Made by a program: the position numbers and the translations under genes. The notes under the pieces are model-generated. The model saw only the letters and a list, made by a program, of their open reading frames with translations, was not told the origin of the DNA and ran no database searches. 33,590 nt of DNA from a virus, in IMG/VR virus record IMGVR_UViG_3300020180_000076, positions 1 through 33,590 of that record. One strand, 5' to 3'. Positions 1 to 33,590 of this stretch are shown one piece after another. Position 1 is the stretch's first letter, and every line of letters starts with the position of its first letter.

Positions 1-17
1 TTTGCAGTTGCCATAAG
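1..17. repeat. 17-bp terminal direct repeat (left copy; right copy 33573-33589)
   Basis: The first 17 bases, TTTGCAGTTGCCATAAG, recur exactly at 33573-33589, one base before the right end. The next base differs (A at 18, G at 33590). Both copies contain the start codon of the small terminase gene. A 17-base match at the two ends is not expected by chance, so the window is most simply a circular or terminally redundant genome cut here. The single mismatching end base may be an assembly edge error. A real short terminal repeat cannot be excluded. Confidence 0.85.
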
Positions 18-184
18 ATTTTGTGGTAAATGTTACTTAAAAAAGTAACTGTTATAATGATTAATATTATGTTGAAAATTGTGTAAAATCTGATATAGTT
101 CCAATTTGCTAAATCTAAAAACATTGGTGGTGAGGTTATCAAAAACAGTGTCAAGATCAAGCCCATTGTTTGGTCGTTAGTCAT
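1..184 (-). CDS. Small two-helix membrane protein, runs off the left edge
   Basis: The reading frame starts at the ATG at 184-182, overlapping the MTase stop by 8 bases (ATGACTAA), and stays open to base 1 for about 61 residues. Two hydrophobic stretches (about residues 7-24 and 33-52) separated by a short polar loop suggest a two-pass membrane protein. If the ends are joined over the 17-base repeat, the frame continues into the right edge and stops at TAG 33523-33525, overlapping the start of the small terminase gene by about 60 bases and giving about 77 residues. The family is not recognised. A second holin-like role is possible but unproven, since it lies with the packaging genes rather than the lysis genes. 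Confidence 0.55.
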   Translation of the reverse strand, partial: MTNDQTMGLILTLFLITSPPMFLDLANWNYIRFYTIFNIILIIITVTFLSNIYHKILWQLQ

Positions 185-1412
185 TTAATGGTTTAAATAT
201 TATACCGTTTCTTTTGATCTCTAAGTTAGGGTCTAGTTTGTGCATTCTATTTACAATTACATCGCAGTACTTTGGATCAAGCTCCATACCGTAACATTTG
301 CGTTTTAGTTGGTGTGATGCTACCATTGTTGAGCCGCTACCTAAAAAGCCATCAAAAATAAGATCACCTTTTAAATGATCCTCGATTATCTGTGATAAAG
401 TTCTTATTGGTTTTTGTGTTGGATGCACTCTTTTTTCTTTTTCACCTTCTCTAATCATACCGTTCCAAAGCTGGTCATATATTCTAATAGGTGTGTGGAA
501 GCTACACCAAGCCATTTCACCATCGGCAAATGTATTTCTTATGTTTGTGTTAGCTCTTTTGTTCCAGATAAGCCACCCGTCGCTAAATGGTAAAAAATCA
601 GTAAAGTAATTGCCACCCCAAATAATAAACCTGTCCATTCCTAATGAAACACAAGTATCATAAAATGCCTTAGCTGTGAATGTGGTATCATCGGCTATAA
701 CTTCCGAATATTTACCCTTTTTAGCAATACCAAAATCAGCACCAACTTTTTCATTTTTGACAACTGAAATACCATAAGGTGGATCAGTAAAAACCATGTC
801 CGCTTTTTCTCCATTCATTAATTTCTCAACATCACTTATACTTGTACTATCACCACAAAGCAGCCTATGATCTCCAATCTCATACAGGTCACCTAAAACA
901 GTTATGGCTTGCACTGGTGGAGTTGTATCAAAGTCATCTTCCTCAGGTGGCAACTCTTCAATCTCCAACCCCTCAACCAAAATATCCAATTCAGGTAAAT
1001 TAAGCTCATTCTCTTTTAGCTCTTTCAATTCCTCTATCTCAAAATCATTCGCTGTAAAATCGCCTAAGCTGTTTTGTGTGACTATTCCAAACTGGCTAGA
1101 CACGCTCAAAACAATCTTTTTAGCCTCTTTGAGGTCTTGGGCTTGGATTTCTACATAAGGTAAAGGCGGTATAATAAAACCCTCGCTTTGTAGCTCTGTG
1201 AGGGCTTTGCACCGTCCAGCTCCGTCAATCACATACTTATGATCTTGCCAAATGTAAAAAGGGCTTGTAAATCCAGTATTGACTATGTTGTTTTTGAGTT
1301 TGCTTACATCACGGTCTTTAGATTCTTTCAAATCATTAAAAGTGTATTTTGCTAGATCTTGAAAATCTATGGTCTGGCAGTTTGTAACTTTGCTTATAAT
1401 GGTTTTAGGCAT
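177..1412 (-). CDS. ParB-like/DNA adenine-type methyltransferase fusion
   Basis: A 411-residue protein. Residues about 5-115 resemble a ParB/Srx-type nuclease domain, with the DGAGR motif at 63-67 in the usual place of the D-G-x-x-R signature. An acidic linker follows. The C-terminal half is a beta-class DNA methyltransferase with catalytic DPPY at 210-213 and the SAM-binding FLGSG at 356-360 (order DPPY before FxGxG). Such fusions are common in phages and are predicted to methylate adenine (or N4-cytosine) in phage DNA, giving protection from restriction. I chose the ATG at 1412 (MPKTII) rather than one 45 bases upstream, because the upstream start would overlap the previous gene and adds no conserved sequence. 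There is no cognate restriction enzyme nearby, so it is an orphan enzyme. Target sequence unknown. Confidence 0.9.
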   Translation of the reverse strand: MPKTIISKVTNCQTIDFQDLAKYTFNDLKESKDRDVSKLKNNIVNTGFTSPFYIWQDHKYVIDGAGRCKALTELQSEGFIIPPLPYVEIQAQDLKEAKKIVLSVSSQFGIVTQNSLGDFTANDFEIEELKELKENELNLPELDILVEGLEIEELPPEEDDFDTTPPVQAITVLGDLYEIGDHRLLCGDSTSISDVEKLMNGEKADMVFTDPPYGISVVKNEKVGADFGIAKKGKYSEVIADDTTFTAKAFYDTCVSLGMDRFIIWGGNYFTDFLPFSDGWLIWNKRANTNIRNTFADGEMAWCSFHTPIRIYDQLWNGMIREGEKEKRVHPTQKPIRTLSQIIEDHLKGDLIFDGFLGSGSTMVASHQLKRKCYGMELDPKYCDVIVNRMHKLDPNLEIKRNGIIFKPLND

Positions 1413-1419
1413 AAAATAT

Positions 1420-1629
1420 CTATCTAATATACTGTCTAATAATCGCAATAAGCACAATCAAAGTTTCCAAATCATATCCAGTCACAGGTTTATCAAATTG
1501 CATAAATCTAGTATCTGGATCTTTTGGCGACTTGCCGCGGCTAATTGGATAAAGTTGCTGATCGTCATCTAGTAAATACTCATTGATCACAGCTAAGACT
1601 TTGGCCTCTAGACCGTCATCGCGGATCAT
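1420..1629 (-). CDS. Small hypothetical protein (69 aa)
   Basis: Its ATG overlaps the TGA of the RusA-like gene as ATGA, a strong sign of translational coupling, and it ends 7 bases before the MTase start. The protein has a charged N-terminal half and a hydrophobic C-terminal helix (about residues 52-66). No family recognised. Its place between a resolvase and a DNA methylase suggests a DNA-metabolism accessory role, which is inference only. Confidence 0.7.
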   Translation of the reverse strand: MIRDDGLEAKVLAVINEYLLDDDQQLYPISRGKSPKDPDTRFMQFDKPVTGYDLETLIVLIAIIRQYIR

Positions 1630-1934
1630 ATGCTAAAAATATTAAATTTTATAAATTCACTACCTTTTGGCACTATAGTTTTTAAGATTGTTGCTTTCCA
1701 GACTCTTGAATCATTGAACCCATACTTCTTTTGCAATATGTCTAAAAAGGGTTTTATCGGATTGTCTAAGTCGCTTGCCTTGTTTGAGAATCCAAACTCA
1801 AAATCAATCTGTAGGTTGCCATCTGGAATCTCTAGCTTAGGCAATAAGAGCATTACAGATCGCTCATAGAGCGTATACACTGGTGACTTAAATCGCTTAC
1901 CCTGCCATGCGTTATTGACGCTTAGTGGCTTCAT
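1626..1934 (-). CDS. rusA: RusA-type Holliday junction resolvase
   Basis: A 102-residue protein matching the RusA fold: an N-terminal SVNNAWQGKRF segment, a basic middle, and the acidic catalytic region ASDLDNPIKPFLDIL, which carries the conserved aspartates that bind metal in RusA. It ends with a GFNDSRV-like segment typical of the family. Length is close to the usual 110-130 residues. RusA resolves four-way junctions made during phage replication and recombination. I chose the internal ATG at 1934. A longer frame to 2096 exists, but it would overlap the preceding gene by over 130 bases and its extra N-terminus shows no RusA similarity. There is no SD; the start context is ATAAAAATGA. Confidence 0.85.
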   Translation of the reverse strand: MKPLSVNNAWQGKRFKSPVYTLYERSVMLLLPKLEIPDGNLQIDFEFGFSNKASDLDNPIKPFLDILQKKYGFNDSRVWKATILKTIVPKGSEFIKFNIFSI

Positions 1935-1962
1935 TTTTATGGTAGTCACACAAAAAACGGTT

Positions 1963-2472
1963 TTAAAAGTGGATAAATACCTGAAAATGGGGCTTATCTT
2001 TGACTGATTGATTATTACGGGTATTTTGATAAAAGTCAAATTCGAGGTTTTGACAGTGGTTTGGAAACAAAACCGTGATCCATTTAAATATTTCAACTTC
2101 TGGATTTGCTTTTGAGTTGGTTGGTAGCCACAAACAATAGTGTTTTGTCCTTGGCATATATTCTAACATTTTGGTATATGAAAATGGATTTAGTACCAAT
2201 GACGATGTGTAAATATGATAATCGTCCATCTGGGTTTCAATTTGAGCCTCTAGGATCGCCGTCCTGACCTTTTTAGGGGTGTAGTGGCAGTATGCCTCAT
2301 AAAGTATCTCATCAACCTCTTGACGGCAGTCTGTGACGCTTTGGGGGCTACTGATGAGTTCCTGTAACTCTTGGCGATTGATTGGGATCATATTTTTAGG
2401 TGTTGGGTCTGATAAATCAAATTCAGGATCGATTTGCTGCATTTTAAGAATCGCGGCTGTAAGTTTGCTCAT
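1963..2472 (-). CDS. Hypothetical replication-module protein (169 aa)
   Basis: An open frame in the minus-strand replication operon, overlapping the previous gene by 29 bases and ending 28 bases before the RusA start. The protein is soluble. It has a charged, alpha-helical N-terminal half and a C-terminal part rich in aromatic residues (HYCLWLP, FKWITVLF). I do not recognise the family. The position, next to a resolvase and downstream of a helicase, suggests a role in DNA replication or recombination. Confidence 0.7.
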   Translation of the reverse strand: MSKLTAAILKMQQIDPEFDLSDPTPKNMIPINRQELQELISSPQSVTDCRQEVDEILYEAYCHYTPKKVRTAILEAQIETQMDDYHIYTSSLVLNPFSYTKMLEYMPRTKHYCLWLPTNSKANPEVEIFKWITVLFPNHCQNLEFDFYQNTRNNQSVKDKPHFQVFIHF

Positions 2473-2638
2473 AGTCTATAATTTCGATTAGATTTTGGAT
2501 AGAATATTGCTTATATGCTTGCTGTATAGCCAATAATGTGTATTCCTCGTTTAACTCTTGGATTCTTTCGATAACTCTTTGCTGGATCTTTTTTTTGACA
2601 TAACCTGTTGGTGTTTCAATTTTTATGATTAAGGGCAT
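2444..2638 (-). CDS. Small hypothetical protein (64 aa)
   Basis: It starts at the ATG at 2638 (MPLIIKIETPTGY), one base after the stop of the HTH gene. A longer frame to 2764 exists, but its extra part lies inside the HTH gene. The protein begins with a short beta-like segment and continues as a helical, charged domain. It overlaps the next gene by 29 bases. No family recognised; tight packing supports it being real. Confidence 0.65.
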   Translation of the reverse strand: MPLIIKIETPTGYVKKKIQQRVIERIQELNEEYTLLAIQQAYKQYSIQNLIEIIDYEQTYSRDS

Positions 2639-2639
2639 A

Positions 2640-3242
2640 TTAATTTTGAAAAAAAAGCCAAAAATCAGGCGTGGTATAAAATCCTGGAATGCCCGCAACC
2701 TCGACGGTCTTAGGACTTTTTCGTTCAGGTTTGGGGGCTTTGTCTGACGCTCGGGCGGTGGCAATCGCCCTAAATTTGTCTCTTAAATGTATGACCTTAG
2801 GTGCAATGACTCTTCTTTTCTCTGCTTTAGAATGTGTAAAACACCTTTTTAGGTTATACAGTTTCACTTCCTCTTCTAGTTGATAACCTTGCTCTATTGC
2901 CTTTCTTATTACGATTTTAACATCACTTAAGGTCATGTCAACATTCGCTGAGACTTCGAGATCTCTCATGCCTTGAAGTTTCAGTTCTATAATTTGACCA
3001 AATTTGACTTTGAGTAGTTCGTTTCTTTCCTTTAATATTCTTTCGTTTCTAATTTTTCGGTTTTCTTTTCTCACCCTAAATACTGGCGGCGGAATTAGTC
3101 CCTGTCTTCTACCTGCCACCATGATTGTTTTGACTCTCACCTGCCCTATCCCCATAATGTTAGCAATACTTTTGCCGCCTAAGCCTTGTTTTCTTAGGCC
3201 TGCTACTTTTTCGATATCTTGATTTGTTACTCGGTTTGGCAT
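2640..3242 (-). CDS. Helix-turn-helix protein (200 aa), possible regulator
   Basis: Two segments look like homeodomain/resolvase-type helix-turn-helix units. Residues about 6-50 (KVAGLRKQGLGGKSIANIMG) have the typical 'G-x-S-x-x-x-I-A-x-x-x-G' rhythm. Residues about 80-120 (IIELKLQGMRDLEVSANV) repeat the pattern. The C-terminal third is very basic (many K/R around 130-175), consistent with nucleic-acid binding. It lies in the replication operon downstream of the helicase. It could be a transcription regulator or a DNA-replication accessory protein. The DNA-binding call is fairly sure; the exact role is not. Confidence 0.6.
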   Translation of the reverse strand: MPNRVTNQDIEKVAGLRKQGLGGKSIANIMGIGQVRVKTIMVAGRRQGLIPPPVFRVRKENRKIRNERILKERNELLKVKFGQIIELKLQGMRDLEVSANVDMTLSDVKIVIRKAIEQGYQLEEEVKLYNLKRCFTHSKAEKRRVIAPKVIHLRDKFRAIATARASDKAPKPERKSPKTVEVAGIPGFYTTPDFWLFFQN

Positions 3243-3277
3243 AGTGTGCTAGTTTTTAAGGTTTTAAAAAAAAGGGG

Positions 3278-3721
3278 TTAAGCGTACAGTTTTTTAGTCA
3301 GCTTGCTTGCTTGCTTGCTCATTTGCTCCAGTGCGGCACTATGGCTTTGAATTGTACTCTCTAGTAATTTTCTGTTTGAGTCTGTTAGCTCTGGGGCGTT
3401 TGGTTCGATATAAACCTCGTCGTCTAGGTATTGATTAGCTTTGGCAATTCTATTTTTAAAGTCACTGATTTGCTTTGTAATCATGGCTAAAGCGTTTGCA
3501 TTATTGATTTGATTAAGTTCCATAAGGTCTAAAAAGTTTATTAAAAAAAGTTGATTTTCGATTACAATATTTGCTTTAAATTTATCCATTTTATTTTTAG
3601 TGTTTTTCAATATTGCCAGGTTAAAAGCGTAAGTTTGATATGAAGTTTCGTGCATTTTATCAATCATTTTTTGAGTAAAGAAATACTCATTGTTTTGATT
3701 AGCAAGCCATTTTAAAATCAT
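3278..3721 (-). CDS. Helical/coiled-coil protein coupled to the DnaB-like helicase (147 aa)
   Basis: The start overlaps the helicase stop (ATGA), so the two are translationally coupled. The sequence is almost all alpha-helical. Residues about 1-70 are a compact helical region; residues about 75-147 are polar with heptad-like spacing. The helicase upstream lacks the usual DnaB N-terminal helical domain. This separate helical protein could be a helicase partner (loader, or a detached N-terminal-like domain), but no motif proves it. Among genes here it has one of the few purine-rich stretches (AAGAGG) 7 bases before its start. Confidence 0.6.
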   Translation of the reverse strand: MILKWLANQNNEYFFTQKMIDKMHETSYQTYAFNLAILKNTKNKMDKFKANIVIENQLFLINFLDLMELNQINNANALAMITKQISDFKNRIAKANQYLDDEVYIEPNAPELTDSNRKLLESTIQSHSAALEQMSKQASKLTKKLYA

Positions 3722-4602
3722 ACTGTAGCCTCTTGTTTTGCTGAAAATCTGAAACGCTTTTTATCATAGTAAACCTCCTCTTTGTAATCTTCCCACCCCT
3801 CACGTGCCTTAAGTAGCTTGATTGTAGCTCTAGTGGACACGTCGTGACCTTGGTACTGCTGATTGCTTTGCCACTGCTCTTGAGATTGGTAGAGGTACAA
3901 AACATTAGAGGCTTTTGTGACTAGTTCTGAAATTCCCTTGATTTCATCACGATCTCTATCACCAAAATCATTATTTTTTTCAAGCCCTTTCTTAAATTGG
4001 CAAGCCATGATTATGCAAAAACCTTCTTGCTTGTAAAGGTCTTCTAGTATTTGTAAAATGTACCTTTGCTTGCCGTTGTCGTCACTGGATTTAAAAACTT
4101 TGTTTGTTTGAATCTCTGAAAAGTGATCAATCAAAAGGTGCTTAGTGCCGTAAATTGCTTTGTCCATTTTTGCCTTGACTACAATTTCCTCGATTGTTTT
4201 TGGGTAAAATGTGGCGATTGGATAAAAGTCAAGCATACTTTCGATCATCTCAAACTTGTCTGCCAAATATGGATTTTCAGCCTTTTTGATCCTTTCGATT
4301 GTTTCAATGTTTATACCTGAAATACACGCTGTGAGTCTTGGTATGTATTTCTCCATAGTCATCTCAACACTGGCGGTGAGGTTGTATTTGCACTGTTCTG
4401 CAAGCTCTCTAGCTGTGCTAATTAGAAAATTTGATTTACCGAACCCTGACTTAGCTACAACTAGGTTTAAGCTTGACTCTGGAAAGCCCCCACCCATTGC
4501 TTTTGTAAGTTTTTCACTATCACAAACTTGGGTCTTTTTTTGCTCGCTGGAGTTGATATAATCTAGGAATTCCTGTTTAAAGTTATATGGCATTTTAGGC
4601 AT
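3718..4602 (-). CDS. dnaB-like: DnaB-type (RecA-fold) replicative helicase, C-terminal domain only
   Basis: A 294-residue ATPase. Walker A is AKSGFGKS at residues 50-57, preceded by the GGGFPESSLNLVV strand typical of DnaB. The TASVEM segment matches the DnaB 'SLEM' motif. Walker B is LLIDHFSEI, and the MACQFKKGLEK segment corresponds to the 'SQLNR' sensor region. The family normally has about 450 residues with an N-terminal primase-interaction domain, which is absent here. It would unwind DNA at the phage fork as a ring. It overlaps the initiator gene by 8 bases and the next gene by 4 (ATGA), so it is co-expressed with both. An alternative start at MPYNF, three codons in, is possible. Confidence 0.85.
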   Translation of the reverse strand: MPKMPYNFKQEFLDYINSSEQKKTQVCDSEKLTKAMGGGFPESSLNLVVAKSGFGKSNFLISTARELAEQCKYNLTASVEMTMEKYIPRLTACISGINIETIERIKKAENPYLADKFEMIESMLDFYPIATFYPKTIEEIVVKAKMDKAIYGTKHLLIDHFSEIQTNKVFKSSDDNGKQRYILQILEDLYKQEGFCIIMACQFKKGLEKNNDFGDRDRDEIKGISELVTKASNVLYLYQSQEQWQSNQQYQGHDVSTRATIKLLKAREGWEDYKEEVYYDKKRFRFSAKQEATV

Positions 4603-5446
4603 AGGTGGCGGTCTTTTTTATGATTGGTCTAAGTTTTAAAAGTTCATTTATATCGTAAGCTTCAAGCTCTTCCTTGGTCTGGATTGGTGGCGGTGGGAAG
4701 TTCGGAGTTGGTTCGGTTATGTTTTTTGTAGTTCTGATCCATTTGGAGAGCTTCAAGCTTATATTTTCATTTATGTTTTTGGTTCTACACCAACCCTCAA
4801 AATCTCGCCATATAGCTCTAAGCTCTAGTCTATCAAACTCAAATCCTTCCAGATTGTAAAGTCCATTTTGATATTCTAGTTTTGCGAATTCCTGTAAGAG
4901 TTCGTCTAACTGGTCTTGGTTTTTGTAGATTGGATTTTCAAAATTATCTTGGTCTAAAGTTTTGTATGTCTGGACTTCGTTTTTGGTTTCTAAAATTTCT
5001 TTTTGTATATTTTTAAACTCATTCTCTTTTACTTCTTCTTTTTTACTTAGTTCTTTTTTACTTATGCATAGGGGTTTTACCGTCACGGTATTAACCGTAT
5101 GCGGTTTTTCCCTATACGGTTTTTCCCTATACGGTTTTTTCCTATTAAGTGGTTTTGAGTCCTGTGTTTCACTGAAAAGCTCATAGTCACAATCCCATTG
5201 ACCTAACTGATTTTGATAATTTGTGCGTATTAAATAGCCTTCGTTTTCAAGTTCTTTTACAGCTTCACGGACGGCATCAAAACCCTCTTTTAGCTGGCTT
5301 ACAATACCTTTTAATGTAAAGTCCCAGTTATCGGGTTTTGACTGTAAATAGCCATACAATCCTTTAGCTTTTAAGCTTACATTTTCATTGTTTAAAAGTG
5401 CTACTGGAGTAGTTGCAAACCTGTCTTTAATTTTTAATTTTGCCAT
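4595..5446 (-). CDS. Winged-helix replication initiator protein (283 aa)
   Basis: The N-terminal region (about residues 1-95) reads as a winged helix: it begins FATTPVALLNNENVSLKAKG, and a DAVREAVKELENEGYLIR segment follows. This is as in phage replisome organisers and DnaD-like proteins. A repetitive basic linker follows (KKPYREKPYREKP), then an acidic region. A C-terminal helical domain (LEGFEFDRLELRAIWRDFEG) resembles DnaD/DnaT-like helicase-loading domains. It sits directly before the helicase, as in many phages where initiator and helicase are adjacent. I chose the start at 5446 (MAKLKIKDRF); the 18 upstream residues overlap the previous gene and look unconserved. It is likely to bind the origin, possibly the repeats within its own gene. 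Confidence 0.75.
   Translation of the reverse strand: MAKLKIKDRFATTPVALLNNENVSLKAKGLYGYLQSKPDNWDFTLKGIVSQLKEGFDAVREAVKELENEGYLIRTNYQNQLGQWDCDYELFSETQDSKPLNRKKPYREKPYREKPHTVNTVTVKPLCISKKELSKKEEVKENEFKNIQKEILETKNEVQTYKTLDQDNFENPIYKNQDQLDELLQEFAKLEYQNGLYNLEGFEFDRLELRAIWRDFEGWCRTKNINENISLKLSKWIRTTKNITEPTPNFPPPPIQTKEELEAYDINELLKLRPIIKKTATYA
5085..5145. repeat. Iteron-like repeats inside the initiator gene (origin candidate)
   Basis: Three tandem 15-bp units, CGGTTTTTCCCTATA, lie at 5102-5116, 5117-5131 and 5132-5145 (the last diverges). They are flanked by the inverted repeat ACGGT-ATTA-ACCGT at 5085-5098. The ACGG/CCGT core recurs in all elements. Lambdoid phages carry their origin iterons inside the initiator gene O, so this could be the replication origin. 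The unit is 15 bp, i.e. five codons (KPYRE), so it could instead be a protein-level repeat. Confidence 0.45.
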
Positions 5447-5735
5447 AAGGGTCTTCAGTGCAAAGTTTAAAAAAAGATGGATTAAAAGATGGATCAACAT
5501 TAAATAGATTATAATCAGTTACAATCGATCTTAGGGTTTGTGTGTCACACCTCAGATCATAAGCTAAATCATCAATAGCTTTTAGTGTAATTTTATAATC
5601 TGGCTGGACGCTGAGTTTTAGGCATAAAGCAAAGTATATGCCAACACCTTCGTGTCCCAGCTCTCTTTTGAGCTTTATAAAATTGGGTCGACTGAGCAGT
5701 GTCACGTGAAATCCTAAATGTGTTTTTTGTATCAT
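5427..5735 (-). CDS. Lin1244/Lin1753 (DUF4373)-like protein, 102 aa
   Basis: The segment PNFIKLKRELGHEGVGIYFALCLKL, the later DLAYDLRC and the TDYNLFNV end fit the DUF4373 'Lin1244/Lin1753-like N-terminal' pattern, which is found at the start of many phage replication-initiator proteins. Here it is a stand-alone gene of one domain. The next gene starts inside its 3' end (20-base overlap) and supplies a second DNA-binding domain. The two may act together as a split initiator. It is the first gene after the structured leader and the conserved box at 5856-5875. Confidence 0.65.
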   Translation of the reverse strand: MIQKTHLGFHVTLLSRPNFIKLKRELGHEGVGIYFALCLKLSVQPDYKITLKAIDDLAYDLRCDTQTLRSIVTDYNLFNVDPSFNPSFFKLCTEDPYGKIKN

Positions 5736-5763
5736 AAGACATTAAATTAAAAGCCATAAGAGG

Positions 5764-5818
5764 CTAACAAAGAAGGTTGTGGCTCAATGTCTAGTTGGCT
5801 TACCACCCCCTTTGTTAG
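5764..5818 (-). promoter_or_regulatory. Long hairpin in the leader of the replication operon
   Basis: On the minus strand CTAACAAAG (5818-5810) pairs perfectly with CTTTGTTAG (5772-5764). The stem can continue through GGGGU/ACCUU and GG/CC pairs, closing about 20 bases of loop. It lies in the 5' leader, 29 bases before the first replication gene. There is no U-run, so it is not a simple terminator. It could be an attenuator or a binding site for translational control. Part of the loop (5792-5800) is also complementary to 5896-5903. Confidence 0.45.
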
Positions 5819-5855
5819 ATCCTTAATCTCAAAATAAACCCTAAACATTCCCCCA

Positions 5856-5875
5856 CTGTTAAGCAATTGTACGCT
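5856..5875 (-). promoter_or_regulatory. Conserved 20-bp box, copy 1 (replication operon)
   Basis: An exact copy of CTGTTAAGCAATTGTACGCT (plus strand), found also at 18432, 29301 and 31623. It lies 120 bases upstream of the first replication gene. Read on the minus strand it includes TTAACA, a possible -35 element, but the -10 region here (GTTTAT or TAGGGT) is weaker than at the other copies. It is located between the HNH operon terminator and the structured leader. Confidence 0.7.
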
Positions 5876-5914
5876 CCAACTTTTCAAGTGTTTCTAGCCA
5901 ACTCGCAACCTGTC

Positions 5915-5946
5915 AAAAAGTGAGGGATAATGTATGCTTATCCCTC
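5915..5946 (-). terminator. Intrinsic terminator of the HNH unit
   Basis: A perfect 9-bp stem, GAGGGATAA / TTATCCCTC (5922-5930 with 5938-5946), with a 7-base loop. On the minus strand it is followed by a run of five T (5919-5915). This ends leftward transcription from the HNH gene before the replication promoter box. Confidence 0.85.
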
Positions 5947-6017
5947 TGAAAATTCAAGCTGGAATCAATACAGATTCAACGATTGAACTATATATCAGAT
6001 AACCAAAACATAAAGAT

Positions 6018-6113
6018 TTAAATAGACCATACCTGTGGATCGATATCGTGCTGAAATTCAAGATCAAGCAGTTGACCGATTGGAGTCTTGTAGCTGGCTG
6101 TGTAGTTTCTCAT
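6018..6113 (-). CDS. Possible 31-aa peptide coupled to the HNH gene
   Basis: Its ATG overlaps the HNH stop as ATGA, and it reads 31 codons (MRNYTASYKTPIGQLLDLEF...) to a TAA at 6018. It lies 72 bases before the terminator. The ATGA coupling is the same as for certain genes in this genome, but the length is too short to trust on coding signal alone. No family recognised. Confidence 0.4.
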   Translation of the reverse strand: MRNYTASYKTPIGQLLDLEFQHDIDPQVWSI

Positions 6114-6352
6114 GTTGTTCTCACACACACATTAGAGTACAATTTGGAATGACAATTTGGGCACAAGGGCATTAGATTGTCAAGGTCGTTAGAGCCACCT
6201 AAAGAGCGTGGTACTATGTGGTGTATCTCGAGCTTAAGCCACTGAGTTTGTGGTTCAGAGCATAAAACACACCGATAGTTGGCAGCTGCTCGAAGTTGCT
6301 CTTTGACATCACTTGGAACTTTTTTAGTGTTTCGCTCAACTGATTTCGCCAT
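6110..6352 (-). CDS. HNH endonuclease (80 aa)
   Basis: A compact HNH protein. A zinc-binding CVLC pair (C28, C31) is followed by LEIHHIVPRSLGG (H44, H45 catalytic), an N in DLDNLMPLC, and the second zinc pair with the final H in CPNCH (64-68). This is the complete beta-beta-alpha metal motif. Free-standing HNH proteins in phages act as homing-type nucleases or help DNA packaging. Here it is far from the terminase genes and alone behind a divergent promoter, so a homing, mobile or host-DNA-attack role fits as well. The basic N-terminus may help DNA binding. Confidence 0.88.
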   Translation of the reverse strand: MAKSVERNTKKVPSDVKEQLRAAANYRCVLCSEPQTQWLKLEIHHIVPRSLGGSNDLDNLMPLCPNCHSKLYSNVCVRTT

Positions 6353-6365
6353 GATTTAGACCTCA

Positions 6366-6413
6366 TGAAGTTTGGCTTCACTCATTCAAGTTTTAGGCTT
6401 GTTTGAGTGGTGT
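6366..6413 (-). promoter_or_regulatory. Two hairpins in the HNH leader
   Basis: TGAAG/CTTCA (6366-6380) forms a short stem. CACTCA..CAAG/CTTG..TGAGTG (about 6379-6413) forms a 6+4 bp stem with two mismatches. Both lie between the leftward promoter and the HNH start, so they are in the mRNA leader. They may affect translation or be operator sites; no T-run follows. Confidence 0.35.
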
Positions 6414-6492
6414 TTTAATGTTATGGTATTTATGACTAGAATTTCAATCTAATCAAAATAAAACGGTTTAATGCTTTATTTCGACTGATTAC

Positions 6493-6566
6493 AGTATGCA
6501 ATATTGTACAAGTTTTGTCAAGTTATAATGCACATCTTGACAAGTATGCTATATTGCGTCTATTAT
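6493..6566. promoter_or_regulatory. Divergent sigma70-type promoters of the HNH and early units
   Basis: Rightward: TTGACA at 6537-6542, an 18-base spacer and TATTAT at 6561-6566, so transcription would start within a few bases of the ATG at 6576 (near-leaderless). Leftward: TTGACA (plus strand TGTCAA, 6516-6521), 17 bases and CATACT (6498-6493). The two -35 elements form an inverted repeat (TTGTCAAG, 13 bases, CTTGACAA). The motif GTATGC-A/T-ATATTG occurs on both sides. This looks like a shared operator where one protein could control both directions. Confidence 0.7.
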
Positions 6567-6575
6567 CTACGCATT

Positions 6576-6836
6576 ATGTTATACAATTACAATCACTCAC
6601 TTTCTAATCTTGCGTTAATTATCGGATCACGGTATGGCTGGGCTAAGTACACGGCTAGCCGTCCAGATCTATTTCAAATCATTACAATCTCTAGTAGGAT
6701 AGTATCTGTCCAGACTGATATGGAATTGAAAGAGCTTAAAAAGTTTTATAAAGAAACACGCAAAACTAATCTTAAAAACAGATCAAAGCAAAAGCTTACA
6801 AGCGGTATAAATACGCCTGATCAAGGCATTGCCTAA
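6576..6836 (+). CDS. First early-arm protein, basic, possible regulator (86 aa)
   Basis: I start at ATG 6576 (MLYNYNHSLSNL), because upstream ATGs in the frame lie in the promoter. The N-terminal 40 residues (NLALIIGSRYGWAKYTASRP) have a rhythm faintly like a Cro/CI helix-turn-helix, but I cannot confirm it. The C-terminal third is strongly basic (KKFYKETRKTNLKNRSKQK). As the first gene after the divergent promoter region, a regulator role is plausible. Its 3' end overlaps the conserved 17-bp box of the next promoter. Confidence 0.55.
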   Translation: MLYNYNHSLSNLALIIGSRYGWAKYTASRPDLFQIITISSRIVSVQTDMELKELKKFYKETRKTNLKNRSKQKLTSGINTPDQGIA

Positions 6837-6874
6837 AGGGTATATTTGACAAGTTGAGTGTAATGTTTTATACT
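6809..6874 (+). promoter_or_regulatory. Early promoter, copy 1, with upstream box
   Basis: TTGACA (6846-6851), a 17-base spacer and TATACT (6869-6874): a near-consensus sigma70 promoter. The 34 bases 6841-6874 are identical to 11934-11967. Upstream lies the shared box AAATACGCCTGATCAAG (6809-6825), followed by a small hairpin AGGC-ATT-GCCT. It drives the genes from 6976 with a leader of about 95 bases. Confidence 0.85.
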
Positions 6875-6975
6875 TAGCAAGTAACAAATTAAACAGCTTT
6901 TGAAACTCCTGTCCGAGCCAACATACAGAGCCAACGATTTAATACACTTTTTACCAAACACTTTCCTTTTCAAAT

Positions 6976-7173
6976 ATGCACACAAAACTAGACTACAAGA
7001 CACTCGCCAGCGATGCCAAGTCGACAAACAAAGACAAAAATGAAGCCGCCACCATGGTGATCATAGTATTATTTTTTGGCTTCCTAGTCGTAGGAGTAAT
7101 GGCACAAATCCCACGACCTACAGAACAACGCCCACAGCCTCAAATCAGTGCTATTTCAAGTCAATCTAAATAA
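6976..7173 (+). CDS. Small single-pass membrane protein (65 aa)
   Basis: A polar N-terminus of about 24 residues (rich in K and D), one hydrophobic helix (about residues 26-44, MVIIVLFFGFLVVGVMAQ), then a proline/glutamine-rich tail. By the positive-inside rule the N-terminus would be cytoplasmic. It is the first gene after a strong promoter. Roles such as superinfection exclusion or membrane takeover are possible, but nothing proves them. Confidence 0.6.
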   Translation: MHTKLDYKTLASDAKSTNKDKNEAATMVIIVLFFGFLVVGVMAQIPRPTEQRPQPQISAISSQSK

Positions 7174-7184
7174 AACTACTCTAT

Positions 7185-7523
7185 ATGACTACCTTACCCC
7201 CTGCTTTTCAGCTTTCTATCTTGACACTCTGCCAAAATAGCAAACCTTTTAACTCTTTTAACCATGCGTGGATCCTAGCCAGCATGAAGTCCTACGATGG
7301 CATCATTCAGAGTCTAGGATGTAGATTGTCCATGTTCCAGCTCGATACTCTGCAAGATCATTTGGATACCATTATTGAAGACCTAACAAAGTCTATCGAA
7401 AAAGATAAGAGTAACCCCCACTATCTTAATAAGATCATCGAGCTAGCTGGCGAAATTACAGACCAGCGAATTCAAAGAACGACAGCTTTAGAAATCGAAC
7501 TAGGCAAAAATTTATCAAACTAA
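7185..7523 (+). CDS. Hypothetical early protein (112 aa)
   Basis: It lies 11 bases after the membrane-protein gene, in the same transcript. The protein is soluble and predicted helical, with a C-terminal amphipathic stretch (LDTLQDHLDTIIEDLTKSIE onward) that could form a coiled coil. Start context CTCTATATGAC, no SD. No family recognised. Confidence 0.65.
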   Translation: MTTLPPAFQLSILTLCQNSKPFNSFNHAWILASMKSYDGIIQSLGCRLSMFQLDTLQDHLDTIIEDLTKSIEKDKSNPHYLNKIIELAGEITDQRIQRTTALEIELGKNLSN

Positions 7524-7543
7524 TCCCCTTTTTTTATCATCTT

Positions 7544-8017
7544 ATGCTAGAAAACCAAACCCAACTAGACCGTATCCGAACCATAGTCGATACCCTAAAC
7601 CGCGAAATTATGAAAATCGCAAACAGTGACCCCACTCTAGCTGATCAGCTAGATGTCCGCGACGAGCTGATGCGGCTAAACCATAAAACTTCTGACCTCT
7701 GTAAATTTTTAGAATATGTCGACAAAAACTTGGACAGGCAAGGCTTGGACTTTGAACTCGAAGAAATTTTCAATATCGGCCTCAGAAAATTCAAGCGAGT
7801 CGAGAAAAAATCTATATCAAAACTAAATACCGACAAGCTCAAAGAGCTGGTTCCAGACCAAGGTCACTATGATGAGTGTTTTGACATAGAGCTTAAAGCC
7901 AAAACCCAGCCAAATCTAGCCACAGTTCTAGCAGTTATGGGCTACAAGATAGATGTCAAGCAGCTCTATGAAGCCGAGGTTAAGCAAGGTGAATACACGA
8001 TCAAAGAAATCAATTAA
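7544..8017 (+). CDS. Hypothetical early protein (157 aa)
   Basis: It follows the previous gene by 20 bases. Residues about 1-60 are a charged helical segment (LDRIRTIVDTLNREIMKIAN), the middle is basic, and the C-terminal third is mixed. Only the general look of a small helical DNA-metabolism or scaffold-like protein can be stated. No catalytic motif or family recognised. Confidence 0.65.
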   Translation: MLENQTQLDRIRTIVDTLNREIMKIANSDPTLADQLDVRDELMRLNHKTSDLCKFLEYVDKNLDRQGLDFELEEIFNIGLRKFKRVEKKSISKLNTDKLKELVPDQGHYDECFDIELKAKTQPNLATVLAVMGYKIDVKQLYEAEVKQGEYTIKEIN

Positions 8018-8037
8018 ACCAAAAAACACCCCCTACT

Positions 8038-8118
8038 ATGCCAAACAAAAACACAAAAGAACAGCAACTACTAGGGCTAATCCGAGATATGGAATTAGCT
8101 GCCACAGATACCTACTAA
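8038..8118 (+). CDS. Possible 26-aa peptide
   Basis: ATG at 8038, then 26 codons (MPNKNTKEQQLLGLIRDMEL...) to TAA at 8116-8118. It is placed between a 157-aa gene and a strong terminator hairpin that begins two bases after its stop. The context (CCCTACTATG) is like other starts here. Amphipathic helix character; too short to be sure. Confidence 0.4.
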   Translation: MPNKNTKEQQLLGLIRDMELAATDTY

Positions 8119-8120
8119 GT

Positions 8121-8165
8121 ATCTTGATCAAGCCTCACAGAATGCGAGGGGGTTTGGATCAAGAT
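8121..8165 (+). terminator. Strong hairpin, likely terminator of the first early unit
   Basis: ATCTTGATC (8121-8129) pairs perfectly with GATCAAGAT (8157-8165), and an inner CCTC/GAGG pairing extends the stem. A T-rich stretch follows (GTTTTATCTTGAGTTTTT). It contains the CTTGATCAAG core also present in the early-promoter box, so it could double as a protein-binding site. Confidence 0.6.
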
Positions 8166-8180
8166 GTTTTATCTTGAGTT

Positions 8181-8209
8181 TTTACACTACGCTTTTATGC
8201 TATTATACA
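8181..8209 (+). promoter_or_regulatory. Possible promoter after the 8121 terminator
   Basis: TTTACA (8181-8186), 17 bases, TATACA (8204-8209). It directly follows the terminator and could start a new early unit. It overlaps the most likely start codon of the next gene at 8197; if it is used, that gene would have to start at 8254 instead. Confidence 0.4.
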
Positions 8210-8457
8210 ACCCCGCCACCGCCCCACCTACATGGTCAATTAAGCAAAGAGGAATGTTTGAAGCACTTATTTCAGACTACTCAAAAATCAGTCTTGGCAA
8301 CCCTAAACTGGCAGCCAAAGTCCGAGACAATCTAAAGAGACAATACAAAATTGAAAGCACTAAAAATCTTTCACAAATGCAGCTACAGGCTATCATAGCA
8401 ACACTTATTTCAACAATCCAAATTACTAATCCAAATTACAGCCCACTATGTCATTAA
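8197..8457 (+). CDS. Small helical protein before the ssDNA-binding gene (86 aa)
   Basis: The first in-frame ATG (8164) lies inside the terminator stem, so I prefer 8197 (MLLYNPATAPPTWSIKQRG); 8254 is the alternative. The motif 'TWSIKQRGMFEAL' resembles the small 'KQ' domains often found next to phage recombination or SSB proteins, where they may hold protein partners. It overlaps the next gene by 10 bases and is surely co-translated with it. Confidence 0.6.
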   Translation: MLLYNPATAPPTWSIKQRGMFEALISDYSKISLGNPKLAAKVRDNLKRQYKIESTKNLSQMQLQAIIATLISTIQITNPNYSPLCH

Positions 8458-9140
8458 CACTAACCTTAGAACAAAACAGCCGTGAACCAGTTGAGGCTGG
8501 CAATCATGTAGCACGGTGCGTCCAAGTCATTGACTTAGGTCACCAAACTGAGAAAGCCTTTGAATCAGAAGACACTCAATTAAATCACAAAATCAGAATC
8601 ACTTGGGAATTGCCAAACGAAATTCGTGAGTGGACGGACAGAGAGACAAACGAAGTCAAAAGCCGACCTGAAATAATCAGTCAAGAGTTTAAAGCTTCAC
8701 TTCACGAAAAGTCAAAACTTCGCAAATTACTTGTGTCTTGGCGCGGTAGAGACTTCACAGAAGACGAATTAAAGGGTTTTGAGCTCAGGAATGTACTTGG
8801 AGCACCTTGCTTTTTAAACATTGTACACGCCGAAAAAGACGGCAAAAAGTATGCCAACATCTCAGCAGTCACACCACTAGCTAAAGGCATGACTTGCCCA
8901 GATCAAATCACTGAATTGATGTATTTTGAGGTAGAAAATTTTGACCAAAATCTTTTCGACAAATTGCCAAAATTTATCCAAGAGAAACTGGCAAAATCTG
9001 AGGAACTCAAAGACAATGAGCAATTTGACTTCGTTTTTGAAAACAAAACAGCAACAGCCCCAGCCCCAACACAGCTAGCTACTGATTCAGAGTATGAACT
9101 ACCTGACATTGATCTTGAAGAAATCCAAACACCATTTTAA
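8448..9140 (+). CDS. Phage ssDNA-binding-protein-like protein (230 aa)
   Basis: The pattern EAGNHVARCVQVIDLG...ITWELPNE...SQEFKASLHEKSKLRKLLVSWRGRDFT...FELRNVLGAPCFLNIVHAEKDGKKYANISAVTPL is a well-known phage protein family, usually placed with replication genes and often annotated as a single-stranded DNA-binding protein (OB-fold). The C-terminus is acidic (DSEYELPDIDLEEIQ), as in SSBs, which use acidic tails to hold partners. It would coat ssDNA during replication. It lies in the early arm although the helicase is on the other strand. The family call is from memory of the pattern. Confidence 0.7.
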   Translation: MSLTLTLEQNSREPVEAGNHVARCVQVIDLGHQTEKAFESEDTQLNHKIRITWELPNEIREWTDRETNEVKSRPEIISQEFKASLHEKSKLRKLLVSWRGRDFTEDELKGFELRNVLGAPCFLNIVHAEKDGKKYANISAVTPLAKGMTCPDQITELMYFEVENFDQNLFDKLPKFIQEKLAKSEELKDNEQFDFVFENKTATAPAPTQLATDSEYELPDIDLEEIQTPF

Positions 9141-9226
9141 ACAACTACAAGGGGTGTAAAAAGCCCCCAAAAATCTAGCAAAAAACTTTAGATGTCATTT
9201 AGAAAATTTAATCAAATAATTAGCTT

Positions 9227-9529
9227 ATGCCCCAAAAAAATGCATTTCATTTTATGAATAAAGGCTCAAAATTTGATCGGATTTTTTCAATATTCTTTTT
9301 TAAATCGCTAATTATAGACTTAGCCACGGGGTGCGACCTTAGTCAAGACCTACAGCTACCAACCTATCAAGGGCAGTTTTTATCAATATCTCAAAAACTG
9401 ACCAAAAAAGAAATTGCAAAAAGTATCGAATTTTTAGCCAAATTTAAATCAGCAACAAAAGACAAGCTCGAAGCTCAAAAACTACTCCAAAATCATTTCA
9501 GACTCACTGACTGCGATGTTTCATTTTAA
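9227..9529 (+). CDS. Hypothetical protein (100 aa)
   Basis: It starts after an 86-base gap containing a weak GGGG/CCCC hairpin (about 9151-9168). The N-terminus contains a hydrophobic patch (FDRIFSIFFFKSLIIDLA) and the rest is polar and helical, including KLTKKEIAKSIEFLAKF. A second possible start is MNKGSKF, ten codons in. No family recognised. Confidence 0.55.
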   Translation: MPQKNAFHFMNKGSKFDRIFSIFFFKSLIIDLATGCDLSQDLQLPTYQGQFLSISQKLTKKEIAKSIEFLAKFKSATKDKLEAQKLLQNHFRLTDCDVSF

Positions 9530-9558
9530 CCCAAATTTATAAAAATCTAATCTAACCA

Positions 9559-9954
9559 ATGACCACACAAACCCCCCAATTACAAGCCTTTTTTACCAAT
9601 CCAGCTAATGTAGGGCAAGACAAACTGTTTGGATTTACTTTTGATCAAGAGAGTGAAATCGGCATAATGTTTAAAAGAATAATTTGCAAAGACGGTTTTA
9701 GTTTTAGTTGCCAAGCTGATTACTCTAAATATTGCACACCACGCATTACTTTTTATTGTATTGATTCATTTGAGTACAGTAGAATGGAGTTAGGCTATCC
9801 AAGCGCATCAGATGACTTAATTATTGAATTTGCAGATCAAAAAGAGATACCAACTAAGACAGTTTACCCTTATGTCCCAGTCGAAATAATCGAACAACTA
9901 ATCACGAAACACGGTGGCATAGACCCCGATAAATATAACCTAACCAATGTCTAA
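9559..9954 (+). CDS. Hypothetical protein (131 aa)
   Basis: The sequence is aromatic- and cysteine-containing with beta-like stretches (GFSFSCQADYSKYC, RITFYCIDSFEYS). It ends overlapping the start of the next small membrane gene by 8 bases. Slightly acidic. No family recognised; unknown early function. Confidence 0.6.
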   Translation: MTTQTPQLQAFFTNPANVGQDKLFGFTFDQESEIGIMFKRIICKDGFSFSCQADYSKYCTPRITFYCIDSFEYSRMELGYPSASDDLIIEFADQKEIPTKTVYPYVPVEIIEQLITKHGGIDPDKYNLTNV

Positions 9955-10087
9955 CGCAACCCTGTCTACAGTCCTAACAGTCACTCTAGTGATCGTGCTG
10001 GTACTCCTATCAAGCCCCCTAATACTTATATATCAAGCTGGCAAAGTAACAATTAACTTTTTTAAATGGCTTTATAGCCTTATATAA
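9947..10087 (+). CDS. Small membrane peptide (46 aa)
   Basis: ATG at 9947 overlaps the end of the previous gene; 46 codons to TAA at 10085-10087. A long hydrophobic helix spans about residues 6-29 (STVLTVTLVIVLVLLSSPLI), followed by a short basic-aromatic tail (KVTINFFKWLYSLI). A single-pass protein of this size could be a pinholin or other membrane effector. The position in the early arm makes a classic lysis role uncertain. Confidence 0.6.
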   Translation: MSNATLSTVLTVTLVIVLVLLSSPLILIYQAGKVTINFFKWLYSLI

Positions 10088-10094
10088 TCATATT

Positions 10095-10751
10095 ATGTCC
10101 AAATATATAAACCCTTATTTTGAAGAATTTAAGAAGTTAGTTTGTAGCAAATATCGAGTAAATGAAAAATTTCAATTCAAAGTCGAATTAAGCCCAAACG
10201 GCAGGGGGGGCGAGCAAATTCTGACTGGGTACATTGATTCTGATGGCGACCTAAACACAGTAAACAGCAACCAAGACAATATTAACGGTGTTGATTATGA
10301 GTGGGGGGAGAGCTGGAAAACCGTCTACAAAGGCACTTTTGAACTAATAGAGTCAACTCGCACGCTCCGAGATATAAAGGTTGGAGATATAATCGAAGAC
10401 GGAAGTCGGTCGTTTAGAGTTGCAGAGATTTATGGAGTGACTTTTAGTGCTTATCCAACAGACCACGCTTGGTATAATCTTACAGTGCTGTCTTTTGACC
10501 AGTGCGAAACTGAAGGGTTTGTGATAACCAATCAAAAAGCTGTGCCTGAGCCAGTAGTCGAAAAGATTGAGACACCAAAACCCAAGTTTAAAATTGGTGA
10601 TGTGGTTATTTATCGCAGCCTTGAAGAGAATGATATGAAGTATGTAATTAGTACAATATCAGTTATTAAATTATCTAAAACTGGTTTTATTTACACTTTA
10701 CCAAGTGGTGGTGATTATTCTGAAATGCAAATTGAACTCTACACCGACTAA
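10095..10751 (+). CDS. Hypothetical protein with SH3/KOW-like C-terminal part (218 aa)
   Basis: Begins MSKYINPYFEEFKKL. The middle is beta-rich and acidic. The C-terminal part, KPKFKIGDVVIYRSLEENDMKYVIS, looks like an SH3-type barrel start ('F-x-x-G-D-x-V' pattern), after a proline-rich linker (VPEPVVEKIETPKP). A related pattern, LRDIKVGDIIEDGSRSFRV, occurs at about residues 90-107, so there may be two such barrels. Function unknown; a DNA- or protein-binding adaptor is possible. Confidence 0.6.
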   Translation: MSKYINPYFEEFKKLVCSKYRVNEKFQFKVELSPNGRGGEQILTGYIDSDGDLNTVNSNQDNINGVDYEWGESWKTVYKGTFELIESTRTLRDIKVGDIIEDGSRSFRVAEIYGVTFSAYPTDHAWYNLTVLSFDQCETEGFVITNQKAVPEPVVEKIETPKPKFKIGDVVIYRSLEENDMKYVISTISVIKLSKTGFIYTLPSGGDYSEMQIELYTD

Positions 10752-10782
10752 CCAACTTTTTTAAAAAATAAAACCAAAAAAT

Positions 10783-11607
10783 ATGCTCCAAAACACAAAA
10801 ACCAAAATCCAATCTGAAATAAAAAAAGAAACCCCTTTTCTTAAAAATATGCTAATCTTTTTTACCATCGCTTATTTAGCCCTAAGTCTAAACCCCCCAA
10901 CCAGCAGCCTGAACCAACCAAGTCCAAAAATTGCTCAGGCTAGCGAATTTATCCAGACCGCTGAAATCGAGCCACTGGCCACACGGCAACCATTTTCCGG
11001 ACCTCAGGAAAATCAAAAACTTGATACCAACGCCGTGACGGTAAATCCCGTTGCGGTCAAAAGTCCAGAACGAGCCAAAAAACTCAATGACTGGATCAAG
11101 TCAAAAGTGCCAAACAGTCCATTAAACAATACAAATTTTGACACTGGTCAAATATTGCTAGATATTGAAAAGGAAACAGGTGTAAAGGCTGAATTTATTT
11201 TAGCTAAAGCTCACCAAGAGACCAAGTTAGGCACAAGTGGGGTCTGTAGGCGCAATGTTGGCAGTGTTGGCGAGACTGACAGTGACCGTCGTACTGGCAA
11301 GTTTTGTCAAGATTTCAGATCGGTTGATCAGACTAAATCAACAGATAGAATGGAGCATTACCAAACAGATGACTATTTACTTAGGTCACTGCGTGCGATC
11401 GCTGACACTATGAATAATCAATATCTAGGCGGCTCAACCGTACTTTGCCAGCTATCCAGTGGCTACAACGGCTGCAACAAAGACCAGATCAAAGCGATGA
11501 AAGGCAAATGGTATGCAAGCAACCCGAACCACTCACGAGCCTTAGCCAGTCTTCTGACAGATATTACAGGTCAAGAGTGGACACTACAATCAAATTTTAA
11601 AAATTAA
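10783..11607 (+). CDS. Membrane-anchored lysozyme/glucosaminidase-like protein (274 aa)
   Basis: Residues about 22-38 form a hydrophobic anchor or uncleaved signal (NMLIFFTIAYLALSLNPP). A flexible Pro/Asn-rich linker reaches about residue 100. Residues about 115-265 look like a peptidoglycan-hydrolase fold of the lysozyme/glucosaminidase type: VKAEFILAKAHQETKLGTSG places a putative catalytic Glu (the E in HQET) on the first helix, and the C-terminal GYNGCNKDQIKAM and SRALASLLTDITG segments fit the rest. The cysteines suggest disulfides outside the membrane. It may help DNA entry or alter host cell wall. It is separate from the CHAP endolysin and lies in the early arm, which is unusual. Confidence 0.6.
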   Translation: MLQNTKTKIQSEIKKETPFLKNMLIFFTIAYLALSLNPPTSSLNQPSPKIAQASEFIQTAEIEPLATRQPFSGPQENQKLDTNAVTVNPVAVKSPERAKKLNDWIKSKVPNSPLNNTNFDTGQILLDIEKETGVKAEFILAKAHQETKLGTSGVCRRNVGSVGETDSDRRTGKFCQDFRSVDQTKSTDRMEHYQTDDYLLRSLRAIADTMNNQYLGGSTVLCQLSSGYNGCNKDQIKAMKGKWYASNPNHSRALASLLTDITGQEWTLQSNFKN

Positions 11608-11615
11608 ATAAATAT

Positions 11616-11882
11616 ATGTCACACCTAAAAACAACCATCGAAATACAAGACAATATCCGAAGACGCTACCTGTTAGTCGACAATCTGAGGCTTGGAGAAG
11701 AAATCGAACGAGGCAACAAAGATGCGTTAAAGTGGGCAAAAAAGCAACTTAAAAAAAGAACCAGCGTCTCCATAACCAACATTTCAAGGCTTGAAAATGA
11801 GCTTGCTGGCTGGAGAAAAGAGCTAAGTATTCTAGAAAATGCGACCCTAAATATTGCAAATAACAATTTTGACATAATCTAA
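11616..11882 (+). CDS. Small basic coiled-coil protein (88 aa)
   Basis: It lies 8 bases after the lysozyme-like gene. The sequence is helical and charged (DNIRRRYLLVDNLRLGEEIE, KWAKKQLKKR), with leucine spacing at about residues 57-78 suggesting a coiled coil. Its last codons and stop (ATC TAA) are already part of the 136-bp repeat that follows. No family recognised. Confidence 0.6.
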   Translation: MSHLKTTIEIQDNIRRRYLLVDNLRLGEEIERGNKDALKWAKKQLKKRTSVSITNISRLENELAGWRKELSILENATLNIANNNFDII

Positions 11883-12010
11883 TATATGCCACACCCCCTA
11901 CAAATACGCCTGATCAAGCCAGTTTGGCTGTAGTATATTTGACAAGTTGAGTGTAATGTTTTATACTATGTTTAAGATCAATTTAAGATCGCTTAAACAA
12001 CACTTATATG
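11875..12010 (+). repeat. 136-bp direct repeat, copy A (partner 13239-13374)
   Basis: Aligned without gaps to 13239-13374 with 13 differences (about 90% identity). Each copy holds, in order: the stop of the upstream gene, a short ORF (MPH..QIRLIKPV), the 17-bp box, a promoter, an inverted repeat GTTTAAG/CTTAAAC in the leader and the ATG of the downstream gene. Most differences fall in the promoter spacer and -10, so the flanking control elements appear to be preserved. Likely made by duplication or by recombination between cassettes. Confidence 0.9.
11902..11967 (+). promoter_or_regulatory. Early promoter, copy 2, with upstream box
   Basis: Box AAATACGCCTGATCAAG (11902-11918), hairpin AGCCA-GTT-TGGCT (11917-11929), TTGACA (11939-11944), 17 bases, TATACT (11962-11967). 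It drives the gene at 12008 with a leader of about 35 bases that contains GTTTAAG...CTTAAAC, a possible operator or hairpin. Confidence 0.85.
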
Positions 12011-12457
12011 ACCAATACAATTACAATTAACAATCAAGAAATCAAGATTAATAGCTATAACAATTTTGACCTATCAAAGTTTGACTTTACAGAAATCAGA
12101 GATTCTGGGTATGTTTTACTTGATGATCAGCAACTATCAAGCAAGTACAGGGAGGGGCTAGAGCCTACAGGTAATTATATTGGAACAGCCCTAACAGGTT
12201 TTAGGACGGACACTAAATCACCTATTCCAATAACTGAAAGATTATACCAAGGAATTATTACATGGACACCTCGAAAAGTTCAGTATAGCTCTCACATTAA
12301 TCAAGGAAAAAAAGGTTATACAATTAGCATTATCGACTCATATGATGAGCCAGATGTAGCTTTTTTCAAGCAATCAAAAGTCAAAGAGCTAGAAATCCAA
12401 ACAGGATTATCAGAAAAGGAATTAGCTAATTGGATAATAGCAACTTACAGATTTTAA
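12008..12457 (+). CDS. Hypothetical acidic cassette protein 1 (149 aa)
   Basis: First gene after repeat A and its strong promoter. Beta-rich N-terminal half (TITINNQEIKINSY, YVLLDDQQL) and a C-terminal helical part (KELEIQTGLSEKELANWII). No known fold recognised. Three genes follow before and after repeat B, all small, soluble and acidic. Such strongly expressed unknown early genes are where phages keep anti-defence proteins, which is inference only. Confidence 0.6.
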   Translation: MTNTITINNQEIKINSYNNFDLSKFDFTEIRDSGYVLLDDQQLSSKYREGLEPTGNYIGTALTGFRTDTKSPIPITERLYQGIITWTPRKVQYSSHINQGKKGYTISIIDSYDEPDVAFFKQSKVKELEIQTGLSEKELANWIIATYRF

Positions 12458-12486
12458 CACTTTTTACAAAACAATCTTTTTATTTT

Positions 12487-12738
12487 ATGACTACTCCAAA
12501 CGCTTTTGATATTGAAACAATCTCTAATGAATTACTAAGATTCGCATCAGTCGATTCAATGATTGAACGCCTTAACATTGACACTAGCCGATATAACGAA
12601 GTCTCACAAATAATGTCTGATTTTAAAATTGCTTGGGATAGCGCCCCCTGTGACGAAGAGGGTGCAACTAAATCACAAGATCAGTTTATGGATCAACTTT
12701 TAGACTTTGCAGCCAAAGAGTTAGAAAGCTTAGTTTAA
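12487..12738 (+). CDS. Hypothetical acidic cassette protein 2 (83 aa)
   Basis: I start at ATG 12487 (MTTPNAFDIET); an in-frame ATG 57 bases upstream lies inside the previous gene. About 17 Asp/Glu against 6 Lys/Arg, net near -11 in 83 residues. Predicted fully helical. The size and charge resemble known DNA-mimic inhibitors, but there is no sequence proof. Function unknown. Confidence 0.55.
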   Translation: MTTPNAFDIETISNELLRFASVDSMIERLNIDTSRYNEVSQIMSDFKIAWDSAPCDEEGATKSQDQFMDQLLDFAAKELESLV

Positions 12739-12766
12739 AACTTTTTACAAATCAATCTTTTAATAT

Positions 12767-13246
12767 ATGTCTTCTTATTTAAACTTCAACGATAAAAACT
12801 ACATTATTCACTACACTAACGATATTCGAGACTATTTTTCTTACATAAAAGAAAATAATATTGATAAGTACTCTCTTCTGTATTTTCCCATCCATAATGG
12901 AGATATTGTGGAAATTGAAAATCCTTCTCAGGAAAAAGTTGAAGACTTGCTTGCAGACGAAATCGTATCAGGCAGTAAAGTTTGGACATTTAACTGTGAT
13001 TACGGCAACTGGGTAAATAGACATGATCCGTTCGATGGCTGGAGAGTTTTAACTGTTACTAGAGAGACATACTTGAACGAAAGGCTTTGCCGTGCTGTCA
13101 ATTATAGTTTAGTTGATAGGGTTTTCTATGAGGCAGGATCTGATCAAGATAATTTACTTATTGATCTTAATGATGTTGAGCTTATAGAATTACTAGCTCA
13201 GTCTAGCAATAAACTTGTCGAAAGGTTTTTAGATAAGCTAATCTAA
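12767..13246 (+). CDS. Hypothetical acidic cassette protein 3 (159 aa)
   Basis: Starts at TATATGTCTTC without an SD. Aromatic-rich N-terminus (NYIIHYTNDIRDYFSYIKEN), a central beta-like part containing GDIVEIENPSQE, then a helical tail (LIDLNDVELIELLAQ). About 28 acidic against 15 basic residues. The stop codon lies in repeat B. No family recognised. Confidence 0.6.
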   Translation: MSSYLNFNDKNYIIHYTNDIRDYFSYIKENNIDKYSLLYFPIHNGDIVEIENPSQEKVEDLLADEIVSGSKVWTFNCDYGNWVNRHDPFDGWRVLTVTRETYLNERLCRAVNYSLVDRVFYEAGSDQDNLLIDLNDVELIELLAQSSNKLVERFLDKLI

Positions 13247-13374
13247 TATATGCCACACCACCCACAAATACGCCTGATCAAGCCAGTTTGATTGTAGTAA
13301 ATTTGACAAGTTGTAAAGAATGTTTGATAATATGTTTAAGATCAATTTTAGATCGCTTAAACAACACTTATATG
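13239..13374 (+). repeat. 136-bp direct repeat, copy B
   Basis: Second copy of the 11875-12010 repeat, same length, 13 substitutions. In this copy the -10 is GATAAT instead of TATACT, the short ORF is 13 codons instead of 15, and the hairpin next to the box is broken (AGCCAGTTTGATT). The two copies bracket three genes, as expected for a cassette that could be gained or lost by recombination. Confidence 0.9.
13266..13331 (+). promoter_or_regulatory. Early promoter, copy 3, with upstream box
   Basis: Box AAATACGCCTGATCAAG (13266-13282), TTGACA (13303-13308), 17 bases, GATAAT (13326-13331). The leader to the ATG at 13372 carries GTTTAAG...CTTAAAC as in copy 2. It drives the last plus-strand gene. 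Confidence 0.85.
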
Positions 13375-13848
13375 GCTATAATCACTAAAGAAGGATACGA
13401 AGCAAAAACAAGATACGCTCAAAAGAATGATCAAGATAATGCTGAAATTCTTGTCGAAGCAGGAGTAAGCCGAGATGTAATTGACAATATGTCACACATC
13501 ACGGCGACTAGACACGCAGTCCATTGTATGAATAGATTGGATCTATTCAACACCGAATCAGCTAATTTTGACAGCGCTTGGGAAATGGTTAACGAGCTAC
13601 AAGAATTTGCTGGAGTTAGCCCCCTTGATGAATTTGACAGCCCTCTTGATACAGACTGGGATCAAGTTATGGATGATGAAGATAAATCTCTTCACAATGA
13701 TAATTTTAGCCAATACTTCGAATATTCTGGCACTTTTTATTCGAGAAAGATTGAAGAATTAAACACCTCTGTGGAAGCAAAGCTAAAAGAATTCGATCTG
13801 AAGTACGGGACATCTTATTGTCCTACTGGACTAAGCAGAAATTTTTAA
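13372..13848 (+). CDS. Hypothetical, strongly acidic cassette protein 4 (158 aa)
   Basis: Start at ATG 13372, the position matching the start after repeat A; an upstream in-frame ATG lies in the promoter. About 31 Asp/Glu against 14 Lys/Arg, with a very acidic middle (DEFDSPLDTDWDQVMDDEDK). The C-terminal 40 residues are helical with a mixed charge. A DNA-mimic or anti-defence role would fit the charge and position; nothing proves it. It is followed by the strong convergent terminator. Confidence 0.6.
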   Translation: MAIITKEGYEAKTRYAQKNDQDNAEILVEAGVSRDVIDNMSHITATRHAVHCMNRLDLFNTESANFDSAWEMVNELQEFAGVSPLDEFDSPLDTDWDQVMDDEDKSLHNDNFSQYFEYSGTFYSRKIEELNTSVEAKLKEFDLKYGTSYCPTGLSRNF

Positions 13849-13882
13849 CACTTTTGTACAATTTATTTTTAATCAAAAACCA

Positions 13883-13906
13883 CCCCCAAACAGGGGGCTT
13901 TTTTTT
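13883..13906 (+). terminator. Intrinsic terminator between convergent units (bidirectional)
   Basis: CCCCC-AAACA-GGGGG (13883-13897), then C and eight T on the plus strand. On the minus strand the same stem is followed by TGGTTTTTG. It ends the early arm (plus) and, from the other side, the lysis end of the late arm. Confidence 0.93.
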
Positions 13907-13909
13907 AGC

Positions 13910-14218
13910 CTAGTGTTTAGGACTAATAATATCTTTTAAAAACTCATCTTTAGCCTCTTGGCTTGCTACAAGCCCAACTAGCCTAGCTTTGTCCGTCTCT
14001 AGGATAAACACCTTATTTTCGAGTGTTTCAATTTTTGTTTGGCTTACAATCAGTAGCTCTTTTAGTTCCTCGACCACGGCTGTCAAAGCAGCCATTTCAC
14101 TTTTTTCGCTATCCCTAAGGTAGTCACCTACCATTTGTCCAATTTGGAGGAGGACTAGACCTATCGTCAATCCTGTAGAGCCTGATCCAGTTAGAGCTTT
14201 GATTATTTCAGAATCCAT
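13910..14218 (-). CDS. Holin candidate with C-terminal coiled coil (102 aa)
   Basis: Residues about 12-32 (GSTGLTIGLVLLQIGQMVGDY) form one hydrophobic helix. A long coiled-coil region follows (MAALTAVVEELKELLIVSQT, with regular L/V spacing to about residue 80). It lies directly downstream of the CHAP endolysin in the last position of the late operon, which is where holins usually sit. One membrane helix plus coiled coil is an atypical holin, so the alternative is a small spanin-like or membrane-organising lysis protein. Confidence 0.55.
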   Translation of the reverse strand: MDSEIIKALTGSGSTGLTIGLVLLQIGQMVGDYLRDSEKSEMAALTAVVEELKELLIVSQTKIETLENKVFILETDKARLVGLVASQEAKDEFLKDIISPKH

Positions 14219-14220
14219 AT

Positions 14221-14280
14221 AACTATTGATAACTATTGATTTGTTTTGATATGTATTGATAACTATTGATAACTATTGAT
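14221..14280. repeat. Six tandem 10-bp units (AACTATTGAT type)
   Basis: Units at 14221, 14231, 14241, 14251, 14261 and 14271: AACTATTGAT twice, TTGTTTTGAT, ATGTATTGAT, then AACTATTGAT twice. The 10-bp period is close to one DNA helical turn, and every unit ends in TTGAT. The array fills the gap between endolysin and holin candidate and contains the endolysin stop codon. It could be a protein-binding array, a bent-DNA element, or simply slippage-made DNA. Confidence 0.9.
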
Positions 14281-14959
14281 TGGCTTTATAATTTTTGATC
14301 TCGTTGTCACGGTCTGCCAAGGCATTTGCAACTTCCGGATCACACTTCTTACCCTCGACCCAGCTATTATACAAGGCATTTAAATCATTAATATAGCTAA
14401 ATCGCTCCTGCTCTTCTCGACCGCGTGGATTCATCCAAGCAAGCGGTTTTACTGGCTCTTTAGGTTTTGGTGGTTCTACTTTAGCTACCTCTTTAGGCAC
14501 TAACCAGCCCAAACACGATCCAACTCCAAACTTGCCAAGTCGGATCTGCTGGAAAGTAGTATAGCCATATTTTGTCAGTCTAATTGCGTTGGCACCTAGT
14601 CCGTCACCATTACCACTGCCACCGTTCTGCTCTAGCACCCATACAAAGTCTTTGTCTGCACTGTCGACCGTGCCAACATGACCACTGGGGTTTCTAAATG
14701 TTGAATCAAATACGATTATAGCCCCTTTAGGTGGCACACCATTTGGGCTGTTTGGTATTCGGTTTACAAATTCGTCACTAACCAAACTGTTTGACTTCAT
14801 AATGTCTTTAGCACCCCCACTATACCCAACTGGTCTAAAAGGAAAGCCCCAAACGTCTTTGACCGTGGCTTTTGCTGTGTCTACGCACTGGAATCGAAAC
14901 ACGCCGTCAATATCGATTCGTTTGCCTAATAAATTGTTTTTAAAGTTAAAATAGTCCAT
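14273..14959 (-). CDS. CHAP-domain endolysin (228 aa)
   Basis: A CHAP amidase/endopeptidase: catalytic Cys25 in FQCVDTAK, His94 in PSGHVGTVD, and Glu110/Asn112 in VLEQNGG, in the order and spacing of the family. Gly-rich loops (GYSGGAKD, GGSGNGDG) are also typical. A proline-lysine linker (EPPKPKEPVK) separates it from a charged helical C-terminal part that may bind the cell wall. It would cut peptidoglycan peptides at lysis. I start at ATG 14959 (MDYFNFKNN); the longer frame overlaps the upstream gene and has no conserved sequence. Confidence 0.88.
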   Translation of the reverse strand: MDYFNFKNNLLGKRIDIDGVFRFQCVDTAKATVKDVWGFPFRPVGYSGGAKDIMKSNSLVSDEFVNRIPNSPNGVPPKGAIIVFDSTFRNPSGHVGTVDSADKDFVWVLEQNGGSGNGDGLGANAIRLTKYGYTTFQQIRLGKFGVGSCLGWLVPKEVAKVEPPKPKEPVKPLAWMNPRGREEQERFSYINDLNALYNSWVEGKKCDPEVANALADRDNEIKNYKANQ

Positions 14960-14993
14960 AAAAATAAAATAAAAAGTTTGGTTCAAAAATAGG

Positions 14994-15329
14994 TTAAGCG
15001 TCTTCCCAATTGCCAAAAATTAGATCATTGTTTTCTTTCAAGCTCGCCACATACTTATAAGCTTGTGTCCAAATGCTTATATTCTCACCAGATTTAGGTG
15101 CAAATAATTCGTCAAAAATATCAGCCCTAACTACATAGACTTTGCTCAATGATCCGATCTGATCAAAACCGTCAATCCGATCTTGTTTAGATTTATAGAT
15201 GGTGACAAAAACAATCACCTCTTTTGCTCTTTTATCAATGTTTATTTGATCGATTACCAAATACGCTTCGCTGTAGATATTGCCAATTTGATCTTGTTCT
15301 GTGAATCCTGTTTTGATTTGTAATGCCAT
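14994..15329 (-). CDS. Hypothetical late protein between fibre and endolysin (111 aa)
   Basis: Beta-rich, with strands such as EAYLVIDQINI and KEVIVFVTIYKS. Start context ATTATATGG, no SD. Small proteins of this kind are commonly found beside tail fibre genes in phages and may be fibre-associated or chaperone-like. No catalytic motif seen. Confidence 0.6.
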   Translation of the reverse strand: MALQIKTGFTEQDQIGNIYSEAYLVIDQINIDKRAKEVIVFVTIYKSKQDRIDGFDQIGSLSKVYVVRADIFDELFAPKSGENISIWTQAYKYVASLKENNDLIFGNWEDA

Positions 15330-15350
15330 ATAATATTGTTTAAATTGTTT

Positions 15351-16376
15351 TTAGAAAGTTACTAAAGCCGAGCGCTTCCAGCCTGTAGCACTGTTAGCTG
15401 TCTTAATGTAAATAAAGCCAGTATCCCAAGCTACATCGCCAATATTGCCGTTTGTGTCAGCACTTGAAGTAGGTGTGTAAGATGTTACTAACCTAAACTG
15501 GTTAAACCCTGTCGAGTTTGTGACCTGTAGCCGTGCGGTAGCATTTAAACCACCTATGTGCATATTGCCAGCCTCAGTAAAATGGGCGATGGTAGTAACT
15601 GGGCTACCAGCATTTACAGTTGACCGTAAAAGCTCAAAACCGTCTGCGTTAAAATTAGTTCTAAAACTGTAGGTAAACTTAGTATTAAAAAAGTCTAAAA
15701 TTGCACAAGCAGCAGTGCTTTGTATTCTAATACCTGTGACATTGCCACCTCGAGCGTGTATAATTGCCAACGGTGTGGCACCCCCAAAACCTGCACTACC
15801 AGTAAAGACTGGGCTTGCTATGTCGGCTTTTAGAGCAACACTAGTGGTCGTCGCCAAACTACTTAAGTCTTGATCTCCACTATTTGAACCACTTAAATTT
15901 GGTGCTGAAATATTGCCAGTGAAAACCTGACCAGCAATATTAGCCTTTAAATTTATGTTTGCAATATTAGTAGTAATTTGAGCTTGTACCTTACCGAAAG
16001 CAGTCAAAATACTGTCACCAGCTGTGATAACCGCATTGGTGGCAGTTGATAACCCAGCCAAAAGGCTTGAAATGGTAGCCAATCCAAAGCTAGGGATTGC
16101 CACTGGAATTGTTGCCGCCGATAAATCAATCAGATTAGCTGTGCCAGTGCCAATTACTCCGATAGTCCACTGTCTATCTAAGACCCTGACTACATACGAG
16201 CCGACACTTAAACTGACCGTGCCAAGCCCTGAAACATCAGTTGTGACGGTCTTAGTTGTCCCGATTACCACAGACGGTGGCTCTGAGGTAAACTCCCCCA
16301 CTAAAGTGAAAGATACTGATGTTTGGAGGGGTTGATTGATCGAATCTTTTAAATTGATCGAGATGATTGTTGGCAT
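15351..16376 (-). CDS. Tail fibre protein with N-terminal Ig-like domain (341 aa)
   Basis: Residues about 1-90 look like an Ig/transthyretin-like beta domain (VSFTLVGEFTSEPPSVVIGT, SVGSYVVRVLDRQW). The middle has fibre-typical repeats (KANIAGQVFTGNISAP, KADIASPVFTGSAG), the 'A-x-I-x-x-P-x-F-T-G' pattern of many phage fibres. The C-terminal part (about residue 205 on) is an appendage domain with IHARGG and a final NGNIGDVAWDTGFIYIK repeat-like end. It is a distal tail fibre for host binding. Confidence 0.75.
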   Translation of the reverse strand: MPTIISINLKDSINQPLQTSVSFTLVGEFTSEPPSVVIGTTKTVTTDVSGLGTVSLSVGSYVVRVLDRQWTIGVIGTGTANLIDLSAATIPVAIPSFGLATISSLLAGLSTATNAVITAGDSILTAFGKVQAQITTNIANINLKANIAGQVFTGNISAPNLSGSNSGDQDLSSLATTTSVALKADIASPVFTGSAGFGGATPLAIIHARGGNVTGIRIQSTAACAILDFFNTKFTYSFRTNFNADGFELLRSTVNAGSPVTTIAHFTEAGNMHIGGLNATARLQVTNSTGFNQFRLVTSYTPTSSADTNGNIGDVAWDTGFIYIKTANSATGWKRSALVTF

Positions 16377-16410
16377 GTAAAAAAGATAAAAAGATTGATT
16401 TAGATTGATT

Positions 16411-17091
16411 TTATTTTAGAAATTTAATTTCTCCAAAAAGTTTAATACCCCCAACATATGGAGCTAAATCAGCCCCTACATTGACATCAATAAACCTGAG
16501 ATATTTTGTAGACCTAAGGGGGATAGTTTCCCACCTTGCACCAAGCCCATCAAAGACGCTGGTTCTAACAACTGAACCAAGTGTAAACCATGTTTTACCA
16601 TCTTCCGAACCTCTGATTTGTACATTGATAGCAACTCCGTTAGCATCAAGAGTATTTCTTAGTACTAACTGACTTGGTCTGGCAAAGCAGTGGTCATTTT
16701 GTAGCTTACCACCAAGGGTGTAAACATAAAGTCCCGAAGTAAAGTTGTAAATTTCTCTTAAAATTTTTCCACTTGAATAACCTGTGGGTGATGGAGTCGT
16801 TCTAACCCCAGCACTTAGCCACGAACCAGTTGAACTGAAAGCAAAATTTGATGTGGTAAGTACACATATTTTAACCCTTGAGCTAGCAGGGTCGGTAAAA
16901 TTACCACTCCACCCAGCACCCCCAAAACAAGGCTCACTGTACACTCTAGCAAGTCTATCAGTCCCGATAAAGTCGAAAATATCATTATTAAGAGCAGGGT
17001 CTGAAAGCTGGAGCCTGATAGGTCCCCCCAAATTGACTCCACTATTCAAAGTGTTTCTATTTGTGTGTTTATGAGTAAACAAGTTTGACAT
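16411..17091 (-). CDS. Tail protein with F5/8-type (discoidin-like) sugar-binding domain (226 aa)
   Basis: The C-terminal half fits the coagulation-factor 5/8 type C pattern: VQIRGSEDGKTWFTLGS corresponds to 'lqgSnDG-tWt-l', followed by STKYLRFIDVNVG and a final GIKLFGEI, corresponding to the 'yrYfRi ... El-lyG' end. This fold binds carbohydrates. The protein sits in the fibre operon, so it is a good candidate for receptor binding. Confidence 0.65.
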   Translation of the reverse strand: MSNLFTHKHTNRNTLNSGVNLGGPIRLQLSDPALNNDIFDFIGTDRLARVYSEPCFGGAGWSGNFTDPASSRVKICVLTTSNFAFSSTGSWLSAGVRTTPSPTGYSSGKILREIYNFTSGLYVYTLGGKLQNDHCFARPSQLVLRNTLDANGVAINVQIRGSEDGKTWFTLGSVVRTSVFDGLGARWETIPLRSTKYLRFIDVNVGADLAPYVGGIKLFGEIKFLK

Positions 17092-17108
17092 ATATTTTAG
17101 GGTTTTTT

Positions 17109-17564
17109 TTATTCGTCAAAAGAGTCAATAGACACAATCACATCAGCACCGTTGGTAATGGTTGCAGTAATTGCACAATACAAGTACTCACCAGCGTCTA
17201 ACATAAGCTGATTATCTTCGAAAGGAATAATATTTGGGTTGTATGAGGTGGTAGAGGCAAAAGTGGTCACTGGCATCACCGTATCAAACAAAAACACGGT
17301 ATTAGCTGCAGTTGGTGCAGTAGGTGAGGTCGACTTAAAAAAACGAATAGCTGTAGCAGCCGCAAGGTTACCATTTAAAGCCACTCTAATTTCACGAATT
17401 TGAGCTTTATCAGTTGGGGTGTAGGCAGTAGAGGTGCCTAGTAAATCTATTCTATTTAGTGTGCCTGACGCGTCTGTGTTTGTGTTGACCGCAGTCCCTG
17501 TGACTATATTAAAAGCTAGGGTTCTAGCTCTTTTGACATGATAGGTTAATTGATTAAGTGGCAT
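17109..17564 (-). CDS. Small structural tail/baseplate protein (151 aa)
   Basis: Almost entirely beta-strand with many Thr/Ala/Asn residues (VTGTAVNTNTDASGT, TATITNGADVIVSIDSF), as in phage surface proteins. It lies in the fibre operon between a baseplate protein and the discoidin-like protein. It could be a trimeric fibre component or a capping protein. No specific family recognised. Confidence 0.6.
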   Translation of the reverse strand: MPLNQLTYHVKRARTLAFNIVTGTAVNTNTDASGTLNRIDLLGTSTAYTPTDKAQIREIRVALNGNLAAATAIRFFKSTSPTAPTAANTVFLFDTVMPVTTFASTTSYNPNIIPFEDNQLMLDAGEYLYCAITATITNGADVIVSIDSFDE

Positions 17565-17588
17565 ATTATAAAGATTGTATAAAGATTA

Positions 17589-18407
17589 TTAAAAGTTTTG
17601 TTCAGCAAATATTTTTGTTGCATTGATTTGCTTTTGTGACAGCCCACCAGTCCAGCCAGCGATACTAAAAGTCTCAGTAACACCTGAATCAATATTGTAG
17701 ATTTGATCTCCTAACTGGGGTGTTAGAGCGTTTCTTTGAGCGGTGGTTAGGTTGTTTAATCTCAGTCCAGCGTGATTAGTCCCTGTAAATTGTAGCTTGC
17801 CAGTCAGTGCACCACCTACTAGCTCCAAGAACCGTCCAGATGCTACATTTGACACATCTAAAAAGGCTATTTGCCTGATTGGGAATATGGTGGCACTGGC
17901 TGCACTAATATTATTATGAGTAGCTTTTGAGCTAGCTGTATAAGTAATCTGACCACTAGTGATCACACTGGATCCACCCACTACAGTGACACGGGCTAAA
18001 ACCAAGTAAAACAAATCGGCAGTTTCTACCAAGTTTGGATCGACTTGCGTACCAGTGACGGCAGCCGTGCCTTGGATAATTTCAATTTCTACTACCGTAA
18101 GCAGTGAATTGGTTTGGATTACCCTGATCACTACTAAATCATTCCTAGACTGTCCAACGCTTGGCGGTGTGGCAAATCCTAAAGTTTGCCCGGCTAGATC
18201 AAGAAAATATGTAAAGCGATTAAAAGAGTCTTCACCGTTGACCACGGCAACCCCTACACTCACATCTACATTAAGACTGGGCGTACTTTGAGCTGTAATT
18301 GCAAGCCCTCGAAGCACGCCCTCTTGATTAAAAATCTGAGTCCAAGTGCCTAAAGTCTGCTCATTGGCAAACTGGGCGTTATATAATCCTTTTAGAGTGA
18401 TTGGCAT
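17589..18407 (-). CDS. Baseplate/upper fibre protein (272 aa)
   Basis: The first gene of the fibre unit behind a conserved 20-bp box and -10-like TATAGTATAA, with the ATG only 24 bases from the box. Beta-rich with a regular layout (GVLRGLAITAQSTPSLNVDV, VGQSRNDLVVIRV). This layout is like phage baseplate proteins that start a fibre and read 'asP...lNV.V..G.a.v.G'. The C-terminal third is short and low in charge. Confidence 0.65.
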   Translation of the reverse strand: MPITLKGLYNAQFANEQTLGTWTQIFNQEGVLRGLAITAQSTPSLNVDVSVGVAVVNGEDSFNRFTYFLDLAGQTLGFATPPSVGQSRNDLVVIRVIQTNSLLTVVEIEIIQGTAAVTGTQVDPNLVETADLFYLVLARVTVVGGSSVITSGQITYTASSKATHNNISAASATIFPIRQIAFLDVSNVASGRFLELVGGALTGKLQFTGTNHAGLRLNNLTTAQRNALTPQLGDQIYNIDSGVTETFSIAGWTGGLSQKQINATKIFAEQNF

Positions 18408-18431
18408 ATTCTTATACTATACGCCGCGGCA

Positions 18432-18451
18432 CTGTTAAGCAATTGTACGCT
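18432..18451 (-). promoter_or_regulatory. Conserved 20-bp box, copy 2 (tail-fibre unit)
   Basis: Exact copy of the box. On the minus strand it runs TTGCTTAACAG, then GTGCCGCGGCG, then TATAGTATAAG and the ATG of the fibre gene. TTAACA serves as a possible -35, and GTATAA as -10 gives 15 bases spacing. The transcript would begin almost at the ATG. Similarity to copy 3 continues beyond the box on the upstream side. Confidence 0.75.
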
Positions 18452-18458
18452 CTAGTAT

Positions 18459-19586
18459 TTAGATTTTGTCTGTCTTTTCTTGGATAGCTTTTATGATTCC
18501 AGCCAAGCTATTTTGGCGGTTTGGTTGGGTAGATCCAACTTCCAGTTTAACCATTTCATAGCCGTTTGGCATATCGACAGTAAGATCAATTTTAAAAACT
18601 TTCAGATATTCGTTAAATTCAAATCTCCCCCCAGTGTCGCTCAGCTCAACTTTAAATTTTACAAAGTCACCTACATCAAAAGTGCCAAACTGACCTTGAT
18701 TTTGCACTGTAAAAACGTATTCTAAAAGTGGCTTTTTCTTGGCCTCGACTATGCCCTCAGTATATTCCTGTAAAGTAGATAAAACACTAATATCATCGTT
18801 TTTGTAATTCTCCTGTGTCATCTTATTTAGGTTTAAACGGTCTTGGTCACTGTCACGGCTAGTCACACTAATCGCCGCACCTGTCCCCTCGACATAGTTC
18901 ACGGTCTCACGTGGATTCACTTTTCTTTTTACTGAAATGATACTTGAGTCCTCAAATCCAAACTTGACATCTGTTTGAGTGCCGATCTCGCTTGCCCAAT
19001 GAAACTGGTTATATTGGTTTCTTTTGACTGACGGTGCCAAGATAAAATCGCCGCCGTTAATGACTTCACTAAGAGCCACTAGAGCCTTCCAAATCTCATC
19101 TTTGGCATAGGTTCGAGTTCTTAGCTGGTTGGTTGCCAGCGTGCCAGCAGTTATATTTACATCTACTTGCCCAGTGGTAAAGGCACCGCTTTTGGTATCT
19201 GTTTGGGTAGCATTAATTAATCCGATTGCAATCGCACTTTCCTGAACACTTGTAAATGTTCCGGTAAAATATCTCTTTGATAAATAATAAGAATTTTGGA
19301 TAAAAGTAAATTTTGTGCTAAGTACCGTGCCAGTAATATTGTCTTCAATAATTGGTTTTATACCAGCCCAAATAAGCAGTTTATCACGGTAGACTCTAAG
19401 CTCGCTGTACTCACTAATTAAGTTGGCTTCGTAGTTGCTTACCTCACTAGCTTTAAATGCCAGCGGTATGTCAAAACTCGCCTCAGTCATTGCATTTAGA
19501 CCCCAAGCACATTTAAAGTTTTGCACTGTGGTCAGCTCACAAATTCTTACACCATTTTCGACAATTTCGAGTTTGTAGTCCGCCAT
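18459..19586 (-). CDS. Tail hub/tail-associated protein, ReqiPepy6 gp37-like (375 aa)
   Basis: N-terminal MADYKLEIVENGVRICELTT with CAWGLNAMTEASFDIPL, then YSELRVYRDKLLIWAGI: this is the pattern of the siphovirus gp37-like/tail-hub family, a beta-barrel hub at the tail tip. It comes directly after Dit, in the usual order Tmp-Dit-hub. The C-terminal part (FDVGDFVKFKVELSDTGG) looks like the last barrel. The gene ends just before the fibre promoter. Confidence 0.75.
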   Translation of the reverse strand: MADYKLEIVENGVRICELTTVQNFKCAWGLNAMTEASFDIPLAFKASEVSNYEANLISEYSELRVYRDKLLIWAGIKPIIEDNITGTVLSTKFTFIQNSYYLSKRYFTGTFTSVQESAIAIGLINATQTDTKSGAFTTGQVDVNITAGTLATNQLRTRTYAKDEIWKALVALSEVINGGDFILAPSVKRNQYNQFHWASEIGTQTDVKFGFEDSSIISVKRKVNPRETVNYVEGTGAAISVTSRDSDQDRLNLNKMTQENYKNDDISVLSTLQEYTEGIVEAKKKPLLEYVFTVQNQGQFGTFDVGDFVKFKVELSDTGGRFEFNEYLKVFKIDLTVDMPNGYEMVKLEVGSTQPNRQNSLAGIIKAIQEKTDKI

Positions 19587-19588
19587 AT

Positions 19589-20431
19589 TTATAAGTGGTC
19601 AAAAGTATTTTTAAAACTAAATGTAGCGGTAGTAGCGGCGGTATTAGAGCCGTTTGTCACTACCTGTAGTATATTGTTACCAACTGCTAATTTTAGAGCG
19701 TCAAAGCTGCTCAAATAATTGTATCGATTAGTCACACTATTTTCTAGCACTTTTGGGCGTGATATGCTTAGTGTGTTGCCCCCACTTAGCACATATTGAT
19801 CTGTAGAGCTACCAATAGTAGTAAATTTGTTTGTGGTTTGATTCCAAATGGTTATATTTTGAAACGGGCCAGTAAGTAGTAAGTCTGCAAAAATCTCAAT
19901 ACCGCCGCCATTGACTACCGTGACCGTGTTATTAGTCAAACCACTACCGATCAAGCTTGGTATTTGAAAAGGTATTTGTATACCATTTTGGGCAAATGTG
20001 AGGCTATAGCTAGTAGTAGCCACCGATCTAAAATACGGATCTGGACAAGTAATAGTGATTTCAAACTCGCCAAATCCTAGCCGTGGCAAATCAAAGGCAA
20101 TATTGATCAGACCCTTTGACTGATACACTGTAGGGGTAGTCTCAAAGGTGGTTAGAGTAAAAGGTATTTCAGTTTCAAAGTTGTAAAGGTAGTTTTGCAA
20201 GGCGCGCATTTTTTGGTAAAAGTCTGTCAGACTAAATCCAAATAGTACACAACTAAAAGTGATCTCACGGCGGTCAAAGCGGTTTGATTGGGTAACTGAT
20301 TTGTTATCTCTAGCCAAGCTAACCAAGTTAGTCTTTGAGGTTGGACGTTCCAACCCCTTTACACCTTCTTTGATCTTGGCTTGGTCACTGGCACCCCCTA
20401 AACTAATTAAATTGTTAATATTTAAGATCAT
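19589..20431 (-). CDS. Distal tail protein (Dit) (280 aa)
   Basis: Typical Dit order: NRFDRREITFSCVLFGFSLTDFYQKMRAL in the N-terminal ring domain, then FETEIPFTLTTFE and DLPRLGFGEFEITITCPDPYFRS, which marks the end of the belt domain. The rest is the C-terminal galectin-like part (ITIWNQTTNKFTTIG). Length fits a classical Dit. Its place between tape measure and hub proteins agrees. Confidence 0.85.
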   Translation of the reverse strand: MILNINNLISLGGASDQAKIKEGVKGLERPTSKTNLVSLARDNKSVTQSNRFDRREITFSCVLFGFSLTDFYQKMRALQNYLYNFETEIPFTLTTFETTPTVYQSKGLINIAFDLPRLGFGEFEITITCPDPYFRSVATTSYSLTFAQNGIQIPFQIPSLIGSGLTNNTVTVVNGGGIEIFADLLLTGPFQNITIWNQTTNKFTTIGSSTDQYVLSGGNTLSISRPKVLENSVTNRYNYLSSFDALKLAVGNNILQVVTNGSNTAATTATFSFKNTFDHL

Positions 20432-20434
20432 ATT

Positions 20435-23065
20435 TTACGCGGTTTGATTGATTTGTTGACCTATTATTCTAGCCACCTGTTGAGCTATGTCTTCGTTTGA
20501 TTGGTTTGGCAAGGTTTGGACATTGATTGTAATACTAGAGATTTTTTGATTGATTGCCCTAGTGTCATTGTCTAGCTTGTCTTTTCTGAGTTGTATTTGA
20601 CGATCTATTTCGAGCTGTGAAAGGTCTGTCTGTTTTTGGGAGGCTTCACGGTCTGATCTACCTTGTGTGTCGTCGCTTGCTAGTTTTGATTCGGTTAGTT
20701 TGGTTTTAGCCTCTTCAAACTGCGATAACTCTTTTTGCTTTTGTAGTTTTTCAATATCTTGACTTGCTTGATCTTTCATTATATCAAGTTGAGCTTTGAG
20801 TACTTTTAGATCTTTTTCAGTTTGGGTCTCTTTTGCTGCCCCACCGCCACTAGCACCGCCACCAGCCCCTGCCTTTGATTTAGCTACTTCAATTTTAGCT
20901 GTTTCAAGATCTGCTTTAGCTTTTTCAACGTCTTTGTTAGCCTCTAGCATTAGGTTTGGCATTGCTACCTCGCTTGTCTTAATATCTGCAACTTGCTTAC
21001 CGAAAGCCCCTGAGGCGTTGGCTAGATTAGCTAAAACTTCTTTAAAAGCTCCTTTTTGCTCATCTCCTAGCTTTGCGAGTGCTGGCGGATTTTTAGCTAG
21101 TGCGAGTAGCTGCTCCTGACCAGATTTACCGATGCCGTCAAGGAACTTTTTGATGCTATCTCCACCGCCTTTTATTTGATTTGCTATATCTTTAAAATTG
21201 AGGCTTTGCATTCCTGTAGCTATGCCTTGTATAGCTACATTGATCAGGTTGGTTATGTCGTCGACTGATTTAGTATTTTCTGGAGTTTGGGCAATTCCCA
21301 AAAAGGATTTTGCACCGCTTGCAATATTCGCCACTGAGTCACGGTTAGCAGTCACTGGCTTCTCCATTTCAGCCTTTACTTTGGCTAGCTGATCCATTGC
21401 CCCGCCTAGGCCTAAAATATCTAGACCTTTCTTCACCCACTCATTTTCACCGATCGACATGATCATCCCAATGATCGAGGCCACCGCTTTTTGAACTACA
21501 CTTTGAACACCGTCCATAATTGAAGCAATTCCACCGACTAATCCAGCGACCATGTCAATTAATCCCTCAAGCATTTTACGCCAGTCAAGCGTAAATATAC
21601 CTTGGATAAATTTAGTAGCACCTAAGACAACTTTCATAATACCAGCAAATATGCCGCCAAATGTTGTCAAGACTACCTGTAAGACTGCTGTGACTGCTGG
21701 TGAGATCCAAGATAGAAAACCACCCACAAACTCAATTAAGCCACCAAATACAAGCCCCCCAACTTGTAAGACGCTACCCATAGTCACAGCTAGAAAATTA
21801 AAGACCTCGCCAAATATTGGTGCAAAGTTAGTAGCTAAGAAGTTTGACAATGCATTAAATCCAGCCACTGCACCATTTACGAATCTAAATATACCGTCAA
21901 TTATACCACTTAAATTGTTAAGTAAGAACGCTCCAAACTCGCCAAATCTTGCCCCAATCCATTGAAAACTGTCCTGTGTTACCTGTCTTATACCACCAAA
22001 ATTGGTTTGCCAAGCATAAAATAGTAATCCAATAACGGTGCCAAGTAAAATAAAAGGGGCGGCAGCTATGATCGCAGCGGTTGCCATACTAAACAAAGCT
22101 CCCACAACTAGAATACCGATCACACCAGCAAGCCCAATAAAGACTGATTGCAAAACTACTGCATTATCTCTTAAAAATTGTATCGCTGGCTCCATAGTGG
22201 CCTGTATAGTGCTAAAGTCTATTGTCAATAATAGTGCTGTAAATTCTTTTAAATATGGATTTATACGATTTCCTAACTCTGTAGAAAATTCATTAAATCT
22301 CTGACCTAGTGCCATCATATTGTCGTCAAGAGTGCCTTGCAGCTGGGCTGAGCTTCCAAGCGTCAAGTTGGTCAAGTCAATCATTCCAGCGTACCTAGCT
22401 TGCATCTTTTGAGCCTCGTCTAGCTTACCCACGGTCAAGCCCAAAAGCTCGCCTTTTTGTTGCATTATAGCCAGCCCTCTTTTATCAATGTCATTAAAGT
22501 TTTCTGACACACCACTCATATTTCCAAGTGCTGAGTTTCCTGTAGTATAAGCAAAGGCAAGGTTTTTGACCGCTGTGGCAAGGTCAATACTAGAGCTTTT
22601 ACCTGTTATAGCTTCGTTTGTGAAACGTTTTAAAAGGTCAGATGATTGGTCAAGTGTGAGACCTGTACGGATCAGATATTGTAAAGATTCAGACGCTGAG
22701 ACTGTCCCGACTCTAAGATCACGCCCCAAAGTGACTGCTAGCTCTTTAGCCGCTTTACCGTTTATGCCAAATTTACTCGAAATAATATCTAAGACAACCC
22801 CTTGCTTTTCGAGCATAGAGGCGTTTTCAACTGCCGTCTTAGTCAGGTATACCAAGCCAGCCCCAGCCCCAGCTAAACCAACTAAAAGCCCTGTCTTAAT
22901 CAATCCAGCCGTCGCTTCAAAGCCTTTGTTCATTTGAGCCAAGCCTTGACTTGCTAAGTTGCCAGATGATCTTTGAGCGTTATCAATCGCCCCAGATAAA
23001 CCTTTCAAAACCGCGCTAGCTTGATCCTTGGCATTTATCAAAATATTTAAAATAGAGTCATTCAT
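20435..23065 (-). CDS. Tape measure protein (876 aa)
   Basis: The longest gene, following the tail chaperone by 3 bases. The N-terminus has the tape-measure pattern (ILINAKDQASAVLKGLSG), and several hydrophobic helices run from about residue 300 to 500. Long Ala/Gly/Lys-rich coiled coils follow in the C-terminal half (KADLETAKIEVAKSKAGAG, ELSQFEEAKTKLTESKLA). It sets tail length: at about 0.15 nm per residue, 876 residues would give a tail of about 130 nm. This is an estimate from the general rule. Confidence 0.92.
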   Translation of the reverse strand: MNDSILNILINAKDQASAVLKGLSGAIDNAQRSSGNLASQGLAQMNKGFEATAGLIKTGLLVGLAGAGAGLVYLTKTAVENASMLEKQGVVLDIISSKFGINGKAAKELAVTLGRDLRVGTVSASESLQYLIRTGLTLDQSSDLLKRFTNEAITGKSSSIDLATAVKNLAFAYTTGNSALGNMSGVSENFNDIDKRGLAIMQQKGELLGLTVGKLDEAQKMQARYAGMIDLTNLTLGSSAQLQGTLDDNMMALGQRFNEFSTELGNRINPYLKEFTALLLTIDFSTIQATMEPAIQFLRDNAVVLQSVFIGLAGVIGILVVGALFSMATAAIIAAAPFILLGTVIGLLFYAWQTNFGGIRQVTQDSFQWIGARFGEFGAFLLNNLSGIIDGIFRFVNGAVAGFNALSNFLATNFAPIFGEVFNFLAVTMGSVLQVGGLVFGGLIEFVGGFLSWISPAVTAVLQVVLTTFGGIFAGIMKVVLGATKFIQGIFTLDWRKMLEGLIDMVAGLVGGIASIMDGVQSVVQKAVASIIGMIMSIGENEWVKKGLDILGLGGAMDQLAKVKAEMEKPVTANRDSVANIASGAKSFLGIAQTPENTKSVDDITNLINVAIQGIATGMQSLNFKDIANQIKGGGDSIKKFLDGIGKSGQEQLLALAKNPPALAKLGDEQKGAFKEVLANLANASGAFGKQVADIKTSEVAMPNLMLEANKDVEKAKADLETAKIEVAKSKAGAGGGASGGGAAKETQTEKDLKVLKAQLDIMKDQASQDIEKLQKQKELSQFEEAKTKLTESKLASDDTQGRSDREASQKQTDLSQLEIDRQIQLRKDKLDNDTRAINQKISSITINVQTLPNQSNEDIAQQVARIIGQQINQTA

Positions 23066-23068
23066 AGT

Positions 23069-23724
23069 TTATCTTTTATTTTGGGCTTCCTTACGGTCTC
23101 GACCTTCATTTTCAGCTTGCTTGTACCACTCAAGCTTTTTCATGATGTAGTAAGACTGGTTGAGATAGTCTGAAAATTCTCTAAATTGCAGTTTTTCCCA
23201 GAACTGCATAAACTGGTAGTATTCACGTGGCACAGTTTTTGCTATGCCAAAGTGAAAATTACTTATTTGGTCGTATTCCTCTTGGCAGTAGAACTGTTGA
23301 GATTCAACCGCTCCAACTGCACTAAAAAACCACCGTCTACAATAACTGACAGCAAATCAAACATTGAGTCAGGTTCGATTTTGTCTACATTTATATCAAG
23401 GCTAAAAGTCTGTATTACGATTTGAGTCATTACTTTATTCTTTTTTGAAGAGTAGTCTTTGGTCATTTCAATGATACTGACTTCATCGCCATTCTCATCT
23501 TTTTTAGACTTGATTATCATACCGCTTGAGATTTCAGCAGCCCAGTCACAAAGCTGTGACCAGCGTGGCACCCACGGCTTGTAGGTATAAGTGCGCTCAG
23601 TTACATTATCATTTTCGTCGCGTACTCTGACCGTGATTGGTTTAGTTGCGTCGATTACTTCAACTTTTAATGTTTCAGGTTCTGCTTGTGCCTTAAAGGC
23701 GGCTAAGTGGTTAATATCTGACAT
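23069..23724 (-). CDS. Tail assembly chaperone GT fusion by -1 ribosomal frameshift (218 aa)
   Basis: The first 134 codons are those of the short chaperone. At the slippery heptamer T TTT TTA (23329-23323) a -1 shift re-reads base 23323 and opens 84 further codons (SAVGAVESQQFYCQEEYDQI and on) to TAA 23071-23069. The extension is clearly protein-like and ends 3 bases before the tape measure start. Its gene order and -1 frame match the G/GT system of lambda and most long-tailed phages, where G binds the tail tube and GT the tape measure. Confidence 0.9.
23263..23724 (-). CDS. Tail assembly chaperone G (153 aa)
   Basis: The unshifted product, ending at TAA 23265-23263. It has a helical acidic/basic pattern (ATKPITVRVRDENDNVTERT, PDSMFDLLSVIVDGGFLVQL), and lies between tail tube and tape measure genes as in other siphoviruses. 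Start ATG at 23724, context CTTATATATGTC. The frameshift site lies near its 3' end. Confidence 0.88.
   Translation of the reverse strand: MSDINHLAAFKAQAEPETLKVEVIDATKPITVRVRDENDNVTERTYTYKPWVPRWSQLCDWAAEISSGMIIKSKKDENGDEVSIIEMTKDYSSKKNKVMTQIVIQTFSLDINVDKIEPDSMFDLLSVIVDGGFLVQLERLNLNSSTAKRNTTK
23323..23329 (-). promoter_or_regulatory. -1 frameshift slippery heptamer (T TTT TTA)
   Basis: On the minus strand the codons GGT TTT TTA GTG hold the T-TTT-TTA heptamer, one of the most efficient known slippery sequences. It is in the right phase (0-frame TTT TTA). The -1 frame stays open after it for 84 codons, whereas the 0 frame closes after 19. Confidence 0.9.
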
Positions 23725-23734
23725 ATATAAGGGT

Positions 23735-24712
23735 TTACTGGTTAGTTGCTAAAGAATTGATTAGCAAGCCGTTTATAAGTTCCGGATTTTCAATTTCGAC
23801 TGATAGATCATACGAAATATAACTGTCACGCTCAATTGGATAGTCGACCATGATCAATGATGGTGGGCAGTCAATATATATACGAGGTCTCAAAGCACTA
23901 GTTCCAATTACTGGCAAGTTTGAACCGTTTGAGTCAAGCCTAAAGGCTAGCTTTGTACCAGCTTCAAACTGAGCGAGTAGCGAGTTGGTTGCATTAAGAT
24001 TGATAGTCGCTTTTAATGTTGCCTTTCTGCCGTTAGCTGGTGTATCTATAGGGTTTACACTGCCTAAAAAGAATTGGGCTTCGACTGAATTATCAAATTC
24101 AAAAGTGGCACTAACTACTTCACCAATTATGGTAGCTGAGCTTAATCCAGCTAATGTAGCTGCAAATGCTAGAGTTGTATTCTTCCCCAAAAGAGTAAAA
24201 GTCTGTTTTGTAAAAGCTGGTGTAATTGCAGTTGTGGTGGTCTCTGATCTACCTACTACATCGATTGCATAAGTGCTGTCATCAGACTTAAAATCAAGAG
24301 TGATCTTTTTTGAGGTGCAACCATTGACCCGCCTTGATCCTTCGTCGCCTCTACCTGTGATAATAGTAAAGGTTGGGAGTAAGTTATTATTTAAGACTGA
24401 GAAAGCCCAGCTTGTGGCTCCTAGAGCGGTGGTTGGTGTGGCAGTTCCAAAGGTTTTAGAGATTGGGAATAAAAGACCGTTTGTGTCGCCTTTACCTTTG
24501 ATAGACCCTTCCGCCCATTGTTTGGAGATTACTTGATTTTTTAAAGCTCCGACTGTGCCGTCAGCTGATTCGTCTTTAAATGATTCCATTTTGGTGGTCA
24601 CTGAGAAGTCTTCCCATTGTACACCGTTAGTAAATCCTGTTGTTTCTGCTACTCCTCGAACCGCTTCGGTCTTGACTGCGAGGGCTTGATTACGTCCTTT
24701 TGAAAATGGCAT
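23735..24712 (-). CDS. Major tail tube protein (325 aa)
   Basis: The gene directly before the tail chaperone, in the classical place of the tail tube gene. A beta-rich protein with N-terminal NQALAVKTEAVRGVAE ('K.Ea.wGt.' pattern) and repeated short strands (GKGDTNGLLFP, KKITLDFKSDD, VSATFEFDNSVEA). The length suggests an extra C-terminal domain, which could show on the tail surface. Confidence 0.8.
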   Translation of the reverse strand: MPFSKGRNQALAVKTEAVRGVAETTGFTNGVQWEDFSVTTKMESFKDESADGTVGALKNQVISKQWAEGSIKGKGDTNGLLFPISKTFGTATPTTALGATSWAFSVLNNNLLPTFTIITGRGDEGSRRVNGCTSKKITLDFKSDDSTYAIDVVGRSETTTTAITPAFTKQTFTLLGKNTTLAFAATLAGLSSATIIGEVVSATFEFDNSVEAQFFLGSVNPIDTPANGRKATLKATINLNATNSLLAQFEAGTKLAFRLDSNGSNLPVIGTSALRPRIYIDCPPSLIMVDYPIERDSYISYDLSVEIENPELINGLLINSLATNQ

Positions 24713-24714
24713 AG

Positions 24715-24891
24715 TTAGTTGTTATTAGTTTGAGTTGGTAAAAGTGTTTTTTGATACTCTTCAAGCTGTTTTAGGGCTTCGACTTGAGTCTGGGCAGTAA
24801 ATAACTTGACTGAGCCGTCGGGATTGTTAATTCCAGCGAATGTAAATTGGATTGGATCATTTTCGACGCTGGGTGTAATAAGTTTTGACAT
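24715..24891 (-). CDS. Small tail-region protein (58 aa)
   Basis: ATG at 24891 (MSKLITPSVENDPIQFTFAG), 58 codons to TAA 24717-24715, two bases before the tail tube ATG. The sequence is protein-like (NNPDGSVKLFTAQTQVEALKQ) and the 196-base gap is otherwise empty. It is likely real. Function unknown; probably a small structural or assembly factor. Confidence 0.65.
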   Translation of the reverse strand: MSKLITPSVENDPIQFTFAGINNPDGSVKLFTAQTQVEALKQLEEYQKTLLPTQTNNN

Positions 24892-24909
24892 AGGTTTTAA
24901 TAGTTTTGG

Positions 24910-25359
24910 TTAGTTGCAAGCCTCAGTGTCTTCAATTTCGAATGTGATTTGTCTGATAACTGTGTCATCAGTAAAAGACATTTCAGCACCGTTAAAAGGC
25001 TCTGAGGTGCTTAGTATTTTAGAATCTTGCCACCCATTATTTCGGGTGGATTTTGTCTTTAGGATTTCCTCAACTTTGTTTAATAATTCTCTTAGTTGGC
25101 TTTCTGCTAGCCTAACTTCTGTTTGATTTGGCTCAAATTGAGCTACTAGACTGATCTTGTATTGTCGACTGACTTCGTAAGTACCAAAGTCCATGTCTAA
25201 ATACCTGACTGCTCCGTCACTTATAAAAATATACGGATATGAGTCACTAGTGTTAGTATATTGCCCAAATACTGGCACGGTTTTAGTCGTGGGTACTGTG
25301 CTTGTAATACCTGTCAAAAGTGTCACAATCTTAGCAATCTGGGCTTGTGTAGTAGTCAT
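24910..25359 (-). CDS. Tail terminator/completion-like protein (149 aa)
   Basis: The N-terminal helix (AQIAKIVTLLTGITSTVPTT), then strands (PYIFISDGAVRYLDMDFGT) and a central helix (ESQLRELLNKVEEILKT), with a final beta pair, fit the tail-terminator (gpU/gp17-type) fold. It lies between the gp10-like connector and the tail tube. Its ATG overlaps the gp10 stop. Family from order and pattern, not from a full match. Confidence 0.65.
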   Translation of the reverse strand: MTTTQAQIAKIVTLLTGITSTVPTTKTVPVFGQYTNTSDSYPYIFISDGAVRYLDMDFGTYEVSRQYKISLVAQFEPNQTEVRLAESQLRELLNKVEEILKTKSTRNNGWQDSKILSTSEPFNGAEMSFTDDTVIRQITFEIEDTEACN

Positions 25360-25805
25360 TAGAGTTTGTCGATTTCAGCTTTTAAAATGGCTGGTATAGC
25401 CCTTTGAGTGGTCTCGATTGCTGGCTTCCAAAATGGTCTGGCTCGCATACCTTTGTAGAAAATTGGTCTTGGTAATATACCACCAAAAGTTGTCCAATAT
25501 GGTTGTCTACCATTATATATTCCAGTTCCAGTCTCTAAGTATTTAGCATAGTTCACGCCAGCACGAACTCTTGATTGCAGTGGATCCACTTGCTCAACTG
25601 AGATTGATTGCAGAGCTTTACCAGTTCGACTAAATGGACTTTTTGGCTTTGGGCTTGCATACACTGAGGTTTGCAGATTCCTTTTGGCCGTGGTTTCCAT
25701 TTTGTTAGCAACTTTGAAAACCGCCCTCGAAAGGGCGGGTAATGCTCCTACTTTCAATCTTTTGGAGGTTTCAATAAATCCAGTTGTATCAATGCTTAGT
25801 TGCAT
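25359..25805 (-). CDS. HK97 gp10-like head-tail connector protein (148 aa)
   Basis: Begins with a strand (QLSIDTTGF), then KANKMETTAKRNLQTSVYAS-like helices and 'TGKALQSI', and a VRAGVNYAKYLETGTG motif ('v.y...vE.Gtg...') followed by ARPFWKPAIE ('pFl.PAl'). These are hallmarks of the HK97 gp10 family. It joins head and tail. The order before the terminator is standard. Confidence 0.85.
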   Translation of the reverse strand: MQLSIDTTGFIETSKRLKVGALPALSRAVFKVANKMETTAKRNLQTSVYASPKPKSPFSRTGKALQSISVEQVDPLQSRVRAGVNYAKYLETGTGIYNGRQPYWTTFGGILPRPIFYKGMRARPFWKPAIETTQRAIPAILKAEIDKL

Positions 25806-25807
25806 AT

Positions 25808-26122
25808 CTATTTTGTCTTTATTTCACTTTCCCAAAAATCTACAAAAGCTGGGTTACATCTTTTGACTGGATCTTTGAAACTGTAAGTCGTGCCATTGAT
25901 TGCGATTGTAGCGTTTCGATCTGGTTTAGTTGCTAGTATAGTGGTTGAGATTTGCACCTTTCTTACAATACCAATAAATCCATTCTCGATCTGCTCTTGG
26001 CGTTCATAGAGTACGATATTAGTAAGTGTTACACCTGCTTGCTTGACTCCATTAGTATAAGCAAAATAAGTTCCTGAAACTAAGTAAGGTGTCGCAGTTG
26101 GCAAGGCGTGGCACTCTATCAT
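25808..26122 (-). CDS. Head closure/head-tail joining protein (104 aa)
   Basis: Mainly beta-strand (VTLTNIVLYERQEQIENGFIG, ISTTILATKPDRNATIAING) with a YSFKDPVK end, like the small SPP1 gp16-type head-closure proteins. It overlaps the preceding gene by 4 bases and is followed by gp10. The assignment rests on gene order and secondary-structure look. Confidence 0.55.
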   Translation of the reverse strand: MIECHALPTATPYLVSGTYFAYTNGVKQAGVTLTNIVLYERQEQIENGFIGIVRKVQISTTILATKPDRNATIAINGTTYSFKDPVKRCNPAFVDFWESEIKTK

Positions 26123-26715
26123 ACTAGGTATTTGTTTAGAATTGATATTAGCGGCTTATATTCAGTGATTGAATTTGTAAATTCGTGGCTGTTATCACTG
26201 TATGTGATGTCGGAATCGCCTGTTTTGGCTCGTGTAACGGTGCTATAACCACTGCTGGCATAAGTTAGTTGACTGTTGATATACCTAATTATAGCCCCTT
26301 TTAGATCAGCTGGCACGGTGGCCATAAAGCCCCACGATCCAATCATTTCCAAGTATTGTGGGTGTCTAATTGAGTAACATCTTGAGTATGGCACTAGCTC
26401 AACCCTGTTATACAGTCCATTTACAAAGCTATGCTCAATGAGAATATAGTCTTCATTTTCGATTAGCACGGTCTCGCCATTTGAGTTGTATTGTTTGATT
26501 TTTAGGCTCGAGAGCGACTGAAATGATTGTATGTCAAAAATGGTTTGACCGTGCTTATCTGCATTTATTTTACGAGTTTCTGTCACAAAACCAGTAAAAG
26601 AAAGCCCTAAACTAAGTAATTCAGCCTCTATCTGTGCCAATATATCAGCGACTAGGCCGGTGTTAAATCCAACGGGTAAGCGATCTGATATATTGGTTAC
26701 AGTCAGAAATGGCAT
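26119..26715 (-). CDS. Head-tail adaptor, gp6-like (198 aa)
   Basis: After the capsid and a small gene, in the usual place of the connector bound to the portal. N-terminal helices (VADILAQIEAELLSLGLSF), a central beta part and a C-terminal helical region beginning ADLKGAIIRYINSQLTYAS fit the HK97 gp6/SPP1 gp15-type adaptor. No key residue to check. Confidence 0.6.
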   Translation of the reverse strand: MPFLTVTNISDRLPVGFNTGLVADILAQIEAELLSLGLSFTGFVTETRKINADKHGQTIFDIQSFQSLSSLKIKQYNSNGETVLIENEDYILIEHSFVNGLYNRVELVPYSRCYSIRHPQYLEMIGSWGFMATVPADLKGAIIRYINSQLTYASSGYSTVTRAKTGDSDITYSDNSHEFTNSITEYKPLISILNKYLV

Positions 26716-26722
26716 AATTTAT

Positions 26723-26908
26723 TTAGTTTTTGGATTCTCTTGCTTTAAGTTCAGTTTCCGCTTCGGCTCTAACTGCTTTGATCTTGGCATTGACTGCTTC
26801 GAGTTCAAAGTTTAAGCACATGGTGCCATTGATTGCCACTACCATGACAGCGTTAGCAATTTTGTCTTCATAGCTTAATTCAGCTGTAGATGTTTGATTT
26901 TGGGGCAT
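26723..26908 (-). CDS. Small protein after the major capsid (61 aa)
   Basis: It starts one base after the capsid gene. The sequence has a hydrophobic central helix (IANAVMVVAINGTMC) and a charged helical C-terminus (LEAVNAKIKAVRAEAETEL). It could be a head decoration or assembly factor. No family recognised. Confidence 0.55.
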   Translation of the reverse strand: MPQNQTSTAELSYEDKIANAVMVVAINGTMCLNFELEAVNAKIKAVRAEAETELKARESKN

Positions 26909-26909
26909 A

Positions 26910-28199
26910 TTACACTAGGTTAATGACTCTAAAAGCGTTTTGCTCTAGGTTATCTGGTGCTGTAACTCCAGCTGTGACAACTGTGGTTGGTCTGAATTTT
27001 TGAGCGTATTCCATTGATCCAGCTGCGTAAGTTCGAGATACAAATTGTACTAGGCCCTCTTTAAGTTGTACTATTCCACCATCGTTTAGGTTTAGAATAT
27101 CTCCTTCTAATACTAAAGTATACATCTTTAAAGGTACTAAGTAGACGCGGCTAGTTTGGACTTGAGCTGTAGGTACTACTAAGAATGGAATGGTGCTGAC
27201 TTGTTTGGTTATTTTACCAGTCAGTGGATCAATTGCACTTGTGGCTAAGTAGCGACCGTTTAAGTCTTTTACTGTTGCGATTGTTGCCCAGCTATATCTG
27301 TTACCGATCATTACATACTCTCCCTCCTCAACATCTTGTAGGTTTGAGGGTAATAAGAATAAGCTAGCTTTATAGACTAGATCATAAGCATCACTTGATG
27401 CTGTCCCACCTAAACCTGTAATAACTAAATCAACTGCTGCTTTAGTTGCGTAAGCTACTGCACCGATTGTATTGCTAGCGTCGCCTGTACCGTTTACACC
27501 GTAGTTGTTAAGAATACCTCTAATGTTATCGCCTCTAGCTGTACCGTTGGCAGCACCTGAACCATTTGCTAAAATAGCCACACATAGTGAGTTTTGGACT
27601 CGTCGAGCTAGTCTAGCAATGTATTTGCCTAAGGTTTCAAGATCAAGAGATTTCATGACAAAGTCACTGATCTTCATTGACGCTTGTACTTTTTGGTTTG
27701 GTGTAAGTCTATCACCTGTCCTCAAAACTTCGTCTATATCTGTACCAGCTGCGACTTCGGATAAAATAGCGGCGTTCTGTTCGGAGTCAAAATCAAACAT
27801 TTGATAGTTTGTATTTGCACCTCTATTAATAATATTGACACGGCTTAGGATTTCAGTAGATCTGATCAAAGCCTCTAATGATGGAATAACAGTAGTTGCA
27901 ATAGTTGGGGTTGTAGAAGTTTGAGTAATATCAAAGTTCTTTTGGGTTTCCATTTCAGCTTCGGTCAAAGCTCTAAACTTAATAGTTTGCTTTTCTGAGT
28001 CCCAGTTTTTGGCGTTCCATTCTTTTGAGAAAGAGTTTGAAAATGTTTTTAAATTTTCTGGATTTGCACAAAGAGCGTCGATAGCGTACAAAACGGTAGC
28101 TCCGAAGTCTTTTTGACCTTTAGCGTCTGTGATTGCTTTAGTGACTTCGGTGTTGTCACCTTGTCTTGTTAATTCAAAGTTAAATGTTTTTATTGACAT
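26910..28199 (-). CDS. Major capsid protein, HK97 fold (429 aa)
   Basis: It follows the protease/scaffold and precedes the connector genes. A helical N-terminal arm is followed by the E-loop/P-domain region (VIPSLEALIRSTEILSRVNI), a long LETLGKYIARLARRVQNSL spine helix and the beta A-domain ending in YAQKFRPTTVV. This order fits the HK97 fold. Length (429) lies in the usual range. Its N-terminus of about 100 residues may act as a built-in delta domain in addition to the scaffold. Confidence 0.85.
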   Translation of the reverse strand: MSIKTFNFELTRQGDNTEVTKAITDAKGQKDFGATVLYAIDALCANPENLKTFSNSFSKEWNAKNWDSEKQTIKFRALTEAEMETQKNFDITQTSTTPTIATTVIPSLEALIRSTEILSRVNIINRGANTNYQMFDFDSEQNAAILSEVAAGTDIDEVLRTGDRLTPNQKVQASMKISDFVMKSLDLETLGKYIARLARRVQNSLCVAILANGSGAANGTARGDNIRGILNNYGVNGTGDASNTIGAVAYATKAAVDLVITGLGGTASSDAYDLVYKASLFLLPSNLQDVEEGEYVMIGNRYSWATIATVKDLNGRYLATSAIDPLTGKITKQVSTIPFLVVPTAQVQTSRVYLVPLKMYTLVLEGDILNLNDGGIVQLKEGLVQFVSRTYAAGSMEYAQKFRPTTVVTAGVTAPDNLEQNAFRVINLV

Positions 28200-28223
28200 A
28201 TATATAAAAATTGGTTATTTTGC

Positions 28224-29273
28224 TTAAATTAAATTACTAATAAAACTTGATTTTGTCTTATATTCTGGGCTGGTAACAGCATTAGGTGCATCACTTTCGC
28301 GATCACTTACTAGCTTTTCGGCTTTGAAATTTGACATAATCGCTGCACGTTTCTCAACGTTCTGCAGTTTCATTTGGACATCAGCTAAAACTGCTGCATC
28401 TTCCAGCTCTTCGGCTGTAGGTTCGGCTGGTAGCTCTGGTGGTGGTGGGGTTTCTTGCTCGTTTTCCTCGCTTCCAAATTCTTTTACTTCGAGTTTTTTA
28501 GCGTTCATTAATACGCTTAAGGCTCCAGTGACCTGACCTGACTCTATTAGAGTGGTTATTGATTCCCACATACTCATAGAGTTGGTTTCATATTTATTGC
28601 CTTTTTCGTCGGTGTAGGTAGATGTGCATGCTGATTGGTCCTTTGTCCGACTTACAATATCACCGATTTTAGCCTCAAAAGTAGCTAATAACTCTGTTTT
28701 TTGAGCGGTTAAAAGCTCATTCATTTCTTCTTTTGTCATATCATTTGTAATGTTAAATTGCTGTAAAATGTTAAAATCTTTAATCTGACCGACTCGAGCG
28801 TTCCCAGATCCAGCGATTACACCAAGTAATAATGCACAACCCACCCAATCAAAAGCAGTGAAATACTCGCCGTTTTCGCTACTTATACAGTTTTCGTCGT
28901 CGACCATTAATTCGACTGAGGGTGCTGTTATCTCGCTCTTTCTAGCCACGACCATAGGGTCTGTAGTTCTGAAAGTTGCAAAGATTTCTAGCTCGCCAGT
29001 TGAGTAGTCTGGTCTGATCGCTGTAAATTTGTTTTGATTGCCTAAGTATTTACCACTAGATAGGTTTAAGTCGTGGTTAAAATTAAACATTATACTGTCT
29101 AATTTGTTAGCCCACTTCATTAAATCGCTAACCTGAAAGTATGCTTTATTCCTGTTGAATGCTGTACTGAAAAGCATCATCTCAGCCTCAAAACCGCCGT
29201 CAACCTCTGCAAAGTTTAAAGATTTGCTTTGAAATTCAGCTTGTGGAATTGAAAATTGATAGAGTCGTTTCAT
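28224..29273 (-). CDS. Prohead protease-scaffold fusion (349 aa)
   Basis: Residues about 1-155 fit the prohead protease (S78/U35-like): His67 in MFNFNHDLN and Ser119 in TAPSVELMVDD, the His-Ser pair in the usual order. The C-terminal part (from about 175) is a charged coiled coil (NDMTKEEMNELLTAQKTELL, later KLQNVEKRAAIMSNFKAEK) that would serve as scaffold and be cut away. So one gene codes for both roles. It is first in the capsid operon behind the box at 29301, the ATG 27 bases from it. Confidence 0.75.
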   Translation of the reverse strand: MKRLYQFSIPQAEFQSKSLNFAEVDGGFEAEMMLFSTAFNRNKAYFQVSDLMKWANKLDSIMFNFNHDLNLSSGKYLGNQNKFTAIRPDYSTGELEIFATFRTTDPMVVARKSEITAPSVELMVDDENCISSENGEYFTAFDWVGCALLLGVIAGSGNARVGQIKDFNILQQFNITNDMTKEEMNELLTAQKTELLATFEAKIGDIVSRTKDQSACTSTYTDEKGNKYETNSMSMWESITTLIESGQVTGALSVLMNAKKLEVKEFGSEENEQETPPPPELPAEPTAEELEDAAVLADVQMKLQNVEKRAAIMSNFKAEKLVSDRESDAPNAVTSPEYKTKSSFISNLI

Positions 29274-29300
29274 ACTAAGTATAATATGGCTAGTGCTTGA

Positions 29301-29320
29301 CTGTTAAGCAATTGTACGCT
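29301..29320 (-). promoter_or_regulatory. Conserved 20-bp box, copy 3 (capsid unit)
   Basis: Exact copy. On the minus strand TTAACA, then 17 bases, then TTATAC, five bases, and the ATG at 29273: a good promoter spacing that puts the transcript start at or next to the ATG. The box also lies 13 bases in front of a 37-codon plus-strand frame. Confidence 0.8.
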
Positions 29321-29333
29321 GTACTATTTGGAT

Positions 29334-29447
29334 ATGACCACAAATGATAGCGATAAAAAAACCACCGCTCAGGGTGGTATTATAATATTAAACGATGATG
29401 GGACTGTAACTGGTCTACCTGTTGGTATTAGTGTTAAAGTTGGTTAG
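29334..29447 (+). CDS. Possible 37-aa peptide on the opposite strand
   Basis: ATG at 29334 and 37 codons to TAG 29445-29447, overlapping the portal stop by two bases. The sequence looks protein-like (GGIIILNDDGTVTGLPVGIS). It overlaps the minus-strand terminator, so it may only be a chance reading of that hairpin. No promoter of the early family precedes it. Confidence 0.3.
   Translation: MTTNDSDKKTTAQGGIIILNDDGTVTGLPVGISVKVG
29354..29378 (-). terminator. Intrinsic terminator after the portal gene
   Basis: ACCACC (29361-29366) and GGTGGT (29373-29378) form a 6-bp stem with a 6-base loop. On the minus strand it is followed by a run of six T or more. It would stop transcription coming from the portal gene before the capsid promoter. 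Confidence 0.8.
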
Positions 29448-31594
29448 TCTGCTGGATTATAAATGGTTGTACATTTACATCTCGCATGCCCTACAGGGCT
29501 ACTAACTCCGCTACTAAAAAGATCAGTTATACCAATCCTGCCTTGCCTTTCGTTGGCTATACAAAGTGGGCAAACATCTTGCAAAGTCGTTAGCCATTCT
29601 TTAGTCCCTTCTGGAAATTCAATCAGATACATCCGCTCACGAGTCTTTTCAATCGCTTCTGCTACTGCTGTAATTGCTATGAGTTCGGCTCTAGCTAATC
29701 CAAAAGCTGGCAAGCCTTTAAGTATGAGTTGTGCTATTTGGGGCGCGCCCATGTTTATATTTGTCTTTATAATATTTTGGATTTGGCTAGTGGTCTCTAC
29801 ATCCACCGAATCAAACATATCTGGCAAGCCTTTTAAAACCGCCTCAGTGAATTTGTCGATTTGATCAATCACGGCTTGTGGGTATACACCGTCGAAATAA
29901 TCTCTTTGAAATGCAAAGTTGGTTCGTTTATCTTTTTTGATTTCGTCCAGTGCTAGCCCGGCAAACGCCAAAAGGTCTTTTTTTAGGCTAGGAAAGCTGT
30001 AAAAGGTCTCTATTTTAGGGAGCCGGACAGTATAGGTGTTTAGATCAATATTGTCGGCCTTTTCAAGCTCTTTGACATAAGTAGTCACTTGCTTAGTGAT
30101 CGCCTCAATCCACTTGTTTACAAAGCCTTTTTTTTTACTGTTGCCTAAATAGAGTTCTGATAGTAGTGCTTTGTCCGTCGGGCTGGGAAGTGCGAACGCC
30201 ACTTTGGTAAAACCCCCACTACTATTATTTAACTGCTCTTTTGGTTTGGTTTTGGCTTCGACTTCTATGGTGTCGGTGTTTGGATTTGGCAAAGCCTCGA
30301 CTGCTGGAGCTGCCCAATCTTTTAGGAATACATCGCCGCCCTCAGTTGGTTCAAGTCCGCATACTTCACGGTGTTCATTGACCGTGACAAGATTTGTTTC
30401 AAAATGCTTGCGTGACTGCTCTTCCAGTGCTAATCGGTCTGGATTGCTAGGTGGCAAGTAGTCGATATAAAATGATTCAGTTGTATTTATGCCGTAAAAA
30501 GGTAAAAAGTACTCATTGCATAGTTCGTCAAACTGGTCCTCAAAAGCGTGACCAACCTTGCCATACACGGCATAGCTGAAGGTGGCGGCGTTGCTATATG
30601 TAAGCCCTTTGTCGCCATCGCCAACATCGGACATAGTGAGACTGTAGCTTGATAGTATTTCAGTTTTAGATTTGACCAGTAATTCCAAAAACTGTATATC
30701 ACGGTTTGATTTACCTAGCTCAAAGACTTTGTCTAAACCGTAAGCATAACCAACTCTAAAGGACTTTTGTACGCCTGAAAAGGTGTCATTGATCTTGTCA
30801 ACCATTCTTTGAATAATGGTCTTACCTTGCTTGTCTGGTACTTTTTTACCGTCTACCATATCGCTGGCAAGTTGACCGCCACTACTCGCAGCATCTGAAT
30901 TGAATCCTAGTAGTGTTGTCCCAATAAAAGCGTTTGAAAATATGAAGTTATTTGATCTTAATCCATTATTTTGTAGCAATATATAGTTGAAAGCACAATC
31001 TAAACGGCTTGGTGGGACTATCCAGTGCTTAAATACTGGATCTTTGAAATGGTATAGGTCGGTACGGTCTACTAGATTTGACATCTCTTTAATCTCGTTG
31101 TTGTTGCCGTCTTTGAAAGCGTATCTTGTTGTATTTGTCACGTCGTCGTGATACACATTGAACCGCCTAAGTGACCATACTGCCAGTTCATCATTTGCGT
31201 CTGGCATTATGATACAAGATCCTTCTTTTGCCGTGATATTTATGATTTTATCCTCTAAATCTGCCCAGTTTTTCTTTGTATATATCAAATTATAAACCCG
31301 TTTTTGAGTGCGTTCTTTTAGCTTTTGGGTGGCTGGTGTGTTTTGATCATTTTGGGTAATTACTACACGGCGACCATTAGCCCCAATATTCGCTTGGTAT
31401 ATACTGTATATATGTGGCATGATCGAGCTTGACCGCTCTATTTCATCATACTGCCTAAATGATAGCACCCTTGGATTGATCGGGGTATATTTGTTGTAGC
31501 TACCACCATTAAAGGCGTTGACCGTCTGGAATAGGTGATCGTGCTGACCGCTCAAAAAGTCATCAGAATTGAAGCCAAATTTTTGCTGTGACAT
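29444..31594 (-). CDS. Portal protein fused to MuF-type minor head protein (716 aa)
   Basis: The N-terminal about 430 residues are a portal protein (SFRQYDEIERSSSIMPHIYS, FELGKSNRDIQFLELLVKSK and LTYSNAATFSY). The C-terminal about 200 residues carry a MuF/SPP1-gp7-type domain with DVCPLCIANERQG and the final VGHARCKCTTIYNP, which is the C-x-x-C ... H-x-x-C-x-C zinc-like signature of the family. Normally these are two genes. The start is taken at ATG 31594 (MSQQKFGFNS), which matches the promoter spacing; the 13 residues upstream would start inside the box. The zinc-like cluster is complete. Confidence 0.8.
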   Translation of the reverse strand: MSQQKFGFNSDDFLSGQHDHLFQTVNAFNGGSYNKYTPINPRVLSFRQYDEIERSSSIMPHIYSIYQANIGANGRRVVITQNDQNTPATQKLKERTQKRVYNLIYTKKNWADLEDKIINITAKEGSCIIMPDANDELAVWSLRRFNVYHDDVTNTTRYAFKDGNNNEIKEMSNLVDRTDLYHFKDPVFKHWIVPPSRLDCAFNYILLQNNGLRSNNFIFSNAFIGTTLLGFNSDAASSGGQLASDMVDGKKVPDKQGKTIIQRMVDKINDTFSGVQKSFRVGYAYGLDKVFELGKSNRDIQFLELLVKSKTEILSSYSLTMSDVGDGDKGLTYSNAATFSYAVYGKVGHAFEDQFDELCNEYFLPFYGINTTESFYIDYLPPSNPDRLALEEQSRKHFETNLVTVNEHREVCGLEPTEGGDVFLKDWAAPAVEALPNPNTDTIEVEAKTKPKEQLNNSSGGFTKVAFALPSPTDKALLSELYLGNSKKKGFVNKWIEAITKQVTTYVKELEKADNIDLNTYTVRLPKIETFYSFPSLKKDLLAFAGLALDEIKKDKRTNFAFQRDYFDGVYPQAVIDQIDKFTEAVLKGLPDMFDSVDVETTSQIQNIIKTNINMGAPQIAQLILKGLPAFGLARAELIAITAVAEAIEKTRERMYLIEFPEGTKEWLTTLQDVCPLCIANERQGRIGITDLFSSGVSSPVGHARCKCTTIYNPAD

Positions 31595-31622
31595 ATATAG
31601 TGGTATAGTGGCTACTGGGGGG

Positions 31623-31642
31623 CTGTTAAGCAATTGTACGCT
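31623..31642 (-). promoter_or_regulatory. Conserved 20-bp box, copy 4 (portal unit)
   Basis: Exact copy. On the minus strand TTAACA, 16 bases, TATACC, five bases to ATATG: the transcript would begin about two bases from the portal ATG. The box overlaps the last codons and stop of the winged-helix gene, so its sequence is constrained both as protein code (KRTIA*) and as a DNA signal. Confidence 0.8.
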
Positions 31643-31916
31643 TGAGCTGGATTAGCATTTGGAGCTGAAAGGCTACTTTTGTGGTTTGGATTATTTCAGC
31701 GCCTAGGGTGGTTAATTCATAGTCTCTAGCCTCAGATCGCTGGCTTTTGTCGTGAATCTCAATCAGCCCAAAGTCTTGGAGTTTGATCATTCTTTGACTG
31801 ACTGCCGATTTTGACATCTCAAAAACAGCGGCTAGGTAGGCACATTTGCCACCGCCCTGTGATATAAGTAAGAGCATTTCGAGGTCTGTTTGATCGGGTA
31901 TGTATTGTCGTGGCAT
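31626..31916 (-). CDS. Winged-helix (MarR-like) regulator between terminase and portal (96 aa)
   Basis: The pattern GGGKCAYLAAVFEMSKSAVSQRMIKLQDFGLIEIHD is a winged helix: recognition helix around SKSAVSQRMIKL and wing after DFGLIEI. The ELTTLGAEIIQ end is as in MarR/PadR-type regulators. A single such gene in a packaging operon is uncommon, and it sits exactly where one of the conserved boxes is found. It is a candidate for the protein that binds the box, though this is inference. Confidence 0.75.
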   Translation of the reverse strand: MPRQYIPDQTDLEMLLLISQGGGKCAYLAAVFEMSKSAVSQRMIKLQDFGLIEIHDKSQRSEARDYELTTLGAEIIQTTKVAFQLQMLIQLKRTIA

Positions 31917-31935
31917 GTGCTTTGGGTTGGTGGGT

Positions 31936-33135
31936 TTAGTAGCCGTATAGGGTTGAGTAGTCTTGATTATTGTTTAGCAGTTCATTGATTAGAGCTAAGC
32001 TAATTACGCAGTCATCGTGGTAGCCGTCAGGTGCATTGTACCGCACCGCCCCCATTGGTGATACTTCGTAGCCAAATATTTCAAGCTCAGATATTAACTC
32101 AGGAAATGGATAAAACTCGATTGATCTGTTATCTATTGCCACTGATAAGTTTTGAATTAGTGGGTTTTTGCTAGAGCTTGTAAATTTAAAACTTCTCACA
32201 TTCATTCCGCCGTTGTTTAGGTCGTCAAATATGGCATCGCCCACACCAGTTGAGTCGATTATAGCCTCGCGGCAATTAAACCGCTGGTATAGGGATCTAA
32301 TACGTGTTTTTTGGAAGCCCCAATCAATTTGATTAAAACGGTCTTGAAATACTACCTTGCCAGTTTTTTGATCCGCAATATAGATCACAGTAAAATCTTG
32401 GTGCTTGGCAAGATCTATGCTCATGACATAGTCACAGCCGTCTTGTGGGTCTTCGTGTAGCTCTTGGATTACACATTGATTTATATTCCTAAAGACTGAT
32501 CCAGCACCGTCAATAAATTCAGCTAGATATTCTTGACTCCAGACTTCTTGGGGGGTTTCTGATTTAAGTCTTTCAATTCCTTTTTTAGAGTAAAAAGGGC
32601 AGTCAAAAATACTGAAATGATAGTGGCACCAATCCACCGCTTCAAGGTGGCAAAGTTTGTGAAACTTGTTTTTGCCTTTGGGTGTGCCTAAGATACGCCC
32701 CCCTTTAGCATTTTTAAACATTGGTCTTAAGGTGTTATCCCATAAACTGTCTTTCTTTAAAATTATCCCAGCCTCGTTTAAAATATAAAAATCATACTCA
32801 AATCCTTCCATATTTTCAGGACTTTCAGCGCTTCCAAAATCTAAATAAGAGCCATTTATAAACTTGATTGTTTTCTTCTGATAGTTCCACTCTGTAATTT
32901 CACCAACTAAAGGCTTAAAATACCGCTCAAAATATCTGTCAATATTCTTATTAATAGTGTCCACCCAAATACCTGTTGAGTTGGGTGTATCAAGTAGTTT
33001 TTCAATTATATATCTACAAGCCCCCATGGTCTTAAAAGACCGTCTACACGACCTTATAGTGCCAAATGGTTTGGCATCAAAAAAAGCTGTATGCATAGCT
33101 TCCCATTCCCAATTTAGATCAATCTGATGGCTCAT
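31936..33135 (-). CDS. terL: Terminase large subunit (399 aa)
   Basis: An N-terminal ATPase with a Walker-A-like SCRRSFKT at about residues 29-36 and a Walker-B region FYILNEAG (N120, E121), followed by the coupling motif GTPKG at 150-154. A C-terminal RNase-H-like nuclease carries metal-binding Asp241 (SIDLAKHQD), the Asp of IIDSTGVGD and the final GYHDDCVISLAL. It packages DNA into the head and cuts it. The canonical Walker B 'D-E' is N-E here, and Walker A is non-canonical, as in several divergent terminases. It overlaps the small subunit by 17 bases. Confidence 0.9.
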   Translation of the reverse strand: MSHQIDLNWEWEAMHTAFFDAKPFGTIRSCRRSFKTMGACRYIIEKLLDTPNSTGIWVDTINKNIDRYFERYFKPLVGEITEWNYQKKTIKFINGSYLDFGSAESPENMEGFEYDFYILNEAGIILKKDSLWDNTLRPMFKNAKGGRILGTPKGKNKFHKLCHLEAVDWCHYHFSIFDCPFYSKKGIERLKSETPQEVWSQEYLAEFIDGAGSVFRNINQCVIQELHEDPQDGCDYVMSIDLAKHQDFTVIYIADQKTGKVVFQDRFNQIDWGFQKTRIRSLYQRFNCREAIIDSTGVGDAIFDDLNNGGMNVRSFKFTSSSKNPLIQNLSVAIDNRSIEFYPFPELISELEIFGYEVSPMGAVRYNAPDGYHDDCVISLALINELLNNNQDYSTLYGY

Positions 33136-33586
33136 CTGATATTATAGTTTTTATAGTTTTTGACACTTTGATTTCAGTGTTCAAGTTTTGGTTGTCATTT
33201 TTAGCGTAAGTAGTCGGTAAATTCATTTTTACTCGCAGCACTTCCCAAAGTGGTTTAGCTTTAATTGCTTGATCTAAAGTTAGTTGACCTTGACCAATTA
33301 GAGCGGCAACCGTGACTTCAAAATTTGAAATTGCTTTTAGTATGTTATCGTTTGCTATTTTTACCTTTGGATCATTCTCTAAATCTTTGACCGCCTTTTG
33401 AGTTTGGGCTTTTAGGATTGCTTCTTTTTCAGATCGCCAACCCTTTGTTTTTAGCTTCCAGAAGCCATTTGTAGCCGTTTTTTTGGCAAGTCGTAAAGAT
33501 GTCGCCAAAAAGTCTTGGAGTTCTAATATATCACTTTCAAAATATCTTTGTTTGATTTCTGACCAGTCGTATTTTGCAGTTGCCAT
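33119..33586 (-). CDS. terS: Terminase small subunit-like protein (155 aa)
   Basis: MATAKYDWSEIKQRYFESDI, with GFWKLKTKGWRSEKEAI following, is a phage small-terminase N-terminal pattern ('kYDW..Ik..Y...' and 'TkGW..EK'). The rest is a helical oligomerisation part. It recognises the phage packaging site and passes DNA to TerL. Its ATG is in the terminal repeat (33584-33586, same as bases 11-13), so the contig cut is inside its leader. The order TerS-TerL is standard. Confidence 0.8.
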   Translation of the reverse strand: MATAKYDWSEIKQRYFESDILELQDFLATSLRLAKKTATNGFWKLKTKGWRSEKEAILKAQTQKAVKDLENDPKVKIANDNILKAISNFEVTVAALIGQGQLTLDQAIKAKPLWEVLRVKMNLPTTYAKNDNQNLNTEIKVSKTIKTIISDEPSD

Positions 33587-33589
33587 AAG
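33573..33589. repeat. 17-bp terminal direct repeat (right copy)
   Basis: Right-hand copy of bases 1-17. See the left copy: the two ends overlap inside the first codons of the small terminase gene, which suggests a circular or terminally redundant genome. Confidence 0.85.
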
Positions 33590-33590
33590 G

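Follow-up and report, generated by a model that had tools for sequence, protein, structure and literature searches.

Intergenic repeats that carry promoters may serve gene expression, gene exchange or both. In the 33,590-nucleotide viral DNA analysed here (the window), two near-identical sequences bracket three genes of a rightward block, and the earlier note read this arrangement as an exchangeable, moron-like cassette in which new genes are swapped behind a fixed promoter. Is the repeat primarily a joint for exchanging genes, or is it a regulatory element shared by several transcription units?

Extent and parts of the repeated module

The reported 136-base duplication holds: a gapless alignment of 11875-12010 with 13239-13374 shows 13 differences (90% identity), and the two copies are each other's best match inside the genome (BLAST E 2e-50), far above chance. 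They are direct repeats separated by 1,364 bases and occupy the full gene-to-gene gap on either side of the three-gene block 12008-13246 (Table 1). As the earlier note had it, each copy contains the stop codon of the upstream gene and ends precisely at a start codon (ATG 12008 for copy 1, ATG 13372 for copy 2). Homology sets in at about 11877/13241, within a common TAATCTAA that holds the stop, and outside the borders the sequences have nothing in common. The longest exact block between the two copies is 27 bases. No counterpart of the 136-base module was found in the collections searched.

Missing from the earlier note is a third, partial copy at 6806-6874, which BLAST within the genome recovers with 87% identity over 69 bases (E 4e-19). 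It is followed by gene 6976, which opens the rightward block (end at 13848) when the small ORF 6576-6836 is not counted. The 35 bases of its core (6840-6874) are identical to 11933-11967 in copy 1. All three copies share the box AATACGCCTGATCAAGSCA, which shows 0 differences over 26 bases between copies 1 and 2; a genome-wide scan with the 19-base box, allowing up to 4 mismatches, gave no site besides the three copies. From the start of the box to the minus-35 hexamer there are 36 bases in all three cases (6810 to 6846, 11903 to 11939 and 13267 to 13303), and in the 11-base filler between box and core copy 3 shares almost nothing with copies 1 and 2. Constant spacing across unrelated filler is the pattern expected of a phased regulatory site. 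In addition, the box of copy 3 is translated in a different frame from that of copy 1, as the end of ORF 6576-6836, so the constraint acts on DNA. Together, these sequence features speak for a regulated promoter that belongs to a single phage regulon, and for a DNA element rather than a peptide. That the 136-base repeat is a regulon promoter module present in three copies is well supported.

The sigma-70 promoter claim is likewise confirmed, with near-consensus hexamers (11/12) in both full copies; the minus-10 hexamers TATACT and GATAAT differ at two positions and have equal consensus scores. With the predicted start set the usual 7 bases past the minus-10 hexamer, transcription would begin at about 6881, 11974 and 13338, and the centre of the box falls at about -60.5 in all three copies. 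Class I activators sit near this position, for example CRP at sites near -61.5, and we know of no regulator site that the box resembles. The likeness to class I activator-dependent promoters lies in the position of the box, and unlike those the promoters here are near consensus; since near-consensus promoters need no activator, the box could instead serve repression or another role.

The leader inverted repeat that had been described is present in copies 1 and 2 as TGTTTAAG-15-CTTAAACA, with perfect 8-base arms 15 bases apart, but as an RNA hairpin it is weak (-2.8 kcal/mol); copy 3 is without it. As the predicted start falls inside the left arm, RNA can contain only part of the dyad. An element that straddles the start is more in keeping with an operator in DNA than with a hairpin in RNA, and the former may be the better guess. 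No terminator-like sites were found in 11860-12010 or 13225-13374. The sequence GATC is over-represented genome-wide (171 occurrences vs. about 118 expected) in a phage that encodes an N6/N4 methylase; the box contains it, and the leader dyad has it at two places. An effect of GATC methylation was considered and set aside, the GATC count being its sole basis.

The 13 differences between copies 1 and 2 are unevenly spread: the 26-base box has 0, the 40-base leader 1 and the 35-base core 8, a clustering (Fisher p 0.0045) that includes five adjacent positions. All 8 core differences belong to copy 2, copy 1 being the same as copy 3 there. This pattern suggests patchy exchange among the three copies, and would fit such exchange under selection for promoter function.

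Table 1 Coordinates of the modules, their parts and the adjoining genes and joints.
Feature	Position	Strand	Remarks
Partial module, copy 3	6806..6874	+	Box and promoter core only; heads rightward gene block
Box, copy 3	6810..6828	+	1 difference in 19; overlaps 3' end of ORF 6576-6836, other frame
Sigma-70 promoter, copy 3	6846..6874	+	TTGACA-17-TATACT, same as copy 1
Module, copy 1	11877..12010	+	Stop of gene 11616-11882 to ATG of gene 12008; 90% identical to copy 2, gapless
Short ORF, copies 1 and 2	11886..11933 (copy 1, 15 codons); 13250-13291 (copy 2, 13 codons)	+	Sequence read directly; probably not functional
Box, copy 1	11901..11926	+	Imperfect dyad around TGATCA; centre about -60.5 from predicted start
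Sigma-70 promoter, copy 1	11939..11967	+	TTGACA-17-TATACT, 11/12
DNA dyad, copy 1	11969..11999	+	Across predicted start; possible operator
Orphan gene	12008..12457	+	149 aa, pI 5.5; no match in Pfam, PHROGs, PADLOC, phages, viral contigs
Short linker, genes 12008/12487	12453..12489	+	28/31 identical to next linker
Orphan gene	12487..12738	+	83 aa, pI 4.1; no match in Pfam, PHROGs, PADLOC
Short linker, genes 12487/12767	12734..12769	+	Repeats preceding linker, 28/31
Orphan gene	12767..13246	+	159 aa, pI 4.5; no match in Pfam, PHROGs, PADLOC
Module, copy 2	13241..13374	+	Stop of gene 12767-13246 to ATG of gene 13372
Box, copy 2	13265..13290	+	Dyad; 0 differences from copy 1 over 26 bases
Sigma-70 promoter, copy 2	13303..13331	+	TTGACA-17-GATAAT, 11/12
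DNA dyad, copy 2	13333..13363	+	Inverted-repeat arms
Orphan gene behind copy 2	13372..13848	+	158 aa, pI 4.4; no match in Pfam, PHROGs, PADLOC
Degenerate short linker	13845..13875	+	After stop of gene 13372; about 1 in 3000, first-order null
Terminator-like stem and T run	13883-13897	+	End of rightward block

Genes behind the modules and their joints

The three enclosed genes had been called unknown and acidic. They are indeed orphans, and two of them are strongly acidic (pI 4.1 and 4.5), but the first is just mildly so (5.5); gene 13372, which follows copy 2, is likewise acidic (4.4). Nothing above threshold was obtained for the four orphan proteins against Pfam, PHROGs and PADLOC, for three of the four against phage records and for two of the four against viral contigs; the searches also took in plasmids, again with nothing above threshold. 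Codon use supports the annotated frame best in all four genes, weakly for 12767, and AlphaFold run without an alignment gave a mean pLDDT of 34 for 12008-12457 and 39 for 13372-13848, models that were set aside. Paralogy among the cargo genes was not above background, and neither was similarity among the genes behind and before the two modules (best Z 2.4, like other gene pairs). With modules 90% alike and flanking genes unrelated, it appears that the module was copied or exchanged and the gene behind it was not.

The block 12008-13246 has 33.4% G+C, vs. 38.9% for 6976-11882, and is the most AT-rich 1.2 kb region of the genome; 1.1% of equal-size windows are as low. Its internal joints carry a short linker, and this repeat, together with the promoter modules, indicates that the block is put together with repeated joints of two types. 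After 13246 the three-gene block lacks a terminator, the next one lying past gene 13372. The motif pair ACTTTTTACAAA..CAATCTTTTTAT recurs just 5' of starts, at 12453-12489 and 12734-12769 and upstream of 6976, 14956 (minus strand) and 16376 (minus strand). A Shine-Dalgarno sequence is missing at most starts, many of which read ..AT|ATG. Further upstream in the rightward block, 10783-11607 encodes a basic protein whose N-terminal segment is hydrophobic and whose glucosaminidase match is weak, below the cutoff; there is in addition a CHAP endolysin at 14273, and tandem TTGATAACTA repeats at 14219-14287 lie just 5' of a leftward gene with its start at 14218.

Origin of the copies

We consider it probable, on the whole, that the repeat is a regulated promoter module of one regulon and that duplication or exchange involved the spacer but not the gene behind it. 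The sequence shows the three copies, their constant spacing, the sharp borders, the lack of kinship among the genes and the composition; binding, transcription and recombination are inferred from it, and the proposed movement of the module from this one genome. A trans-acting DNA-binding protein, coded by phage or host, would bind the box about 60 bases 5' of the predicted start and influence host RNA polymerase at the sigma-70 promoter beside it. Putative candidates for it in the phage are the product of ORF 6576-6836 and an HTH-like protein, 31626-31916. Copy 3 would drive the entire rightward block, copies 1 and 2 would restart transcription before its last four genes, and the dyad at their start points would possibly serve as an operator. 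Copies 1 and 2 would have arisen by duplication or exchange of a complete gene-to-gene spacer, most simply by recombination between modules, through which the AT-rich orphan block 12008-13246 would have been introduced or marked off. Against recombination, the exact blocks of at most 27 bases are short for a RecA-type process.

Alternatively, the modules could be first of all homology arms for swapping or deleting accessory blocks, a process that would itself keep the copies alike. Borders that run from stop to ATG, orphan and AT-rich cargo and the second repeated linker at the internal joints all agree with this, and recombination of copy 1 with copy 2 would delete 12008-13246, after which gene 13372 would still have an intact module. 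However, the block has no terminator after it, the longest exact block is 27 bases, and copy 3, the same regulatory unit, lies outside any such bracket. We regard an exchangeable cassette as possible but doubtful. As the third copy shows, the module is in the first place a regulatory promoter used in common; gene swapping at the modules is plausible, and would be secondary to that role. A more elaborate version, which we hold tentatively and think rather unlikely, is a plug-in array in which accessory genes, some perhaps directed against host defences, sit between repeated joints of two types: the long joint would bring a regulated promoter, the short joint would keep genes in one transcript, and exchange at either would spare expression.

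The mosaic nature of the copies, with the core of copy 1 equal to that of copy 3 and its flanks like those of copy 2, could also reflect gene conversion, in which two old, independent promoters of one regulon were recently homogenised while the genes stayed in place. The similarity, however, covers parts without evident function (the first bases of the module and the short ORF) and extends exactly to both gene borders, and this explanation seems unlikely. Tandem duplication of a promoter and gene unit, with later divergence of the genes beyond recognition, would account for direct repeats 1,364 bases apart and for two downstream genes that are both small and acidic. Yet the noncoding modules are 90% identical, and the proteins resemble each other no more than other pairs do; coding sequence would not be expected to outpace the modules to that extent, which makes this very improbable.

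The short peptide ORF noted earlier is open in copies 1 and 2 and has a start context, TAATATATG, like real starts of this phage, but it is not conserved as a peptide: copy 1 has MPHPLQIRLIKPVWL (15 codons), copy 2 has MPHHPQIRLIKPV (13 codons, a TGG having become TGA), and copy 3, with its box in a different frame, has no such ORF. As the ORF ends upstream of the predicted transcription start, it is no leader peptide of this promoter, and a function as leader or signalling peptide is scarcely credible.

Known systems and genome context

Repeated intergenic promoter modules before small unknown genes recall the PeSL (promoter early stem-loop) cassettes of T4-type phages, which, as cited in PMC4503421 and PMC3950731, are proposed to allow gene shuffling and have similar motifs reported from the archaeal virus HGTV-1. 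The near-consensus promoters of the host sigma-70 type, three sites at 11/12 recognised from their sequence, are a further likeness. Unlike PeSL, the module here has no terminator, its inverted repeat crosses the predicted start and folds weakly as RNA, it includes a far-upstream box, and it occurs in three copies only, in a phage of about 33.6 kb that is not T4-type. Morons are defined by a promoter-gene-terminator anatomy (PMC3029335). The locus shares with them its own promoter, foreign-looking composition and genes set between neighbours, and copy 2, gene 13372 and the terminator at 13883-13897 make up the full anatomy, the only place where this is so; the three-gene block, unlike a moron, has no terminator of its own. 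The moron-like cassette of the earlier note is supported in part: the precise borders, unrelated genes, orphan AT-rich cargo, second linker and mosaic copies agree with it, but the terminator is missing. The module would work like the joints proposed for PeSL but without the terminator, and is neither a PeSL nor a complete moron.

Among mycobacteriophages, the 17-bp repeats of Cluster O, between which two deletions have been inferred (PMC4351075), and the start-associated sequences (SAS/ESAS) of Cluster K, whose ribosome-binding core led to their attribution to translation (PMC3203893), are similar in being short sequences repeated upstream; they precede many small non-structural genes. The short linker here resembles SAS in placement. 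Unlike SAS, the box lies about 85-105 bases before the start, and no AGGAG-like core was found before starts; unlike the Cluster O repeats, which are mostly off promoters, it is fixed to a promoter.

Viral contigs, phage records and prokaryote genomes, collections that may omit very near records, yielded no relative carrying the module region. The one close TerL relative, viral contig L005 (85%, 7.9 kb), does not include the module region. In that contig methylase, small terminase and large terminase adjoin; the methylase and terminase genes of the window lie at its opposite ends (1-1457 and 31936-33586), and the window is therefore probably a circularly permuted, nearly complete genome. A TerL scan of species genomes matched only a distant Clostridiales contig, and the best TerL matches are small or unrelated phages, with T4-like cyanophages at just 22%. 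The single viral-contig match to the box and promoter pattern (L004) was rejected as chance and unrelated. The promoter-core pattern also gave a single match (L034), the compared part of which has no protein or DNA similarity to the window. The capsid candidate 26910-28199 and the proteins 8448-9140 and 10783-11607 had no relatives where searched, and RNA families and tRNAs were not found.

Other promoter-like sequences occur elsewhere in the window. The sequence AGCGTACAATTGCTTAACAG is present four times without mismatch on the minus strand (5856-5875, 18432-18451, 29301-29320 and 31623-31642), upstream of leftward genes that include those starting at 31594, 29273 and 18407; no exact match was found in viral contigs. 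TTAACA is a possible minus-35 there, with TATACC, TATACT or TATAAG 16-18 bases further, almost at the ATG, and these sites could be a second promoter class giving nearly leaderless transcripts. Region 6493-6576, with divergent near-consensus promoters (rightward 6537-6566, leftward 6521-6493) and the inverted repeat TTGTCAAG/CTTGACAA, looks like a control region; its rightward promoter would leave ORF 6576-6836 (86 aa, basic) nearly leaderless.

Most of what is known of how phages gain or swap accessory genes while keeping expression intact comes from T4-type phages, from morons and from comparative work on mycobacteriophages. The promoter module described here would add a small and otherwise unknown phage to these, one whose module includes a regulator box upstream. 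The module also flags the four orphan genes as accessory candidates, presumably controlled like the head of the rightward block, and makes them a sensible place to seek anti-defence functions.
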